Shown here: positions 1 to 64,000 of the stretch, one piece after another | Position numbering within the stretch: the first letter of the stretch is position 1 | Layout: each line of letters begins with the position of its first letter | Assembly (NCBI RefSeq): GCF_014207595.1 | Contig: NZ_JACHGY010000001.1 | Location: 1,940,909-2,004,908 of the forward strand | Length of the DNA stretch: 64,000 nucleotides | Source: Algisphaera agarilytica | GTDB taxonomy: Bacteria > Planctomycetota > Phycisphaerae > Phycisphaerales > Phycisphaeraceae | Reading direction: 5' to 3' | Translations under genes and position numbers: made by a program | The notes under the pieces: model-generated | What the model was told of the DNA's origin: nothing | Seen by the model: only the letters and a program-made list of their open reading frames with translations | Databases searched by the model: none

Positions 1-848
1 TGGGTGCCCTCGGTGTTGCGCAGCTCGAATCGGCCGATGTTGCGGTCGTAGGTGATCACGCCGTCGGTCCCGATGAGCTGATACAGGAACAGGCTTTCGG
101 GGTCTTTCATGGTGTGGCCGAAGCCGTAGGAGATCTCGACCATGGTGTGGGCACCGTTGTCGTGGTCGAGGTGGGCGTAGACGTGGTCGGGGGCTTCGTA
201 GTCGTCGGCCCACGCGCCGTGGCCCCGCGCATTCACCACGGGGCTGCCCAGCCACCACTGGGCGAGGTCGATCTGGTGGGTGCCGCAGTCGACCATGGGG
301 CCGCCTTCGAGCATCCGGCCGTGCCGATGCGGGGCGACGCCTTGCTCGGGGTCGCGCTGGTTGTACTTGCCGTGGCAGTCCCAGTTGTAGATCAGCCGCA
401 GCGAGCGGACATCCCCGATCGCGCCCTCGGCGACGAGGTCCTTGATCTTCAGGGCCGAGGGCGAGAAGCGGTAGCAGAACGCGACGTACAGCGGCACGCC
501 CGCGGCGTCGGTCGCCTCGATCATGCGCTGGCCCTGCTCCTTGCTCATGGACAGCGGTTTTTCGCAGAGGATGGGCAGGCCGTGCTTGGCCGCGGCCAGG
601 ACGTTGGCCTCGTGGGCGGGGGCGGGCGAGGTGATGGCGACCGCGTCGATGCCCGAGGCGAAGAACGCTTCTTCGGTGTGGCAGGCGTGGCGGACGTTGA
701 AGCGGTGGGGGCTGGCCAGGTCGCGGGCGCGGCTGGCGTCGGGGTCGTAGATGGCGTGCAGCTCCAGCCCCGCGGTGTCGCGGATGGCCGGGAGGTGCCC
801 GTAGGTCGCCACGTTGCCACAGCCCATCAGGCCGATTTTCTTACTCAC
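1..848 (-). CDS. Gfo/Idh/MocA family NAD(P)-dependent oxidoreductase (3' end missing)
   Basis: The reading frame starts at a GTG and runs off the left edge after 282 codons. The N-terminus opens KKIGLMGCGNVATYGHLP, a Rossmann GxGxxA-type turn, followed by the conserved CEKPLSMS segment (the EKP motif of this family) and a GGPMVDCGTHQIDLAQWW stretch typical of the C-terminal alpha/beta domain with its DxGxHxxD pattern. Family members oxidise or epimerise sugars and inositols using NAD(P). It has no export signal, so it should be cytoplasmic. It is divergent from the KDPG aldolase gene, which suggests a sugar-acid substrate, but the substrate cannot be read from sequence. The GTG start has only a weak upstream purine stretch. 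Confidence 0.88.
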   Translation of the reverse strand, partial: MSKKIGLMGCGNVATYGHLPAIRDTAGLELHAIYDPDASRARDLASPHRFNVRHACHTEEAFFASGIDAVAITSPAPAHEANVLAAAKHGLPILCEKPLSMSKEQGQRMIEATDAAGVPLYVAFCYRFSPSALKIKDLVAEGAIGDVRSLRLIYNWDCHGKYNQRDPEQGVAPHRHGRMLEGGPMVDCGTHQIDLAQWWLGSPVVNARGHGAWADDYEAPDHVYAHLDHDNGAHTMVEISYGFGHTMKDPESLFLYQLIGTDGVITYDRNIGRFELRNTEGT

Positions 849-1079
849 GTCGAAGGTTCCATCCGTTGTCGTCAGCGGTCGATAGGCCCGGGCCCGGACT
901 CGCGCTCGAGTCGTCGCCGGGGCGAGACGGCTTAGATCATAGACCAATTTGCAGCCGGAGCGAAGGGGCGAGGCGGGCGTGACCGCGGGCCCGGGTTCAG
1001 TACACTGAGGCCCCGAATCGCCTCGCCGAACCCGCGGAAATCCGCCGCATCACGCCCCCATCCCCGCAGACGCAACACC
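849..1079. promoter_or_regulatory. Divergent intergenic region with candidate -10 box for the aldolase gene
   Basis: This gap separates two divergently transcribed genes. On the plus strand a TACACT hexamer at 1001-1006 resembles the TACAAT/TACAGT -10 boxes seen elsewhere in the window, with GTGACC about 16 bases upstream as a weak -35. The -10 lies inside a short inverted repeat (TCAGT-AC-ACTGA, 997-1008), a possible operator. No ribosome-binding site is obvious before the ATG at 1080. Confidence 0.35.
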
Positions 1080-1754
1080 ATGGCTTCACCCCCGCCTGCC
1101 CCCGCTCCCGTCTTTCCCGAAGCGATCGCGCAGCGCCTGCGCTCCACCCGATTGGTCGCGGGCTTCTCCACCGAAACACCCGAAGACGCCGTCGCCACCG
1201 CCAAGGCGATCCTCGCCGGCGGGATCGATGCGCTCGAAGTCACGCTGCGCACCGCCGACGCCGTGGCGGGCATCCGCGCGATCGCCGAAGAATTGCCGGA
1301 CGTGTTGCTGGGCGTGGGCACGATCCTCACGCCCGAGCAGGTGCGCCGGGTCAAAGACGCCGGGGCCCACTTCGGCGTGAGCCCGGGGCTCAGCATGGAC
1401 GTGATCGAAGCCGCCGCCGAGTGTGGCCTGCCCTACGCCCCGGGCATCGCCACGCCCAGCGAGCTGACCCAGGCCGTCAACGCGGGCAGCCGACTCGTGA
1501 AGCTGTTCCCCGCAGCCAACCTCGGCGGGGTGCCGTACCTCAAGAGCATCGCCGCCCCCTTCGCCTCGCTCGGCGTCGAGTACTTCCCCTTCGGCGGGGT
1601 GAACCGCGACAACATGCAAGACTACTTGGCCCAGCCCGAGGTGATCGCCGTAGGCGGTACCTGGCTCGCGCCCAAGGCCATGATCCAGAACCAGCAGTGG
1701 GACCAGATCACCGAAGCGGTCAAGGAATCGGTCGACGCGCTCGGCAATCAATAA
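1080..1754 (+). CDS. eda: 2-dehydro-3-deoxy-6-phosphogluconate (KDPG) aldolase
   Basis: The 224-residue product has the usual length of class I KDPG/KHG aldolases, which cleave KDPG to pyruvate and glyceraldehyde 3-phosphate. The family hallmarks are in place: LEVTLRT with the catalytic Glu at about residue 53, GVGTILTPEQ, and LVKLFPA with the Schiff-base Lys at about 141, then FGGVN and the phosphate-binding VGGTWLAP near the C-terminus. It is cytoplasmic. The KDG kinase gene follows 30 bases downstream, so kinase and aldolase form the last two steps of a hexuronate or deoxy-sugar route. A galactose-configured substrate (KDPGal) is equally possible. Confidence 0.93.
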   Translation: MASPPPAPAPVFPEAIAQRLRSTRLVAGFSTETPEDAVATAKAILAGGIDALEVTLRTADAVAGIRAIAEELPDVLLGVGTILTPEQVRRVKDAGAHFGVSPGLSMDVIEAAAECGLPYAPGIATPSELTQAVNAGSRLVKLFPAANLGGVPYLKSIAAPFASLGVEYFPFGGVNRDNMQDYLAQPEVIAVGGTWLAPKAMIQNQQWDQITEAVKESVDALGNQ

Positions 1755-1784
1755 ACAACAACAAACGAAACAGGCTTAATCGAG

Positions 1785-2885
1785 ATGGATGTAAACATGA
1801 AAGCAGTCGTGGGTTTTGGTGAGATCATGGGACGCATGGCCGCAGTCGGCCCGCTGCGTCTGCGTCAGTCACGCGCGCTCGACGTCACCTACGCCGGGGC
1901 CGAGGCGAGTGTTACCGCGTCCATCTGCAACTTCGGCGGGGTCGGCCGCTACGTCACCGCCCTGCCTAAGCACGCCCTGGCCGAGGCCGCGATGGACTCG
2001 ATGCGGGCCGTGGGCATCGACACATCTTTCATCAAACGCACCGACTACGGCCGGCTCGGGCTGTACTTCCTCGAGACCGGCGCCAACCAACGCCCCAGCA
2101 ACGTGATCTACGACCGCGACGACTCGGCCGTGGCCATGACCCCAGCCTCGGGTTACGACTGGCCGGCCATCTTCGCCGACGCGCAGTGGCTGCACCTCAG
2201 CGGCATCACGCCCGCCCTTTCCGCCCACGCCGCCGAGGCTACGCTCGAAGCCGCCAAGGCCGCCCAAGCCCACGGCGTCAAGGTGTCGATCGACCTCAAC
2301 TTCCGCAAGAAACTCTGGCGCTGGTCGGACGAGCTACAAGGAAAGGCCCTCGCGGGGAAAACGATGCGCGGCATCCTGCCGTTTGTCGACGTGGTCATCG
2401 CCAACGAAGAAGACTGTTCCGATGTGCTGGACATCCACGCCGGCGAAAATGACGTCGAGTCCGGCGAACTTGACATCTCCCACTACCCCGGCGTCGCCCA
2501 GCAGGTTATTGAGCAGTTCCCCAACGTCTCCAAGGTCGCGATCACCCTCCGCGAAAGCCTCTCGGCCTCACACAACAACTGGGGCGCGATGCTCTACGAC
2601 GGCGCATCCAAGCAGGCCCACTTCGCGCCGCTCGATCAAGCTGGCAACTACCGGCCGTACGAAATCAAAAACATCGTCGACCGCGTGGGCGGCGGCGATT
2701 CGTTTGCCGCCGGGCTGATCTTCTCACTGATCACCTCCGAGCTGAGCGACCCCGCCGTCGCGGTGAAGTACGCCGTGGCCGCGTCGTGCTTGAAGCATTC
2801 GATCAAAGGCGACTTCAACTACTCGACCCGCGCCGAAGTCGAAGCCCTGATGGGCGGCGCAGCATCGGGCCGCGTGGTTCGCTAA
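1785..2885 (+). CDS. kdgK: PfkB-family sugar kinase, probable 2-keto-3-deoxygluconate kinase
   Basis: The 366-residue protein is a ribokinase/PfkB fold kinase. It has the N-terminal GEIMGRM region, the SIDLNFRKKLW segment, and the C-terminal signature RVGGGDSFAAGLIFSL with the catalytic-base Asp at about residue 305. It should phosphorylate KDG to KDPG, feeding the aldolase encoded just upstream; the two genes are 30 bases apart and presumably co-transcribed. An insertion between about residues 215 and 245 (charged, Asp/Glu-rich) makes it slightly longer than typical KdgK. The ATG at 1785 is used; an in-frame ATG at 1797 is an alternative. Substrate assignment rests on gene context. Confidence 0.85.
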   Translation: MDVNMKAVVGFGEIMGRMAAVGPLRLRQSRALDVTYAGAEASVTASICNFGGVGRYVTALPKHALAEAAMDSMRAVGIDTSFIKRTDYGRLGLYFLETGANQRPSNVIYDRDDSAVAMTPASGYDWPAIFADAQWLHLSGITPALSAHAAEATLEAAKAAQAHGVKVSIDLNFRKKLWRWSDELQGKALAGKTMRGILPFVDVVIANEEDCSDVLDIHAGENDVESGELDISHYPGVAQQVIEQFPNVSKVAITLRESLSASHNNWGAMLYDGASKQAHFAPLDQAGNYRPYEIKNIVDRVGGGDSFAAGLIFSLITSELSDPAVAVKYAVAASCLKHSIKGDFNYSTRAEVEALMGGAASGRVVR

Positions 2886-2902
2886 ATCAATCTCATCCTC
2901 AT

Positions 2903-3081
2903 GTAGGTCAGGTCTTCGACCTGACAACGTCTATCTGTGACGCTGATGTCGCGTCGGCCGTAGGTCAGGCATGCTTGCCTGACGCGAGTATGCTGTGGTT
3001 TGATGTCAGGCAGGCATGCCTGACCTACAAGCGACAAGCTTCTTTGCGTGGCACCGATGTCCGCGTCAGGTCGAAGACCTG
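2903..3081. repeat. Four-hairpin inverted repeat cluster (REPIN-like)
   Basis: Four short palindromes lie between the kinase and sulfatase genes: 2907-2925 (8-bp arms, 3-base loop), 2964-2983 (8-bp arms GTCAGGCA/TGCCTGAC), 3005-3024 (same arms, other orientation) and 3067-3081 (6-bp arms). Units 1 and 4, and units 2 and 3, are reverse complements of each other, so the whole cluster is a nested inverted repeat. Each is tied to the core GTAGGTCAGG. It sits between the ends of two convergent genes. Confidence 0.85.
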
Positions 3082-3092
3082 CCCCACTACCC

Positions 3093-4982
3093 TCAGCGCG
3101 ATACGCTCGGCAGTTCAAGTTTCTTGTCATCGCCGCCGTAGAGCTGCGGGCCGGCGTCGAGGCGGAAGACTTTGCCTTCCGGCCCGGCTTTCCAGTCCAC
3201 CTCGATGCGACGCGGTTCGCGGATGACGATGTCTTCGAGCTTGTTTCGCAACGCGGTGGCGACCTCGGCGTAGCGCGGGTCGAGCGCGACGTTCTGCACC
3301 TCGTTTGGGTCGGCCGTGAGGTCGTAGAGTACGGCTTCGACTTGCTTCAGCGATTTGCCCAGCGGCCAATCCATCTGCTTTCCGGGTGCGTTGACGGGCT
3401 TGACCTTCATCGAGAAGGCGTAGTCCTTCGTGCGGAGCGCCGCCCGCGGGCCGGTGACCCACCAGCTCTCGATCAGCACGTAGTCCCGTGCGGGGACGCT
3501 ACCCTCGGCGACCTTCGCGAGGTCGTAGCCGTCGAGGTGGTCGAACTCGGATGAGTCCACGTCAAGCCCCGCCGCGGCATAGAACGTCGGCGCCATATCG
3601 ACGAACTCGGTGAAGTCGTGGACGACTTTGCCCGCAGGGAAGTTCTTCTTGTCCGAGGACACCACGACGACAGGGTTGTGGACGTCGAGGTCCCAGGTGG
3701 CGAACTTCGAGGTCATGCCGTGCTCGTTGAGCTTCCAACCGTGGTCGCCACAGACGTAGACGATCATCCAGGGCTGGCCCTGCGCTTCGCTGTAGGCGGT
3801 GAAGGCTTCGACGGTTTCGCCCACGAGTTGGTCGCCGTAGGCGCAGAAGGCGTAGTAGTCCTGGATCATCTGCTGCAGATGTGCTTCGGTGAGGTGGTCG
3901 GTGCGCTTGCTGCCGTAGAGCTTTTGGAGCTGCGGCGGGAACGCGGCGATCTCGCCGGGCGCGGCCTGGGGGATCTTGTAGGTGTACTGCGCGAAGCGGT
4001 CGCGGTAGGACTTGGGCGGGAGCACGGGGGTGTGCGGGAAGTCGAAGCCGACGTGGACAAACAACGGCTTGCTGGGGTCGGGGCCATGCAGTTTTTTACC
4101 GGTGACGGCTTGGTACGGCTGCCCCGCGTTTTGCAGGTACTTTTCGAGGTTGCGCACGGTGAAGCCGTCACGCGTCAGGCCGACGGATCGGCTGCTCTCT
4201 CCGCCGATGATCATGCGGTCGAACGACTCAACGGGGTCTTTGCCCGGCTCGTAGTGCGGGAGGATTTTCAGCCGCTCGACCAGATCAGCGAAGGCCTCGT
4301 ACGACTCGGCGGGATGGTCGCCGGACTTGACGTTGTTGACCAGGACGCGTTTGCCGTCGTCGAAGTAGAAGACGATGTTCTCGCCCCGGTTCTTTCCATC
4401 TACCCACAACGGCTCTTTGACCCAGTCGGTATCACCCGCGAGGCGGAACTTGCGGTCGCCGCCGATGATCTGCTGGTACTGCTGGCTGTCCCAGCTCACC
4501 TTCTGGCCGTCCCACGGCAGGGTGCGTTCGCCGAGCTTGCCGGTGTGAGCGGTTTGGTAGCCCGCCGCGGCGAGGGTTTCGGGGACGGTGCTGCGATAGA
4601 TGTCGGCGTTGTTGGCGTGGTGCGTCTCGAAGCCGTACACACCCCGGCGGTGCGGGTAGCGGCCCGAGTGCATCGCGGCCCGGCTCGGCGCACAAGCGGG
4701 GCTCTGGGTGTAGGTATTGATGAACGTGGTGCCTTCGGCGACGAGGCGGTCGACGTGGGGCGAACTCACTGGGCCGAGCGGGCTGTCGTCTTGGTTGGAC
4801 ACGATGCGGTTGAAAGCGGCGATGGAGTCGTAGCGCTGGTCATCGGTGATGATCCACAGCATGTTCGGCTGCGTCGCGGGCTCGGCGGCCAGACTCGACA
4901 CGCCGGGAAGGCCGCACCCGACTGCGGTCAGGATCGCCAGGGCTTGGGTGAGAGGGCGGAGAGGGTTCAGGAGTTGGAACAC
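3093..4982 (-). CDS. Secreted type I sulfatase (alkaline-phosphatase superfamily)
   Basis: The product hydrolyses a sulfate ester. It has the metal-binding LWIITDDQR (Asp pair near residue 47) and the formylglycine motif CAPSRAAMHSGRYP, with the modifiable Cys at about residue 97, so it needs a formylglycine-generating enzyme. The C-terminal half carries the KLNEHGMTSK and SWWVTGPRAALRT segments of the fold. I chose the GTG at 4982 because GGAGG lies six bases upstream; it gives 629 residues and a clean signal peptide (hydrophobic stretch, cleavage near SSLAAEP). It is a different lineage from the three other sulfatases here and resembles iduronate-sulfatase-like members. Substrate unknown. 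Confidence 0.92.
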   Translation of the reverse strand: MFQLLNPLRPLTQALAILTAVGCGLPGVSSLAAEPATQPNMLWIITDDQRYDSIAAFNRIVSNQDDSPLGPVSSPHVDRLVAEGTTFINTYTQSPACAPSRAAMHSGRYPHRRGVYGFETHHANNADIYRSTVPETLAAAGYQTAHTGKLGERTLPWDGQKVSWDSQQYQQIIGGDRKFRLAGDTDWVKEPLWVDGKNRGENIVFYFDDGKRVLVNNVKSGDHPAESYEAFADLVERLKILPHYEPGKDPVESFDRMIIGGESSRSVGLTRDGFTVRNLEKYLQNAGQPYQAVTGKKLHGPDPSKPLFVHVGFDFPHTPVLPPKSYRDRFAQYTYKIPQAAPGEIAAFPPQLQKLYGSKRTDHLTEAHLQQMIQDYYAFCAYGDQLVGETVEAFTAYSEAQGQPWMIVYVCGDHGWKLNEHGMTSKFATWDLDVHNPVVVVSSDKKNFPAGKVVHDFTEFVDMAPTFYAAAGLDVDSSEFDHLDGYDLAKVAEGSVPARDYVLIESWWVTGPRAALRTKDYAFSMKVKPVNAPGKQMDWPLGKSLKQVEAVLYDLTADPNEVQNVALDPRYAEVATALRNKLEDIVIREPRRIEVDWKAGPEGKVFRLDAGPQLYGGDDKKLELPSVSR

Positions 4983-5190
4983 GGCAGGCCTCCAATTAGT
5001 GCCCAGAACCAATCAGGCTGGGCGAGATGGGTCGTGGAATGTGTGAGTGAATGAACCGATCAGAATGCGAGACGATGCGGAGATTATGTATATTATCTGT
5101 CCAATTCAAGGAATATTTATCCGATTTCTCGTCGAAATCTTGCTGAGGTGCATCAAAATTGCCTGAGAGTCGGTTGTGATATCAAGACAT

Positions 5191-5224
5191 AAATAAAGAC
5201 AGCCACCCATCGGGCGGCTGTCTT
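5191..5224 (-). terminator. Rho-independent terminator after tRNA-Ser
   Basis: AAGACAGCC (5196-5204) pairs with GGCTGTCTT (5216-5224). On the minus strand the stem is followed by TTTATTT, placed directly downstream of the tRNA-Ser 3' end. Confidence 0.75.
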
Positions 5225-5233
5225 GGTATGAAG

Positions 5234-5323
5234 CGGAGAGGGCGGGATTCGAACCCGCGGTAGGAGAAGTACCCCTACGACGATTTAGCAAACCGTTGCC
5301 TTCAGCCACTCGGCCACCTCTCC
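5234..5323 (-). tRNA. tRNA-Ser (anticodon GCT)
   Basis: The 90-nt minus-strand sequence folds as a class II tRNA. The acceptor GGAGAGG pairs with CCTCTCC, the anticodon loop contains TTGCTAA (GCT), there is a long variable arm (GTAGGGG/TCTCCTAC region), and the T-arm is CGGGTTCGAATCCCG. The discriminator is G, as expected for serine. CCA is not encoded. A terminator follows at 5191-5224. Confidence 0.95.
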
Positions 5324-5510
5324 AAAGGTGTTTCCCGCCGGTTCGGGCACGTCGGGGCGTGCATCCGGGCGGGAAATCGGCGATGTCGGCCTCACTGTAC
5401 CCGGTCCGGGTCCCCGGCGAGCGGCCGGGGCATCGGAAGTGGGGGTGAAGCCAACCCCACTTGACCCGGTTTCGACGCCCGGGGGCGGCCGATTTCGAGG
5501 GTGGGGGGAA

Positions 5511-5582
5511 TGGCGATGACTGGATTCGAACCAGTGACCGAGGGCTTATGAATCCCTAGCTCTACCGCTGAGCTACATCGCC
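5511..5582 (-). tRNA. tRNA with CAT anticodon (probable elongator tRNA-Met)
   Basis: The 72-nt minus-strand sequence has a seven-pair acceptor GGCGATG/CATCGCC, D-arm GCTC/GAGC, anticodon loop TTCATAA (CAT) and T-arm CTGGTTCGAATCCAG. The anticodon stem closes with an A.G opposition and lacks the three G:C pairs of initiator tRNA, so it is not fMet. CAT can also belong to the lysidine-modified Ile tRNA; that cannot be excluded by eye. CCA is not encoded. Confidence 0.9.
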
Positions 5583-5593
5583 TGCGATCCGGC

Positions 5594-5621
5594 ATTGTAG
5601 TAATCCCCGCCCATCGTTCAA
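5594..5621 (-). promoter_or_regulatory. Sigma70-type promoter of the CAT tRNA
   Basis: On the minus strand TTGAAC (5621-5616) and TACAAT (5599-5594) are separated by 16 bases, placing the start about 5 bases before the mature tRNA 5' end. The promoter lies in the left arm of a long imperfect hairpin (5605-5615 pairs with 5666-5676; 5627-5632 with 5655-5660). Confidence 0.65.
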
Positions 5622-5778
5622 GCCTGCCCCGCTTTCTGGAGGTTCTCGGTCGATGCGGGGGGACGGATGGGCGGGGGCGGGCTTGGTAGACTGTGGCCCG
5701 TTTACGATTTCGCTCATCCGCGGCGTGCCCAACCGTCGCGATGAACTACATAACCTGCCCCCCACGGAACCCCGCCCC

Positions 5779-6606
5779 ATGCCCGTCTCCACCTCGCTCT
5801 TCGATCTCACCGGCCAAGTCGCGCTCGTCACCGGCGGCGGCTCGGGCATCGGCAAAGCCTGCGCCACCGCCCTGCTCCAGCACGGCGCTAAGGTCGTGCT
5901 CGGCGGACGCACCCTGTCCAAGGTCGAAGAAGCGGCTCAGGAGCTCGACGCCCTGGGCGACGACTCGGGCGAGGACCCCGTGGCCGTGCCGGTGCAGCTC
6001 GATGTCGCGTCGGACGACTCGGCCGAGGCCGCGGTGAAGTTCGCCATGGACACCTTCGGCGGGCTGAACATCGTGATCAACTCGGCGGGCATCATGTGCA
6101 AGAAGCCGACCTTCGACCTCACCGGCGAAGACATGAACAGCCTCTACAACATCCACATCACCGGCGCCCTCCGCGTCAGCCAGGCGGCGGGGCACATCTT
6201 CCGCGAGCAGCACCAGGGCTCGATCATCAACATCGCCTCGATCAGCAGCTACATGAGCCTCACCGAGGTCACCGCCTACGCCTGTGCCAAGAGCGGCATG
6301 ATGGGACTGACCCACAGCCTCGCCAACGAGTGGGCGAAGTACGGCATCCGCACCAACGGCATCGCCCCGGGCTTCATCCCCACCGACATCAACCGCAAGA
6401 TGATCGAAGGCACCGACCGCGGACGACGCATCCTCGAACACACCCCCATGGCCCGCTTCGGCGAGGGCTCGGAGATCGCGGGTGCCGCGGTCTATCTCGC
6501 CAGCCCCGCGGCGAGCTTCGTCAATGGCATCACGATCCCGGTCGACGGGGGTTACCTCGCCTCGGGCATCGGCGACAGCGTCGCGCCGTGGGAAGCGGAG
6601 AAGTAA
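5779..6606 (+). CDS. Short-chain dehydrogenase/reductase (gluconate/deoxygluconate dehydrogenase-like)
   Basis: This 275-residue classical SDR has the cofactor motif TGGGSGIG (residues 18-25), NSAG at 101-104, and the catalytic Ser with YACAK (Tyr167, Lys171), then the APGFIPTDINRKM and VNGITIPVDGGYLASG ends of the fold. Family relatives oxidise or reduce sugar acids (gluconate 5-dehydrogenase, KduD-type 2-deoxygluconate dehydrogenase) or acyl-ACPs. The KDG-pathway neighbours favour a sugar-acid substrate, but this is inference. The ATG at 5779 fits the fold start; upstream in-frame codons have no homology-like content. A strong terminator follows. Confidence 0.87.
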   Translation: MPVSTSLFDLTGQVALVTGGGSGIGKACATALLQHGAKVVLGGRTLSKVEEAAQELDALGDDSGEDPVAVPVQLDVASDDSAEAAVKFAMDTFGGLNIVINSAGIMCKKPTFDLTGEDMNSLYNIHITGALRVSQAAGHIFREQHQGSIINIASISSYMSLTEVTAYACAKSGMMGLTHSLANEWAKYGIRTNGIAPGFIPTDINRKMIEGTDRGRRILEHTPMARFGEGSEIAGAAVYLASPAASFVNGITIPVDGGYLASGIGDSVAPWEAEK

Positions 6607-6639
6607 AACTCCGAGTTAAAGTCTTTTGGCTTGGGCAAA

Positions 6640-6677
6640 GCCCGTCGGTGCTGGAGCTCCAGCCGGCGGGCTTTTTT
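6640..6677 (+). terminator. Rho-independent terminator of the SDR gene
   Basis: GCCCGTCGG (from 6640) pairs with CCGGCGGGC (ending 6671) with one G:T pair, enclosing the palindrome CTGGAGCTCCAG, and is followed by six T residues. Confidence 0.88.
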
Positions 6678-6835
6678 ATGCGTTGCGCGTCGTGAAGAGA
6701 CGGCGAGTTGAGTGGCGCGGCCGGACAAGACGGAAAATGGATTGTAAATCCTTTACCAGACGGGGCGGGTGGCCTTACGATGTTGGGCCCGAGTGTCCCA
6801 CGCAGTTCTCGCTCCACCCTCCAGGAAGTATCTCC

Positions 6836-8317
6836 ATGCATTTCGGTTTCAAGGCGTCGTTTGTTTTTGTCGTTCCGGTTCTCGTGTGTCTGCTGTTCGC
6901 CGGCGAGGTGTTGGCCAAGCCCACGCCATGGTCCGAGGGCGGGCGGATCGCGATCACTGCGGATGGCAACCCCGATGCGGACTCGGATGATGTGGGCGCG
7001 ACCCCACTCACGCTGGCGGTCTTGGCAAAGGTCGGGCGGCAGGCGGACCTGGTGCACTACGACTTCAACAACTGGATGGAGTACAAGCCGATCGCGCCGA
7101 AGAAGAATCGGCTGTGGGACAGCGCGATGGGCGGGCAGGCCCGCTGGGGGTTTGAGCCCGGGGTGTTCTTCGATGTTTCCTTCGACCCCGAGGGCGCGGT
7201 CGAGAACCTCACCAAGCAGATCAATCAATCGACCGCGGATGATCCGCTCTTCCTGATCGCAGCGGGTCCGGTCGAGTTGGTCTACCGAGCGATGGTCGCC
7301 GCCGACGCGGACCGCCTGGATCACGTGGTATACATCACCCACCACCGCTACAACAACTACTACAAGCCGCGGATGTGGCACCGCAACCTCGACGACATCC
7401 TGGCGCTGCACCCGGGCCTCAAGGTCATCGCGATCAAGGACCAGAACCAGACGCTCAAGACCAAGAAGTTCGACGATTGGTTCTGGCTGCGTGATCACCA
7501 GGACCCAAACCTGCAGTGGATCTTCGAGCGTCTCGAGGCCAGCCGCAAGCCCGACGCGTCGGACGCGGGGATGCTGACCTGGCTCATCGGGCTCAACGGC
7601 AACAATGAACTCATCACGATGGAAGAGCTCATCGAATGGTTCGGCACCGAGCCGATCGAGAAGAACGGCAAAGAAACCGCCACGCCTCCGGCCCCCCAAG
7701 CCACCCGTCCGGAGATCCCCCTGCCCGACACGGATGTGATCTTCCAGGAGGTGGATGGCCGGATCGTCATCGAAGCCGAGAGCGTGCCCGTTCAGTTCCA
7801 CTGGCAACTCGAAACCTCCGAGCCCGGCTACACCGGCGAGGGCTACCTCCGCTACGTCCAGAAAGGCCTCAAGAGCACCGACCAACTCGCCCGCGGCGTG
7901 TTGACCTACAAACTCCGCATCACCGAGCCCGGCACGTACCGTATGGCGCTGAAACACTCGCACCGCGGCGCTGCGACCAACGACGCGAAGTCCAACCAGT
8001 GTTACACGCTCATGGGCATCGAGCCCGCGCCGTTCGGCATCATCCGCCGGACCTCGCACCCGCTCGCCGACGCGGAATTCAAGCAAGGCACGGGTTTCAC
8101 CTTCAAGACCCAGCACGAAAACTACGGCACCGTCGCCCGAACCGAAGGCAAGACCTCCGTGCCCGTGTACGAACTCGACAAGGGCGACCACTACTTCTTC
8201 ATCGCCGGCCGATCCAACGGCTACCGCTTGGACAAGATCCACCTGTTCAAAGAAGGCGTCGGAGGCTTCGGAGACGACTCGATCCCCGCGACGCCGATGA
8301 TCGATGGCAAGCCCTGA
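6836..8317 (+). CDS. Exported nucleoside-hydrolase-like protein with C-terminal beta-sandwich domain
   Basis: The 493-residue product starts with a signal peptide (residues 1-27, cleavage near VLAKP). The mature N-terminus has IAITADGNPDADSDDVGA, an Asp-rich loop like the metal site of inosine-uridine nucleoside hydrolases, and FLIAAGPVELVYRAM, also reminiscent of that fold and of the nucleoside-hydrolase-like DUF1593 proteins. After about residue 310 comes a separate beta-rich domain ending in HYFFIAGRSNGYRLDKIHLF, resembling a carbohydrate-binding sandwich. The gene lies 29 bases ahead of a GH43-like gene. A role on a glycan rather than a nucleoside is inferred. AGGA lies about 10 bases before the ATG. 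Confidence 0.7.
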   Translation: MHFGFKASFVFVVPVLVCLLFAGEVLAKPTPWSEGGRIAITADGNPDADSDDVGATPLTLAVLAKVGRQADLVHYDFNNWMEYKPIAPKKNRLWDSAMGGQARWGFEPGVFFDVSFDPEGAVENLTKQINQSTADDPLFLIAAGPVELVYRAMVAADADRLDHVVYITHHRYNNYYKPRMWHRNLDDILALHPGLKVIAIKDQNQTLKTKKFDDWFWLRDHQDPNLQWIFERLEASRKPDASDAGMLTWLIGLNGNNELITMEELIEWFGTEPIEKNGKETATPPAPQATRPEIPLPDTDVIFQEVDGRIVIEAESVPVQFHWQLETSEPGYTGEGYLRYVQKGLKSTDQLARGVLTYKLRITEPGTYRMALKHSHRGAATNDAKSNQCYTLMGIEPAPFGIIRRTSHPLADAEFKQGTGFTFKTQHENYGTVARTEGKTSVPVYELDKGDHYFFIAGRSNGYRLDKIHLFKEGVGGFGDDSIPATPMIDGKP

Positions 8318-8346
8318 TGTTTGGTTCACTTTTTGAGTCAATAACC

Positions 8347-9402
8347 ATGCGTAAGATCGCTACGCTCATCGTGACGGCTGGCTTGTTTGCTTCTTCTGCC
8401 GCGTTTGCGGCGGAGGACGAATACGAGATCGGCCGCAAGCTCCCCGCCGACGCGGTGGTCACCCACCCCGACTCGAACCCGCTGCGTGATGCGTTGCGGC
8501 CCGTCCCCGCGACCGCGGTGTTCGAGATGGAGGGCTGGTCGTTGTGGGACCCGTCACTCATCAAAGTCGGCGACACGTACCACCTGTTCTGCTCGCGTTG
8601 GCCCAAGGCGGACGACCACTCGTTCGACTCCGGCTGGAAGCGTAGCCACGTGATCCGCGCAACGTCGAAGAGTCTTTTTGGGCCGTACGAGTTTGCGGAG
8701 GTTGTGCTTCATCCGAAGGACCACCCGTGGGCGACCCGGGGCGTGCACAACCCCAAGATCACCCGCGTCGGCGACCGCATCCTGCTCTATCACCTCGGCA
8801 TCCCGCAGTGGTCGACCGGCTTCGCTTATGCCGACTCGATCGAAGGCCCGTGGACCCCGCTGCCCGAGCCCGTCGTCAAAGCCAACAACCCCGCCCTGCT
8901 CGCCCACGACGACGGCAGCGTCTACATGGTCTCCAAGCACAAACCCAAGCCCACGCAAGACGGCAAGTGGGACGCCTGCCTCAAAGCCCACGTCGCCGAC
9001 CACATCGACGGCCCCTACCGCACCCTCGGCGAAGGCCGCAACCGCCTGCCCTACAACCTCGAACTCGAAGACCCCACGCTCTGGTGGGCTAACGATCAGT
9101 ACAACCTCGTCTGCACCGACTGGGAAGGCAAAGTCACCGGCACCCAAAAATCCGTCGTCTACTACACCTCCAAAGACGGCATCCACTACGAACTGTTCTC
9201 CAAGCTCCCCGTCTGGACCCAGGACGAACCCATCGTCCTCGAAGACGGCACGCACCTCAACGCCAGCCGTATCGAGCGCCCGCAGGTGTACATCAACGAG
9301 AACGAAGAGTTCGCCGCCCTGCTCGTCGCCGTGGGCATCGAAGAACGCAGCCACGACTACATCGTGATTCGGCCGGTGGACAACTTCGTGCCGGACAATT
9401 GA
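8347..9402 (+). CDS. Exported five-bladed beta-propeller glycoside hydrolase (GH43-like)
   Basis: The protein of 351 residues has a signal peptide (1-21, AFAAEDEY) and repeats of the GH43/GH117-type propeller. It shows LWDPSLIKVGDTYHLF, with a candidate catalytic-base Asp at about residue 68, GVHNPKITRVGDRILLYHLG, IEGPWTPL, HIDGPYRTL, LELEDPTLWW (Glu/Asp near 239-242) and a final ERPQVYINENEE. Such enzymes release arabinose, xylose, galactose or anhydro-galactose residues from polysaccharides. It follows the nucleoside-hydrolase-like gene closely, probably in one transcript. The frame is also open far upstream, but the ATG at 8347 begins the signal peptide. Exact GH family uncertain. Confidence 0.78.
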   Translation: MRKIATLIVTAGLFASSAAFAAEDEYEIGRKLPADAVVTHPDSNPLRDALRPVPATAVFEMEGWSLWDPSLIKVGDTYHLFCSRWPKADDHSFDSGWKRSHVIRATSKSLFGPYEFAEVVLHPKDHPWATRGVHNPKITRVGDRILLYHLGIPQWSTGFAYADSIEGPWTPLPEPVVKANNPALLAHDDGSVYMVSKHKPKPTQDGKWDACLKAHVADHIDGPYRTLGEGRNRLPYNLELEDPTLWWANDQYNLVCTDWEGKVTGTQKSVVYYTSKDGIHYELFSKLPVWTQDEPIVLEDGTHLNASRIERPQVYINENEEFAALLVAVGIEERSHDYIVIRPVDNFVPDN

Positions 9403-9475
9403 ATGATTGGCGCAACGGCTTGGGGCCCTTGCCCCTATCTCGCCGCAACCACGCATTGAAATAAACTGACGCTGC

Positions 9476-9928
9476 TTACGGCCCGACCGGCCAGATCAGG
9501 TAGTGGCTCTGGTTGCGGTAGATGCCGGTCTCGGGGTTGTCATCATCGAAGCGGCGTTCCATCTCGTCACGGTCTTCTCGTGAGACGGTGTGGATGGAGA
9601 GATTGAAGCCGTGGTCCCGGATACCGCTGCCTTCACCGTTCCAATCCCACGCCCGGCCGATCGGCGGCGGCACGGTAAACGCAGCCTCATCCAGGTATCC
9701 GACCATCTCGGGCGGGAGGGTTTGGATCGCAGCGTTGGGCGGGTAGGCCATGTAGTCCGCGTGATAGATATCCAAAGCCGCCGCGATCTGACGAAAGCCC
9801 TGATGCGTGGTGGCGTATTTCCCGTTGGCGCCGAACGCCGCGAGCCGTGGCACCGCGATGGCCGCGAGCAGGCCCACGATCACGATGACGATCACCAATT
9901 CGATGATGGAAAAGCCGCGGCTAATCAT
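9476..9928 (-). CDS. Type II secretion/type IV pilin-like pseudopilin
   Basis: The 150-residue protein begins MISRGFSIIELVIVIVIVGL, a prepilin leader with the cleavage Gly at 5, mature Phe+1 and Glu+5, followed by the hydrophobic assembly helix. The rest is a small globular domain of GspG type (YHADYMAYPPN, NGEGSGIRDHGFN). It would be processed by a prepilin peptidase and placed in the inner membrane or a pseudopilus. No secretion ATPase, secretin or peptidase gene is nearby, so it is an orphan here. The candidate -10 GATAAT lies about 17 bases before the start. Confidence 0.85.
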   Translation of the reverse strand: MISRGFSIIELVIVIVIVGLLAAIAVPRLAAFGANGKYATTHQGFRQIAAALDIYHADYMAYPPNAAIQTLPPEMVGYLDEAAFTVPPPIGRAWDWNGEGSGIRDHGFNLSIHTVSREDRDEMERRFDDDNPETGIYRNQSHYLIWPVGP

Positions 9929-10075
9929 GGATGTCCACCAGAGGCATTATCGGCAAACGCCCGTTAATGGATCGATTAGCGTTCGGTTATGCGAGCAGGT
10001 CTAGCGTCTGGGTGGAGTTTTCAAGGCAACATCTGATCGAGCTCTGGAGTGCCACACTGAGTTTTTGTATTGGTG

Positions 10076-10103
10076 TTGACAGGAATACAGTCTGGCGTAA
10101 AAT
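10076..10103 (+). promoter_or_regulatory. Sigma70-type promoter of the sulfatase gene
   Basis: TTGACA (10076-10081) and TAAAAT (10098-10103) are 16 bases apart, upstream of the sulfatase start at 10172. The following AT-rich stretch leaves an untranslated leader of about 60 bases. Confidence 0.7.
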
Positions 10104-10171
10104 ATAAAAATATGTTAGTATATTTGCATCATCTCAATCTGCTCAGCTCATCACAGCAAAGGTCCATCGCC

Positions 10172-11764
10172 ATGCGTCTGATTGTTTCAGCCCTGCTGAC
10201 CCTTTTCCTCGTCCTGCATGGCCAAGCCCAGGCCGAGGCACCTACCAACAGTCGGCCGAACATCGTCTTCTTGTTCGCCGACGACATCAGCCCCCGCGAG
10301 ATCCCGGTGTACGCATCCAACACCTGGAGCAAGCCCAAAGGCGGCGACACGAACGACCCCAAATACCTCGCCAAAACCCCGGCGATGGATCAGCTGGCCG
10401 ACAAGGGCTGCTGGATCCGCACGACCTGGGCGACGCCGACCTGCATGCCCACCCGGGCGATGGTCATGACCGGCCGATACGCCTACCAAACCAAGTGGTG
10501 GCACAACCGCGACATCGGCAAGGTCCAGTCGCCCCAAGGCGAACGCGAGTGGTACCTCTTCGAGAGTTCGCCCATCACGCTGGGCCAGGTCGCGCTCATG
10601 GGTGGCTACGCCAGCGTCTGGGCGGGCAAGACGCACATGCGGGGCAACGAGCGCGACTTCGAGCGTTTTGAATTCACCGAAGCGGTGATGAGCCTAGGCA
10701 TGGCGTTGGATGAGGACCGTAAAGCCAACACGTTCATGACCAGCGTCGTGGAGGTCGACGGGAAACGCGTGGTGATGAACCGCGACGACGGCAAGACCGC
10801 TCCCGGCTACCCCTTGGCCCGGAGGAGCTTCGGCTTCAAGCCATTCATCGCGGTGATGAACGACAAGGGCAAGCGTGTGGGCACGCAGTGGTGGCCCTAC
10901 ACCGAGGAAGACAAGGCCAACTTCGGCGTGAACACCTACGGGCCGGACGTCGAGCAGGACTACTGCCTCGACTTCATGCAGCGGCAACACGACGCGGGCA
11001 AGCCGTTCTTCGTCTACCACGCCACGCACCTCGGCCACGGCACGTTCGACTGGCTCGACCCACAGTCCGGCAGCAAGTGGGCCGGCACGCCCGTCATCGA
11101 ATGGGACGGGGAGAAGTACCACCGCACCCCGACCCACATCACCGGCAGCAAGGGCGAATACGAAGCCCACGGCACCGTCACCGAAGCCGGGCTGCACTCC
11201 CACATCAACTACATCGACTACATGCTCTGGCGTTACATGCAGAAGGCCGAGGAGATGGGCGTCGCGGACAACACCATCTTCATCTTCTCCGCGGACAACG
11301 GCTCGCACCAATACGGCAAAACCAAGGTCATCCAAGAGCGCGGCGTGGCCGTGCCCATGATCATCTACGCCCCGGGCATGACAAAAAGCGGTCGCCAGGA
11401 CATCATCTCGTCGCTCGCCGACATCCTGCCCACGTTTGCCGACATCATGGGCGTGCCGCTGCCCGACAACTACAAGATCGATGGCCGCAGCCTGTGGCTG
11501 TACCTGTCGACCGACAGCGATGAGCACCACGACTGGATCTATTCCTACCGCCAAGACAAGCAACTGATTCGCGGCCACCACGTGCTGCGTGACGGCGACG
11601 GTAAGTGGTGGGACGTCACCGAGTTCCCCGACGACCACACCAGCTTTCCCGAGATCAAGGACTGGGACAGCGTGTCGGACGCGCACCGCGCAGAGAAAGC
11701 GAAGCTCGAGTCGCTCCTGCCCCAGTTCGACCTCTACCACACCGAGCACGGCCCACCACAATAA
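10172..11764 (+). CDS. Secreted sulfatase, paralogue 1 of 3
   Basis: The 530-residue product has a signal peptide (1-22) and the sulfatase core: VFLFADDIS (metal Asp pair at 37-38) and [15 protein letters not shown] with the formylglycine Cys at 91. The third motif position is Thr rather than Ser. [12 protein letters not shown] and the end segment [12 protein letters not shown] match two other sulfatases in this window (16952-18574 and 19948-21555), with which it also shares a KWWHN and PGMTKSG-like layout. It removes sulfate from an extracellular or periplasmic glycan. The ATG at 10172 is preceded by AAAGG; the frame is open further upstream but without a signal-like start. Confidence 0.92.
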
Positions 11765-11780
11765 ACGGAACAGCTGAACG

Positions 11781-13250
11781 CTACGCCAGAAGCCCGAGGT
11801 GGCTCGACGGATTGCCCACGTCGAGGAACCGGCCCACGTTCGGAAACACGGTGGACATCTCCGACAGCGGAACGCCCATCCAGCGGGCGAACTCGAAGCC
11901 GTAGGCGTCGACGGAGGTGGTGGGGATGAATCGGCCGTCGCCGACGTCGTCGGGGCCGTTGATGCGGATGTTGGGGAAGGTGCCGTAGAGGCGGTTGCCT
12001 TGGAGTTGCTTGCCGCCCATCACGAGGTGGTGTCCGCCCCAGCCGTGGTCCGAGCCGCTGCCGTTGGAGGCGAAGGTTCGGCCGAAGTCGGAGGCGGTGA
12101 AGGTGGTGACTTCGTCGCGTTTGCCCAGTTGGCCGAGGGCTTCCCAGAAGTGGGTGAGGGCCTGGTCGACTTGGGTGAGCAGTTCGCCGTGGGGGCCCAT
12201 GTACTCGGTGTAGTCTTCGTCGCCGACGAGGCCGTCGTGGTGGTCGAAGCCGCCGATGGAGACGAAGAAGACCTGTCGGCGGTGGCCGAGCTTGGACTCG
12301 GCGTTTTCAATGAGGCGGGCGACGGTGTGGAGCTGCGTCGCCAGCGGGTTCTCTTCGGGGACCTTGGCTTTGATGCGCGACCGGCTGTTCATCATGCCTT
12401 CGATCATCTCGCCGTTGACGATGGCGCGTTCGGTGACGTCGCGGACGACGTCTTGCATGGCGTGGCGGTTGGCGTGGCCGGGGTCTTCGCTGGCGGCGAG
12501 CATGTCCATGTACGCCCGGCGGAGCTGGGCCTTGCCGCGGCGCGACATCTCGTCTTCGGAGAAGCTGGCGGTGCCGTCGGGCCCGAGCACGTAGGGGTTG
12601 ACGGTTTGGCCCGACAGGAATTGGCTGACCCCGGCGACGGAGATGTTCATCGACACCGATGATTTCTGGTTGGTCGCCGCGGCCTGGAGCATGTCGGCGA
12701 GGCGTCCGCCCCACCCCAGGCCATCACGCGCATCGGGGCGAGACAACTGCCACTGCTCGGCCTGGCGCTCGTGGGCGAAGAGCTCTTGCGGGACGTGCGC
12801 CGCCCCTCGGCGGTAGTCACGCAGCGTGGTGGGCTGCAGCAGCGTGCCGACGTTGGCGACGACCGCAGCGTTCCCCTCCTTGAAACGCTGCTGGAAGCCT
12901 TTGAGCGCGGGGTGCAGCGCGAACGTCTGCCCCCCGGCGTTGTCGGGTTTGATCGCCATCGGCTTGAGATACCGCGACGGGATGGCGAGGTTGCCGCGGG
13001 CCTTGGCGTAGTCGCGGTAGGACTGGTCGCCGCCGGACAAGGGGATGAGCGTGTTGCCGTTGTCGTTGCCGCCGAAGAGGAAGACGCAGACGAGCGCGCG
13101 GTAGTCGTCGAAGCTCTCCTGGTCGAGCGCCGCGGCGAGGCTGCGGGTCGTCAGCAGCTGCGAACCCAGGCCCGCGAGGCCTAGCGCCGCGCACGAGCCA
13201 CGGCGGAGAAGCGAACGCCGAGAAATCAATTGGTCGAGGTTGTCGTTCAT
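11781..13250 (-). CDS. DUF1501 family Tat-exported protein
   Basis: The product has 489 residues and starts with a twin-arginine leader (SRRSLLRRGS, then a hydrophobic stretch ending near TRSLAAAL). The DUF1501 hallmarks follow: LVCVFLFGGNDNGNTLIPL, the FFVSIGGFDHHDG segment and TFTASDFGRTFASNGSG followed by DHGWGGHHLVMGG. The domain is related to the alkaline-phosphatase/sulfatase superfamily by fold, but the function is unknown. It follows the DUF1800 gene by 21 bases on the same strand, the pairing seen throughout planctomycetes, and ends tail to tail with the sulfatase, leaving 16 bases. Confidence 0.9.
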   Translation of the reverse strand: MNDNLDQLISRRSLLRRGSCAALGLAGLGSQLLTTRSLAAALDQESFDDYRALVCVFLFGGNDNGNTLIPLSGGDQSYRDYAKARGNLAIPSRYLKPMAIKPDNAGGQTFALHPALKGFQQRFKEGNAAVVANVGTLLQPTTLRDYRRGAAHVPQELFAHERQAEQWQLSRPDARDGLGWGGRLADMLQAAATNQKSSVSMNISVAGVSQFLSGQTVNPYVLGPDGTASFSEDEMSRRGKAQLRRAYMDMLAASEDPGHANRHAMQDVVRDVTERAIVNGEMIEGMMNSRSRIKAKVPEENPLATQLHTVARLIENAESKLGHRRQVFFVSIGGFDHHDGLVGDEDYTEYMGPHGELLTQVDQALTHFWEALGQLGKRDEVTTFTASDFGRTFASNGSGSDHGWGGHHLVMGGKQLQGNRLYGTFPNIRINGPDDVGDGRFIPTTSVDAYGFEFARWMGVPLSEMSTVFPNVGRFLDVGNPSSHLGLLA

Positions 13251-13271
13251 CGTGGCTCCTGGGTTTGAGGG

Positions 13272-15254
13272 TCAGTGAAGCACCCGGAACGCGGGGTGGC
13301 CGAGCGTGAGGTACACCGCGGCGTAGAGGCGTTCATCCGGGTCGCGGATGCGCGACACGGCCGTGGCGATGTCGCTACGGGTTTCTGGGGCAAGGCCGCC
13401 GTGGTCGAGGCGCTGGGCGATCAGATCAACGAGAGCCTCGGGGTCTTCGAGCGAGTCGTAGGCTTGCTCGGCGAAGGATTCGTTGAAGTCTTCGAGGCCG
13501 TAGAGGACGGATGCGGTGATGAACTCGAGCCCAGCGATCGCGCGGTACTCGTCCATGAGCTGCAGCTCGGGGGCGGCCATACCCGTGGCGGCGAGCTCGG
13601 TGTTCACGGGCGTGTAGGTGGGCAGGTAGAAGTTGAAGACCGACGGCGTGTTGAGGAAGCCTTGGCCGGTGAACTCGTCCATCTCCCACATGAGGTCGTA
13701 GTCGGTGCGGGGCAAGTAGCGGGCGGGCTGGTGCAGCTCGAACGCGCGGGCGACACCGACCATGACGCGCATCGGCTCGAGGGTGAGCCCGGCATACGGA
13801 CTGTCGCGGTAGGCGGGGTTGCGGGCTTCGTCATCGAGGAGGATGGCTTTGATCGTGGCACCGAGGTCGCCGCGCTGGCCCTTGCCGTAGGGGCCTTCGC
13901 CCTGGTAGGCCTCGGCGACGCGCTGGACGTAGCCGGGCGTGGGGTTGCTGGTGGTGAAGCGTTGGATGAGGCGATGCGCGATGAACGGCGGGTGGCTGGG
14001 GTGGTTGAACAGGTGACGCAGCGCGACGCGCACCTCTTTGACGGCGCGGGCTTCGGTGCGGTTGCTTCGCGAAGCAGCAGGAATATTGCGCGTTTTCTTG
14101 CTCGCGCCGGGGTAATCGAGCAGCCGCTTGGGGCCGAAGTCGTGGTCGGTGATCACCCACCGGGCGGGGGCCGCGGAGGCGAGGTCGTCTTCTTCTTCGG
14201 GTTCGATCTCGCCGTCGATCAGGCCGGTGAAGACGCGGGCGAGTTCTTCGACGTCCTGGTTGGTGTAGTTGGGGATGGGCTGTCCGTCGGCGTCGCGTTG
14301 CGGGGTGCCGTCGGGGTTCAGCCTGTGAAGGCCGATGGTGAACAGCTGCATGACCTCCCGGGCGTAGTTCTCGTCGGGCGTGGTGCCGAGCTCGGCGTTG
14401 GCCTTGGCGTTGTTCTTGTAGGTCAGCCACTGGGCCATGCCGCTGTTGAACGTGAGTTCATCGAGCAGCTCGAGGTAGTTGCCCTTGGTCTTGCTTCGTC
14501 GGTCGGGCAGGGCGTGGCGGAGATAGACGTTGTAGAGCGCGCGGTGGCCGTGCTCGACGCCGAGCTCCTCGGGCACCGCCCCCTCGGCGTTGATCGGCAG
14601 GACCTGCACCAACGCCCACGCCATCCGCTGCCGCAGCTGATCGTCCGCCCCGATCAAGAGATCGTCGATCAGGATCACGGTGTCGACTTCCTCTTGCTGG
14701 TCGTCTTCTTCCAGCTCCTCGTCGTACTCGATCTCGTTCTCTCGGCTCCGGGCGAGCTTGTCGGTCAGTAGCGAAGCGGGCATGGCGAGCTGCTTGTCGA
14801 TCCACGCTTCGAAGCCGCGCCGCATCACAAACTCGACGTCTTGCTCGGTGGGTCCGAAGGCGGCCTGCCAGAGGAAACGCTGGGCCTCGGCACGGGTGAT
14901 GTTCTTGCTGGGTTTCCACGGCTGTTCCGCGACCGAGATCGCGATGGACTGCGTGGCGGAGTGGCCGGCGTCGGAGGTGAGGTGGAGGGTGAGCTCGTGC
15001 GTGCCCGGGGTTTGGAAGACGTGTTGGATCGACGGCCCGGTGCCGAGGGTTTCTTGGCCGAGGGTCCAGCGGTACCCGGCGAGTTTTCCGCTGGAGGTGG
15101 TGCTTCGCGACGCGTCGAAGGCGACTTCCAGCGGGGCTACGCCGAGGTGGGCCGAAGCGTTGATCCGGGGCGATAAGTCGGTCTCTTGCGCGACCGCGCT
15201 CGATATCCCCACGGCCAAGGTGACAACGGCAAAACGAACCACGCGACGCATCAT
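13272..15254 (-). CDS. DUF1800 family exported protein with N-terminal PKD-like domain
   Basis: The 660-residue protein has an N-terminal signal peptide (cleavage near SAVAQE). Next is an immunoglobulin-like PKD domain (about residues 30-110, with VAFDASRSTTSSGK, YRWTLG and HVFQTPGTHELTLHL), then the DUF1800 region from RAEAQRFLWQAAFGPT through NYAREVMQLFTIGLHRLNPDG, YPGASKKTRN and HRLIQRFTTSNPTPGYVQRV. It is encoded just upstream of, and presumably with, the DUF1501 gene. Function unknown; the pair is thought to act in the envelope. An acidic Glu/Asp run (EYDEELEEDDQQEE) near residue 175 is unusual. Confidence 0.88.
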   Translation of the reverse strand: MMRRVVRFAVVTLAVGISSAVAQETDLSPRINASAHLGVAPLEVAFDASRSTTSSGKLAGYRWTLGQETLGTGPSIQHVFQTPGTHELTLHLTSDAGHSATQSIAISVAEQPWKPSKNITRAEAQRFLWQAAFGPTEQDVEFVMRRGFEAWIDKQLAMPASLLTDKLARSRENEIEYDEELEEDDQQEEVDTVILIDDLLIGADDQLRQRMAWALVQVLPINAEGAVPEELGVEHGHRALYNVYLRHALPDRRSKTKGNYLELLDELTFNSGMAQWLTYKNNAKANAELGTTPDENYAREVMQLFTIGLHRLNPDGTPQRDADGQPIPNYTNQDVEELARVFTGLIDGEIEPEEEDDLASAAPARWVITDHDFGPKRLLDYPGASKKTRNIPAASRSNRTEARAVKEVRVALRHLFNHPSHPPFIAHRLIQRFTTSNPTPGYVQRVAEAYQGEGPYGKGQRGDLGATIKAILLDDEARNPAYRDSPYAGLTLEPMRVMVGVARAFELHQPARYLPRTDYDLMWEMDEFTGQGFLNTPSVFNFYLPTYTPVNTELAATGMAAPELQLMDEYRAIAGLEFITASVLYGLEDFNESFAEQAYDSLEDPEALVDLIAQRLDHGGLAPETRSDIATAVSRIRDPDERLYAAVYLTLGHPAFRVLH

Positions 15255-15303
15255 GGGACACTCCGGGTTGGAGGCGTGCGGGCGTCGGGAGAGCTAAAAC
15301 AAG

Positions 15304-15350
15304 CCTTCCGCGTCGCCCTGCATGGATGAGTGCAGGGCCGACGCGGAAGG
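15304..15350 (-). terminator. Rho-independent terminator after the Gfo/Idh gene
   Basis: CCTTCCGCGTCG (15304-15315) pairs with CGACGCGGAAGG (15339-15350), with an inner 7-bp stem CCCTGCA/TGCAGGG. On the minus strand it is followed by CTTGTTTT. It lies between the end of the oxidoreductase gene and the DUF1800 start. Confidence 0.8.
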
Positions 15351-15403
15351 TTTAGTCGGTTGGGGATTTTTCTCGCTGGGTTGGCCTTGGGGCGGCGCGG
15401 AGC

Positions 15404-16822
15404 TTAGAGCGTGTAGTACGACTCCCAGCCCTTACGTGGTTCGGGGTCGAGCAGCGCGTTGGCCTCGGCGTGGTTGGTGATCTGCTTGGTGGTGGGGTCG
15501 AACTCGAGCTCGCCGCCAAAGCGTTGGGCCAGGATGCCGAGGTTGAAGACCTGCGAGAGCGGCCCACTGATGGCGAAGGGCGAGCGGGCTTCTTCTTCGC
15601 CCTTGCAGGCGAGCAGGAAGTTGTTGTGGTGGTTGGAGACCTTGTTCTGGAACTTGGGCAGGGTCTTGCGGAAGTCGGGGTCGTCGTTGCCCTCGACGAC
15701 GCGGAGGACCGAGCCGTGTGACCCGCCGTAGAAGGTGAGGTCCTTGCCGTAGATGATCTTGCCTGGGTTTTTGGGGCTGACCTCCAGGGGCGCGCGTTCG
15801 ATTTCTTTGGTTTCCTGGTTGCGGCGCCAGTTGCCGAGCTCGGGCTCGACGGGCGGGAAGTTGGTCTGGCCGTCGTACCAGGTGACCGCACAAGCGGGCA
15901 TGGACCCGCGTTCGGGGAAGTCGAATTGGATGGTGGTGGCCTGGGGGTAGACGAAGTCGTTGGGCCCGTCGCGGTGGACGGCTGAGACCTTGGTGGGCAG
16001 GCCGAGCTCGAGGCAGCGGTGGGCGGTGTCGAGGATGTGCGGGCCCCAGTCGCCGAAGCAGCCGCAGCCGTAGTCGTACCACGAGCGCCAGTTGCCGGGG
16101 TGGAGCTTTTCGGAGAACGGGTGCATCGGGGCGGAGGCGATCCAGGCGTCCCAGTTCATGTCGGCGGGGAGCGGTTGCTCGAGGTAGCCGGTGGCGTCCT
16201 GGCCCCAGCCGTGCCATCGCCGCCACTTGTTCATGAAGGCGGAGATGCGGGTGACGTCTTTGATGACCCCGGCCTCGGTCCACGATTGGAACTGCATGAG
16301 GTTGCCCGAGGAGTGGCCCTGGTTGCCCATCTGCGTGACCACGCCGGTGCGGGCCGCGAGGTCGATGAGACGCTCGCATTGGCCGAAGGTGTGGGCGAGA
16401 GGTTTCTCGACGTAGACGTGCTTGCCCAAGGCCATGGCCTGCACAGCGATGGTGAAGTGGGAGTGGTCGGGCGTCGAAATCACCACGGCGTCGATGTCGT
16501 CGGCCATCTCGTCAAACATCACGCGGAAGTCGGTGTAGGTCTTCGCGTCGGGGTGCTTGGCGATGTGTTCCTGGGCGTGTTCCTGGGCGAGGTGGACATC
16601 GCAGAGGGCCACGATGTTGGCCAGGCCGGAGTTGGAGATGTTGTTGGTGTTGCCGTGGCCGCGCTGCGCGATACCGATGCAGGCGACGTTGACGCGGTCG
16701 TTGGGGCTGGCTCCCGTGGCCGACGGGGAGTTTTGGCCACGCACGAGCGGGGCGGGGATGATCGAAAACGCGCCAATCGCGGCGGACGACTTCAGGAGCT
16801 GACGGCGGGAAAGATGTTTCAT
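15404..16822 (-). CDS. Tat-exported Gfo/Idh/MocA-type oxidoreductase
   Basis: The product (472 residues) begins MKHLSRRQLLKSSAAIGAFS, a twin-arginine signal. It has the cofactor-binding VNVACIGIAQRGHGNTNN, VISTPDHSHFTIA, and GKHVYVEKPLAHT with the family EKP motif. A C-terminal domain holds FGDWGPHILDTAHRCLELG with the conserved His pair. Exported members carry their nicotinamide cofactor through the Tat route already folded. Planctomycetes carry many such paralogues near sulfatase genes, but their substrates are mostly unknown. I used the ATG at 16822; an upstream TTG at 16849 would put extra residues before the twin-Arg motif. Confidence 0.9.
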   Translation of the reverse strand: MKHLSRRQLLKSSAAIGAFSIIPAPLVRGQNSPSATGASPNDRVNVACIGIAQRGHGNTNNISNSGLANIVALCDVHLAQEHAQEHIAKHPDAKTYTDFRVMFDEMADDIDAVVISTPDHSHFTIAVQAMALGKHVYVEKPLAHTFGQCERLIDLAARTGVVTQMGNQGHSSGNLMQFQSWTEAGVIKDVTRISAFMNKWRRWHGWGQDATGYLEQPLPADMNWDAWIASAPMHPFSEKLHPGNWRSWYDYGCGCFGDWGPHILDTAHRCLELGLPTKVSAVHRDGPNDFVYPQATTIQFDFPERGSMPACAVTWYDGQTNFPPVEPELGNWRRNQETKEIERAPLEVSPKNPGKIIYGKDLTFYGGSHGSVLRVVEGNDDPDFRKTLPKFQNKVSNHHNNFLLACKGEEEARSPFAISGPLSQVFNLGILAQRFGGELEFDPTTKQITNHAEANALLDPEPRKGWESYYTL

Positions 16823-16861
16823 GGGAGCAGGCCTTGATGGGAAAAGCAATAAATTTAGGAC

Positions 16862-16889
16862 ATTCTACCCCATAACGCCCCAAAGCCAA
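16862..16889 (-). promoter_or_regulatory. Promoter of the Tat-exported oxidoreductase
   Basis: On the minus strand TTGGCT (16889-16884) and TAGAAT (16867-16862) are 16 bases apart, about 40 bases before the start at 16822. A small hairpin (CGACCG/CGGTCG near 16905-16919) sits upstream, downstream of the sulfatase stop. Confidence 0.6.
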
Positions 16890-16951
16890 GGGGCCTGCGG
16901 GATCGACCGTTCCGGTCGGCGGATTTCTCAGAAAATTGCGCGATGAGCGAT

Positions 16952-18574
16952 TCAATCAAGTATCGGGGTCGGGGGATCGGGCTCGGTGTTGTAGGTGTCG
17001 TAGCGTGGCAGGATGCCGTTGACGAACAGGTCACGCTGGGCCCGGTGTGCGTCCGACACCTGGGACCAGTCCGTGATCTCGGGGTAGCTGATGAGGTCGT
17101 CGGGGGTTTCGGAGACGTCCCACCATTTGTCGTTACCGTCTTTGAGGACGTGCGTGCCGCGGATGAGCTGCATGTCTTTCTTGTAGGCGTAGACCCATTC
17201 GCGGTGGGTTGGTTTGTTGGTGGTGAGGAAGGGGATCAGGCTTTGGCCGTGGATTTCGTAGTCGACGGGGATCTCAGTGCCGACGAGGTCGGCGAGGGTC
17301 GGGAGCATGTCGGCCATGGAGGCGAGGACGTTCTGCTTGCCCTGCTTGGTGAAGTTCAGGCCGGGGGCGTGGATGATGAGCGGGACGTGGGTGCCCTTCT
17401 GCCGGTCGTGGCTGCCTTTGCCGTAGCCCCAAGTGCCGTTGTCCGAGCAGAAGATGAGGACGGTGTCGTTCTCGATGCCCATGTCTTTGAGCTTGTTGAG
17501 GTACAGCCAGACCTGGTAGTCGAGGTATTCAACGTGGGCGTGCATGCCCATCTCGCTAAGGGTGCCGTGGTCGTCGTAGACGCCGTCGTCGCCGGTGATG
17601 TTGGGGGCGTCGCGGTGGTAGGCGTTTCCGTCCCAATGGATTTTGGGGGTCTTGACGTATTTGCTCTTGGCGGAGGGGTCGATCCAGTTGAACGCGCCGT
17701 GGCCGAGGTGGGTGGTGTGGTAGATGAAGAAGGGCTGGCCGTCGGAATGCTTTCGGTCCATAAACTCGAAGATGAAGTCGAGCTCGACGTCGGGGCCGTA
17801 GGTGTTGAGGCCGAAGGTGGCTTGAGATTCGGGCGTGTTGGGCCAGTACTCCATCGGCTTGGAGTTGGCGGGGTGGTTCATGAGCGCGACGCCGGGCTTC
17901 CAGTACCAGGAGGTTTGGCCATAGCTCTTGATGACCTGGCCGGTGTCGACGTTGACGGTGGCGCGTTTGCCGTCGACTTTGGTGTAGTCGACGCGGAAGT
18001 CGGTGTGGGGGTTGGGGGCGAACATCGAGTTGCCGGGGGTGAAAACGCCTTCGTCGAAGCCGAAGTGCTGGTGGGCGTCTTCGTCGCAGCCGGGCATCTG
18101 AGTTTTGCCGACCCATTGCGTGGCGTAGCCCGCTTGCTGAGCGACGTGGCCGATGAGAAGGGGCGAGGTTTCGTAGAGTCGGCTTGGGCGGGTCCGCGTG
18201 CCCTTGTCGTCGAGGGCGACCCGGCCGATGGCTCCGTTGTGCCACCACTTGTGCAGGCTGGCGTAGCGCCCGGTCATCATCATGGCCCGGCTGGGCGAGC
18301 AGATCGTCGCGGCCCAGGCATCGGCAATCCACACACCCTCGTTGGCCAGGCGGTCGAGTACGGGCGTCTTGCCCCGGTACTGCGGGTCGCTGGTGTTGTT
18401 GCTCAGCGGGTCGGTCCACTCCGACGAGCCGTAGATCGGCAGCTCCCGCGCGCTGATGTCGTCGGTGTAGATCAGGATGATGTTGGGCTGGTCGGCGGCG
18501 ACCGCTGGGCCCAGCGCGGCCAAAATGATCGCGGCGGCGGTCAGTGTGGCGATGAGGTGTCGTGGCGGTTTCAT
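16952..18574 (-). CDS. Secreted sulfatase, paralogue 2 of 3
   Basis: The 540-residue product has a signal peptide (1-27, ending ALGPAVAAD), the metal motif [19 protein letters not shown] and the formylglycine motif [15 protein letters not shown] with Cys at 92. [20 protein letters not shown] supplies further active-site residues. It is very similar to the sulfatase at 19948-21555 and shares its tail ([17 protein letters not shown]). It is divergent from the XylR-like regulator gene at 18700 and therefore probably its target. On the minus strand TATAAT occurs in the shared intergenic region. Confidence 0.93.
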
Positions 18575-18699
18575 GGCGAGAGTCCAGCGGGCCGAGGAAG
18601 AATGTCCAGATTGATTAAAAATTATAAGCTATAAGGTCGTGGCGTGGCCCGCTACAATGCGGCGTCTATTTACTCGCCTGTGATGTTCATGTCCCGATT
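18575..18699. promoter_or_regulatory. Divergent control region between sulfatase and XylR-type regulator
   Basis: The 125-bp gap contains an inverted repeat TTATA-AGC-TATAA (18622-18634) that overlaps a minus-strand TATAAT. Further on, GCTACAATGC near 18650 supplies a plus-strand -10 (TACAAT) for the regulator. The inverted repeat is a candidate operator; the assignment is inference. Confidence 0.4.
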
Positions 18700-19926
18700 A
18701 TGCTCGGCAAGCGTCCCCCCTCAGAACCCACGTTGACTTCAATCCCCTCCCCTTCGGTGTCCCCCTTCAGCCCCGTTCCCCGCGTGGCGGTTTTGGTCCA
18801 CACCTCGCTGGGTTGGGGCCGACGCCTGATGCAGGGCGTGTTTCAATACGGCTACCGTCATGGCCGGTGGAACCTGGATGTCCGTGCGCACTACCCCCAG
18901 GGCAAGCTGCAGGTCGACGAAGACTGGGACGGCGACGGGGTGATCGCCGCGATCAACACGCCCGAACTGGCCGAGCACGTCAACTCGTTGGGCGTCCCTT
19001 ACGTCAATGTGTCGGCCGCGCTCATCCCGGGGGTGGAAGCGCCGCGGGTGGTCTCGGATATCCACCTCGTGGCCGAGATGGCGACGCAACACTTCCTGGA
19101 GCGCGGCTTCCGACACTTTGCGTACTCGGGACGGGAAGACCAGCCGAACATCAAACGCCACCGCGAAGCCTTCGAAGCCGAGGTGGCCCGGCAAGGCTTC
19201 CAAACCTTGGTGGACCGGTCCGAGGTGTCGAACGCGGTCGAGCCCAACCGCACGGAACTGATGCAGCACCTCCAGGCCTGGGTGAAGAGCCTGCCCAAGC
19301 CCTGCGCGATCTACCTCTTCGGCACCCAACGCGGCGTCGATCTGATCGAGGCGTGTCGACGGGCCGGGGTCGTGGTGCCGCACGAGGTGGCGATCCTCGC
19401 CGGGGACCGCGACAACGTGCTCTGCGAGGCCTGCGACCCGGCGATGTCCTCTATCGTGACCGGCAGCCACAACGTCGGCTACGAAGCAGCGCATGCTTTG
19501 GACCGCCTGATCCGCAACGACACGTCGGTCCCGATGGAAACGTTGCTTCCGCCGGTGAAGGTCCACGCGACCGCCTCGACGGACACCTTCGCCGTGACCG
19601 ATCAGAACCTGATCGCGGCGATGCGGTTCATCGATCAGCACGCCCTCGAGCCGATCCAGATGGAAGACGTCGCGGCGCAGGTGCCGATCACCCGGCGGTC
19701 GTTGGATCGCAACTTCAAAGAGGCCTTCGGCAAGACCCCGGCCGAGGTGATCCGCTGGCGCCGCGTCCGCCATGCACAAAAGCTCTTGGCCGAAACCAGT
19801 ATGGACGTCGAAGACGTCGCCAAGGCCTCGGGCTTAAAGTCCTACACGTATCTCAGCCAGGTCTTCAAGCGCATGCTCGACGAGACCCCCGGGGCGTATC
19901 GCAAACGCACCATCCTCACCGACTAA
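18700..19926 (+). CDS. XylR-type AraC-family transcriptional regulator
   Basis: The 408-residue protein joins a LacI/ribose-binding-protein-like sensor (about residues 27-290: RVAVLVHTSLGWGRRLMQGV, YVNVSAALIPG, FRHFAYSGREDQPNIKRHREAF, VAILAGDRDNVLCE) to a C-terminal AraC HTH pair (about 305-405: ITRRSLDRNFKEAFGKTPAEVIRWRRVRHAQKLL, split over both helices). This is the layout of E. coli XylR, which binds its sugar directly. It probably senses a monosaccharide from the glycan and controls the two flanking sulfatase genes, one divergent and one convergent. It is cytoplasmic. Confidence 0.9.
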   Translation: MLGKRPPSEPTLTSIPSPSVSPFSPVPRVAVLVHTSLGWGRRLMQGVFQYGYRHGRWNLDVRAHYPQGKLQVDEDWDGDGVIAAINTPELAEHVNSLGVPYVNVSAALIPGVEAPRVVSDIHLVAEMATQHFLERGFRHFAYSGREDQPNIKRHREAFEAEVARQGFQTLVDRSEVSNAVEPNRTELMQHLQAWVKSLPKPCAIYLFGTQRGVDLIEACRRAGVVVPHEVAILAGDRDNVLCEACDPAMSSIVTGSHNVGYEAAHALDRLIRNDTSVPMETLLPPVKVHATASTDTFAVTDQNLIAAMRFIDQHALEPIQMEDVAAQVPITRRSLDRNFKEAFGKTPAEVIRWRRVRHAQKLLAETSMDVEDVAKASGLKSYTYLSQVFKRMLDETPGAYRKRTILTD

Positions 19927-19947
19927 GCTTTCCCGCGAGACCGTGGA

Positions 19948-21555
19948 TCACGGATTCCGGGGCGCATCGCGTTCGGTGGCGTGGTTGTCGTACCGCGGCA
20001 TGATGTCGTTGACGAACAGGTCTCGCTCGGCACGGTGGGCGTCGGACACCTTGGACCAGTCCTTGATCTGCGGGAAGCTGATCAGGTCGTCGGGGATTTC
20101 CGAGACGTCCCACCACTTGTCGTAGCCGTCTTTCAGGACGTGCTTGCCGCGGATGAGTTGCAGCGCGCCTTTGTACGAATACACCCAGTCGCGGTGGTCG
20201 GCCTGGTCGGTGGTGAGGAACGACCAGAAGCTCTCGCCGTGGAGCTCGTAACCTTCGGGCGGCTCAACGCCCATGACCTCGGCCAGCGTCGGGAGCATGT
20301 CGGCCAGAGTGAGCAGCACATCCTGCTTGCCCTGTTTGGTCAGGCCCAGGCCCGGGGCGTAGACGATGAACGGCACGTGGGTGCCCTTCTGCCGGTCGTG
20401 GCTGTGCTTGCCGTAGCCCCAGGTGCCATTGTCGGAGGTGAAGATGACCAGGGTGTTGTCGAGTTGGCCGAGCTCTTCGAGTTTTTGCAGGTAGAGCCAG
20501 GTCTGGTAGTCGAGGTATTCGACGTGGGAATACATGCCGGGGCCGGTGACGGTGCCGTGGGTGTCGTAGACGCCGTTGTCGCCGGTGATTTTGGGTTCGG
20601 TGCGGGTGTAGGCGCTGCCGTCCCATTCGATGACGGGCGTGCCGGGGAGTTTGTTGCCGGCCTCGGGGTGGAGGAAGTCGAAGCCGTCGTGGCCGAGGTG
20701 GCTGCAGTGGTACACGAAGAACGGCTTGTCGTCGGCGACCGCGCGGTCCATGAAGTCGAAGATGAAGTCGAGCTCGACGTCGGGGCCGTAGGTGTGCAGG
20801 CCGTACTCCGCCTGGGCTTCGGGGGTGTGCGGCCACCAGGTGATCTGCTCCTTCTCGCCGCCGGGCTCGGGGGCGGAGGGGTGATTCAGCAAAGCCACCG
20901 AAGGCTTCCAGTACCAGCTCGGCTGCGAGTAGCTCTGCACGGTCTTGCCGGTGTCGAGGTTGATCTGGTCTTTCTTGTCCCCACCCTTCTTCTTCACGAG
21001 CTTGAAGTCGGTGTGGGGGTTGTCGGGGTAGAGGTACGAGCCAGGGGTGAACACGCCTTCATCGAAAGCGAACTTGCGGTGGTCGACCTGCTTCATCTGG
21101 GTCTTGCCCGCCCAGATGCTGACGTAGCCCGCGTCACGCGCTGCGTGACCGAGCTGCCACGGCGAGGATTCGTACAACGGCCAAACCCAGTTACCGTCCG
21201 GGCTCTTGCCCAGGTCGCCGTTGTTCCACCACTTGTGGATGCTGGCGTAACGCCCGGTCATCATCATCGCCCGGGTCGGGGAGCAGACGGTGTTGGACCA
21301 GGCGTTGGTCGCCCACAGGCCCTCGTTGGCCATGCGGTCGAGCACCGGGGTGTCGGCACGGAACTGGGTATCAGAAGTGTCTTTGCCGGTCTTGGGCAGC
21401 GACCACTTGCTCGAGCCGTAGATCGGCAGCTCACGGGCGCTGATGTCGTCGGTGAAGATCAGGACGATGTTGGGCTTGGCTTTTTCCCCCGCATGGACCG
21501 CGGGCGTCAGCAGCAGGCAGGCGACGAGGGCGACAACAGACAACAGCCATTTCAT
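19948..21555 (-). CDS. Secreted sulfatase, paralogue 3 of 3
   Basis: The 535-residue product has a signal peptide (1-22, LTPAVHAG), [21 protein letters not shown] and the formylglycine motif [15 protein letters not shown] with Cys at 91. [20 protein letters not shown] and KWWDVSEIPDDLISFP align closely with the 16952-18574 product and less closely with the 10172-11764 product. It ends tail to tail with the regulator gene (21 bases between stop codons) and is divergent from an MFS transporter. The sequence before its start includes CTAAA...TTTAG arms around 21630-21659, a possible operator. Substrate unknown. Confidence 0.93.
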   Translation of the reverse strand: MKWLLSVVALVACLLLTPAVHAGEKAKPNIVLIFTDDISARELPIYGSSKWSLPKTGKDTSDTQFRADTPVLDRMANEGLWATNAWSNTVCSPTRAMMMTGRYASIHKWWNNGDLGKSPDGNWVWPLYESSPWQLGHAARDAGYVSIWAGKTQMKQVDHRKFAFDEGVFTPGSYLYPDNPHTDFKLVKKKGGDKKDQINLDTGKTVQSYSQPSWYWKPSVALLNHPSAPEPGGEKEQITWWPHTPEAQAEYGLHTYGPDVELDFIFDFMDRAVADDKPFFVYHCSHLGHDGFDFLHPEAGNKLPGTPVIEWDGSAYTRTEPKITGDNGVYDTHGTVTGPGMYSHVEYLDYQTWLYLQKLEELGQLDNTLVIFTSDNGTWGYGKHSHDRQKGTHVPFIVYAPGLGLTKQGKQDVLLTLADMLPTLAEVMGVEPPEGYELHGESFWSFLTTDQADHRDWVYSYKGALQLIRGKHVLKDGYDKWWDVSEIPDDLISFPQIKDWSKVSDAHRAERDLFVNDIMPRYDNHATERDAPRNP

Positions 21556-21682
21556 ATCGGGATTCCTGGCGGAGGGGATCGTGAGGTGAGAGGCGTGAGG
21601 CGAAACAGCACGCGGACGGGCATTGTACCTAAAATCTATCGCAGATAAACATAGTTTAGCAGACTCTTCCGCGCGGGTCGGC

Positions 21683-21688
21683 TACAGT
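21683..21688 (+). promoter_or_regulatory. -10 box of the MFS gene, seven bases from its ATG
   Basis: TACAGT at 21683-21688 ends seven bases before the ATG at 21695, so transcription would start at or within the start codon. No clear -35 or ribosome-binding site is visible. Confidence 0.4.
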
Positions 21689-21694
21689 GCCCGC

Positions 21695-23062
21695 ATGATT
21701 CAGCGTGCGATCGAGTCGTTTCACCCCGCCCGGCAGCCCTGGGGCACCCGCAAGGCTTTCCGACAGGAACTTCTGACCTCGGCGACGCTGCCGGTGGCGG
21801 TGGCCATGCTCGATGCCGGGGTCGTGGGGGTGTTCGGCGTCGTGGTCTTCGGGATCAGCCCGACGCAGTTCGCCACGATCGCGGCGGCACCGATGTTCGT
21901 GAACCTGCTCGGGTTCATCTGGGCCCGGGCCGTGAAGGGTCGGCGGAAGACCGCTTTCGCCGGGATGCTCATGAGCGCGATGCTCGTGCTGGTAGCTTCG
22001 GTGGCGGTGCTGCCGAAGGACGAGCAGGGCTACGGCGCCGCCGGGTTGGTGGCGGCCGTGGTATTGGGGCGCTGCCTGATGGCGGGCGTGGTGATGCTGC
22101 GCAGCGCCGTCTGGCGGATGAACTTCCCCCGGCACGTCCGGGCGCGGATCACCGGGAAGTTTGTGTTGATGGCGACGCTGCTCTTCGCCGCCGTGCCCGC
22201 CGTGGTCGGCCCCCTGCTCGACCGCGACCCCCAACTCTTCCGCGTCATCTACCCTGTGGCCGCCCTGATTGGCATCGTGGGCGTGGTCGCCTACACCCGT
22301 ATCCGCGTCCGCCAGGAACCCGCCCTGCTGCGCAGCGAGCGCGAGCCCCACGCCGACGAAGACCTGCCCCGCCGACGCGACGGTCGGCCGCACAACTTCG
22401 TCTCCGTGCTCCGCGAAGACGCCGCCTTCCGCTCGTACATGACTTGGCAGTTCTTCGCGGGCATCGCCAACATGATGGGCAACACCGCCTTCGCCCTCTT
22501 CGTCATCGAGGAGATCAAGGACCGCGACAACGCCAACACCCTCGGCATGCTACTGACCACCACCGTGCCCTTAGCGTTCGCCACGCTCACCGTGCCGCTG
22601 TGGTCCAAGCTGCTCGACCGCCAGCACATCGCACGCTATCGCATCAGCCACGGGCTGACTTGGGTGATCGGCCAGTCGGCGTGCTACGTCGCCGCCGTCA
22701 CCGGCCACCTCTGGCTGTTCTTCATCCCCATGCTCCTCCGCGGCGTCATGCAGGGCGGGGGCATGATCGCCTGGACCCTCGGCCACAACGACTTCGCCGA
22801 CAAACGCCTCGCCGCCCTCTACATGGGCATCCACCAAACCCTCACCGGCGTCCGCGGCGCCTTCGCCCCGTTCCTCGGCGTCTGGCTGCTCACCGGCTGG
22901 GAAGGCTTTTCCTGGATCGGCGGCGAGGTCCCGCCCTGGGAAGGCATCGGCCCCCAAGTCTTCATCATCACCACCCTCTTCGCCATCGTCGCGTGGTTGG
23001 GGTTCGTGAGCCTCACGCAAAAACTCAACGCCGCCGGCGAGGGGGAGGCGAGTGACGGGTAA
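21695..23062 (+). CDS. Major facilitator superfamily transporter
   Basis: The 455-residue protein has alternating hydrophobic segments consistent with about 12 transmembrane helices in two halves joined by a charged loop (about residues 210-240, RQEPALLRSEREPHADEDLPRRR). Segments such as ATLPVAVAMLDAGVVGVFGVVVFG and YMTWQFFAGIANMMGNTAFALFVIEE resemble planctomycete MFS carriers next to sugar-catabolic genes. It probably imports a sugar or sugar acid released by the neighbouring sulfatases and hydrolases, but the substrate cannot be inferred from residues. I chose the ATG at 21695; upstream in-frame codons are not membrane-like. Confidence 0.8.
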   Translation: MIQRAIESFHPARQPWGTRKAFRQELLTSATLPVAVAMLDAGVVGVFGVVVFGISPTQFATIAAAPMFVNLLGFIWARAVKGRRKTAFAGMLMSAMLVLVASVAVLPKDEQGYGAAGLVAAVVLGRCLMAGVVMLRSAVWRMNFPRHVRARITGKFVLMATLLFAAVPAVVGPLLDRDPQLFRVIYPVAALIGIVGVVAYTRIRVRQEPALLRSEREPHADEDLPRRRDGRPHNFVSVLREDAAFRSYMTWQFFAGIANMMGNTAFALFVIEEIKDRDNANTLGMLLTTTVPLAFATLTVPLWSKLLDRQHIARYRISHGLTWVIGQSACYVAAVTGHLWLFFIPMLLRGVMQGGGMIAWTLGHNDFADKRLAALYMGIHQTLTGVRGAFAPFLGVWLLTGWEGFSWIGGEVPPWEGIGPQVFIITTLFAIVAWLGFVSLTQKLNAAGEGEASDG

Positions 23063-23120
23063 TTCTTCGGAAGCAGCTGACTACACCGAGGCGGTACTCA
23101 CAGCCAAGACCGCGTAAGTA

Positions 23121-24101
23121 TCAGACGCGAGCTTTTCGTCGCGGCATGAGCACAGATACCCCGAGTGTCATAAGTGCAAGCGTCCCGGGCTCGGGGATGG
23201 GCAGCAGGCCGAGGGCCGAGGCATTGCCCGCTCCGAAGTTGTCTTGCCAGACGGTGTAGTCCGCGGCGTCGATGACCCCGTTGCCGTTGCCATCGGCGGC
23301 GAGGTTGGTGGTTGATCCGAAGCTGTCTTGCCAGACGGTGTAGTCGGCGGCATCGACGATGCCGTTGCCGTTGTAATCGCCAGCCAAAAGGGACGAGGCC
23401 GTGTAAACAAACGCAAGACCCGACGGGCGGAACACCGATTCGCCGATCGATGTACTGTCGCCCGTAGCCGGGTCGATCTCGAATAAGCGATATTCCCCGT
23501 CGAAGCCCAAGCCGAGCATCGTGTTGTCGAGCGGATCGAACGCCAGGTCATCAAAGCGGAACACGGATAGTTGGTCGGTGATCAGATCGACCGCGGCCGT
23601 CGCCGGGTTGATCTCGTAAAGTGAAGAATCCGAAGACCCGTAGAGCCGGCCGGTGTTGTCGAACGCCAGTGAAGACAGGTTCAGTTCGAATTCACCGACC
23701 TCCGTAGATTCACCGGTTAGCGGATCGATCCGATACATCGCACCGCCCTGCGTGCCCGGCGTGGCGAAAAACTCGCCGGTCGTCGGGTGGATGGCTAGCG
23801 TGGAGAGAATAGCCAAGGCGTCATACGGGGCTGTTGAGATGACGCTTTGATCGGTGGGGTCGATCTGAAAAATACTGGCGGTCGAATCAAATCCAATACC
23901 CCACAAACCGCCGACCGAATCCCCCGCCAAGTCTTCGATACGGAAGCCGAAAGTCCCCAATTCGGTTTCCTGTCCCGTGGCAGGATTGACCTCGAACACG
24001 GGCCCGAGGTTCGAGGCCCCGGTGGCATACAGTTGGGCGTCGGTAGAACACGCCACGCCTGCGCTCAGCAGCACCCCCAAAGCTAATCCCGAAATCTTCA
24101 T
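23121..24101 (-). CDS. PEP-CTERM surface protein with NHL/Kelch-like repeats and dockerin-like calcium loops
   Basis: The 326-residue product has a signal peptide (1-22), then repeats of the form FQIDPTDQS, YRIDPLTGES, YEINPATAAV and FEIDPATGDS, consistent with a beta-propeller. Two EF-hand-like loops of dockerin type follow (GDYNGNGIVDAADYTVW, DGNGNGVIDAADYTVW). The C-terminus is a PEP-CTERM sorting signal: PIPEPGTLALM, a hydrophobic stretch and an Arg-rich tail. It would be exported and processed by an exosortase. The last 200 bases are nearly identical to the next gene downstream on the map (24242-26314). Function unknown. Confidence 0.85.
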   Translation of the reverse strand: MKISGLALGVLLSAGVACSTDAQLYATGASNLGPVFEVNPATGQETELGTFGFRIEDLAGDSVGGLWGIGFDSTASIFQIDPTDQSVISTAPYDALAILSTLAIHPTTGEFFATPGTQGGAMYRIDPLTGESTEVGEFELNLSSLAFDNTGRLYGSSDSSLYEINPATAAVDLITDQLSVFRFDDLAFDPLDNTMLGLGFDGEYRLFEIDPATGDSTSIGESVFRPSGLAFVYTASSLLAGDYNGNGIVDAADYTVWQDSFGSTTNLAADGNGNGVIDAADYTVWQDNFGAGNASALGLLPIPEPGTLALMTLGVSVLMPRRKARV

Positions 24102-24241
24102 CTTTCGCCTTCTGTTGTTTCAATCGCGTCCAAACGACATCGCGTGGTGCCGCATCTGAATTCTACTTTTCTGAGCACGCAAACACGAGGTGGCGATTCA
24201 CTTATGGGCTTCTGCCTAGCCAATTCGTCGCCGCTTTTTTC

Positions 24242-26314
24242 TCAAGCCGCCGCCCGTCGCCGAAGCATCATCGGCAAGCCCAGTCCGAGCAGCGCGAGCG
24301 TCCCGGGCTCTGGGATGGGCAGCAGGCTCAGGGCGGAAGCGTTGCCTGCTCCGAAGTTGTCTTGCCAGACGGTGTAATCCGCGGCGTCGATGATGCCGTT
24401 GCCGTTGCCATCGGCGGCGAGATTGGTGGTGCTGCCGAAGTTGTCGGCCCAGACGGTGTAGTCGGCGGCGTCGACGGTGCCGTTGAGGTTGTAGTCCCCT
24501 AGAACCTGAGTAAGCGTGATGGTGATCAAGGCATCCTCTCGGAAGAGGTCTGCTGGGTTCTGGTTGTTGGATTCAGTGTTGAGCATGAAACTGAAATCGC
24601 TTCCGTCAGCCAGCACGCCCGCCAATTCAACATTGCGCTGGTCGATACTCACGGTTTCACCTAGTGCCAACCCGTCGATTAAGACGCCATCGACATAGAA
24701 CGCTGAACCAAAGAAACGAACATGGCTGTCATCAAGGGCGAGAAATCGGCCTGTAAATTCACCCCCGCTGATATTGACATCACTGCCCGAATGTGCACGA
24801 AACGCACCGCCAATCACGCCTCCGGAAATATGTGTGTCGGAATAAGCGTTGGCACTGTAATCAGATCCGATGACCCCGCCGGTGATGTTAACGGTCGAGC
24901 CGAGAAGGGCACGCATTTGTTTGCCTACGGTTCCGCCACTGATGTTCACGGTGCTGTAGGCGAGCTCGGCGTTGTCGCCGAGGTGACCTCCTTCGATATG
25001 GAGTTCGGCGTCGAATACGGCATAGTTCATACCCAAGACGCCGCCCTCTTTTAGGGTGAGTGTTTGGCCACTCGACAGCCCAGACGGCATGCCGTGATTG
25101 GCGGAATCAATCACGATGGGGTCGAGATTGATCTCCGGCAGCGCTACGCGGGTCAGCTTGACGTTGTTCAGGTGATCGGTGTCTCGGAAGATAAATACGG
25201 ATCCGTCCTGAAGGCGTCCTGAAAACAAGCCGCTGCCCAACGAAGGATCGATGGTTGAGCCGGCGTAGTCGCTTCGGTTTAAGCGAAAGTCTCCACCAAC
25301 GATCTCGACGTTGCTACCCGAATGCGCATACAACCCGCCCCCGACTGTACCGCCGCTCAGCCGAAACGAACTGCCATTCAAAACTGACAGGCGTATGTCA
25401 ATGGCGCCACCGCTCATCCATACATTGGCTGCCCGGTCGATTTGGGATCCGATACGAAAGTCTATTCCGATTTCACCACCGCTGATGTAAACGTTGCTGC
25501 CCGACAAGGCGAGCATATCTTCGCCGACGGTGCCGCCGGTGATATACACATTGCTTCCGGAAGCGGCGGCAAATCGATTGCCGACGCGGCCTCCGCTAAT
25601 CTCGACTCGGCTGCCGGCGCTCGCCAGAAAAGAGCTTCCAATTTCGCCGCCCGAAAAATAAACCCTTTTACCCGTCTTCGCCGTGAATTGATCGCCCACT
25701 ACGCCCCCGCTCATATTCACGGTGGTAAAGGCATCGAATCCATTTCCTATGATTCCGCCGGTAATGTTGACTTCCCCATCGCTTATTTGGAGGGAGCTAT
25801 CAATTTCGCCTCCGCTGATGTTGACAGTGTTGCCAGTAGTGATAGTTGCGGACTTGCCCAGGTAGCCTCCACTCATGCTGAATATGCTGTCATACCTGGC
25901 TCTAAAAAGTTCACCAACTGTGCCTCCGCTGAGATGGAACTCTGCGCCACGCAAAATGCTTGGCGTCCGACCAATGATTCCTCCCGACATATTGACGACG
26001 CCCCCAGAGTACACCGTGAGGTTACGGCCTACCTCTCCCCCACTAATGTTTAGCTCAGTATTCAAAGTAGTTTCATTGATCAAGCCTACTTTGAAGAAGT
26101 TCCCCACCACGCCGGCGTCGTACACATTGAGTGTGGTGTTTGCTCCAATCGATTCGGAATCGCCTATCACCATCGGGGGAGCGTCGATGGTTCCCGATGG
26201 AAGTGTTTGCGAGCTAGATTCGGGCGTGGGCCACATAAGATTGGCCAAAACCACAGAGCCCCCAAAGATGAAACCTCTGGATCGGTTAGTCATTTTTTCA
26301 TGACTAAAAAACAT
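24242..26314 (-). CDS. Long beta-helix repeat protein with dockerin-like loops and PEP-CTERM
   Basis: The protein has 690 residues. After an N-terminal export signal come about 19 copies of a roughly 20-residue repeat centred on ISGGEVG/MSGGVVG, often preceded by SGSNVY, from about residue 85 to 560. Short regular Gly/Asn/Ser repeats with alternating hydrophobics suggest a right-handed beta-helix or adhesin stalk. Two calcium-loop repeats (GDYNLNGTVDAADYTVW and DGNGNGIIDAADYTVW) and PIPEPGTLALLGLG with RRRAA at the tail complete a PEP-CTERM surface protein. The ATG at 26314 has GGGA upstream; MTNRSRG at 26293 is an alternative start. Substrate or partner unknown. Confidence 0.85.
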   Translation of the reverse strand: MFFSHEKMTNRSRGFIFGGSVVLANLMWPTPESSSQTLPSGTIDAPPMVIGDSESIGANTTLNVYDAGVVGNFFKVGLINETTLNTELNISGGEVGRNLTVYSGGVVNMSGGIIGRTPSILRGAEFHLSGGTVGELFRARYDSIFSMSGGYLGKSATITTGNTVNISGGEIDSSLQISDGEVNITGGIIGNGFDAFTTVNMSGGVVGDQFTAKTGKRVYFSGGEIGSSFLASAGSRVEISGGRVGNRFAAASGSNVYITGGTVGEDMLALSGSNVYISGGEIGIDFRIGSQIDRAANVWMSGGAIDIRLSVLNGSSFRLSGGTVGGGLYAHSGSNVEIVGGDFRLNRSDYAGSTIDPSLGSGLFSGRLQDGSVFIFRDTDHLNNVKLTRVALPEINLDPIVIDSANHGMPSGLSSGQTLTLKEGGVLGMNYAVFDAELHIEGGHLGDNAELAYSTVNISGGTVGKQMRALLGSTVNITGGVIGSDYSANAYSDTHISGGVIGGAFRAHSGSDVNISGGEFTGRFLALDDSHVRFFGSAFYVDGVLIDGLALGETVSIDQRNVELAGVLADGSDFSFMLNTESNNQNPADLFREDALITITLTQVLGDYNLNGTVDAADYTVWADNFGSTTNLAADGNGNGIIDAADYTVWQDNFGAGNASALSLLPIPEPGTLALLGLGLPMMLRRRAAA

Positions 26315-26362
26315 TTATTTCATCCCGGATAAGTTTGATACCATTCCAATTTCCTGAGAGTA

Positions 26363-26386
26363 AAATACCGAAATACCGAAATACCG
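26363..26386. repeat. Three tandem copies of an 8-bp unit
   Basis: AAATACCG is repeated exactly three times upstream of the beta-helix gene. Its length would change by slippage, and it could affect promoter spacing, but no promoter element is placed with certainty. Confidence 0.6.
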
Positions 26387-26480
26387 CAGACAAGCAAGAG
26401 CTATTCCTGCGGCATGCGACAGCTCGACCCAGATGAAGGGCTCGGAAAACGATTGTTCACCCATCCAGACTGATGATAAT

Positions 26481-27698
26481 TCAGAACGACTCGACGACCG
26501 GCAAATCGCCCACAATGGGGCCGGCGTAGTCGCGGAAGCTTTCCGCGATGTCGCAGCCGTCGAGGATGTACTTCGGATCGAGGTGCTGGGTCAGGGCGGC
26601 GACCTCTTTGATCTCGATACGTTTGTACTCGATCTCGTAGGCGTCGCCGGGCTTGCGGATCATGGCGATCGAGCCGGACTTGTGCTCGCCGGCGAGGGCG
26701 TGCTTCACGGCTTCGCGGCCGCACTGACGGGCCTCGGCCTGGTCGACGGCGCTGGCGCAACCGACGAACGAGCGTTGCAGGTAGCCGAAGGTGTCGGCGC
26801 GGACGCGGAGTTTTTGGCCGAGCTTTTCGCCGAGCTTGGTCTTGATGAGGCCGGCCAGTAGGTCGCCCAGGGCGCCGGTGCCCGAGAGCTGGACGTTGCC
26901 GTGGGCATCTTTCTCGACTTCGTCCTGGAGCTTGGTCATCATCGGGTTGCCGTCGGAATCGTGGATGCCTTCGGAGACGGCGATGAGGCAGCGGCCGTGC
27001 TGGGTGTAGACGCGTTCGACGTCGGCGAGGAACTTCTCCTCGCTGAAGTCGGCCTCGGGGACGTAGATCAGGTGCGGACCGTCGTTCTTGCCTTCGCGGC
27101 GGCCGAGCATGGACGCGGCGGTGAGGAAGCCGGCGTGGCGGCCCATGACGATGTTGATCTTGATGCCGGGGAGCGCGGCGTTGTCGAGGTTGTCACCCAT
27201 GAAGGCCTGGGCGACGAACTTGGCGGCGCTGCCGAAGCCGGGGGTGTGGTCGTTGACCATGAGGTCGTTGTCGATGGTCTTGGGCACGTGGTAGGCGGTA
27301 AGGTCGTAGCCCTGCTCGGCGGCCATCTCGGCGATGATGCGGCAGGTGTCGGAGCTGTCGTTGCCGCCGGCGTAGAAGAAGTAGTGCACGTCCTGCTTGG
27401 CGAAGCTCTCGAAGATGCGCTTGCAGTAGGCGGCGTCGGGCTTGTCGCGGGACGAGCCGAGGGCCGACGACGGGGTGTCGGCGATGCGGTCGAGGAAGTC
27501 CTGGGTGCGGGTGGTCAGGTCGATGTAGTCGTCCTTGACCATGCCGGCGACGGCGTGGTGAGCCCCGAGGATCTTGTTGACCTTGCCTTCGCCGGCGGCG
27601 ATGGAGGCCTGCAGCGCTTCGACGACGCCGACGAGGGACTGGTTGATGACGGCGGTGGGGCCGCCGGACTGGCCGATGACGGCGTTTCCTGCACTCAT
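26481..27698 (-). CDS. 6-phosphofructokinase, probably pyrophosphate-dependent
   Basis: The 405-residue enzyme phosphorylates fructose 6-phosphate. It has GQSGGPTAVINQSL at the N-terminus, YAGGNDSSDTC near residue 110 and VPKTIDNDLM, the catalytic PKTIDND motif. The GGNDS form, in place of the GGDGS of ATP-dependent enzymes, is typical of PPi-dependent or related clades, so PPi is the likely donor. It is cytoplasmic and glycolytic. The ATG at 27698 follows a GGAG box by eight bases; the frame is open further upstream but without homology. The gene stands alone. Confidence 0.9.
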   Translation of the reverse strand: MSAGNAVIGQSGGPTAVINQSLVGVVEALQASIAAGEGKVNKILGAHHAVAGMVKDDYIDLTTRTQDFLDRIADTPSSALGSSRDKPDAAYCKRIFESFAKQDVHYFFYAGGNDSSDTCRIIAEMAAEQGYDLTAYHVPKTIDNDLMVNDHTPGFGSAAKFVAQAFMGDNLDNAALPGIKINIVMGRHAGFLTAASMLGRREGKNDGPHLIYVPEADFSEEKFLADVERVYTQHGRCLIAVSEGIHDSDGNPMMTKLQDEVEKDAHGNVQLSGTGALGDLLAGLIKTKLGEKLGQKLRVRADTFGYLQRSFVGCASAVDQAEARQCGREAVKHALAGEHKSGSIAMIRKPGDAYEIEYKRIEIKEVAALTQHLDPKYILDGCDIAESFRDYAGPIVGDLPVVESF

Positions 27699-27827
27699 TC
27701 GAGACGCTCCGGGGAACGGGGTGGGGGTGGGGTCAAACCGGGCCAAAACGATGGCCGGGCGCGGCATTCTATGAGAATGGCTCGGGGGTCACAAAGCGAA
27801 GGTTGAAGGTGCGGATTGTTGGTTTTA

Positions 27828-27943
27828 CCCCTCCCCCTTGAGGGGGAGGTCGGGTGGGGGTGATGGGCCGTTATGGGTTTGCGAAGTGATCTGAATCTTC
27901 GATGCCTCGGCACCCTCCCCTAGCCCCTCCCTCAAGGGAGGGG
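27828..27943. repeat. Paired inverted hairpins, C/G-rich (REPIN-like)
   Basis: CCTCCCCC-TTGA-GGGGGAGG (27830-27849) and CCCCTCCC-TCAA-GGGAGGGG (27924-27943) are hairpins in opposite orientation. Their flanks also match inversely (GGGTGGGGGTG after the first, CACCCTCCCCTA before the second). They lie between the phosphofructokinase start and the rhomboid stop. Confidence 0.8.
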
Positions 27944-27969
27944 AATCAAACCGAAATCCACATCAAGAG

Positions 27970-29214
27970 TTACGCGATCCCGGACAACGCCTGGTCGGCG
28001 AGGGCCTGTTCGCTGGAGCTCAGGCTTGAGCGGGCGGCCTTGAGTAGTTCGCGGGCCCGGTCGGGTTGCCGGAGGTAGCGGGCGTAGATCAGGCCGAGGA
28101 TCAGCTTGATCTGAGACTGCTGGCCGTAGTCGCGGTAGGTGTCGAGGAACAGCTCGTACGCGCGGGCTGCGGTGTCGTATCGACCTTCGGCCATGAGCTG
28201 GTTGGCCAGATCGAGCTGCGTGGTCTGGGGCATCACTTGCCGGGGGTGGTTCTCCAGCAGAGCGGTGTAACGCTCGGCGGCCAACGCCATGTCCTGGTCG
28301 GCGGCGGCCTTGGAGACCTCGCCACGCCGCTGCATGAGGTCTTGGTCCATGGGCGACGGCGCGGGGACGGCCGCAGCCGAGCCGGCCTCGGTATGGGAGG
28401 TGTCGGCCGCTTGCTCGTGTTCCCAGGGCTTGAATCCTTCGGCGGCGAGGCGTTTGAACTGCGAGCGACGCCGTTTCTGCTCGATCAGCGCGAGCAGGTC
28501 ATACGGCTCGCGCGGCAGCAGACGCGTGAGCAGCATTGCCATCCCGATGATGAAGCCGTAGAGGTAGCCCGCGAGGTGGGCGACGTAGGCGGTGTTGCCG
28601 TAGCCGCTGAAGTGGAAGACCAGGTCGAGCACAACACGGAACAGGATCAGCACCATCGAGGAGATGACAAAGCTTCCGAAGAAAATCAGCAGCCAGTACG
28701 CGATGGTGACGTTGGACAGGGGGAACAGCGCAAGGTAGATCCCCGTGACCGCGGCAACGGAGCCGGACGCGCCGAGCACCGGGCCGGCGGTTGGGTCGGA
28801 GATGTGGGCCAGCCCGGCGAGGACACCTGCGCTGAGGTAGAAGCCCAGGTAGCCGAGCTTGCCCATGCGGTCTTCGACGGCGTTGCCGAAGACGTAGAGG
28901 AACAGCATGTTGAAGATCAGGTGCAGCGGCATGCTGATGCCCAGGAACGGCATCGGTTCGGGGCCGGCGTGCAGGAACTGGTAAGTGATGAACTGGTAGA
29001 GCCGGGTGTTGGGCTCGTCCGGCCAGAGCCACAGGCCGACACCCGGGGCGTTCTGGAAGATCTCGGGGATGCTATAGCCGCCGCCGGAATAGAGGCTGAA
29101 TTGCTGGCTGGACTGCCAGGTGAAGCCGTAGACGATGATGTTGGCCGCGATGAGGCCGTAGTTCACCCACGGGGTGCGTTTGAACTTGCGGTCGGTGCTG
29201 ATGGGGAAAAACAT
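27970..29214 (-). CDS. Rhomboid-family intramembrane serine protease with C-terminal repeat domain
   Basis: The 414-residue protein has a rhomboid core of about six or seven membrane segments: HLIFNMLFLYVFGNAVEDRMG, VLGASGSVAAVTGIYLALFP with the catalytic Ser near residue 150, and TAYVAHLAGYLYG with the catalytic His near 212. The soluble C-terminus (about 260-414) looks like TPR/alpha-solenoid helices (MALAAERYTALLENHPRQ, YDTAARAYELFLDTYRDYG, ARELLKAARSSL). Rhomboids cleave single-pass membrane proteins inside the bilayer. The gene begins three bases after the stop of the zinc-ribbon gene, so the two are translationally coupled and the partner may be a substrate or adaptor. Confidence 0.9.
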   Translation of the reverse strand: MFFPISTDRKFKRTPWVNYGLIAANIIVYGFTWQSSQQFSLYSGGGYSIPEIFQNAPGVGLWLWPDEPNTRLYQFITYQFLHAGPEPMPFLGISMPLHLIFNMLFLYVFGNAVEDRMGKLGYLGFYLSAGVLAGLAHISDPTAGPVLGASGSVAAVTGIYLALFPLSNVTIAYWLLIFFGSFVISSMVLILFRVVLDLVFHFSGYGNTAYVAHLAGYLYGFIIGMAMLLTRLLPREPYDLLALIEQKRRRSQFKRLAAEGFKPWEHEQAADTSHTEAGSAAAVPAPSPMDQDLMQRRGEVSKAAADQDMALAAERYTALLENHPRQVMPQTTQLDLANQLMAEGRYDTAARAYELFLDTYRDYGQQSQIKLILGLIYARYLRQPDRARELLKAARSSLSSSEQALADQALSGIA

Positions 29215-29217
29215 CGC

Positions 29218-29826
29218 TCAGCCGGCCCCGCCCGCGGTGTCGTCGGGTTTGCCGGGCTGGGTGGGTGGCCCGATGTTGTCGAGAGACGGATCGGCGTCCT
29301 GGGTGGCGGCATCGGGCCTGGAGATCTCGGGCAGGTCCTGCTTGTCGCCGCCGAGTACCGCGAGCCCGATTCCCGCCATGGCGACGCCCAGCGCGAGTAC
29401 GGCGATGATGAGGATGGCCATGCGCCGGTTCTGGCTCGACATCGCACCGGGGCGCTGGGTTTGCTTGAGGTTGGCGGCGGAGCGGGCGAGTTCCTGGGCG
29501 GCTTCAGTGGAGGCGAACTTGGCTTCGCGGATCGGCGGGGGCGTGCCACCAATCGTGCTGTCGCCGGGCTTGGCCTGGGGCTCGGCCTGCATCAGGTCGC
29601 TCAGGCCCGACATCCCGGTCACGCTGCTGTCCGAGCGCGGGTCGGCGGGCGGCGGGTCTTCCTGGATCGAAGGCTCGGGCGCTTCCGGCCGATTTTCCTG
29701 GCGGTGGATGTGTGACGCACTAATCCGCCAGGTGTGGCCGCAGGACGGGCATTGGGTGGCTGCGCCGACGCGCAGAAACGGCGACACGCGTTTATCTCGG
29801 CAGGATGGGCAGGCCAATTCGTACAT
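29218..29826 (-). CDS. Zinc-ribbon membrane protein coupled to rhomboid protease
   Basis: The 202-residue protein starts MYELACPSCRDKR and continues to ATQCPSCGHTWR, giving two CPSC/CPSCG knuckles of a zinc ribbon similar to MJ0042-type sequences. A long Pro/Glu-rich low-complexity linker follows (about 40-130). A single hydrophobic helix (MAILIIAVLALGVAMAGIGLAVLGG) and an acidic tail end it. The likely topology is zinc ribbon in the cytoplasm and tail outside. The family is known in planctomycetes but without assigned function. It is the first gene of a pair with the rhomboid. The ATG at 29826 begins the ribbon. Confidence 0.72.
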   Translation of the reverse strand: MYELACPSCRDKRVSPFLRVGAATQCPSCGHTWRISASHIHRQENRPEAPEPSIQEDPPPADPRSDSSVTGMSGLSDLMQAEPQAKPGDSTIGGTPPPIREAKFASTEAAQELARSAANLKQTQRPGAMSSQNRRMAILIIAVLALGVAMAGIGLAVLGGDKQDLPEISRPDAATQDADPSLDNIGPPTQPGKPDDTAGGAG

Positions 29827-29917
29827 CGGTCCACGCACTTTAGCAGCCGCCCCGCCCGACAACCAACACCGGCTACAGTCGGTTCGCAAATCGGACCCTA
29901 CGCATGCGGGGCGTCCC

Positions 29918-29923
29918 TATAAT
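29918..29923 (+). promoter_or_regulatory. -10 box of moaA, nine bases from its ATG
   Basis: A consensus TATAAT ends eight bases before the moaA ATG at 29932. The transcript would begin at or just before the start codon, so the mRNA is probably leaderless. The -35 region is weak. Confidence 0.55.
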
Positions 29924-29931
29924 CGGATCGG

Positions 29932-30999
29932 ATGTCCCTGGCCCTACCCATTCTCGATGACCTGCCCCAGCGGCCGAAGTTCGCCCAGGGGCCCCGGTCG
30001 CTTTCGGCGGTGAAGCTGCTGCGGTTGTCTTTGACCGACCGGTGCAACCTGCGGTGCGTGTACTGCATGCCCGACGACGGGGTCACGTTCTACGACCACG
30101 CCGACCTGCTCTCGGCCGACGATATCGTCGCGGTGGCCGCCGCCGCACGCGAGGCGGGCGTGACCCATTTCAAGATCACCGGCGGCGAGCCCACGCTCCG
30201 CAAAGACCTGGTCGAACTCGTCCGACGACTCGCGGCCCTGGGCCCCGAAGACCTCTCCATGACCACCAACGGCCTGCGTCTGGGCCAACGCGGCGGCCAG
30301 CTCGCCCATGAACTGCGTGAGGCCGGCCTGGACCGCATCACGGTGTCGCTCGATTCGCTGGACCCCCAGACCTTCGGGAAGATCAGCGGCGATCGCGGAT
30401 TCACCCTGGAACAGGTCTGGGCGGGGATCAATGCTGCGACCCAGGCGGGATTCGAGAAGCTCAAGCTCAACGTCGTGGTCATCGGCGGGGTCAACGACCA
30501 CGAAACCCCCGACTTCGCGGCGCTGACCCTCGAGCATCCGTGGACCGTGCGTTTTATTGAGTACATGCCTCTAGGGGAAAGTACGCTGACCCAGAGTTTG
30601 CTCGGGGCAAACACGTTCACGGTCGACAACCAGCAGATCATCCAACGCATCGAGGCGCAGCACGGCCCATTGGTGTCGGTGCATCGCGACCGCGAGCCCG
30701 GTGTCGGGCCGGCGCAGGTCTATCGGCTCGACCGCCCCGGGGTCGTGCCCGGGCGGCTGGGCTTCATCTCTGCGATGAGCCAGCCGTTCTGCGAGACGTG
30801 CAACCGTTTGCGCCTCACCGCTCGGGGGGAGTTGCGGGCCTGCCTCTTCGATGGCGGGGAGGTGGACTTGCTGCCTACCCTCCGGAGCAACGACGATCCG
30901 CAGCCCGATTTGATCCAGCTGATGGCCCGCTGCGTGGCCGAGAAACCCGAAACCCACAGCCCGCGCGGCAACCGTGCGATGTCGCAGCTGGGTGGTTGA
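29932..30999 (+). CDS. moaA: GTP 3',8-cyclase, molybdenum cofactor biosynthesis
   Basis: The 355-residue radical-SAM enzyme converts GTP to the 3',8-cyclo intermediate, the first step of molybdopterin synthesis. The SAM cluster motif is CNLRCVYC (Cys 38, 42, 45), with TGGEPTLRK for SAM binding. The second cluster motif is CETCNRLRLTARGELRAC (Cys 287, 290, 304), which binds GTP. The protein ends in MSQLGG, the functional double-Gly tail of MoaA. It is cytoplasmic. No other Moa/Moe gene lies in the window. A consensus -10 sits immediately before the ATG, and no ribosome-binding site is visible. Confidence 0.96.
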   Translation: MSLALPILDDLPQRPKFAQGPRSLSAVKLLRLSLTDRCNLRCVYCMPDDGVTFYDHADLLSADDIVAVAAAAREAGVTHFKITGGEPTLRKDLVELVRRLAALGPEDLSMTTNGLRLGQRGGQLAHELREAGLDRITVSLDSLDPQTFGKISGDRGFTLEQVWAGINAATQAGFEKLKLNVVVIGGVNDHETPDFAALTLEHPWTVRFIEYMPLGESTLTQSLLGANTFTVDNQQIIQRIEAQHGPLVSVHRDREPGVGPAQVYRLDRPGVVPGRLGFISAMSQPFCETCNRLRLTARGELRACLFDGGEVDLLPTLRSNDDPQPDLIQLMARCVAEKPETHSPRGNRAMSQLGG

Positions 31000-31002
31000 A
31001 CG

Positions 31003-31031
31003 TTGACACACACTGTTCCAGCTTCGACCAT
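31003..31031 (+). promoter_or_regulatory. Candidate promoter of the mutarotase gene
   Basis: TTGACA (31003-31008) and GACCAT (31026-31031) are 17 bases apart, with the ATG seven bases after the -10. This geometry again predicts a leaderless transcript. Confidence 0.45.
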
Positions 31032-31037
31032 ACCCCC

Positions 31038-31919
31038 ATGCCCGAATCCATACTCGAACGCGCCGAAGAGTTCAGCCTGCCCGAGGCCCTGACCGTTCAG
31101 CCCGGTGAAGGCGAGTTGCCACGGCTCCGGGTTGAGACGGATCACTGCTCCGGCGCCCAGTACCTGCATGGGGCGACTGTTACCGATTGGAAGCCCGCGG
31201 GCGAGGAGCCGGTGCTGTTTACTTCTGCTCACGCGGTCTACCGCGACGGCAAGGCGATCCGCGGCGGCGTGCCGATCTGCTTCCCGTGGTTCGGCCCGCA
31301 CCCGACCGACCCAAGCGCCCCCGCGCACGGGCTGGTCCGCACGATCCCGTGGCGGCTGACCCAGACCGCCCAAGGCCCCGCCGGCGTCGAGACGCAGATG
31401 GTGACCACCCTGGACCAGCTGCACGCCGACTATCGCGTGACGTTTGGCAAGCAGCTCACGCTGAATCTGACGGTGACCAATATCGCCGATACCGACCAGA
31501 CGTTTGAGGCGGCGCTGCACACCTACTTCCGCGTCGGCGATGCACGCGAGGTAACGATTGCCGGCCTCGAATACACACGGTTTATCGACAAGCTTCAAGA
31601 TATGAAGGTATGCGATCAGGGTGAGCACCCGGTGACCTTCACGGCAGAGACCGACCGTGTTTATGTCGACACCCAGGCGACCTGTGTGCTCAACGACCCG
31701 GTGATGAACCGCAAGATTAAGGTCGAAAAACTCGGCAGCCTTTCGACGGTGGTGTGGAACCCGTGGATCGGCAAGTCGCAAAGCACCGCCGACTTCGGCG
31801 ACGACGAATGGACGGGCATGTGCTGCATCGAGTCGGCCAACATCGGCGACGAAGCGGTAAGCCTGGCGCCCGGCGCTTCACACACGCTGCTGGTCAAACT
31901 CTCGGTCGAGACGCTTTGA
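31038..31919 (+). CDS. D-hexose-6-phosphate mutarotase-like aldose 1-epimerase
   Basis: The 293-residue protein belongs to the YeaD-type branch of the aldose 1-epimerase superfamily, which interconverts sugar 6-phosphate anomers. Signatures are GGVPICFPWFGPH near residue 76, the PAHGLVRTIPWRL segment with the conserved His, ALHTYFRVGD, and STVVWNPWIGKS near the C-terminus carrying the catalytic acidic region. It is cytoplasmic. It follows moaA by 38 bases but has its own promoter-like sequence. I chose the ATG at 31038 because the long upstream extension of this frame overlaps moaA. Confidence 0.85.
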   Translation: MPESILERAEEFSLPEALTVQPGEGELPRLRVETDHCSGAQYLHGATVTDWKPAGEEPVLFTSAHAVYRDGKAIRGGVPICFPWFGPHPTDPSAPAHGLVRTIPWRLTQTAQGPAGVETQMVTTLDQLHADYRVTFGKQLTLNLTVTNIADTDQTFEAALHTYFRVGDAREVTIAGLEYTRFIDKLQDMKVCDQGEHPVTFTAETDRVYVDTQATCVLNDPVMNRKIKVEKLGSLSTVVWNPWIGKSQSTADFGDDEWTGMCCIESANIGDEAVSLAPGASHTLLVKLSVETL

Positions 31920-31979
31920 TCACCTTGCCCAACTTCAGCTTGGCGGGCTAGGTTTGATGACAAGCGAAACGATTCTGAA

Positions 31980-34220
31980 CTACTGCCTCTGGATGGTTGC
32001 GCCGCCCTGCTGGCCCCCGGCGCCTTCCACCGTTTCGACCACGTTCGGCGGCTCGGGAATCGCAACGGCCGGGTCGAAGCCTGCCGCGACGACCTCGGCC
32101 GAAACCGCTTGCTCCCATCGGCGATAGGTGCGGGGCGCTAAGGGCAGGCTCTGATAGTTGATGTAGGCCGTTCGATACGCGTTGAGTCGGATAAACAGGT
32201 CGTGCTTCCGGTCGGTCATGAATTGGGCGAACGCGTCCTCGGCCATCTGCGAGAACGGCGGCAACCGGAGCCGGCCCCCGCCGACGTCGAGGCCCGTCTC
32301 GTAGCTGAATTTCTCGTTGTACATGCGGTGCACGTTCTGCGCGAGGGCGAGGTTCTGGTTGAACACTTGCATCCCGCGGACGTTGCCGGAGGCAAGGCCT
32401 TGCCGGTAGGCCTCGATAAAGCGCGAGTTGATCAGCGAGATCATGCCCGGTCGGCCCAGGTCGTCGTCGTAGATCATCCAGGCGACGAAGTCTTCTAGCG
32501 AAAGGTTTTCGTAAATCCCTCGGGTGTACGCTTGTCCGGATTCGCTGTATTCATCGATGAGTCGCTGGTAGTAGTACTCGGCCTGGGGGCGGCTGCCGTA
32601 GAGGAAGGAATACAGCACAGCTTTTTGCAGGAAGTTCTCTTCACCACCTTCAAAAGCCTCTTCTCTGATGCGTTGGCCGAGTTGTTCGTCGTTGGCCATC
32701 GCTTTGGTTTCATCGACGATCTTGAAGTAGCCCTCGATATAGTCGGGGTCGGGTAGCAGGTCGATCTGTTGGCCGGGGCGATTGAACGGGTTGAACGAGA
32801 CCGTGCCCGCGTCGCTGAGGGCCTGCATGGAGTGCAACGCCATGCGTTGGGTGTTGAGGATGTCGACCTTGCTTTCGTCGCGGAGATCGAAGTATTGCTC
32901 GACCCCCAATCGTGCCCAGTAGAGGCTGTGGGTATGGGGATGGCGCCAGTCCAGCGGCCCGTAGTGACCGGGGTAGAACGGGTCGTCTTTCTTGTTTTCC
33001 GGGATCGGAGCCATGTACTGATACATCTTCACCGGCTGCATGTGGTAGTCCTCGATGAGAACCTTGGCCCGCAGGAAAGGCAGCAACTCCCCGAGCAGCG
33101 CCTCACGCAACCCGCTGTCGAGGTCTTCGGCCTGGACCTGAAGAATCAGCGGCAAGACCTCACGGGCTTCTGGCGGCATCAGCGAATCGGGCAGGCCCTG
33201 GACGATCTCCGGCGACCGGAAGCGGAGGTACATGATGCATTTGCCAAACGCCCGCAGGGTTTTTTGGTCAAGCCCCATGCCGCGTCGACGTAGCTCGTCG
33301 ACCAAGACGCCGGCGGCGGGGTAGTCTTCTACGAACGCCGTCGCCGCGTCACGCTCGGCACGGTTGAGTTGGTCCGCGGTCGACTCCAGCAGGAGGTCCA
33401 GCCCCGCTTGGCCCTCCTCGTTACGGTCGGGAACCGTTTGTCGGATGGACCGAAGCGCTTGATCCAGCGCGACGATACCCATGTCTTGCAACGCCTCGGC
33501 CCGTTCGTTGATCTCGGGGATGACCTCCGCTTCGATCAACGCTTCCAGATCTTGGCTGACGCGGACGTTCGGGCTGTCGACCGCAAAATACCGGTCGGCC
33601 ATCACGGCGATCCGCCCCATCTCACTGATCACCCCGGCGGCGTTGAGTTGCTCGGGAGCCGCTCCGAGGAGTTCTTCCCACTCCCGGGCGAACTCACCTT
33701 TGTAGTACCAGTTCACGTCGTCGGTGCTCTGTCCGACTTTGTGGAAGAGGATCCACCCGAGCTCGCGATAGAGCCGGACGGAGTTGGGGTTGTACGGGAT
33801 GCCCTGCTCGCGGAGCAGCCGGATGCCTTTGTTGACCCAGTCGTAGCGTTCCTGCGGGGTGTAGGTCTCGACCGAAAAGTTGTAGGCCATGTTCCACGCC
33901 TGGAAGCCCCAGACCTGTGGGAAACGGGGTTGAAGGTAGGTGATCCAGGTCGCCAGGGTGTTGGCCTCGGCGAATTGGCCATCGCGCTTCATCATCTCCA
34001 TGCGGTACCACAGCGTATTGACCGCTACGCCCCGGAAACTACCCAGGCCCGCGGCGAGTAGCGCGTACTGCGGCGGGTCGGCCTGGTTGCTGTCAACCGC
34101 AAACGTGAGCTGCAGGTCCCGGCGTTGCTGGTTGATCGGGTTGATCATCAGCATGCTGCCGGTCAGCGCGACGATGATCACGAGCAGAGCAACGAGTTGG
34201 GTCAGGCGGTCTTTAGACAT
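31980..34220 (-). CDS. Large membrane-anchored envelope protein linked to an ABC-2 exporter
   Basis: The 746-residue protein has one N-terminal hydrophobic segment (LTQLVALLVIIVALTGSMLMI) that should anchor it with the bulk outside the cytoplasm. The rest is helical, with alpha-solenoid-like stretches such as LGSFRGVAVNTLWYRMEMMKRDGQFAEAN and PRFPQVWGFQAWNMAYNFSV, then a Gln-rich tail. I recognise similar proteins in planctomycete genomes beside ABC exporters but know of no assigned function. It lies downstream of the permease and ATPase genes on the same strand and may be their periplasmic partner. Length and lack of enzyme motifs argue for a structural or transport role. Confidence 0.72.
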   Translation of the reverse strand: MSKDRLTQLVALLVIIVALTGSMLMINPINQQRRDLQLTFAVDSNQADPPQYALLAAGLGSFRGVAVNTLWYRMEMMKRDGQFAEANTLATWITYLQPRFPQVWGFQAWNMAYNFSVETYTPQERYDWVNKGIRLLREQGIPYNPNSVRLYRELGWILFHKVGQSTDDVNWYYKGEFAREWEELLGAAPEQLNAAGVISEMGRIAVMADRYFAVDSPNVRVSQDLEALIEAEVIPEINERAEALQDMGIVALDQALRSIRQTVPDRNEEGQAGLDLLLESTADQLNRAERDAATAFVEDYPAAGVLVDELRRRGMGLDQKTLRAFGKCIMYLRFRSPEIVQGLPDSLMPPEAREVLPLILQVQAEDLDSGLREALLGELLPFLRAKVLIEDYHMQPVKMYQYMAPIPENKKDDPFYPGHYGPLDWRHPHTHSLYWARLGVEQYFDLRDESKVDILNTQRMALHSMQALSDAGTVSFNPFNRPGQQIDLLPDPDYIEGYFKIVDETKAMANDEQLGQRIREEAFEGGEENFLQKAVLYSFLYGSRPQAEYYYQRLIDEYSESGQAYTRGIYENLSLEDFVAWMIYDDDLGRPGMISLINSRFIEAYRQGLASGNVRGMQVFNQNLALAQNVHRMYNEKFSYETGLDVGGGRLRLPPFSQMAEDAFAQFMTDRKHDLFIRLNAYRTAYINYQSLPLAPRTYRRWEQAVSAEVVAAGFDPAVAIPEPPNVVETVEGAGGQQGGATIQRQ

Positions 34221-34226
34221 TGGGTG

Positions 34227-34325
34227 ATTTTGTGATTGGGTGATTGGGCGATCGCGAAACAGTCGTGGGTGGTGTGGGGTGCTTTAGCCAATCGCCAAAT
34301 CGCTAATTCATCCAATCACCAAACA
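34227..34325. repeat. Inverted pair of GTGATTGG-type repeats
   Basis: The left arm (about 34227-34256) contains GTGATTGGGTGATTGGGCGA. The right arm (about 34286-34325) reads, on the opposite strand, as a diverged copy (TTTGGTGATTGG and further). It fills most of the gap between the 746-residue gene and the permease, inside what otherwise looks like one operon. Confidence 0.7.
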
Positions 34326-34326
34326 A

Positions 34327-36180
34327 CTACACCGTCACCTTGGCCACTTCGCGTCGGCCGAAGACGAACGCCGCGAACAGCGCGACTACGCCGGTACTGA
34401 CCAGGCCGATTCGGACAAGTGAGCCCAAAACCATGGAGTTATCGACCACGCGTCCGTAAGCGACTAGCGGGGTCGGGCTGTACTTCGACATCGGCGGCAC
34501 CACGAAGGTGAACCCCTCGCCGATCAGACGGACCACGAGTTTGAACCCGTCATACAACTCGCCGTCTTTTAGGTGTTGGACCAGTTTGCCCACGGTCAAC
34601 CAGATTTTGTCCCACCAAGGAACCTCATCGCGTGGAATCGACGCGTAGTTGGCGAGCGAGCTGCCGAGGTAGTCGCTGCCGACGGCGGCAAAGTAGACCA
34701 GGAAGCACGCCAAGCAAGCCGTCGGGAATCCCAGGAAGGTCGCCGCCGCCAGGCCCACGGCCGCGAGGAAGCCGAGGCGGATCCACATGACCAGCAGGCC
34801 CTTAGCTAGGTTCGTCTCGAAACCGCCGACCTTGTAAAAAAGTTCCAGCCCTTCTCCGGGCTTGAAGCTGATCGCGGATTGGCCGACGTCGGCTCCGGTG
34901 TTGGTGATGGTCAGGTCCAACGTCCCGTCGTCGCGGATGTCTTCGGTCAGGAACGTTGCGGTGTGGAAAGTGTTGTTGCGGATCAGCGGGATGGGTCGAC
35001 CGAAAAGGTCGGGGTCGGGGAGCGGGTTGGCGTAGGGCCGGTCGTTGACGCGGAACGCAAGCCGGACCATGCCGTCGCTGGCCGCCGAGGCCGCCTTGGG
35101 CTTGAACTTTAGTTGCAAGGTGGGACCGGCTTCTTTTGCGGCTTGGAGCCCGGTGAAGCGATACGTCGTGCTGTTGCGTGGGGCGATGGTCATCCACTGG
35201 CGCAATGCGTCGAGTTGAAGCGCAGAGCGTTGAGCGGGGTTGACCTGCGTGATCGGGTCGCCCACGTTTCCATAGATCCGGGGGTCACCTCCACGCAGGC
35301 GTAGATCTTTGAGGCGTTCTTCGAAATCAAACTGCAAGGCGGAGTTGTCGATCGGCACCGGCTCGGCGGAGGCTCGGGCCGACAGCACCTGTTCCTTCGA
35401 CGCGATGAAGTCGGCGGCGTCCATCGCGGGGGTGCGCTCGATCACCTTGACGAATGAGATGACGCCCACACCCGACACCACCAGCAACAGCAGGTTCAGC
35501 CCCATGATGCCGATCCACTTGCCCGCGAGGTAGCCCGAACGGCTGACCGGCTTGGTCAGAGTGAGGAACGCTTGCCGATCGGTGAGTTCGCTGCTGACGG
35601 TCCGCGCTGCCAGCAGGATGGTCATCGCGGCGAGCAGGGTCGAGATCAGCGTCAGGGCGTAGGTGAGAAACGATTCGAGGCGGTATTGCAGCCGGGTCTC
35701 ACCGCCTAGCATAAACGGCAGCACGGGTACGAGCAGTAAGAGCATGACCACAAAGATCAACGCCATCTTCATGCGGATCGCTTCATCCAGCAGCGTCCGG
35801 GCCACGCCCAGCACCGCCCAGCCCGGCGAGAACGCGAGACGAAGCAGCTCCAGCCCGAGCATAAACGCGACCGCCATGCCCCACGCCCCGGTGAAAACAA
35901 TCGCGGCACTCTCATAGCCCAGTTGAAAAAAGAAACCGGCAATAAGTCCTGCGGTCCAGGTCAGGATGAGGATCCGAGCGATCTTGGCGACCCAGGGGTT
36001 TTCTCGCCACCAGACCAAGCCCGCCAAGAGCCAGACGAAAGCACCGATGCTACCTGCTAAGTAAGCCAGGGAGGCCATTAACGCCGAGCCTTGGCCTTGG
36101 AGTAAAAACCACAGGCCCATCGTCACCAAAATGATGACGAGGTAACTGATCCACCAAACTGAAGGTCGGGGTCGCTTCAT
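34327..36180 (-). CDS. ABC-2 type exporter permease, large
   Basis: The 617-residue protein has several hydrophobic helices at the N-terminus (about 10-260) including LIFVVMLLLLVPVLPFML, then SSELTDRQAFLTLTKPVSRSGYLAGKWIG, a characteristic ABC-2 permease loop. A long extracytoplasmic domain (about 275-440) with beta-rich content follows, then further helices to the end. This is like NatB/ABC-2 permeases with an inserted periplasmic domain. It lies eight bases after the ATPase stop, so the two form one exporter. Substrate unknown. Confidence 0.85.
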   Translation of the reverse strand: MKRPRPSVWWISYLVIILVTMGLWFLLQGQGSALMASLAYLAGSIGAFVWLLAGLVWWRENPWVAKIARILILTWTAGLIAGFFFQLGYESAAIVFTGAWGMAVAFMLGLELLRLAFSPGWAVLGVARTLLDEAIRMKMALIFVVMLLLLVPVLPFMLGGETRLQYRLESFLTYALTLISTLLAAMTILLAARTVSSELTDRQAFLTLTKPVSRSGYLAGKWIGIMGLNLLLLVVSGVGVISFVKVIERTPAMDAADFIASKEQVLSARASAEPVPIDNSALQFDFEERLKDLRLRGGDPRIYGNVGDPITQVNPAQRSALQLDALRQWMTIAPRNSTTYRFTGLQAAKEAGPTLQLKFKPKAASAASDGMVRLAFRVNDRPYANPLPDPDLFGRPIPLIRNNTFHTATFLTEDIRDDGTLDLTITNTGADVGQSAISFKPGEGLELFYKVGGFETNLAKGLLVMWIRLGFLAAVGLAAATFLGFPTACLACFLVYFAAVGSDYLGSSLANYASIPRDEVPWWDKIWLTVGKLVQHLKDGELYDGFKLVVRLIGEGFTFVVPPMSKYSPTPLVAYGRVVDNSMVLGSLVRIGLVSTGVVALFAAFVFGRREVAKVTV

Positions 36181-36188
36181 GATATGAG

Positions 36189-37430
36189 TTACCCCAGCAG
36201 GTCATCCAACACGGACTGGTCCGCCTTCGCCGAAGGCTTGTTCGGCGAAGCGGGCGGGGGTGTGGGCTTGGCTTCGGTTTTGGGTTCGGGTTCTTGGGGC
36301 TTCTCGCCGGTCAGGCCGGAGAGTACGTCGTCGGCCGCGGCCTTCTCCGGTGCCACCGGGGCGGGTTCGGGATCGGGCGTGGATACGGGTTCGACCGGCG
36401 TGACCGACGTGAGTTGGTCGAGGACCTTCGCCGCGTCGGTGTCTTCGGGCATGTGGGCCGAACGCTCCTCGGCCTCGGTGAGGAACGCGGCGACCTGGCC
36501 GGCGTTGCCTGCGCCGGCGGTCTTGACGCCCTCGGCCTGAGCCTGGTGCACGATGTCCAGGAACAGCGACTCGAGTTTCTGACGCGACTGCTTGACCTGC
36601 ACCTCGGTCACGCCCATGGCTTCGAGCGCCGCCACAAGCTTTTCGGTGTCCACGCTCGACAGCGTCGGCATGGTGACGGTGGTCTGGTCTTCGCTCGCCA
36701 GCAACTCCTCGATGGTGCCGGAGCGACGCACCTTGCCGCCAAACATGATCGCGGCGCGGTCGGTGACGTCTTCGACGTCCGAGAGCAGGTGCGAGCAGAG
36801 CAGGACGGTCTTGCCGGTGTCGCGGAGCCGGAGGATCAGGTCTTTGATCTGGCGGGTACCGATCGGGTCAAGCCCGGTGGTCGGCTCGTCGAGGATCAGC
36901 AGCTGCGGGTCGTTGATCAGAGCCTGGGCCAAGCCGATGCGTCGTTGCATGCCCTTGGAGTATTCGCCGATGGGTCGGCGTTGGACTTTATCGAGGCCGA
37001 CCATTTCGAGCAGCATGTCGATGCGTTGCTGGCGTTTACGTCGGTCCTGGTGGAAAAGCTTTCCGTAGTACTCGAGCGTCTCCCGGGCGTTGAGGAACCG
37101 GTAGAGGTAGGACTCTTCGGGGAGGTAGCCGATGTTCTTCTTCACGGACACGTCGCGGGCGGGCTTGCCGAACACCGAGACGATGCCCGAGGTCGGGTGG
37201 AGCAGGCCGAGGATCATCTTGATGGTGGTGGACTTGCCCGAGCCGTTGGGGCCGAGCAGGCCGAAGACTTCGCCGCGGCGGACATCGAGGTCGATGTTGT
37301 TCACCGCCGTAACCCGGTCGCGCAGCCAGAAGTCCTTGAACACCTTAGTCAACCGCGCACACTGGATGAGGTGCTCGTGCGAGGTGCTGGTGGCCGAGGA
37401 GGGCGAGGTTTCAGTGGCGAGTTGGGTCAT
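36189..37430 (-). CDS. ABC-2 exporter ATPase with Pro/Glu-rich C-terminal extension
   Basis: The 413-residue protein contains a full ABC domain: Walker A GPNGSGKST (60-68), signature EYSKGMQRR (about 157), Walker B LLILDEP and the H-loop SHLLSD. The fold ends near residue 300. The remaining tail is low complexity, with Pro/Glu/Ala stretches and no recognisable domain. It powers the permease encoded next. CcmA/NatA-like family; possible substrates include lipids, drugs or envelope polymers. The last residues (SAKADQSVLDDLLG) form a short predicted helix that might recruit a partner. Confidence 0.92.
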   Translation of the reverse strand: MTQLATETSPSSATSTSHEHLIQCARLTKVFKDFWLRDRVTAVNNIDLDVRRGEVFGLLGPNGSGKSTTIKMILGLLHPTSGIVSVFGKPARDVSVKKNIGYLPEESYLYRFLNARETLEYYGKLFHQDRRKRQQRIDMLLEMVGLDKVQRRPIGEYSKGMQRRIGLAQALINDPQLLILDEPTTGLDPIGTRQIKDLILRLRDTGKTVLLCSHLLSDVEDVTDRAAIMFGGKVRRSGTIEELLASEDQTTVTMPTLSSVDTEKLVAALEAMGVTEVQVKQSRQKLESLFLDIVHQAQAEGVKTAGAGNAGQVAAFLTEAEERSAHMPEDTDAAKVLDQLTSVTPVEPVSTPDPEPAPVAPEKAAADDVLSGLTGEKPQEPEPKTEAKPTPPPASPNKPSAKADQSVLDDLLG

Positions 37431-37523
37431 GGGATTGATGGGTTATGGATGATCGATGAAATTCAGGCGCAAATGACGGTGATGACACCGGGGCGGGATC
37501 AGTTCATCGCGGGCCGATCAAAT

Positions 37524-38927
37524 TCAACGACCGGCGCGTTTGTCTTCCTTCGCTTGCTCGATTTCAGATTCGAGTCGGTCGCGTTCTTTCGTACGAGCGA
37601 TGTTGGGGTCGCGGTTCACATCAAGGTGGATCCGCTGGCCCGAATTGGCGTAGAACAGCTCGATGCCCGAGTCTTCGCTGAAGACTTCACGCAGGACGTA
37701 CTGCCAGCGGCGCTGCTTGAAGAGTTCGGGGTCCTTCTCGAATGCTTCTTTGAGTTCTAGCACGGTCTCGGCTTCGGTCTTGAGACGCTGCGCGATCTGG
37801 GAACGCTGGATCTGGGCGTTGTTGATGATCGTCGCGGTCTCCCCGCCGATGGGCAGTGATTCGCCGTCGTCACCGGTGACGGTCAGGGAGCGGAAGACCT
37901 CGCTGAGCTGGGTGTCGAGTTCGGCGATGCGCTCGGTATCGTCGAGCGTGGTGGCGATCTCGTATTCCTTGAGCAACTGTACGAGCGGGCCGTCTTGGCC
38001 TCGTACTGGCAGCGCCCCCTTGCCCGCGGCTTCGCCCAGCAGCTTGGTGCGATCGGACTCTGCTTCGTTGATGCGGGTGGCGCGTGTGGCCTCGGCCTGG
38101 GCCACGAGTTGGTAGGCGTCCGCCACGGATTGCGGCATCTCCGGTAGCCGCATGGTGATGTTGGTCAACGTGATGCCGACCGCCAACTCGTCGAGCTTGG
38201 CTTGGGCGATCGCGCGGGCTTGATCGCTGTCGAGGCTGCTGCCGATCAGGGCAACGACCGGCTGGCTTGCTACGGCGTGGACCACCCCTTGTTCGACCAT
38301 GTTGGTGACCAGGGCATCGGCGATCTGCAGGCCGGTGAGGTTGGCGTCAACGTAGATCGTCTCGGCGCCGCCACGAACGCTGAGGCGTTCGCTGGTGACG
38401 CCTTCCGGGTCACCGAAATTGGCCAGGAAGGCAACGGGGTCGGAGATGCGGTAGCCGGCGTTGAACCGGGCGTGGACCAGGTTGGCGTCGCCGGTGATCA
38501 GCGAGCCGTCCTTATCGGGATTGAGCGGACGGCTCCCGCCTTCCCCCTCGTAGACAAAAGCCTGCGAAATATCGATGGTCCGCTCGTTGACGGGAACGAG
38601 GATGACGTTGTCGATCGGGAAGGGCCAGCCGAAGTGAAGGCCACGGTCTTTGGTCGCCTTTCCGGCCGAGTCGGTGACGATCTTGCCGAAGCGGGTGACC
38701 ACCGCCTCTTTCTGCTCGGGGACCTGGTAGATCCCGCTGCACAGGTAAACGACCACCAGGACGACCATCACCAGCCGGAGCAGGCCGAAGCTGACGCGCA
38801 GCGCGTCGGCCAGCGACTGTTGGGCGGGGTCGATCGCTTGGACGGAGGGCTCTTCGCGCGGCGGCGCGGGAGGCAGGCCTTGGTCCTGTGCTTGTTCTTG
38901 TTCTTGTTCTTGGGGTTCGTCAGCCAT
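37524..38927 (-). CDS. SPFH/Band 7 membrane protein, HflK-like (third of three)
   Basis: The 467-residue protein has a Gln/Glu-rich cytoplasmic head (EPQEQEQEQAQDQG), one membrane helix (about residues 47-66) and an SPFH domain starting VPEQKEAVVTRFGKIV. The helical tail carries AEATRATRINEAESDRTKLLGEA. HflK and HflC form ring complexes that regulate FtsH. It starts two bases after the stop of the HflC-like gene upstream, so translation is coupled. The insertion near residues 310-350 is longer than in E. coli HflK. Confidence 0.85.
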   Translation of the reverse strand: MADEPQEQEQEQAQDQGLPPAPPREEPSVQAIDPAQQSLADALRVSFGLLRLVMVVLVVVYLCSGIYQVPEQKEAVVTRFGKIVTDSAGKATKDRGLHFGWPFPIDNVILVPVNERTIDISQAFVYEGEGGSRPLNPDKDGSLITGDANLVHARFNAGYRISDPVAFLANFGDPEGVTSERLSVRGGAETIYVDANLTGLQIADALVTNMVEQGVVHAVASQPVVALIGSSLDSDQARAIAQAKLDELAVGITLTNITMRLPEMPQSVADAYQLVAQAEATRATRINEAESDRTKLLGEAAGKGALPVRGQDGPLVQLLKEYEIATTLDDTERIAELDTQLSEVFRSLTVTGDDGESLPIGGETATIINNAQIQRSQIAQRLKTEAETVLELKEAFEKDPELFKQRRWQYVLREVFSEDSGIELFYANSGQRIHLDVNRDPNIARTKERDRLESEIEQAKEDKRAGR

Positions 38928-38929
38928 AA

Positions 38930-39880
38930 TTACTCGTCACCACCTTCTTGCGAGGCGTCGCTTTCGGGGGTGATCAACAGGTCCATGAACTGCATGGCGT
39001 TGGCGTCGAGGATCAGCGTCGAGCCGGGCAGGGTCTTCTTGAGGGTGTCGACCTTGGACAGGAAGATCGCCAGCTCGGGGTTCTCGGCGAAGAGGCTGTA
39101 GTTCTTGGTGCCTTCTCGGATACCCTCGGCCTTGATGCGCTCGGCCTCGGCGTTGGCGAAGCTCAGGATCTGGCCCTTGACGCGCTCGGCCTCGGAACGG
39201 ATCGCGGTGGCTTGGTTCTCGCCTTCTTGCTCGGCGCTGGCGGCCAGACGCTGGCGGGTGGAGCGCATCCGCTCGAAGACTTTTTCGGTGGTGGCTTCGG
39301 GGAAGAGGATACGGCGGATGCCGACCTGTTCGATATCGATACCGTAATCCAAGTCAATGATCCGCTGGCGGAGCAATTCGGTGATGGTGCTTTCGATCTC
39401 GTCGAGGGCCAGGGCGTCGAGGTCGGTGTTGACCATCTGGTCGAAGCGGTAGTTAGAGAACTCGCCTTTGAGGTCCTGCATCTGTGTGCCGATCCGGTCC
39501 TTGGCCTGCTCTACGTTCTGCAGCGCGACGAAGAACTGGTACGGGTCGGAGATCCGCCAGGTGACGTAGGTCTTGAGAACGATCGAATTTTCGTCCGCGG
39601 TCTGGAGTTGCGAGAGCTCTTGTTCGAGCAGCTGCACCTTGGTCGGGTAGCGGTAGACCTTCTGGATCGGCCAGGGCAGCTTGGGGCGGATGCCCGGCTC
39701 GATAATCAGGCTGTTGGCCTCGACGATCGTTACGCCGTCCTCGGCGTAGACCGGGCGCTCGGCCTTGGCGAAGGTCGTGATGACGGCACGCTCGTCGAAG
39801 CTGACCTGGAAGAAGAACATGTACAGCACGAGCACAACACAGATGATCGCGGCGATGAGGAGGGTGGTGAGTTTTCGCAT
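38930..39880 (-). CDS. hflC: HflC-like SPFH/Band 7 protein (second of three)
   Basis: The 316-residue protein is close to HflC in size. It has an N-terminal membrane helix (LTTLLIAAIICVVLVLYMFFFQV), an SPFH domain (VSFDERAVITTFAKAERPVY, KLPWPIQKVYRYPTKVQLLE) and the coiled tail RQRLAASAEQEGENQATAIRSEAERVKGQILSFANAEAERI. It probably oligomerises with the adjacent SPFH products and may control FtsH-type proteolysis. The gap to the next gene is two bases. The symbol reflects similarity, not proven function. Confidence 0.85.
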   Translation of the reverse strand: MRKLTTLLIAAIICVVLVLYMFFFQVSFDERAVITTFAKAERPVYAEDGVTIVEANSLIIEPGIRPKLPWPIQKVYRYPTKVQLLEQELSQLQTADENSIVLKTYVTWRISDPYQFFVALQNVEQAKDRIGTQMQDLKGEFSNYRFDQMVNTDLDALALDEIESTITELLRQRIIDLDYGIDIEQVGIRRILFPEATTEKVFERMRSTRQRLAASAEQEGENQATAIRSEAERVKGQILSFANAEAERIKAEGIREGTKNYSLFAENPELAIFLSKVDTLKKTLPGSTLILDANAMQFMDLLITPESDASQEGGDE

Positions 39881-39951
39881 GACAGGTGGCAGGAAACAGT
39901 ACGAATAAAGGGATCGTGAATATGAGAGAGCGGGGCTGGCGTGGGCCAGGC

Positions 39952-42120
39952 CTATTCGGGGTTGAAGAACTCGGTCGCGGTGTTGGCCTCTTCGAGGTTC
40001 AGGCGGATGGTCGAGTCGTCGGTGATGGGCACGGTCGAGATCACCCGACGGTTGCTCTGGCCGAAGGACTCGGCGATCGCGTTGAGGTAATGACGGGACT
40101 TGAAATAGTCCGGAGCAAGGTTAAACGCGGCGAGCTCGAAAGCGAATCGGCTGGACTCGGAGTTCTCGACCAAGGCGACCTTCCAACGTTCCTGGCGGGC
40201 GTCGGCGAGGATGCGGGCCGCTTCGCCACCGGCCTGATCGATCAGGCGGTTGATCCGGGTCTCTTGTTCAAGGATTTCCTGGTCGAGTTCGTCCGAGTTT
40301 TCCTCGGCTTGGCGCTGCTGACGGAGCTTGGTCAGTTCCTGGATCGCTTTCTCGGCTCGCAGGGCCTCGGCCCGCGAACCCGCAGCGCTGCTGAGGATGC
40401 CGATGGCGTCACGCTGAGCGTTTTCGATCGCGGTCTTCTGCGACTGCAGGGCGTTGACCTGCTGCAGGAAGGCCGCCGCGACTTCCCCTTCGCGGGGCGG
40501 GTGGACGTCGTAAAGCGAGACGTTTTGCACGTTGATGCCGTAGGCGGATACATCGTTGCGGATCAGTTCCAAGAGTTCTTGGCCGATCTCGATGCGGCCG
40601 GACCCGATGAGATTATCGATTTGCTGAGTGCCGACGATGGCGTTGAGGTGGCGCTGAGCAATCGCGGCGAGCAGCTGCTCGGGGCGGCTGGGTGCATTCT
40701 CGGAGACATAGGCTTCGAGGTCACCGATGTTGTAAGTGACGATGGCCTGCAGAGAGACGAGGCTGCCCAAGCGCGAGGTTCCCGCTTCGAGCGGATCGTC
40801 GCCGTCAAACGATTCGAGGCCTTGCAGCTCCTGCTCGACGCTTTGACGGATTGAGGGGTCGTCAATGACCGTCGGAGCGGTGGCGAAGTACTCTTCTTTG
40901 CCCTCGATGTGTGCTGAGGTCCAGAGCATGGCCATGCCGGGGATGCGTTTGGATTCTTCGTAGGCACCGATCACGATCTGCTGCGACCGCTCGACGTCGA
41001 CTTTCTTCGCTCGGCCGATCGGCCAAGGCATCTTGAAACTCACGCCGGGGTCGGCGATGCGGACCAGTTCACCCCGGCTGGTGATCACCGCCTTCTGGTT
41101 GGGGGCGACGATGACGATGCTGGTCAGCCCGATCAGGATCAACACGCCCGCCAGGATCAGCGGCGTCAGGGCCCGGCCGAGCAGGACATAGAACCAGCTC
41201 TTGGTGATTTCGAAGCCGAATTGGTAGTTCAGCGTTTCGGAGACGATCTTGCCCAACGATTCGGGGCTCGTCAGCCAACCCAGCAAACGCGAGTCGAATG
41301 CCGGGCGGACGACTTCATTGGCCTTGCGGGGGCGATAGATGCCGAAGATGAACGCCAGCAGCGTTTCGATGCCCAGCACGATCATCAACACGGGGATGAT
41401 CAGCGCGAGCGAAGCGAGCACGCCGTTGCTTTTGGTGACAACGGCGAACACAACCGCGATGCCCAGCAGCATGATCGCGAGGACGTTGCCGATGAGGTAG
41501 GCCGCTCCGCCGCGGAGCAGTTGCCACGACTCGACCCGCGTCATGCCCGCGATGTACCGAGCGACCAGGAACCCCAGGAAGGACAGCAACGCGGTAAAAC
41601 CCACCAGCATCCAGGGATTGGTGAAGGGGTTGCCCATCGCGCCATCGAACAGACGCCGGTAGTCTTTGGCTCCATCGACGGTGTCGATCAGGTTCCAGTT
41701 GCTGAAGAACAGGATGAGGCCCACGCCCACGAGGTAGACCGCGACAGCGATGGAGACCGCGTTGAGCCCCCATTTGTAGAAGTTGCCCAGACGCTTACGG
41801 GCGGTGGCGAGGTTGTGGCCGGCCTCGTCGAAGAGGGCCGCGGCGCGGGCGTCTTCCTGGGCGAGCTGCTCGGCCTCCAGCGCTTCGACGCGTTCGAGGC
41901 GGTGCTGGTTGTAGAGCAGCCAGAGCATCATCCAGATCGGCAGGCCGCCGATGAGGTACCACGTCGCGGCGTGGAAGGAGCGCGACTGGCCGTACAGGCC
42001 CATGCCCGCCACGATGATCACAAACACGAGTTGAGTGCCGAGGCCCAGCAGCGCTGCCGAGCTGGCCCGGCCGTAGGTCTGTTGGTCGTCGGTCAATTCT
42101 TGAGCAGGTCCGAGGGGCAT
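39952..42120 (-). CDS. HflK-like SPFH protein fused to a polytopic membrane domain (first of three)
   Basis: The 722-residue protein has a conventional C-terminal SPFH part from about residue 335 (VVAPNQKAVITSRGELVRI, MPWPIGRAKKVDVERSQ, HLNAIVGTQQIDNLIGSGR, AQRDAIGILSSAAGSRAEALRA). The first ~330 residues hold about seven hydrophobic helices (for example LVFVIIVAGMGLYG, YLVGVGLILFFSN, VLAIMLLGIAVVFAVV, ALTPLILAGVLILIGL). Canonical HflK has one helix. The membrane domain could anchor or seal the SPFH ring or act as an independent module. It is the promoter-proximal gene of the same-strand run to 31980. Confidence 0.85.
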   Translation of the reverse strand: MPLGPAQELTDDQQTYGRASSAALLGLGTQLVFVIIVAGMGLYGQSRSFHAATWYLIGGLPIWMMLWLLYNQHRLERVEALEAEQLAQEDARAAALFDEAGHNLATARKRLGNFYKWGLNAVSIAVAVYLVGVGLILFFSNWNLIDTVDGAKDYRRLFDGAMGNPFTNPWMLVGFTALLSFLGFLVARYIAGMTRVESWQLLRGGAAYLIGNVLAIMLLGIAVVFAVVTKSNGVLASLALIIPVLMIVLGIETLLAFIFGIYRPRKANEVVRPAFDSRLLGWLTSPESLGKIVSETLNYQFGFEITKSWFYVLLGRALTPLILAGVLILIGLTSIVIVAPNQKAVITSRGELVRIADPGVSFKMPWPIGRAKKVDVERSQQIVIGAYEESKRIPGMAMLWTSAHIEGKEEYFATAPTVIDDPSIRQSVEQELQGLESFDGDDPLEAGTSRLGSLVSLQAIVTYNIGDLEAYVSENAPSRPEQLLAAIAQRHLNAIVGTQQIDNLIGSGRIEIGQELLELIRNDVSAYGINVQNVSLYDVHPPREGEVAAAFLQQVNALQSQKTAIENAQRDAIGILSSAAGSRAEALRAEKAIQELTKLRQQRQAEENSDELDQEILEQETRINRLIDQAGGEAARILADARQERWKVALVENSESSRFAFELAAFNLAPDYFKSRHYLNAIAESFGQSNRRVISTVPITDDSTIRLNLEEANTATEFFNPE

Positions 42121-42418
42121 ACGCGAAACGTCCTGGCGTGGGGTTCGGGAGTTGGGGGGCGAGTGCGGCGGAGATTTCCGAGGGATTGGTCGATCTTAGG
42201 CCGAAATGAGATCACAAGAGTGGTCTAATGGTACGCTTAGGAAGCCTAAAGGTTCATTCGAGCGAGAAACACCGGGGTGTTCTCGGAACGGCACCGTGGC
42301 GGGCACCATCGCCAGCCACTCACGATGAACCTCGTTGCCACACAATCGCGTGGCTCCGACGGTTCCCTTTGCCCCGGCGACCCCCGACCGGCGGGGTTGC
42401 GTATGATACCGAACTCTC
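42121..42418 (+). ncRNA. Candidate structured leader or small RNA
   Basis: This 298-bp divergent gap holds dense secondary structure on the plus strand. TTAGG-AAG-CCTAA occupies 42237-42249. A perfect 8-bp outer stem AGGTTCAT (42250-42257) / ATGAACCT (42325-42332) encloses a hairpin CGAG-a-AACAC/GTGTT-CTCG (42263-42285) and a hairpin TGGCG/CGCCA (42297-42314). TCTAAT at 42223-42228 could be a -10. A TATGAT (42402-42407) lies 11 bases before the downstream ATG. It does not match any RNA family I know. It may be a leader of the ABC permease gene or an independent RNA. Confidence 0.3.
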
Positions 42419-43519
42419 ATGATCCGACAGCTTCTGACCATCTCGCGCAACACCTTCACCGAGTCGATCCGCCAGCCGATCTTCACCGTGCTCACGCTGA
42501 TCGCGGCGCTGGGCCTGGTCCTAAACCCCTCACTCTCGGCCTACTCCATGGAAACCGGGGACGGCGACCGGAAACTCCTGATCGACATGGGCTTATCGAT
42601 GGTGTTCCTCACCGGCATGCTGCTCGCCGCGTTCAGCGCCACCGGCGTCCTGTCCCGCGAGATCGAGCAGAAGACCGTCCTCACCGTCGTCAGCAAGCCC
42701 GTCAACCGCGCGCTCTTTGTGATCGGCAAGTACCTGGGCGTCGTGGCGGCGATTTTCCTCGCCTATTGGGTGCTCAGCCTGCTTTTTATGGGAACCTATC
42801 GCCACGGCGTCATGTCCACCGCCCGTGACGACTTCGACATGCCCGTGATCATGTTGAACCTGTTCGCCTGGTTGGCGGCGCTCGCGGTCGCGACCGTGGG
42901 GAACTACCTCTACAACTGGGTCTTCACCTCGACCTTCATCAAAACCCTGGCGATCACCTCGACCCTCGCGTTCGCCGGGGTCCTTGTCGTCGGCAAGGAA
43001 TGGGCCCTGCAGAGCCCATTCACCGAATTTCTGGATAACCGCGGCCAACTCCTGCAGATCGCCATCGGCCTGGTGTTCATCTTCGAGGCCGTGCTCATCC
43101 TGACCGCCGTGGCCATCGCCGTGTCGACCCGGCTGGGGCAGGTGATGACGCTTCTGATCTGTATCGCCACGTTCCTGATCGGTGCGATCACCAGTTCGCT
43201 CAGCGGCAAGGTGAACCAGCGCCTTTCCCTCCCGGCCGACATGGATGTCTTCCAGAGCCTGATCGCGGTCGCCACCGCCAACACCTCCGCCGCGCAGAAG
43301 ATCGCCGACATCGCTCAGAAGCTGTTGTACCTGGTCGCGCCGAACCTGCAGTTCCTCTGGCCAGCCGACGCGATCACCCAGGGCCACTCGTTCATCCATG
43401 ACTTGGAGGGCAACTTCACCCTCAGCGCGGTGGGCATGGTCAGCGCCTACGCCCTGATGTACACCACGGTCGTCCTCGCTCTCGCGGTCATCCTCTTCCA
43501 GCGCCGCGAGGTGGGCTGA
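42419..43519 (+). CDS. ABC-2 type exporter permease, small
   Basis: The 366-residue protein has six or more hydrophobic helices and the ABC-2 segment SREIEQKTVLTVVSKPVNRALFVIGKYLG, the counterpart of the loop in the 34327-36180 permease. Its N-terminus (MIRQLLTISRNTFTESIRQPIFTVLTL) is typical of these permeases. A periplasmic loop includes QRLSLPADMDVFQSLIAVATANTSAAQKIAD. It is divergent from the SPFH run, with no ATPase of its own nearby, so it may share the 36189-37430 ATPase. Substrate unknown. Confidence 0.83.
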   Translation: MIRQLLTISRNTFTESIRQPIFTVLTLIAALGLVLNPSLSAYSMETGDGDRKLLIDMGLSMVFLTGMLLAAFSATGVLSREIEQKTVLTVVSKPVNRALFVIGKYLGVVAAIFLAYWVLSLLFMGTYRHGVMSTARDDFDMPVIMLNLFAWLAALAVATVGNYLYNWVFTSTFIKTLAITSTLAFAGVLVVGKEWALQSPFTEFLDNRGQLLQIAIGLVFIFEAVLILTAVAIAVSTRLGQVMTLLICIATFLIGAITSSLSGKVNQRLSLPADMDVFQSLIAVATANTSAAQKIADIAQKLLYLVAPNLQFLWPADAITQGHSFIHDLEGNFTLSAVGMVSAYALMYTTVVLALAVILFQRREVG

Positions 43520-43540
43520 GTCCATTCAGCCTCAAATGCA

Positions 43541-43609
43541 ATCCAACAGAATCGTGCCCTCTCCAGCGACCGGGGTTGCCGGAGAGGGGCTACGAAATCG
43601 TTGTTGGAT
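43541..43609. terminator. Long hairpin between convergent genes (terminator-like, no T tract)
   Basis: ATCCAACA (43541-43548) pairs with TGTTGGAT (43602-43609) and CCCTCTCC (43557-43564) with GGAGAGGG (43581-43588). It lies between convergent gene ends, so it may act as a bidirectional terminator, but neither strand has a proper U run. Confidence 0.4.
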
Positions 43610-43620
43610 GACGTTTCAAA

Positions 43621-43965
43621 TCAGTTGAACGCCAGCTTGCCGACCAGGCCGTTGTCCGACTTGGCGGTTTTGCGGCTTCGCATCGTTTGCACCAACCGGA
43701 TCGCATTGAGGATCAGCCCCGCGGTGAACAGGCCCGTCATCCCGATCAGCAAGCCGAGCAGCGCCGCGACGTAGAGCAGGTTCAGGATCGGAGCCGCGCC
43801 CCAGATCGCCAGCAGCACGGGAACCGAGGCGACGGCCGCCAGCGCCGAGCCTGCGAGCGCGACGTAGATCGGCTGATCGTCTGACCAGAAGGATTCAGGT
43901 GCTTGGGTCGAAGTGTTTTCTTCAACGAGGGTGTTTTGAATCGCTTGGTCTTGCATGGAACACAT
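43621..43965 (-). CDS. Small two-helix membrane protein, unidentified
   Basis: The protein of about 114 residues has a polar N-terminus (DQAIQNTLVEENTSTQAPESFW) and two hydrophobic segments (VALAGSALAAVASVPVLLAIWG; LLYVAALLGLLIGMTGLFTAGLIL), ending in a basic tail. AAGGA lies four bases before the ATG at 43965, which supports a real gene. I do not recognise the family. It is flanked by a hairpin downstream and a 458-bp gap upstream. Confidence 0.6.
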   Translation of the reverse strand: MCSMQDQAIQNTLVEENTSTQAPESFWSDDQPIYVALAGSALAAVASVPVLLAIWGAAPILNLLYVAALLGLLIGMTGLFTAGLILNAIRLVQTMRSRKTAKSDNGLVGKLAFN

Positions 43966-44423
43966 CACTTCCTTGAGGTTGTCCGAGCCGGGTGTCGTGT
44001 GCCGGGTGCTGTCGGGTCACTTCACGAACTTGGCGTCGGGCGGTGTGGGGGAGGCGACCCTGAGCGCTTCCAGCGCAGGTCGCCCGGGGGGCGGGAATCC
44101 CGTTCCACGGGATCGAGGGGAGGGTGGCCCCGGCAGGGCGTGACCCTTGCCATGACTCACGCGAAGAGTATGCCAATTGAATGGAATCAGGCGGTGAGAA
44201 GTCGGTTAAATTTCGCTTCAGTTTATGTGGGCAAAAAAACGCCAAAAACGCCTTGAAAACAAGGGAAAACAAGCAATATTTCTAAATAAAAAAAGCAAAT
44301 AAAAATTAAAGTTTTTGGGGTGCGCATCGGGTGGGCAGTTCGACGCTGCGATCCGTGGTTTGCCAGGAAATTAAGCGGGGTTGAACGGCGATCGAAACGG
44401 ACGGTGTTCGTGTCCGACCGGGT
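43966..44423. other. 458-bp gene-poor region upstream of the small membrane gene
   Basis: No convincing gene was found. It contains a CCCGTTCCACGGGAT-type hairpin near 44098-44113, an AT-rich tract (44226-44310) and a terminator on the minus strand at 44243-44264. A 116-codon frame on the minus strand has low-complexity composition and no family features, so I do not call it. Confidence 0.5.
44243..44264 (-). terminator. Rho-independent terminator after the Sua5 gene
   Basis: CCTTG (44251-44255) and CAAGG (44260-44264) form a short stem around AAAA. On the minus strand it is followed by CGTTTTTGGCGTTTTTTT. It lies about 160 bases after the stop at 44424. Confidence 0.55.
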
Positions 44424-45404
44424 TCACGCGGTCGCCGCACGGCGGAGCCGATCGTTGATCGCCCGCCCCAGGCCCCGGTCTGGCACGCGTTGCGCAACGA
44501 TCAGGTCGAGCCCCGCGCGGTCGAGGCGGTGCATCGCTTCGAAGAGTTGTGCCGCCGCCACCACCAGGTCGGCCGAGGGGCTGAGCACCTCCGCCGCGGC
44601 GAAGCCCATGCCCCGTCCCTGTTCGCCGCGCAGGCTCAGCAGGCCCACGCGCTGATTGCCCAGCGAAGCCGGGTCGAGGTCTTCGATGCGGTCGACCAAA
44701 CGCAGCGGTGTGCGCGGTGCGTAGTGACGGTCGAGCATGCCCGGCGACGCGATCTTTTCACCGGGCTTCGCCACCGCCACCGCCCCGCCGACGACCGCTT
44801 CGATCGCTTCGACCGACGTGCCACCCAGGCGCAGCACCACCACCCCGCTGGCCGAGGCGTCGGCGTCAAAACCCACCACGGTGGACTCGACGCCGGTCTC
44901 ACAAGGCCCGCCATCCAGCACCGCGTCACACTCAACGGTGACGTGTTCGGCGCGTGTCGGGCTGATCCCGCCGAACGTGTTTGCCGACGGCGCGGCGAGT
45001 GGCACCCCCGCCGCCTCGAGCAGCTGCTGCGCCACCGGGTGGGCGGGCACACGCACGCCGACGGTCTGCAAGCCCGACGTCACGATCCCCGGGATGAACT
45101 CGCGCTTGGGCAGCACCATCGTCAACGGCCCGGGCCAAAATGCCTGGGTCAACACCTCGGGCAAGCCGTGCAACCCGTCGTGGAGTTGATCGATCGCCAC
45201 CAACGACCAAGCGGTATCCGCGTCCGGCACGTGGACGATCAACGGATCAAAACTCGGCCGCGCCTTCGCGGCGAACACCTTCGCCACCGCGTCGGCGTCG
45301 AGCGCGTGCGCCGCCAAGCCGTACACCGTCTCGGTGGGCATCGCCACGATGCCGCCGTCGCGGAGCAGCTGCCCGGCGTCTTCAATCTCTTGTTCGCTGG
45401 CCAT
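44424..45404 (-). CDS. tsaC: Threonylcarbamoyl-AMP synthase (Sua5/TsaC type)
   Basis: The 326-residue enzyme makes threonylcarbamoyl-AMP for the t6A modification of ANN-decoding tRNAs. It has the YrdC-domain start DGGIVAMPTETVYGLAAHAL, FAAKARPSFDPLIVHV, GPLTMVLPKR, TVGVRVPAHPVAQQLLEAAGVPLAAPSANTFGGISPT and ESTVVGFD. The C-terminal extension (about 210-326) corresponds to the Sua5 domain, so the protein is the long, two-domain form. I chose the ATG at 45404; the TTG two codons upstream is possible. It is a stand-alone gene with a downstream terminator. Confidence 0.93.
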   Translation of the reverse strand: MASEQEIEDAGQLLRDGGIVAMPTETVYGLAAHALDADAVAKVFAAKARPSFDPLIVHVPDADTAWSLVAIDQLHDGLHGLPEVLTQAFWPGPLTMVLPKREFIPGIVTSGLQTVGVRVPAHPVAQQLLEAAGVPLAAPSANTFGGISPTRAEHVTVECDAVLDGGPCETGVESTVVGFDADASASGVVVLRLGGTSVEAIEAVVGGAVAVAKPGEKIASPGMLDRHYAPRTPLRLVDRIEDLDPASLGNQRVGLLSLRGEQGRGMGFAAAEVLSPSADLVVAAAQLFEAMHRLDRAGLDLIVAQRVPDRGLGRAINDRLRRAATA

Positions 45405-45485
45405 CCGCAAAGTGTAGTGTCCCCCAAATATTTAGCCCCGGGTCAATGACCGGGGGCCGCCGCGGTTATCGAAACGAGCGAATCA

Positions 45486-46058
45486 TCACGCCCGCTTCAA
45501 CACCGCCAAGTGCTCCAGGTTCTTCCCCTTGCCCCCGCGGATCGGCGAACGGATCCAGCCGAGAACTTCCACGCCCAGCCCCGGCAGCACCTCGTCCACC
45601 ACCCGCTGGGTCTCGGCGTCCGCCTCTTCGTTCGTCAGTTTGTGCTGCCCCGATTCGTAGTGCGGCTTCACCAGCGACACGATCCGCGCGTCCGGCGAAT
45701 CGCTCAGCCAACGCAGCGCCACCGGGATCGCCTTGTCCTGTTTGGTCCAGCCCAGGTCGAGCGAAACCACATCGCAAGCCGCTTGTGGCTTAGCGTGCAA
45801 GGCATTGGTGCGTTCCATCACGACCACGCGGTCGTCTTGCCGCAGCTTCCACGCGAGTTCGCCGTAGGCGGTATCCACCGCAAAGACTTTCGCGGCGCCG
45901 CGTTGGACCAGGCAATCCACGAACCCGCCGGTCGAGCAGCCCAGGTCGGCACACGTCGCGTCGGTCACATCGATGCCGAAGTGTTCGAGCGCCGCCTCCA
46001 GCTTCAAGCCGCCGCGTGAAGCGAACTTCTTTTCGTCCAGGGGTTCCATGGTGTCCAT
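45486..46058 (-). CDS. TlyA-like rRNA methyltransferase lacking an S4 domain
   Basis: The 190-residue protein has the TlyA/FtsJ-type methyltransferase core: FASRGGLKLEAALEHFG, ADLGCSTGGFVDCLVQRGA for SAM binding, VDTAYGELAWKLRQDDRV, and the catalytic region DVVSLDLGWTKQD followed by ARIVSLVKPHYE. Typical TlyA (about 250-270 residues) starts with an S4 RNA-binding domain; here FASRGG is at residue 12, so S4 is absent. No in-frame S4 is visible upstream. It may methylate rRNA with another partner or a different RNA. MEPLDEKK at 46049 is an alternative start. Confidence 0.82.
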   Translation of the reverse strand: MDTMEPLDEKKFASRGGLKLEAALEHFGIDVTDATCADLGCSTGGFVDCLVQRGAAKVFAVDTAYGELAWKLRQDDRVVVMERTNALHAKPQAACDVVSLDLGWTKQDKAIPVALRWLSDSPDARIVSLVKPHYESGQHKLTNEEADAETQRVVDEVLPGLGVEVLGWIRSPIRGGKGKNLEHLAVLKRA

Positions 46059-46143
46059 TGTTGCACAGCATGTCCGGTTGCGCGCAGCGGCTGGCCTGAT
46101 TTAGTCTTGGATGCCTTGGTCGCTCGATCTAAGATGGGGCATC

Positions 46144-47124
46144 ATGAATTCACGCCGTCACTTCCTGAAATCGGTCGTCGCCAGCACCGCGGGTTTGGGT
46201 GCCGCCGCGACGTCTTCTACCTCTTCCGCACAAGCCAACGACGCCAAGGCCGAGCCCGCCGCGGGCAAGGTCGACCGCCGCCGTTTAGGCCGGCTCGAAG
46301 CCGAGGTCTCGATCCTCGGCCTCGGTTTGGGGTCGGCGTTTATCCGGCCCTACGACCAGGACCGCGAGGCCGGCCACGCCCTGCTCCAAAGCGCCCTCGA
46401 CCTCGGCATCAATTACTGGGACACCGCCCGCGGTTACAAGACCAGCGAAGAAATCATCGGCCCGGTGGTCAAAGCGAACCGCGACCGCATCTTCCTGGTC
46501 AGCAAGAGCGCCGCCCGTGACTACGACGGCTTCATGCGCGAAGTCGAAACCAGCCTGACGAATCTGCAAACCGATCGTCTCGACCTGCTGCACCTGCACA
46601 ACCTCAAGCCCGACAAAGACGACCTCGCCCAGATGGAAAAGGGCTGTGTCCGGGCGGTGCGGGAACTGATCGACCAGAAGGTCGTTCCGCACTTCGGCGT
46701 CACCGGCCACAGCGGCGCACGTTTTCTCATGGACGCGATCGAACGTTTTGACCCCGACGCGTTACTGAGCGTGTATCCCTGCACGCGCGACGACGAAGGG
46801 CGTTACGAAGACGAACTGCTCCCGCTGGCCCGCGAGCGCGATATGGGCGTGATCGCGATGAAGACGGTCCGCCGTGCCCGCAACGCCGACCTCGTGGGCA
46901 CCGACCTCGTCCGCTACGCCCTGAGCCTCGACGGCATCGCCACCACCATCGTCGGCCTCGACACTTTGGACCACCTCAACGCCAACTCCCAGATGGCCAC
47001 CAACTTCGAGCCCCTGGACCTCGCCCAACGCGACGCGATGCACCGAGAGGTTACGACCGCGGTCGCGAGCATCCCCACGCCGTGGGAACAGCCGGGGTAC
47101 GAAGACGGAGCCGGCCTCGCGTGA
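46144..47124 (+). CDS. Tat-exported aldo/keto reductase
   Basis: The 326-residue protein starts MNSRRHFLKSVVASTAGLGAAA, a twin-arginine signal with the RRxFLK motif. The reductase barrel follows with the catalytic tetrad: INYWDTARGY (Asp, Tyr), FLVSKSA (Lys) and LLHLHN (His). NADPH-dependent family members reduce carbonyls of sugars and small molecules. Export by Tat with cofactor is consistent with envelope localisation. I used the ATG at 46144 because the upstream extension lacks the signal. No operon neighbour is evident. Confidence 0.87.
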   Translation: MNSRRHFLKSVVASTAGLGAAATSSTSSAQANDAKAEPAAGKVDRRRLGRLEAEVSILGLGLGSAFIRPYDQDREAGHALLQSALDLGINYWDTARGYKTSEEIIGPVVKANRDRIFLVSKSAARDYDGFMREVETSLTNLQTDRLDLLHLHNLKPDKDDLAQMEKGCVRAVRELIDQKVVPHFGVTGHSGARFLMDAIERFDPDALLSVYPCTRDDEGRYEDELLPLARERDMGVIAMKTVRRARNADLVGTDLVRYALSLDGIATTIVGLDTLDHLNANSQMATNFEPLDLAQRDAMHREVTTAVASIPTPWEQPGYEDGAGLA

Positions 47125-47174
47125 GGTGATCCGTGTGTCTCACATATCGATGCGCTGATGCAAGCCGTGCCCGG

Positions 47175-47525
47175 TTAGCGTTGGGTGACGTAGACGCCGG
47201 TGACGATACCGGCGCTAATAAACACACCGACCACGGCCAATTGGATCATGCCGGCGACGGCTGCGCCCGGCTGTCCCGATTGATCACCCAACAAGAAGCT
47301 GTAAGCCGCGGGGATCGAGAACAGCCCCCCGAGAATCGCTACGCCGTTGCACACCACGGTGGCCTTTTCAAAGCCATCGGGTACATCCCCGCGCAGGAGG
47401 GTGAAGAGGTTGATGAGCCCGGCCCCCAAACCGCCCACGATGCCACAGACACTGATGGATAGCAGGCTGAGCACTCCGAGCAGAATCAGGAGCACATTAA
47501 GGATGAGGGCAACGATACGAAGCAT
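47175..47525 (-). CDS. Small hydrophobic membrane protein, unidentified
   Basis: The 116-residue product is mostly hydrophobic with three or four segments (LRIVALILNVLLILLGVLSLL, GIVGGLGAGLINLFTLL, GVAILGGLFSIPAAYSFLL, MIQLAVVGVFISAGIVTGVYV). I do not recognise a family. The end is convergent with the aldo/keto reductase gene. It could be a small channel or regulatory membrane protein, but nothing in the sequence decides this. Confidence 0.6.
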   Translation of the reverse strand: MLRIVALILNVLLILLGVLSLLSISVCGIVGGLGAGLINLFTLLRGDVPDGFEKATVVCNGVAILGGLFSIPAAYSFLLGDQSGQPGAAVAGMIQLAVVGVFISAGIVTGVYVTQR

Positions 47526-47607
47526 GACCGGACTCCCGGAGAAAGTGAGTGGTTTGGGTGGGCTACAACGTGATGTAGCGTAGCCGATCCAGAATTTGAG
47601 GATACAG

Positions 47608-47637
47608 CAAAAAGCCCACGGACAGCGTCCGTGGGCT
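47608..47637 (-). terminator. Rho-independent terminator after the Fe-S carrier gene
   Basis: AGCCCACGGAC (47613-47623) and GTCCGTGGGCT (47627-47637) form a perfect stem. On the minus strand it is followed by TTTTT, 50 bases after the stop at 47688. Confidence 0.85.
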
Positions 47638-47687
47638 TCTGTGTTTCTAAGTTGTTGCGCCAGCCGTAGGCCGCGGAGCGGAATGCC

Positions 47688-48020
47688 TTAGGCGCTGAAG
47701 CTGGACCCGCAGCCGCAGCTGCTGGTGGCGTTGGGGTTGTTGAAGACGAACCCACGGCCCATGACTTCGTCTTTGAAGTCGACGTTGGTGCCGTTGAGGT
47801 AGAGGTAGCTCTTGGGGTCGCAGACGATCTTGACGCCGTGCTGCTCGAAGGTTTCGTCGGTGTCGCGGAACTGCTCGGTCAGGTCCAGCAGGTAGCTGAA
47901 GCCCGAGCAGCCGCCGCCCTTGACGCCCACGCGGAGGCGGACGTTTTCGGCGTCGAGCTCTTGCTGCTCGATGATGGTCTTGATTTCGCGGGCGGCGGTT
48001 TCAGATAATTCGATGCCCAT
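47688..48020 (-). CDS. A-type iron-sulfur cluster carrier (ErpA/IscA family)
   Basis: The 110-residue protein is the standard length of A-type carriers, which accept and deliver 2Fe-2S or 4Fe-4S clusters. It has VKGGGCSGFSYLL with Cys38 and the C-terminal SSCGCGSSF with Cys102 and Cys104, the three cluster ligands. It is cytoplasmic. AGGAG precedes the ATG by seven bases. The gene lies downstream of an Rrf2 regulator on the same strand, with its own candidate promoter and a hairpin in the leader. Confidence 0.92.
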   Translation of the reverse strand: MGIELSETAAREIKTIIEQQELDAENVRLRVGVKGGGCSGFSYLLDLTEQFRDTDETFEQHGVKIVCDPKSYLYLNGTNVDFKDEVMGRGFVFNNPNATSSCGCGSSFSA

Positions 48021-48083
48021 GGGGCGTCTCCTGGGGAATCAGTGGTGAGCGGTCGGGGAGGGGCTTTGGTCAAAGCCCTCTAA

Positions 48084-48111
48084 AAAATACATCAGTTTGG
48101 GGGGATTGCAA
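48084..48111 (-). promoter_or_regulatory. Candidate promoter of the Fe-S carrier gene
   Basis: On the minus strand TTGCAA (48111-48106) and TATTTT (48089-48084) are 16 bases apart. The leader downstream contains the hairpin GAGGGCTTTG-acc-AAAGCCCCTC, just before the gene. Confidence 0.5.
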
Positions 48112-48142
48112 CGGTCTATTTTAGCCAACCTGCGTCCGGCGG

Positions 48143-48604
48143 TCAGGATTTGGCGCTGGTCGACAGGGGCGTGGTGACGACCTGCTCGTCGATCAGCTCG
48201 TTGAGCATGACCTGGCCGAAGAAGTCGATGATCCGGCGGTGGACCCGGTTGATCCCCTGGTGGATCGGGCAGAGGTCTTCCCGGCCGCAGCCCTGGTCGG
48301 CGATGGGGAGCTGATCGCAGCAGGGCGAGAGCTTGACCGGGCCCTCGATCGCGTTGATGACTTCCAGCATCGAGACTCGCGAGGGCTCGACCGCGATCTG
48401 GTAGCCACCCGAGGCGCCCCGGGTCGAGGTCACGAGCTTGGCCTGGGCCAGTTCCTTGAGGATGTTCATCAGCAGGGGCAGGGGCATGCTGTAGGCCTCG
48501 GCGATGGTCCGGGCGCTGGTTGGGCCGGCCTCGTCTAGCTTCCGTCGGGCCAGATCGGCCAGCGCAACCAGGGCGTAGTCTGTTTTTCGCGTGAGCTGTA
48601 GCAT
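48143..48604 (-). CDS. Rrf2-family (IscR-like) Fe-S responsive regulator
   Basis: The 153-residue protein has the Rrf2 winged helix at the N-terminus (MLQLTRKTDYALVALADLA, ARTIAEAYSMPLPLLMNILKELAQAKLV, TRGASGGYQIA). Cys residues at 95, 96, 106 and 112 (SPCCDQ, GCGREDLC) match the cluster-binding loop. Such regulators sense iron-sulfur, iron or NO status. The downstream A-type carrier gene fits an Fe-S role. The promoter overlaps a partly palindromic site, which suggests autoregulation. I used the ATG at 48604, as the upstream extension is not conserved-looking. Confidence 0.88.
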   Translation of the reverse strand: MLQLTRKTDYALVALADLARRKLDEAGPTSARTIAEAYSMPLPLLMNILKELAQAKLVTSTRGASGGYQIAVEPSRVSMLEVINAIEGPVKLSPCCDQLPIADQGCGREDLCPIHQGINRVHRRIIDFFGQVMLNELIDEQVVTTPLSTSAKS

Positions 48605-48668
48605 GGCCGGTCTCGGTGGGGGCGGGTTTCGAACGGTCCCCATATAGGGGGATCAGTGTTCTATCGGG

Positions 48669-48697
48669 ATAATAGTACCGGTTAAGTACGCTATCAA
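48669..48697 (-). promoter_or_regulatory. Promoter of the Rrf2 gene with overlapping inverted repeat
   Basis: On the minus strand TTGATA (48697-48692) and TATTAT (48674-48669) are separated by 17 bases. The spacer holds a partly palindromic sequence (AGTAC...GTAC around ACCGGT, 48673-48693), well placed for a repressor. Confidence 0.65.
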
Positions 48698-48750
48698 GCC
48701 TTATGGGGTCTGAATTGTCCGAAGTCTTTATCACTTCGGAATCTAAAGCT

Positions 48751-48779
48751 TTGGGCGTGGGCCGTCGATTCCGTATGAT
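48751..48779 (+). promoter_or_regulatory. Promoter of the adenylate kinase gene
   Basis: TTGGGC (48751-48756) and TATGAT (48774-48779) have a 17-base spacer. The leader of about 30 bases carries GAGAGA as the ribosome-binding site before the ATG at 48817. Confidence 0.6.
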
Positions 48780-48816
48780 GGACGCCCATTTCGATTCCAA
48801 CCGCAGAGAGATTCCC

Positions 48817-49440
48817 ATGCCCGACCACCCAACATACAAAACCATCCTGCTGTTTGGTGCCCCCGGCGCGGGCAAAGGCACGCAGGGTGCGATCCTGGGG
48901 CGGATCCCGGGCTTCTACCACTGCTCCTGCGGCGACGTGTTCCGCAACATCGACATCAGCACCGAGCTGGGCCGGAAGTTCTACGAGTATTCGTCTCGGG
49001 GCGAGCTGGTGCCGGACGAGATCACGGTGCAGATGTGGGCCCGTGCGATCCACGCCCGGACGATCCTCGGGGACTACAAGCCCGCCGCCGACCTCCTGAT
49101 CCTCGACGGCATCCCCCGGACGCTCGAGCAGGCCTGCATCATGGACGAGCACATCGAGGTGCTCAAGATCATCCACCTGACCTGCTCGGATGAAGAGGCG
49201 ATGTTCGAACGCCTGCGTCGGCGGGCCCTGAAGAGCAACCGCCACGACGACGCGGACGAGAAGGTCATCCGCCACCGCTGGGAGGTCTACGAGGAAGAGA
49301 CCGCACCCGTCCTCCAGCACTACCCGGCAGACACGATTGTCGACATCGACTCGATCGGCTCGCCCGCCCGGATCCTCCACGACATCCTCGACCACGCGGT
49401 GCCCCAACAGGACAGCCACTTCAAGGCGTTCGAGGGATAA
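48817..49440 (+). CDS. Adenylate kinase family nucleoside monophosphate kinase
   Basis: The 207-residue protein has Walker A GAPGAGKGTQ (14-23), LDGIPRTLEQA in place of the DGFPRT motif, and a short-LID arrangement (RRRALKSNRHDDADEKVIRHR then WEVYEEETAPVLQHY). It transfers phosphate between ATP and an NMP, most likely AMP. The NMP-binding segment (CSCGDVFRNIDISTELG) departs from the usual STGDMLR wording, so it may be a divergent paralogue; I therefore give no symbol. It is divergent from the Rrf2 gene and has its own promoter. Confidence 0.82.
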   Translation: MPDHPTYKTILLFGAPGAGKGTQGAILGRIPGFYHCSCGDVFRNIDISTELGRKFYEYSSRGELVPDEITVQMWARAIHARTILGDYKPAADLLILDGIPRTLEQACIMDEHIEVLKIIHLTCSDEEAMFERLRRRALKSNRHDDADEKVIRHRWEVYEEETAPVLQHYPADTIVDIDSIGSPARILHDILDHAVPQQDSHFKAFEG

Positions 49441-49503
49441 AAATTGCCCGAAACCTTATTTGGTGCTGGAATCGCTCATGGCGATTGCTAACCTTTGCGC
49501 ATC

Positions 49504-50406
49504 ATGCGAATTTTCATTACTGGTGCGGGAGGTCGAATCGGGTCTGGCGTGGCGGAACACCTCCAGGAAGTGGGCCACGAGGTCGTGGCCACGGACGTGG
49601 CGTACCGCCCCGAACTGCCCTTCCGCCTGCACCTGGCCGACCTCTGCGACGAACAAGCGGTCTACCCGTTGATCGAGGGCTGTGACGCGGTGATCCACTT
49701 GGGCAACCACGCCCACGCCCACGCCGTACGCCCCGAGCAGAAGGTGCTGACGCAGAACATGGCGATGAACGCCAACGTGTACTACGCCGCCCTGCAGGTG
49801 GGCATCCGCAACATCGTGGGCATCAGTTCCGTCCAGGCCACGCTGGGCTACCACAGCTCGCGCCTGCGGCGGGGTGAGATGCGGGTTTGTCATCACCCCT
49901 ATCTTCCGTTTGATGGCAACCTCCCTCGCAACACCGGCAACAACTCGTATGCGATGAGCAAGTCCTTCGGCGAACAGATGCTCGAAGCGATGACCACCGA
50001 GTACGCCAACCTCGCCGCGATCTCGGTCCGCCTGCCTTGGGTCGAGTTTGTGAAGCGTCGGCACAACTGGCACTACTTCAAGCCCCTGGAGCCCACCGAC
50101 CGCAGGTTGGCCGAGGGCATGACTTACATCACCAGCGACGACGTGGCGACCGCCCTGCGCGCGATGGTCGAGCAGCCCGCGGCGGGCTACCGCCAGTACT
50201 TCATCGCGCAGTCGTTGGTGGTCAAGGGGATGACCAACGCCGAGGTCGCCGCGAAGTATCTGCCCGACCTGGAAGTGCGCGGCCCCATGGATGGCGGGCA
50301 CGGCCTGGTCGATCTCTCGGCCATGCAACGCGATTTCAACTGGCAGCCCGAACACCCGCCCATCGAGGTTGATCTGGCCGCCGACCACGTCTCGGCCGAG
50401 GCGTAG
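49504..50406 (+). CDS. NAD-dependent epimerase/dehydratase (extended SDR)
   Basis: The 300-residue enzyme has the extended-SDR cofactor motif GAGGRIG (7-13) and YAMSK (Tyr149, Lys153), with LGNHAHAHAVRP and a C-terminal region for a nucleotide-sugar or sugar substrate. Possible roles are sugar-nucleotide epimerisation or uronate oxidation. The ATG at 49504 is used. It is a single gene between the adenylate kinase and glycosyltransferase genes; the function in the pathway is unclear. Confidence 0.83.
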   Translation: MRIFITGAGGRIGSGVAEHLQEVGHEVVATDVAYRPELPFRLHLADLCDEQAVYPLIEGCDAVIHLGNHAHAHAVRPEQKVLTQNMAMNANVYYAALQVGIRNIVGISSVQATLGYHSSRLRRGEMRVCHHPYLPFDGNLPRNTGNNSYAMSKSFGEQMLEAMTTEYANLAAISVRLPWVEFVKRRHNWHYFKPLEPTDRRLAEGMTYITSDDVATALRAMVEQPAAGYRQYFIAQSLVVKGMTNAEVAAKYLPDLEVRGPMDGGHGLVDLSAMQRDFNWQPEHPPIEVDLAADHVSAEA

Positions 50407-50510
50407 CGCTGCGATCGACATGGCAAACGCGTTTCGAAGGGACGGTTTCGCGGGTGATGGAATATCGCCCGGCAGCCTTTGCCGGTGACAGGTGCGCTTA
50501 ACGCTCTACC

Positions 50511-52214
50511 ATGCGGGGCATGGCCGACCCGTCCGAAGCCAACACGCCTGATCATGCCGACGCCGTACCCGCCCCGCCGCACGATGGGCAGGGGCGACTC
50601 GTGTGCCGCCTCGGCTGGGTGGCCTTCGCGCTGCTGTGCGTGTTCCCCTTGTTTTTCAGCCTGGGCAACCACCCGATCCACGGCGATTCCGAGGCCCGCT
50701 ACGGCGTGGTTGCGCGCGGCATGGCGTTGGGGCAGACCCCCCTGCTCGTCCCCACCTACTTCGATCAGCCGCACCTGACCAAGCCGCCGTTGACCTATTG
50801 GCTGATGGCGGGTTCGATCCGGCTGCTGGGCGATGGGGAGCTGGCGCTCCGCATCCCCGCGGCGTTATCGGGCGTGCTGACCCTGGCGATCGTCTTCGGG
50901 TTGGGGTATCGGCTGCACGGCGCCCGCCGGGCGGCGGTGGCGACGGCGATCCTGTCGGTGACACCCATGTTCGTCGTGATCAGCCGGATGGGCATCACCG
51001 ACGGCCTATTGGGCCTGTTCAGCACGGCGGCCCTGGCCTGCGGGGTGCTCGCGGTAAAGGACCGCCGGGGGTATTGGGTGACGGGGTTGTGGTTGGCCGT
51101 GGCGCTGGGGCTGCTCACCAAGGGGCCGGCGGCACTGCTTGCGCCCGGAGCACTGATGATCTGGCTGCTCGTGACGGGGCAACGCGAATCCCTCCGCAGG
51201 ATTCGCCCCGTGCTCGGGCTGCTCGCCGCCCTGCTTCCGCTGGCGGGCTGGGCGCTGCTGATTGCCTGGCAACACCCCGAGGCATGGGCCATCTGGAAGT
51301 ACCAGACGTTTGACCGGGCCGTCGGCACGGGCGACCACCCCGAGCCCTGGTGGTTCTTCTTCCCCGTGCTATTGGTCGGCCTGCTCCCCGCCACCGCCCT
51401 GCTCCTCGCCCACCGCCCCGCACAACTACGCGTTGCCCTGGCGGAGCTGCGAGAGTCAAAATCCGAGGTGCTGCTCTGGCTGATGATGGCCGGGCTAACC
51501 CTCTTGGTGTTCACGCTGATCAGCGGGAAGCTCATGAGCTACCTGATGCCGCTCGCCGCTCCTCTGGCGTGGTGGGTTGGCGGAGAAAAATTTATAAAAG
51601 AAGAAAAAACAAAAAAATATAAATATCAATACTTTGTTTTTTTTGCATTGCTCGTTTGCTTAGCGCTGGCGTTTGGAATGATTTGGAGGGATTTTGGCCC
51701 GGCTGAGGCCGCTTATCTCTGGCCGCTTGTGTTGGTATTGATCGTCGGGGCTACGCTGGATTGGCGGGGTGTCTGGCGTTCCGGATCCAGGAAGATCACG
51801 GGGTCGATCGCGATGTGGCTGGCGATGTTGAACGTGGTTGCCTGGGCGTGCATCGCGGAGGACCGGGTCTATGGCCGCCACTCCGTGCCGGCCGCCGTGG
51901 CCGAGGTCCGCGCAGCCACCGGGCTGGAGCACCCGCAGATCCTGACCGTTGGATTCGGCGACCGCAGCCTTCCCTACTACACCCAACGCCCGACGCGTTG
52001 GATCGATCCACGTGTCTTACCCGATGCCTGGGAGGCGATGCGAAAGGATGATCTCATCCTTTTGGCTGATCCTGAGAAGTGGGATATTTTCGATGCTGAC
52101 CCGTATTGGGATCTGAGTCAGCGATTCGAGCGTGTCGATCTCGAGGTTCTTTTGGGGTACGAAGGACAACGGCTGCGCGTCTATCAGACCACGCAGCCGT
52201 ATCGTCAGCCGTAG
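50511..52214 (+). CDS. ArnT/PMT-like membrane glycosyltransferase
   Basis: The 567-residue protein is a GT-C glycosyltransferase that uses a polyprenyl-phosphate sugar. Its first loop holds HGDSEARY (acidic pair near 59-61) and the motif KPPLTYWLMAGSIRLLG, both typical of ArnT-type lipid A or protein glycosylation enzymes. There are about ten to twelve hydrophobic helices, then a soluble C-terminal part. Around residues 360-385 the coding DNA turns abruptly AT-rich with Lys/Tyr-rich codons (51587-51655). It may modify lipid A or other envelope glycans. It faces the parB gene tail to tail. Confidence 0.85.
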   Translation: MRGMADPSEANTPDHADAVPAPPHDGQGRLVCRLGWVAFALLCVFPLFFSLGNHPIHGDSEARYGVVARGMALGQTPLLVPTYFDQPHLTKPPLTYWLMAGSIRLLGDGELALRIPAALSGVLTLAIVFGLGYRLHGARRAAVATAILSVTPMFVVISRMGITDGLLGLFSTAALACGVLAVKDRRGYWVTGLWLAVALGLLTKGPAALLAPGALMIWLLVTGQRESLRRIRPVLGLLAALLPLAGWALLIAWQHPEAWAIWKYQTFDRAVGTGDHPEPWWFFFPVLLVGLLPATALLLAHRPAQLRVALAELRESKSEVLLWLMMAGLTLLVFTLISGKLMSYLMPLAAPLAWWVGGEKFIKEEKTKKYKYQYFVFFALLVCLALAFGMIWRDFGPAEAAYLWPLVLVLIVGATLDWRGVWRSGSRKITGSIAMWLAMLNVVAWACIAEDRVYGRHSVPAAVAEVRAATGLEHPQILTVGFGDRSLPYYTQRPTRWIDPRVLPDAWEAMRKDDLILLADPEKWDIFDADPYWDLSQRFERVDLEVLLGYEGQRLRVYQTTQPYRQP

Positions 52215-52239
52215 TTTTTTCAGATAGCGAACAGGGCGG

Positions 52240-53259
52240 TTACTGGGTTTCAACGCCCAGCTTGCCCAGCAGTTCGTCGAACTGATCGATGCTGTAGAAC
52301 TGGATGCTCAGCGTGCCGGCCCCCTTCTTCCGGGCGGTCTTGATCTGGACCTTGGTGCTCAGCTGCTCGCCGATCTGGCGTTCAAGGTCGTCGAGATACG
52401 CGGCACGGGCGGCCTTCTTCGCGGCGGGGGTGGGCTTTGTTTCACCTGCTGAAATCGCTTTGGCCTCAGCCTCGACCTGTCGAACGGTCAGCCCGTCCTT
52501 GATCGTTTTCTCCGCCAGGGCCAGTTGTTGGGCGGGATCCTCGACCCCAGCCAGGGCCCGCGATTGGCCCATGGACAGCAGCCCACGGACCACCATGTCC
52601 CGGACAGGGGGGGCGAGTTTCAGGAGCCGGAGCAGGTTGGTTACGGTTGACCGCTCCAGCCCCACACGCTCAGCGATCGCCTCGTGGTTCAGGCCGAACA
52701 CATCCCCCAGCCGCTGGAACGCCTCCGCCCTTTCGATGGGATTCAGGTCTTCCCGCTGCAGGTTCTCGATCAGGGCCCACTCGGCAACCTGCTTGTCATT
52801 CAAAGCCTTGACGAATGCGGGAATCGCTTCCAGCCCCGCCACTTGGGCTGCCCGCCAACGACGCTCCCCCGCCACCAATTCAAATTGATTCTCACCCGTC
52901 TTCCGCACCACGATCGGCTGAATCAACCCTTCCCGCCGGATCGACTCCGCCAACCGACCCAGAGCTTCTTCATCGAAATGCTGCCGGGGCTGAGACGCGT
53001 TCGGCGTTACCGAGTTTACGGCTATCCGTGAGTAGCCCCCGTCCACGATTGACGATTCATCCGCCTTGGGTTCAGCCACGGCCACCGCCCCTCCGCCGAC
53101 TGTCGCTGGTTCCGGGCTGGACTTCGCCTCCGTACCAGCCCCACCTTCCGGAGCACCCACCGGCACCGGAGTCGCCATCAAACTACTCAATCCCCGGCCA
53201 AGCCGAGAAGGGCGTTTCTTGGAGCCCGAACCCCCGCCGCTTTGTGACGCATCTGCCAT
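52240..53259 (-). CDS. parB: Chromosome partitioning protein ParB (CTPase)
   Basis: The 339-residue protein binds parS and spreads along DNA as a CTP-dependent clamp. It has the KRPSRLGRGLSSLM start typical of ParB, SRIAVNSVTPNASQPRQHFDE, the CTP-binding box GERRWRAA near residue 130, NEELQRxDL-like IENLQREDLNPIERAEAF, and the HTH GLNHEAIAERVGLERSTVTNLLRLL. A C-terminal dimerisation part follows. The ATG at 53259 is preceded by GGAGG with five bases spacing. Two perfect parS sites lie upstream. No parA gene is adjacent in the window. Confidence 0.95.
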   Translation of the reverse strand: MADASQSGGGSGSKKRPSRLGRGLSSLMATPVPVGAPEGGAGTEAKSSPEPATVGGGAVAVAEPKADESSIVDGGYSRIAVNSVTPNASQPRQHFDEEALGRLAESIRREGLIQPIVVRKTGENQFELVAGERRWRAAQVAGLEAIPAFVKALNDKQVAEWALIENLQREDLNPIERAEAFQRLGDVFGLNHEAIAERVGLERSTVTNLLRLLKLAPPVRDMVVRGLLSMGQSRALAGVEDPAQQLALAEKTIKDGLTVRQVEAEAKAISAGETKPTPAAKKAARAAYLDDLERQIGEQLSTKVQIKTARKKGAGTLSIQFYSIDQFDELLGKLGVETQ

Positions 53260-53329
53260 GACGACCTCCGTGTCGAATAAAGAAATCCAGTAACTCAGAC
53301 AGCGTATCAATCCAAGTTTTACGGTCAAG

Positions 53330-53345
53330 TGTTCCACGTGAAACA
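53330..53345. promoter_or_regulatory. parS site 1
   Basis: TGTTCCACGTGAAACA matches the 16-bp bacterial parS sequence exactly. It lies 70 bases upstream of the parB start. Confidence 0.95.
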
Positions 53346-53388
53346 TTGCACCGTGAAAAACAGCTTCGCAGCCAGCAATCAATGACTA

Positions 53389-53404
53389 TGTTCCACGTGA
53401 AACA
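53389..53404. promoter_or_regulatory. parS site 2
   Basis: A second exact TGTTCCACGTGAAACA lies 59 bases from the first, in the same orientation, next to a very AT-rich stretch (53405-53458). Confidence 0.95.
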
Positions 53405-53458
53405 TAAAAAGTTTAACATTGCAAAATATTGTTAAATATATAAATATAAAAATAATGC

Positions 53459-53594
53459 AAGTTCACGAACGTGCACGCGAACCTCTTGGAACAGCCAGCG
53501 TATTAACAATGACGTTGGGCCTCCTCCTCCCAATTGATCATGTTTTCTCCTCCACCCCGCCCGCTGGATAGGATCCAACGGGCGGGGTTTTTTA
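53459..53594 (+). ncRNA. Candidate small RNA with anti-Shine-Dalgarno motifs
   Basis: Downstream of parS 2, an AT-rich promoter-like stretch (TTGCAA at 53419, TTGTTA at 53429, several TATAAA/ATAATG options) leads into about 100 bases with no open frame. It has CCTCCTCCTCCC (53521-53532) and CTCCTCC (53548-53554), complementary to ribosome-binding sites, and ends in a strong terminator. No protein explains the terminator. The 5' end cannot be fixed by eye. Confidence 0.4.
53556..53594 (+). terminator. Strong Rho-independent terminator
   Basis: CCCCGCCCG (53556-53564) pairs with CGGGCGGGG (53580-53588), with TGGA/TCCA inside, and six T residues follow (53589-53594). No protein-coding gene ends upstream on this strand. 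Confidence 0.88.
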
Positions 53595-53969
53595 ATCCGA
53601 TCGAATTAAACAGCCTGTCATTCTGACGGTTCTTGTCACGTCGTTACCGGACTTTGGGTGAGAGGCGTTCAATGTGGTTGGGTGTCGATCGATGGGGCCT
53701 GGCGGGGCGGTAGCGGCCGTTGCCTCCGGTGAACCGCGTATTGAACCCAGGTCACCCCGTCATTTCTTCACGATCCGTCTTTTCGCTGGTCGATGTCGTG
53801 AAGGCTGCAGGGACGCGGCATTGATCCGGCTGGCATTCGCCGGCGGTCAGGTTGGTGAGGAGCACCGAGGGTTCACGCGATCCAGCGTGGGCCGAGCGCT
53901 ACACGAACGCCCCATGGGGCGGCCACTATCGCCTGCCGGTTTCACCCTCGGCGTGGGAGCAGCAACACC
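53595..53969 (+). other. Structured non-coding stretch before xerC
   Basis: No plausible gene was found in 375 bases. On the plus strand, GGGTGA (53656-53661)/TCACCC (53752-53757) and GTTCAAT (53667-53673)/ATTGAAC (53740-53746), with GGTT/AACC inside, form a long stem. TTCACGA/TCGTGAA, CCGGC/GCCGG (about 53826-53843) and CCGAGGGT/ACCCTCGG (53865-53872 with 53944-53951) form further hairpins. The motifs of RNase P RNA, tmRNA and SRP RNA were not found. It may be an RNA gene or the leader of the xerC message. Confidence 0.35.
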
Positions 53970-55067
53970 TTGAACCCCTCCACCCTTTCTTCCGATCAGT
54001 CCCCCAAGCCCCGAGCCAAAGCCAAGGCCCGCAACCGCGCCGCCGGCAGCACGCCCAATGTGGCCGCCGTCAAAACCTCGGCCACGCCGTTGCAGGTCGC
54101 CGCGTCATCCGCTCCCGACATGCGCCGGAGAAAGGCCGTGACCACGCCCGCCACTGAATCATCGAAGAAGCAGTCGCGTTTCGAGCCGCCGGTCACCGCG
54201 TTCCTCGCCTACATCCGCATCGAGTGCGGCTTCTCGCCCGCCACCCTCGCCGCCTACGGCGGTGACCTGCGCGACCTCTGGGTGTGGATGGTCAAGCAGA
54301 AACAACACAGCTGGAATGACCTGACCCCCGAACGGATTGCCGAGCACCTCAAGTCGCTCGAAGCCAAGGGCCACGCGGTCTCCACCATCGCGCGTCACGT
54401 CGCGACGATCCGCGTGTTCTGCCGTTTCCTCAAAGCCAACGAACACACCGACGCCGACCCTGCCGAGCAGCTAACACAGCCGCAGACCTGGTCGCGCCTG
54501 CCCACCGTGCTCGGCGACGAACAGATCGAGAAGCTGCTCTCGGCCCCCGACCCCGATGCGCTTCTTTATCTGCGCGACGTGGCGTTGATGGAGATGCTCT
54601 ACGCCGGCGGACTCCGCGCCAGCGAGATCGCCGACCTGTTGACCACCGGCATCCACTACGACTTGGGTGTGATCCGCGTGATGGGCAAGGGATCGAAAGA
54701 ACGTGTGGTCCCGCTCGGTCAGCCGGCACTCAAGGCGCTGCGCCGTTATACCGACGAGCTGCGCGAAGACCTGGTCCGCGAGAACGCGCCGACCGATCGC
54801 GTGTTCCTTTCGCGCACCGGCCAACCCATCACCCGCATCGTCGTTTGGCAGATCGTCAAGCGTCACGCCGAGAAGGCGGGCTTGTCGCACGTCCACCCGC
54901 ACACGCTGCGTCACTCGTTCGCAACGCACCTGCTCGCCGGCGGGGCGGACCTGCGTGTGGTGCAGGAACTACTCGGCCACTCCAACATTAAGACGACGCA
55001 GATCTACACCCACGTCGATCGCTCGCGCTTGAAAGAAGTGCTGACCAAGTTCCATCCCCGGCCGTGA
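53970..55067 (+). CDS. Tyrosine recombinase, XerC/XerD family
   Basis: The 365-residue protein resolves chromosome dimers. The catalytic residues are present: Arg216 (GGLRASE), Lys240 (GKGSKER), His311 and Arg314 (HTLRHSFATHLL), His337 (LLGHSN) and Tyr346 (TQIYTHV). The SAM-like N-terminal domain starts FEPPVTAFLAYIRIECGFSP. It is preceded by a ~60-residue basic, low-complexity extension not present in usual XerC/D (about 300 residues). The TTG at 53970 has GGAG ten bases upstream; an ATG at 54120 gives a protein of 315 residues and may be the true start. XerC or XerD cannot be distinguished by eye. Confidence 0.92.
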   Translation: MNPSTLSSDQSPKPRAKAKARNRAAGSTPNVAAVKTSATPLQVAASSAPDMRRRKAVTTPATESSKKQSRFEPPVTAFLAYIRIECGFSPATLAAYGGDLRDLWVWMVKQKQHSWNDLTPERIAEHLKSLEAKGHAVSTIARHVATIRVFCRFLKANEHTDADPAEQLTQPQTWSRLPTVLGDEQIEKLLSAPDPDALLYLRDVALMEMLYAGGLRASEIADLLTTGIHYDLGVIRVMGKGSKERVVPLGQPALKALRRYTDELREDLVRENAPTDRVFLSRTGQPITRIVVWQIVKRHAEKAGLSHVHPHTLRHSFATHLLAGGADLRVVQELLGHSNIKTTQIYTHVDRSRLKEVLTKFHPRP

Positions 55068-55093
55068 CGTCGTTCGACATTTGATGTGTACCC

Positions 55094-55123
55094 AAAGCCC
55101 GGGAGTAGCCACCCCCGGGCTTT
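55094..55123 (+). terminator. Rho-independent terminator after xerC/D
   Basis: AAAGCCCGGG (55094-55103) and CCCGGGCTTT (55114-55123) form a 10-bp stem with a 10-base loop, shortly after the stop at 55067. Its T run is short. Confidence 0.7.
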
Positions 55124-55147
55124 ACTGTGCGCTGAAGGTTTTGGCTT

Positions 55148-55268
55148 GCCCCCTCTCCCTCCGGGAGAGGGCCGGGGTGAGGGTGGGTTGAAGTTCTTGT
55201 GCGTTGGGTCTGGCACGGATTCATGGTGAGCGCCCTCACCCCAACCCTCTCCCGGGGGGAGAGGGGGC
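55148..55268. repeat. Paired inverted hairpins (REPIN-like)
   Basis: CCTCTCCC-tcc-GGGAGAGG (55152-55170), followed by GCCGGGGTGAGGG, and the reverse-oriented CCCTCTCCC-ggg-GGGAGAGGG (55245-55265), preceded by GCCCTCACCCC, form an inverted pair separated by about 75 bases. Confidence 0.8.
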
Positions 55269-55612
55269 CAAGGCAGCGTCATTCGCATGCGCACGGTGGG
55301 GCGCGCCCGAACGCAGAAAAACATCAACGCAGAAAAATTCTTACTCCTTGTCAGTACTCACTTCCGTGAAACGGGCGACTTTCTCGTGCGCACGTCTGAT
55401 CCGTCCCACCCCCTAATGTCGGACCACGGTGGCATTCCAGGCGTGAAGGCCGTACAGGCAAGGCACCAAGCACGCCCATATCCGTGGAACCGAGCTAGCG
55501 CACACGACGGGTGCGTGGCGACACTTGAGCTCACCACCTTGCCGGGATCGCTCAAGGTCGGAACCCGTCGTCGTTGGTCGAGGGTCCGTGTTCGAGGGGA
55601 CTCGTTTCGGGC
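55269..55612. other. Intergenic stretch in the repeat nest, no gene
   Basis: No convincing coding frame was seen. GACGGGT (55506-55512) pairs with ACCCGTC (55563-55569) and ACCTTG (55536-55541) with CAAGGT (55553-55558), an extended hairpin. The stretch links two inverted-repeat elements and is probably repeat-derived. Confidence 0.4.
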
Positions 55613-55726
55613 CGATCGCGGAGCTTTGGAGACGCAAAGGCGCGGAGAAGAAAAACGGAAATTGGTTTTAAATCCAATGCTTCCTGCCTTGCTCCGCGTC
55701 TCCGCGCCTCTGAAGCTCCGCGATCG
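55613..55726. repeat. Long inverted repeat with 14-bp perfect ends
   Basis: CGATCGCGGAGCTT (55613-55626) and AAGCTCCGCGATCG (55713-55726) are perfect complements. The arms continue imperfectly as GGAGACGCAAAGGCGCGGAG against CTCCGCGTCTCCGCGCCTC, with a less structured centre. Confidence 0.8.
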
Positions 55727-55810
55727 GATCGAAACGACAACCCAACCCACTCACCCCAAGCCGGCCACGGCAGCGGGTGTGGCGGGGAACACGGGTTCGC
55801 TCTTTGGAAA

Positions 55811-57739
55811 CTAGTCCACCTGTGGCGGTTCAACGGGTTCGAAAGCGGTTTGGGGATCGCTTTGGAAGCCGAGGAAGGTTGCGCCAACCAGGGGCAGCAG
55901 GCCGGAGGAGGTGCCGAGTGCCGAGCTCTGCGGCGCTAACAGGGTGGCGCCCGGGAACGGCATGCGGCTCTCGTAGTGCCAGCCGGTGTCGTCCACCCAA
56001 CCGATCGCGTGTGCCGGCTCGAGCAGGGGCTTGAGCCGCCCCAAGGGCGGCAGCACCATCGGCATGGGCTGGCCGGTTAGCATCGATCCACTGCCGGTCA
56101 ATAGTGACTCGATGTAGATAAAAGTTTGGTAGCTGCCGGGCGCGGTGCGGCGGAGGTCAACCCAAGTCAGTGATGTCAGTCGGCGGGTGCCGACGGCTTC
56201 ACGCAAGGCGGCGAAATCGTCTTGCTGGTTGAGCGAATTGGGCTGGTCGATGTTGTCGATCGCAGCGAGCACGGTGTGGGGCGACAGCCCGGCGATGAGC
56301 TTGCCGTCGACGATCGCCCAGGTCGGCGAAAGCAGGGGGGTGCCAAGCGTGTGCAGGTCGTGGCCGTCGTAGGTCTGGGTGTGGACCTGGACCTTGATGT
56401 CTTCGCCGGCCATGCCCTGGAGCATCGCCAGGTTCGCAAACATCTGCAGCGAGCGCAGCCCGCGTTCGACTCCTTCCGGGTCCGCGAGTTGGTTGACCAG
56501 GGTCAGGCTGAGCATCGATGTGCCCACCGCATCGCCGTCGAGGTAGAGCGACCACGTCGGGCCCAGCCCGCGGATGAGCTGGTTCTCGACATCGACCCCG
56601 ATGAGGCTCGAGGCGTCGACCAGGCCTTGCTCGAAAGAGTCGGCGGCGTCGGGTCCCATCGCGGCGGCGGTGTTGCGGAGCAGGTCCATGAGCAGGCCGG
56701 TGTCGAAGGCCATGGAAGTGATCCAGGGCGCATCGATCGGCGCCCATCCAAAACCATCAGCGGTCAGCGCGGGGGCGTCGAGCAGAGACGCAATGCCCTT
56801 GCGGGGCGAAGGCGCCGCGAGATACATCTGGGTGCGCCATTGCCGGCCATCGAAGCCCGCGGTGATGACGGCGGGGCCGAGCGTGTCCAGACCGAGCGGT
56901 TCGATGAGCGCAATGGCGGGGTGGCCAGATCCGACGCTCGTGGTGGAGCCGTCGTGCTCGAGTACCGTGCTGGTGTTGGACAGGTTGGCTTGAGCCTCGG
57001 CGAAGAGCGCGGGGAGGTCCACGTAGCCAACGAGGGGGCCGGGCTCTTCGAGTTGCTCCATGGCCTGGGTGAAGCGGGGGATCTCGGCCAGGCTGGCCAG
57101 CGCGTCGGGGTCGATCAAAGCCTCGGCGTCGAGTGCGGCGGGCGCGTGATTGATCCGCAGCGACACGACCGGGCCGTCGACCACGAGTTCGGAGTCACGG
57201 CTCGATTTGGATTGGTAGTACTTGAGTCCTTCGAGCAGGTCCTTGCGGTCGTCGCCGGTGACAGGCTGCCAGAGCAAGACGATGCCCGGCGTGTTGTCGG
57301 GCAAATCGAGGGGCAGGTCGCCGAGCAGCTCGTCGATTGGGTTGTCGTCAATCAGCGGCGCTGCTTCCGCGGCAGCGTGAGCGGGTGGGGCGGTGACATA
57401 CACCGCCATCGCGCCGCGGGCGCTCGCGCCCCAGAGGTTGGTCAGGTGTTTGAACTCGTCCTGGAACGCGGGGTCGTCCACGGCTTGGCGGAGCGTGGGC
57501 ATGGCGCTGCGCCAAGCGGCCTTGAGCTTGTCGGTTTCGATGAGTTCGACCACGTCTTGCAGGGCCGATTGAGCGTATTGGTCGGTGATGGAGTCCGTAC
57601 CCGCCCAACCGAAGTAGGCGATCGCATCGGCGGGGACATGCTCGGCCAGCGGCTGCGAGAGCGCGGGCGCGGCCCACCACGCGGCCAACAGCGGGGCGGC
57701 GCATCGAGCGAGGCGTGGAAGTGGACGGATACAACGCAT
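55811..57739 (-). CDS. Large exported protein, unidentified
   Basis: The 642-residue protein has a signal peptide (RLARCAAPLLAAWWAAPALSQ) and a mature start EHVPADAIAYFGWAG, which is close to proteins of the DUF3352 type by pattern only. The body is an Ala/Leu/Asp-rich alternation of strands and helices with no catalytic motif. Segments such as GPLVGYVDLPALFAEAQANL and TWSLYLDGDAVGTSML suggest a two-repeat alpha/beta layout. GGGAG lies six bases before the ATG at 57739, so I prefer that start over upstream frames. It should be periplasmic or outer-membrane. Function unknown. Confidence 0.75.
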   Translation of the reverse strand: MRCIRPLPRLARCAAPLLAAWWAAPALSQPLAEHVPADAIAYFGWAGTDSITDQYAQSALQDVVELIETDKLKAAWRSAMPTLRQAVDDPAFQDEFKHLTNLWGASARGAMAVYVTAPPAHAAAEAAPLIDDNPIDELLGDLPLDLPDNTPGIVLLWQPVTGDDRKDLLEGLKYYQSKSSRDSELVVDGPVVSLRINHAPAALDAEALIDPDALASLAEIPRFTQAMEQLEEPGPLVGYVDLPALFAEAQANLSNTSTVLEHDGSTTSVGSGHPAIALIEPLGLDTLGPAVITAGFDGRQWRTQMYLAAPSPRKGIASLLDAPALTADGFGWAPIDAPWITSMAFDTGLLMDLLRNTAAAMGPDAADSFEQGLVDASSLIGVDVENQLIRGLGPTWSLYLDGDAVGTSMLSLTLVNQLADPEGVERGLRSLQMFANLAMLQGMAGEDIKVQVHTQTYDGHDLHTLGTPLLSPTWAIVDGKLIAGLSPHTVLAAIDNIDQPNSLNQQDDFAALREAVGTRRLTSLTWVDLRRTAPGSYQTFIYIESLLTGSGSMLTGQPMPMVLPPLGRLKPLLEPAHAIGWVDDTGWHYESRMPFPGATLLAPQSSALGTSSGLLPLVGATFLGFQSDPQTAFEPVEPPQVD

Positions 57740-57997
57740 AACGAACTCCCGAATCAGAGGGCGGCGGAGGCTGTGATGGGCTGAATCCAAGCATAGCCAC
57801 CTACTGCGTATCAACGGCGAATTCCGGTGGTCGCATCAATGGAATTATCGGATGAGAGGGAGGAACCTCTGGAGGCGTGTCGGCTGAGTCGGCTGGATAA
57901 GACAGGCAAGGCGTGGGTGGTGAAACGCGATCGGGCGATCACCTTAAGGCCACGCGCGGCGTGTCTTTGGCGGGGATCGGGATGAGATGGAATGGGG

Positions 57998-58756
57998 TCA
58001 GGCGGCGATGACGCGGTCGCGTCCAGCGCTCTTGGCCTGATACAGCATGCGGTCGGCGGCGAGCACAACGGACGAGCCGTTCTCGTTGGAACAGCCTTCC
58101 TGCCCGGCGGTGGCCAGGCCGAGGCTGATGGTGACGACCGGGGCCACGCCGCTGGCGGGGTGGTCGATGTTGAGGTTGCGGACCGCTTGGCGGAGGCGCT
58201 CGGCCAGGTTGGCGGCGGCGGCGGTGTCGAGCCCGGGGCAGAGCACGATGAGTTCTTCGCCGCCGTAACGCCCAACGAAATCGGTGCGACGGACGGCGGC
58301 CTGCACCGCTTGGGCGACGGCGACCAGGCATCGATCGCCCTCGGGGTGGCCCTTGGCGTCGTTGAAGGACTTGAAGTGATCGACATCGATCATGATCACG
58401 CTGTAGGGCCGAACCTGTCCCATGGCCAGGGCGGACGCGGTCATCGCGTGTTCCTGGGCGAGGCAGGCCTCGAAGGCGGCGCGGTTGAGCAGTCCGGTCA
58501 TCGGGTCGAGCCGGCTGACCTGCGAGAGGTCGAGGTTGAAACGCATGAGCTCGGCCGAGAGGCGTTCAACCGCTTCGTTGCGTTCCGCCAGGGCGAGATT
58601 GTCGGTGCTCAGTTGGTGGAGTTGGCGACGCAGCTGGTGCACTTCCTGGTGCAGCTTTCGTCGGCGATTCAGTCCCGAAAAATAGCGTCGCCAAAGCCCG
58701 CGGAGCCGAATAGCCGGTCCCGAATGGTGGCGGTGTGTGGACAAACCTTTGGACAT
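57998..58756 (-). CDS. Diguanylate cyclase (GGDEF domain)
   Basis: The 252-residue protein makes cyclic di-GMP. It has a coiled-coil N-terminus (about 25-75, LHQEVHQLRRQLHQLSTDNLAL) and a GGDEF domain with RLDPMTGLLNRAAFE, IDVDHFKSFND and the active GGEEL (165-169). The inhibitory I-site RRTD is at 156-159, so product inhibition is likely. No membrane helix is visible, so it is cytoplasmic. The ATG at 58756 follows a TTG four codons upstream. It diverges from the sugar transport operon. Confidence 0.92.
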   Translation of the reverse strand: MSKGLSTHRHHSGPAIRLRGLWRRYFSGLNRRRKLHQEVHQLRRQLHQLSTDNLALAERNEAVERLSAELMRFNLDLSQVSRLDPMTGLLNRAAFEACLAQEHAMTASALAMGQVRPYSVIMIDVDHFKSFNDAKGHPEGDRCLVAVAQAVQAAVRRTDFVGRYGGEELIVLCPGLDTAAAANLAERLRQAVRNLNIDHPASGVAPVVTISLGLATAGQEGCSNENGSSVVLAADRMLYQAKSAGRDRVIAA

Positions 58757-59102
58757 CGTAGAGCGCAACCCCTCGTGAACCCCGTTCTTTCGTACAACTA
58801 CGCGTTACATCGACGCGATCCGGCTTGCACCTTAGTTTGGCTTCCTGCCGCCCCTGCGAGACATGTTTGGAACAATCTGGAACATGTTCCATAAAATTTT
58901 GATCCAAATTAATGTGATTATATCTAGACAAAAGCGTTTTGATCGTCATAATTGAACTTCGGTCGATTCTAATTTGTTACACATTGTTTCACTTTTGTGT
59001 CATTACTTGCGGCAGCCCATCCGCCGACATCGCTGAGAAGGCATTTCTAAATCTGGGTTCATCACCAGAAGCCCGGTCGCTGCCGATCCGTTTCACATCC
59101 CT
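58757..59102. promoter_or_regulatory. 346-bp divergent control region with 14-bp palindrome
   Basis: TGGAACATGTTCCA (58878-58891) is a perfect palindrome preceded by a further TTTGGAACA half-site at about 58866. TTGAAC (58954) with TGTTAC 17 bases on is a possible promoter for the plus-strand operon. A TTACACA/TGTGT inverted pair follows near 58975-59002. The region is AT-rich, unlike its flanks. No gene was found in it. Confidence 0.45.
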
Positions 59103-60581
59103 GTGCAGGAATCCTTGGTTTTGTCTCAGAGTCCTCCTCCACATCAGCAATCTTCGCCCCCGCCCGGCTCGGGTTGGAACCCCCTGGACACACTCTCTCT
59201 GGGGAGTTGGATCATCCTGGGGATAGCGGTGATTTCGAGTGTGGTGGTGCTGGCGTTGCCCATCCAGGAGCGTGAGGGGCTCGAGTTCTGGACGTTCGCT
59301 CGGCCGCACCAGCTCATGTACGAGCCGGTGTCGGACCGCTGGACTCAGGAGGGTCAGGACCTGCCGGACGTGAATATCTTTCTGTTGGACGGGATGGCGC
59401 TCGAGCGGCGGACGATCAATGGGTTTTGGGCGGGGACGCCGTTGGCGGACCTGATCGAGATCGAAGGGGGGACGTTTTACAAATACGTCACCGGGCCGAT
59501 CGAGGACGTGGGGTTTGTGGACCTGACCGATCGGCTGCACGACGAGGGCATCTACGACATCATCAACCCGCCTTCGTTCTCGCCGTGGACCAGCCGGGGG
59601 CGGATCTTCGGGATCCCCCACGATGTGCACCCGGTGCTGCTGGCCTACCGGGCGGACATCGTCGAGGACGAGCTGGGGATCGATGTCAGCGACATCGAGA
59701 CGTGGGACGACTTCGCCCGCATCATGGGCAAGGCGATCAAGGACCTTGACGGCGACGGCAAGCCCGACCGCTATCCGATTAACTTCTGGTTCAACGACGG
59801 CGACGCGTTGGAGGTCCTGATGCTCCAGGCCGGCGGGGGCACGTTCGACAGCGAGGACAACATCATCATTAGCTCCGAAGCCAACGCGAAGGTGCTGGCC
59901 ACCGCGGTACACTGGTGCTTCGGCGAAGGGCGGATCGCGATCGACGCGCCCGACTTCGACGCGGGGGGCAACCAGCTCAAGATCGAGGGCAAGGTCGTGT
60001 GTGCGATCATGCCCGACTGGCTGGCAGGCATCTGGAAGAGCGACCTGCCCCAGCTCTCGGGCAAGGTCAAGCTGATGCCGCTGCCCGCGTGGGAGCCGGG
60101 CGGGCGACGCACCAGCGTCCGCGGCGGGACGATGCTGGGCTTCCCCAAGGCCGCGGTCGAGAAGGGCACGTTCGACGACGCGTGGGAGTACGGCAAGTAC
60201 CTGTACCTCTCCGAAGAGGTGGCGCGCAAGCTCTTCGAGGCCAGCACGATCATCTCCCCGGTGACCAAGTACTGGGACCGGCCGTTCTACCACCAACCCG
60301 ACCCGTTCTTCATGGGCCAGCCCAGCGGCTCGCTGTTCATCGAGCAGGCCCCGCACGTGCCGCTGCGTCCGAGCCACCCGTTCCGCGTGATCGCCCGTTC
60401 GGAGATCGGCCAGGTGGCCAACGAGCTGCGTGACTACGCCGACCGGAACAACGACTACACGGTCGAGGGCCTGCTGCCCGAGGCCCGCCGCCTGCTCGCC
60501 GAGGCCCAGCAGCGTCTGATCAAGCAGATGCAGCGCAACGTCTTCCTGCGGCCCGCCGAAGAAGCGGAGGTAACGCCATGA
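59103..60581 (+). CDS. Membrane-anchored extracellular sugar-binding protein of an ABC importer
   Basis: The 492-residue protein has a Pro/Gln-rich N-terminal tail, then one hydrophobic helix (LGSWIILGIAVISSVVVLAL) and a solute-binding domain of the MalE/UgpB type. This holds the IPHDVHPVLLAYRADIVEDELG, a calcium-like DLDGDGKPDRYPI loop, PINFWFNDGDALEVLMLQAGG, and GGTMLGFPKAAVEKGTFDDAWEYGKYL segments. It is not a lipoprotein (no lipobox), unusual for this family. The GTG at 59103 starts the frame. It binds a carbohydrate and passes it to the two permeases encoded next, with overlapping stop and start codons. Confidence 0.86.
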   Translation: MQESLVLSQSPPPHQQSSPPPGSGWNPLDTLSLGSWIILGIAVISSVVVLALPIQEREGLEFWTFARPHQLMYEPVSDRWTQEGQDLPDVNIFLLDGMALERRTINGFWAGTPLADLIEIEGGTFYKYVTGPIEDVGFVDLTDRLHDEGIYDIINPPSFSPWTSRGRIFGIPHDVHPVLLAYRADIVEDELGIDVSDIETWDDFARIMGKAIKDLDGDGKPDRYPINFWFNDGDALEVLMLQAGGGTFDSEDNIIISSEANAKVLATAVHWCFGEGRIAIDAPDFDAGGNQLKIEGKVVCAIMPDWLAGIWKSDLPQLSGKVKLMPLPAWEPGGRRTSVRGGTMLGFPKAAVEKGTFDDAWEYGKYLYLSEEVARKLFEASTIISPVTKYWDRPFYHQPDPFFMGQPSGSLFIEQAPHVPLRPSHPFRVIARSEIGQVANELRDYADRNNDYTVEGLLPEARRLLAEAQQRLIKQMQRNVFLRPAEEAEVTP

Positions 60582-61504
60582 GCAAGAAGTTCCGCTCCAC
60601 GGCGTTGATGCCGTACCTGTTCGTCGCGCCGTTCGTGGTCTCGTTCGTGGTGTTCGTGGTGTACCCGCTGGGCCAGTCGGTGGTGCTGGCGTTCATGCAG
60701 ACCAACGGCCCGAAGACGCGTCAGTTCGTGGGCCTGGACAACTTCAGCTGGCTGTTCACCCAGGACCCGGACTTCTGGAAGTCGGTGCTGAACATCATCC
60801 TCTACACCGCGGGGTCGATGCTGATCCAGCTGCCCGCGTCGCTGGGGCTGGCGCTCCTGCTCAACCGCAAGGACATCAAGGCCCGGGGCTTCTGGCGGAT
60901 GATCTTCTTCGCGCCGATCCTGGTGGGGCTGGTGTTCGTGGCGATCATCTTCGGGCTGCTGTTCGCGCCCAACAACGGGCTGATCAACGACGCGTTGTAT
61001 CAGGCCACGCTGATGTTCGACCGGGTGATCCCGTTCTACCCCGACGGGTGGGTGTTCGACCGCGAGTTCCGCTGGACGGCGGAGTACGCGATGCCGGCGA
61101 TGATCATCGCGTCGTTCTGGATGTACGTGGGGTTCAACATGATCTACTTCCTGGCGGCGTTGCAGAACGTGAGCAAGGACCTGATGGAGGCGGCCGAGGT
61201 CGACGGGGCGGGGCCGTGGCAGCGGTTCCTGAACGTGACGGTGCCGGCGATCCGTCCGGTGGGAACGTTCGTGGTGCTGCTGTCGTTCATCGGCAGCGTG
61301 CAGCTGTTCGAGCTGCCGTACCTGCTGGTGGGCCCCGACGGCGGGCCGGGCAAGAAGGGGCTGACGCCGGTGATGCACCTGTTCAGCAAGGGCTTCGACG
61401 CGGGGGACCTGGGGTACGCCAGCGCGATCGGTTGGCTGATCGCGGTGGTGCTGTTCGGCGTGGCGCTGCTCCAGAAGAAACTCTCTAACCCGGGGACCGA
61501 CTGA
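60578..61504 (+). CDS. ABC sugar permease (MalF/UgpA type)
   Basis: The 308-residue integral membrane protein has about six helices and the EAA-loop region (MEAAEVDGAGPWQRFLNVTVPAIRP), which contacts the ATPase. N-terminal helix: MPYLFVAPFVVSFVVFVVYPLG. It belongs to the carbohydrate-importer permeases. Its ATG overlaps the stop of the binding-protein gene (ATGA), indicating coupled translation. Substrate unknown. Confidence 0.92.
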   Translation: MSKKFRSTALMPYLFVAPFVVSFVVFVVYPLGQSVVLAFMQTNGPKTRQFVGLDNFSWLFTQDPDFWKSVLNIILYTAGSMLIQLPASLGLALLLNRKDIKARGFWRMIFFAPILVGLVFVAIIFGLLFAPNNGLINDALYQATLMFDRVIPFYPDGWVFDREFRWTAEYAMPAMIIASFWMYVGFNMIYFLAALQNVSKDLMEAAEVDGAGPWQRFLNVTVPAIRPVGTFVVLLSFIGSVQLFELPYLLVGPDGGPGKKGLTPVMHLFSKGFDAGDLGYASAIGWLIAVVLFGVALLQKKLSNPGTD

Positions 61505-62376
61505 TGCGTAAGAAATGGTGGACCCCGGTTGCGATCTACGTCCCGCTCGCCGCGTTCGCGTTGGTGACGCTAGTGCCGTTCGCGTACCTGATGTTCTCGG
61601 CGTTCAAGACCAAGGAGGCGTTCTTCAGCGGGCCGTTCTGGCCGGTGGAAGAAGACGGCGGTTGGTGGGCGGTGGACTGGTCGGGCTTCACGTTCACGAA
61701 CTTCACCCGGCTGTGGAGCGAGGTGAAGATCGGCGAGGCGTCGTTCATGCGGGCGGTCCTGAACTCGTTCTTCTTCGCCTCGGTCATGAGCGTGGTCGGC
61801 ACACTGGGCGCGGCGATGGGGGGCTACGGCCTGGCGATGTTCAAGTTCAAGGGCCGGGAGTTCATCACGACGGTCGTGCTCGGCGCGTTGGTCATCCCCG
61901 GCGCTTTGCTGATCGCGCCGGGCTACTTCCTCTTGTTCCAGCTGGGCTTGCTCGACAGCTACGCGGGCCTGATCCTTCCGGGGGTGGCCCCGGCGTTCGG
62001 GGTGTACCTGTTCCGCCAGGCGTTCATCTCGTCGCTGCCGCACGAGATGATGGAAGCGGGGCGGATCGACGGCTGCGGCGAGTGGCGGATGTTCTTCCAG
62101 ATGGGCCTGCCGATGGTCAAGCCGATGGTGGGGGCATTCGTGCTGATCACTTATCTCGGCACGTGGACCAACTTCATCGGCCCGCAGATCATCATCCAGA
62201 CCCCCGAGAAGTACCCGCTGGCGGTTGCGGTCGCCCAACTCCGCGGCCCGTTCAGCATCGAGTACGGCATGATCATGGCCGGCACCCTCGTCGCCATCGG
62301 CCCGGTCCTGGCCCTGTTCCTCTTACTCCAAAAAGACTTCATCGCCGGACTCACCGCCGGCGCCGTTAAAGGATAG
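61504..62376 (+). CDS. ABC sugar permease (MalG/UgpE type)
   Basis: The 290-residue partner permease has six helices (YVPLAAFALVTLVPFAYLMF at the N-terminus) and the EAA motif MMEAGRIDGCGEWRMFFQMGLPMVKPM. It forms a heterodimer with the preceding permease. The ATG shares one base with the upstream stop codon (TGATG). No ATPase gene is present in the window, so a shared MsmK/UgpC-type ATPase elsewhere is likely. Confidence 0.92.
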   Translation: MRKKWWTPVAIYVPLAAFALVTLVPFAYLMFSAFKTKEAFFSGPFWPVEEDGGWWAVDWSGFTFTNFTRLWSEVKIGEASFMRAVLNSFFFASVMSVVGTLGAAMGGYGLAMFKFKGREFITTVVLGALVIPGALLIAPGYFLLFQLGLLDSYAGLILPGVAPAFGVYLFRQAFISSLPHEMMEAGRIDGCGEWRMFFQMGLPMVKPMVGAFVLITYLGTWTNFIGPQIIIQTPEKYPLAVAVAQLRGPFSIEYGMIMAGTLVAIGPVLALFLLLQKDFIAGLTAGAVKG

Positions 62377-62380
62377 AAAC

Positions 62381-64000
62381 ATGTCTGTTGCGCCAAACCC
62401 TACCGTTGCTTCGTCGATCCGTCCGCAAACCGCCTCGGGCTCGCTGCCCGAAGGCTTCGTCACCATCGATGGCGTCGAGATGTACCGCATCACCGACAGC
62501 GATCAGATGCCCGCGTTTCTGATGAGTGTCGTCAGTGATAGCGACTTGTGGATGTTCCTATCCAGTCGAGGTGGACTGACGGCCGGCCGGGTCGATCCCG
62601 ACCACGCGCTGTTCCCCTACGAGACCGACGACATCCTGCACAAGTGCCACCCGTACACCGGCTCGGCCACGCTGATCTGGGTGTCACGCGACGGCGAGGA
62701 AGATGTGCTTTGGGAGCCGTTTAACAACCACGGCTCCCGGCCGAACGTGACCCGCAACCTGTACAAATCGGTGGCGGGCAACCGCGTGATCTTCGAAGAG
62801 GTTCAGCACGACCTGGGCCTGACCTTCCGGTACCAGTGGGCGGGCTGCGACCGGTTTGGCTTTGTGCGTAGCGCCCGTCTCACCGCCCACGACAGCACCG
62901 GCGTAACGCGGGTCGAGCTGCTCGACGGGGTGTTGAACCTGATCCCGTCGGGGCTGACGCTTGCGGTGATGCAGCAGTTCAGCTGCCTGACCAATGCGTA
63001 TTCGCGTGTAGAGATCGATGTGGACAGCCGGTTGACGGTGTACGCGATGTCGTCGTTGCTGGTGGACAAGGCCGAGCCCGCCGAGGCGTTGCGGGCGAAC
63101 GTGGCCTGGTGTCGTGGCCTGCCCGAGGCGAAGGTGGTGATCGATGACGATTCGGTGGAGCAGTTCCGTGAAGGCCAACCGCTGACGATGAACCAGGACC
63201 TCAAGGGACGCCGCGGCGCGTACCTGTTGCACACGCCGTTGGCGTTGAAGCCCGGCGAATCGGTGGATTGGGATATCGTGGCCGATGTGGACCGCAGCCA
63301 GGCACAGGCCGAGGCGTTGCGTCAGGAGGTGTTGGGCACGGCCGAACTCAAACAGGTGATCCAGCGTGAACTCGCCGGGGCGGATGCAAACCTCGTGGCG
63401 AACGTCGCGTCGTCCGACGGGCTGCAGTGCACCGGCGACCGCTCGACCACCGCGCACCACTTCGCCAACGTGCTGTTCAACAACATGCGCGGCGGCGTGT
63501 TTGCCGACGGCTACAGCCTGCCCGGCGAAGACTTCGTGGACTTTGTCGAGAGCCGTAACACCAAGGTGGCCAAGCGCCACGCGGCGATACTCGGTGAGAT
63601 GACCGGCTCGATCGATTACCAGGACCTCCTGGCCAAGGCCGAGGCCACCGGCGACGGCGACCTGTCACGCCTGGCGATGGAATACCTGCCCATCACGTTT
63701 AGCCGACGCCACGGCGACCCGTCGCGCCCGTGGAACAAGTTTGCGATCCACCTGCAGAACCCCGACGGCAGCCGGATCCTCAACTACCAGGGCAACTGGC
63801 GCGACATCTTTCAGAACTGGGAATCGATGTGCGTGAGCTTCCCGGGCTACTTCGAGAGCATCGTGGCGAAGTTCGTCAACGCGTCGACCGCCGACGGCTT
63901 CAACCCCTACCGCGTGATGCGCAGCGGCATCGACTGGGAAGCCCCCGAGCCCGACAACCCCTGGGCGAGCATCGGCTACTGGGGCGACCACCAGATCATT
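62381..64000 (+). CDS. Large uncharacterised protein of the sugar-transport operon (3' end missing)
   Basis: An open frame starts with the ATG four bases after the permease stop and runs 540 codons off the right edge. No signal peptide is visible. It includes GFVTIDGVEMYRITDSD, ILHKCHPYTGSATLIWVSR, CTGDRSTTAHHFANVLFNNM, RRHGDPSRPWNKFAIHLQN and NPWASIGYWGDHQII. The tail is reminiscent of glycoside phosphorylase or alpha-barrel carbohydrate enzymes but I cannot name the family. Operon context suggests intracellular processing of the imported saccharide. Confidence 0.75.
   Translation, partial: MSVAPNPTVASSIRPQTASGSLPEGFVTIDGVEMYRITDSDQMPAFLMSVVSDSDLWMFLSSRGGLTAGRVDPDHALFPYETDDILHKCHPYTGSATLIWVSRDGEEDVLWEPFNNHGSRPNVTRNLYKSVAGNRVIFEEVQHDLGLTFRYQWAGCDRFGFVRSARLTAHDSTGVTRVELLDGVLNLIPSGLTLAVMQQFSCLTNAYSRVEIDVDSRLTVYAMSSLLVDKAEPAEALRANVAWCRGLPEAKVVIDDDSVEQFREGQPLTMNQDLKGRRGAYLLHTPLALKPGESVDWDIVADVDRSQAQAEALRQEVLGTAELKQVIQRELAGADANLVANVASSDGLQCTGDRSTTAHHFANVLFNNMRGGVFADGYSLPGEDFVDFVESRNTKVAKRHAAILGEMTGSIDYQDLLAKAEATGDGDLSRLAMEYLPITFSRRHGDPSRPWNKFAIHLQNPDGSRILNYQGNWRDIFQNWESMCVSFPGYFESIVAKFVNASTADGFNPYRVMRSGIDWEAPEPDNPWASIGYWGDHQII

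Follow-up and report, generated by a model that had tools for sequence, protein, structure and literature searches.

The 64,000-nucleotide stretch of the Algisphaera agarilytica genome that we analysed (hereafter, the window) contains a 710-bp intergenic region extending from the start codon of parB at position 53259 (52240-53259, minus strand; PF02195, PF17762 and PF23552) to a divergently oriented gene for an Xer-type recombinase (53970-55067, plus strand). Two perfect plus-strand matches to the parS sequence TGTTCCACGTGAAACA are found at 53330-53345 and 53389-53404 (2 vs 0.04 expected in the window), both outside the RNA described below, and the 14-base parS core occurs nowhere else in the 4.17-Mb genome, so that its two copies both lie upstream of parB. 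They are followed by a stretch that reads as AT-rich (about 53404-53458), in which a consensus scan places a weak plus-strand promoter-like site, TTGTTA-16-AATAAT (53429-53456), and by the predicted small RNA itself (53460-53593, plus strand; about 130 nt, with an uncertain 5' end), delimited by this AT-rich 5' flank, by a 3' terminator and by a 3' core that is conserved in relatives. Two C-rich anti-Shine-Dalgarno (anti-SD) motifs are present, as the original prediction had claimed: CCTCCTCCTCCC at 53520-53531 and TTTCTCCTCC at 53544-53553. The second is the conserved seed, recovered as a pattern in 20 family genomes and, without the exact pattern, in further syntenic copies; its CTCCTCC (53547-53553) abuts the stem of an intrinsic terminator, CCCCGCCCG...CGGGCGGGG with a six-T tail. 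This strong terminator indeed has no recognisable protein gene in front of it, and spans 53555-53593, one base off from the 53556-53594 initially given. None of the ORFs scanned between parB and the Xer gene (99, 50, 48 and 29 aa) has a Pfam match; those lying before or over the element are of 29, 50 and 48 aa.

The site beside two parS sequences had been pointed out as unusual. At 30 parB loci (L032-L061), the upstream sequence, examined over up to 1.5 kb, showed no ORF bearing a Walker motif of the ParA type. GC skew, computed on 20 sampled stretches, is negative up to 1.66 Mb and has become positive by 1.85 Mb, and the element, at 1.99 Mb, is 0.13-0.35 Mb from this change of sign; the presumed origin is thus not far, as expected of a parS locus. 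A replication origin within the AT-rich stretch was considered and rejected, as TTATNCACA is absent from the window and TTATCCACA with one mismatch is found 5 times vs 4.4 expected. The AT-rich tract reaches 90% A+T over 50 bases and adjoins parS upstream of parB; the same holds in G026 (L044), where the anti-SD element resides on a different contig from the parB-side tract. The tract may be part of the parB/parS locus instead of an RNA promoter. On the other side of the Xer gene, at 55120-55260, a C-rich/G-rich inverted repeat around 'CCCTCTCCCTCCGGGAGAGGG' could be seen by eye.

In the window, CCTCCTCC alone occurs at chance frequency (4 seen vs 3.2 expected), as does the promoter-like site (1 found vs 1.0 expected), so that the window by itself proves no RNA gene; of the AT-rich, promoter-like stretch initially described, the AT-richness stands while the promoter does not exceed chance. 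The chance frequency of CCTCCTCC would suit a fortuitous pyrimidine run lying before an ordinary terminator, but we consider such a coincidence highly improbable, given that both position and sequence are kept over many genera. Moreover, in a scan of 464 kb of the same genome, CTCCTCC was found within 14 bases 5' of the stem at just 1 of 30 terminators, namely that of the window, a count on which we also rejected the possibility that pyrimidine runs are a generic feature preceding terminators. It is because of its position and its conservation in relatives that the candidate rises above chance.

A blastn search of the 171-nt region against its own genome and 60 relatives returned a single match below E 0.001 besides itself, and the first homologues came from the upstream regions of parB in relatives; in G015 and G005, TTTCTCCTCC abuts a terminator on the same side of parB. 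Fifty-one family genomes were then scanned with a pattern made of TTTCTCCTCC, 20-42 bases and TTTTT, which was present in 25 of them and gave 65 overlapping matches at 41 distinct places, vs 4 for the reversed control. A clearly related element, in which UUUCUCCUCC precedes a covarying terminator stem, was recognized in 20 of the 51 genomes, with the consensus UUUCUCCUCC-GCCAUGCCCC...GGGGCAUGG-UUUUU. The corresponding alignment (A1) comprises 20 rows picked by eye from the 25 pattern-matching genomes; it leaves out all matches of G001, G019, G022, G031 and G032, as well as others (e.g., G007 at 408 kb, G015:C40, and G036 at 3.6 Mb) whose stem is unlike the rest. As seed and T run are fixed by the search pattern, their invariance in A1 is no evidence; stem pairing lies outside the pattern, albeit in rows chosen by eye. 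In these rows, 93.5% of the cells of the ten-pair stem are paired, and 7 of the 10 pairs changed on both sides (as high in 1 of 500 shuffles), with a covariation score of 0.439 that none of 500 shuffles reached and that slid controls fell far below. Thus, when the conservation check proposed for the hairpin and the C-rich motif was run, terminator and second motif proved to be kept in 20 of 51 genomes, whereas the first, longer motif was not: by eye, CCTCCTCCTCCC occupies its place only in the genome of the window and is absent there in the 19 relatives.

Among 24 copies of the element, 3 have no ATG or GTG frame of at least 15 codons starting within 110 nt 5' of the motif, the forward ORFs of the remaining 21 differ in start, end and frame, and no frame conserved through the element was seen on either strand. 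A minus-strand gene using GGAGGAG as its ribosome-binding site was not supported: 7 of the 24 copies lack an ATG, GTG or TTG 3-16 nt past GGAGGAG, and start and length vary among the others, although in G000, G010 and G025 an ATG does follow at a distance of 4-5 nt. Searches against Rfam 15 retrieved only two tRNAs and left the element unmatched, both in the window at the gathering score and in 17 motif-plus-terminator loci at E<=2. The core conservation of the element is well supported by the comparison of genomes, and we regard it as a real, apparently unlisted conserved RNA element of the anti-SD kind.

A survey not selected on the motif was provided by mraZ, the first gene of the cell-division cluster. 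All 41 mraZ loci from the 51 family genomes were scanned with a covariance model of the element (R1), which found it downstream and on the same strand in 25 of them, 22 at E<0.001, including 11 copies outside the R1 training set; one further copy was recognized by eye in G068. At 2 of the 41 loci the contig ends too early, and at 13 with the full 1.5 kb downstream the element is missing from the R1 scan. R1 had no match at the parB loci of G018 and G023, two genomes without mraZ, and mraZ was not found in the genome of the window. Gene neighbours were examined for 24 copies, i.e., the 20 of A1 plus G006, G009, G010 and G012, which were selected among the 38 family genomes that R1 matches at E<=0.01 (G010 was chosen because parB is near). 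In 18 of these copies mraZ precedes the element by 0.36-0.92 kb on the same strand, in 10 parB is on the opposite strand within 6 kb, and altogether 23 adjoin mraZ, parB or both (5 have both); among these 23 are 5 that adjoin parB in a genome in which mraZ was not detected. The one copy with neither neighbour is in G025, a genome with a further copy 3' of its mraZ. G008, G010, G062, G063 and G064 display the order parB(-), histidine kinase(+), mraZ(+), element(+). G002 retains parB, kinase and element, G005 retains parB and element plus a weak kinase match 3.6 kb away, and in G000, G015 and G061 only parB and the element remain. This conserved neighbourhood argues for common descent, with the element outliving its neighbours. 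It also shows what is to be made of the parS sites: both are real, but they are neighbours of the element through parB, and the linkage itself is to the parB-mraZ neighbourhood, most copies being 3' of mraZ. The downstream genes bear on the idea that the element is a cis-acting attenuator or leader of the Xer-type recombinase gene, which is the next gene on the same strand, about 0.38 kb past the terminator; as the nearest downstream ORF differs among most genomes compared and is often on the opposite strand, this idea deserves very little credence.

The proximity of mraZ raises another possibility, that the element is merely the long 3' untranslated region (3'-UTR) or terminator of the upstream gene and no separate RNA. 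In addition to mraZ standing upstream on the same strand in three quarters of the copies examined, some other motif-plus-terminator matches seem, by eye, to lie close behind genes. In the window, however, the upstream gene parB is divergent; the five copies beside parB have no detected mraZ to which they could belong; and the 360-920 nt that separate mraZ from the element accommodate, in 28 of 41 mraZ loci, a second structured RNA (see below). Genome pairs point in the same direction: in nine of the 14 compared, a 48-81 nt block ending at the terminator is 86-98% identical, whereas directly 5' of it hardly any sequence, or none, can be aligned. Three other pairs (G062/G064, G015/G061 and G116/G208) align upstream too, and two (G008/G010 and G006/G009) fail to align at the element.

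Genus g9 speaks partly for the 3'-UTR. All 6 of its species keep CCUCCUCC and the terminator; they were reached via mraZ synteny, none having matched the search pattern. Conservation in this genus extends upstream of the hairpins, being 0.75 in the upstream stretch vs 0.74 in the motif, the terminator and beyond. The frame opened by a common ATG is broken early in 2 of the 6 species. In the g9 alignment (A3), the hairpins as drawn hold in 91.9% of cells. Hairpin 1 has one both-sided change, while the two of hairpin 2 are artefactual, the MAFFT row of G010 being one column off (by eye, G010 has GAGCC/GGCUC in place of GAGUU/GACUC); with so few genuine both-sided changes, support for the g9 5' hairpins is modest. 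In the consensus fold, CCUCCUCC is paired with a conserved 5' GGUGGAUGG and the seed is hidden, so that in g9 the seed may be masked or switched, provided that the upstream part belongs to the transcript. The eight bases of GGTGGATG, with which A3 begins on the left (L307:885-1007 plus five other loci), are invariant in the six species; possibly they pair with the seed as an internal lock of the anti-SD motif, or are part of a promoter. The upstream conservation and the seed-hiding fold slightly lowered our confidence in a small RNA and slightly raised that in a 3'-UTR, which we nevertheless regard as rather unlikely. As a separate observation, in other family genomes (L185, L186, L171, L172 and L191) TTTCTCCTCC was noticed by eye before terminators at the ends of protein genes; these could possibly be sister RNAs derived from 3'-UTRs.

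The reading that we prefer is that of a stand-alone, trans-acting anti-SD small RNA of ~130 nt, which probably pairs with Shine-Dalgarno (SD) sequences through its second motif, free of Hfq. In this model, the small RNA gene would stand alone and be inherited vertically, RNA polymerase would start in the AT-rich stretch near 53460 and transcription would stop at the terminator near 53593, thereby yielding an RNA of about 130 nt composed of a variable 5' portion, followed by UUUCUCCUCC in single-stranded form and by a terminator hairpin rich in GC. Lying directly against the stem of this hairpin, the CUCCUCC seed would pair in trans with GGAGG-type SD sequences of some mRNAs and block ribosome binding with no need of Hfq. 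Transcription, start site, pairing, repression and targets are what we infer here from sequence; transcription as a discrete RNA appears likely, and repression of mRNAs through the seed is our best guess, somewhat better than an even chance. Of the small RNA with an anti-SD motif first proposed, conservation, stem covariation and synteny thus speak for the RNA and its second motif, the longer first motif having dropped out. Consistent with Hfq-free action, none of the 51 family genomes gave a match to Hfq (PF17209) at E<=0.001, in a search that was positive in 5 of 14 control genomes.

Structure predictions are in line with an exposed seed. Folding of the 135-nt RNA gave a z of -2.45 relative to shuffled sequences, 4 of 200 being equally good, an excess that we put down to the terminator. 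The minimum-energy fold contains a possible 5' hairpin, CCAGCGU...ACGUUGG (53495-53518, plus strand), which excludes an alternative predicted hairpin, UUGGG(CCUCCUCCU)CCCAA (53515-53533). The predicted mean unpaired probability is 0.71 for the first motif, and 0.82-0.88 across four assumed starts for the second. Over 24 genomes, the seed is predicted to be open with a mean unpaired probability of 0.78 (range 0.31-1.00), vs 0.65 after single-base shuffling of the 70 nt upstream; some members are low, the lowest being G011.

No target stands out. In the genome of the window, GGAGGAG is little enriched 3-9 nt before ATG (30 places vs 23 in the reversed control), and the full complement GGAGGAGAAA precedes no ATG except on the opposite strand of the element itself. 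Fifteen of the 30 places open a frame of at least 60 aa, and 4 of these are plausible genes by eye: a DUF7453-like protein (23.3 bits for the first 60 residues, under the Pfam cut-off of 26.2) and three that, on inspection, resemble a chain-length determinant, a membrane protein and a lipoprotein. The start of parB is preceded by GGAGG, a match of only 5 bp to the seed. This scarcity of targets bears on a further explanation, in which the pyrimidine motif of a conserved noncoding RNA is read by a protein, the RNA being a sponge or being itself stabilised; the candidate readers would be a KH, S1 or cold-shock domain protein, or an exonuclease. The little target enrichment would fit, as would the fact that UUUCUCCUCC, in most family copies, exceeds the length of an SD complement, and that complements of the whole motif before ATG are rare (37 places in 27 of 51 genomes). 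Yet g9 has lost the U run while keeping its CCUCCUCC, and most of the copies fetched from family f3 read UUUCUCCCCUCC, the anti-SD part being what persists. Indeed the part that persists across the seed variants (mostly CUCCUCC in the family, but CCUCCUCC in g9 and, for the majority of the f3 copies fetched, CUCCCCUCC) is complementary to GGAGG, which favours SD pairing over a protein site needing the U run, and leaves the protein-read motif, together with its candidate readers, as an unlikely competitor to the anti-SD small RNA.

Beyond the family, R1 matched 100 of 251 genomes of the order at E<=0.01, many of these matches being weak and orthology partial, and 15 of 397 genomes of the class at E<=1e-5, all but one in the same order. 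Family f3 has its own form, consisting of CAUCUUUCUCCCCUCCGCC and a terminator; in 5 of the 9 contexts inspected it is followed by an aminotransferase-like ORF on the opposite strand. Within the genome of the window (G000), R1 gave eight matches up to E 10, the next-best real place being C1:356736-356791 (L342 near 3737; 26.4 bits, E 0.002). This copy-like element carries CUUUCUCCCCUCC / CTTTCTCCCCTCCGCCCCG abutting a terminator and lies 0.2 kb after an ORF resembling a sugar kinase.

The second structured RNA, of about 160-180 nt, was identified between mraZ and the place of the element through its core, TCAGTGATC, in 28 of 41 mraZ loci; it is closed by the helix CAGCGAAGG/CCUUCGCUG. Examples are L301:1120-1298 (-) and L322:2097-2270 (+), in addition to 26 more family loci. 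In alignment A2, which holds 27 of the 28 core-bearing loci (L321 was dropped for its insertion), 95.8% of cells pair and both-sided changes affect 9 of the 15 pairs, a number that 0 of 500 shuffles equalled. An Rfam search of 12 loci at E<=10 yielded one tRNA and three weak matches elsewhere, with no match to the RNA, and no exact copy of the core was seen up to 6 kb away from the element of the window. Two of its hairpins, one on a strongly covarying stem, bear ANGGAY hexaloops, much like the CsrA site, RUACARGGAUGU with GGA in a hairpin loop (PMC8668096). It is tempting, if doubtful, to view the whole as a translation-control RNA island ordered parB - histidine kinase - mraZ - GGA-hexaloop RNA (a possible CsrA sponge) - anti-SD RNA, with no detectable Hfq. 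Were this true, the two RNAs would act oppositely on the same GGA/Shine-Dalgarno sites, the translation of a small regulon would be tied to the cell-division locus, and the anti-SD RNA would have been retained alone in lineages like that of the window, where mraZ was not found. The neighbourhood of the anti-SD RNA offers a testable tie to segregation and division genes.

Among known systems, the element resembles SmelA075/SmelA099 and RS0680a of the 'cuckoo' family, with their C-rich anti-SD motif and several copies per genome; RS0680a is one of the CcsR RNAs. The alphaproteobacterial CCUCCUCCC RNAs had been named at the outset as an example of regulatory RNAs with such C-rich repeats. Several of their hairpin loops display the motif, and a block of the ribosome-binding sites of several mRNAs is their presumed action (PMC3927594); the first motif of the window can form a similar loop, UUGGG(CCUCCUCCU)CCCAA. 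One such loop can thus form in the window, at 53515-53533, where it competes with another hairpin, but the conserved motif is linear and directly 5' of the terminator stem, unlike the motif of the CCUCCUCCC RNAs, presented in loops and several times per RNA. An unpaired anti-SD motif, as in those RNAs, is predicted for the element, the g9 consensus fold being contrary. CcsR1-4 share a transcript with ccaF1, a DUF1127 gene (PMC10253847), and an interaction between CcsR and Hfq is reported (PMC8307010). The element differs in that no Hfq was found in its family and no DUF1127 gene was found upstream: the small ORFs of the window have no Pfam match and parB is divergent, and in relatives the upstream gene is parB or mraZ, with no DUF1127 among the ORFs of at least 100 aa scanned. 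Since loop presentation, DUF1127 neighbour and Hfq are all wanting, we did not file the element under the CCUCCUCCC RNAs; that it acts like them holds on paper, by analogy. A search of the open-licence literature found no such RNA for planctomycetes, whose small RNAs seem little described. If the anti-SD reading is right, a conserved RNA of this kind without detected Hfq would provide a natural system in which to ask how short seeds find their targets chaperone-free, and would resemble a separate, independent instance of the CCUCCUCCC strategy of alphaproteobacteria.

Other comparisons concern seed and location. RNAIII, CyaR and AbcR1 are small RNAs with anti-SD stretches in loops (PMC3927594); like them, the element would, as proposed here, use such a stretch as its seed for translation inhibition, although their seeds are in loops and their hosts are others, the comparison being one of descriptions. 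With UpsM, which is abundant, it shares the tie of an RNA to the cell-division gene cluster; UpsM is cut from a 5' leader, whereas the element lies 3' of mraZ or beside parB and has its own terminator.
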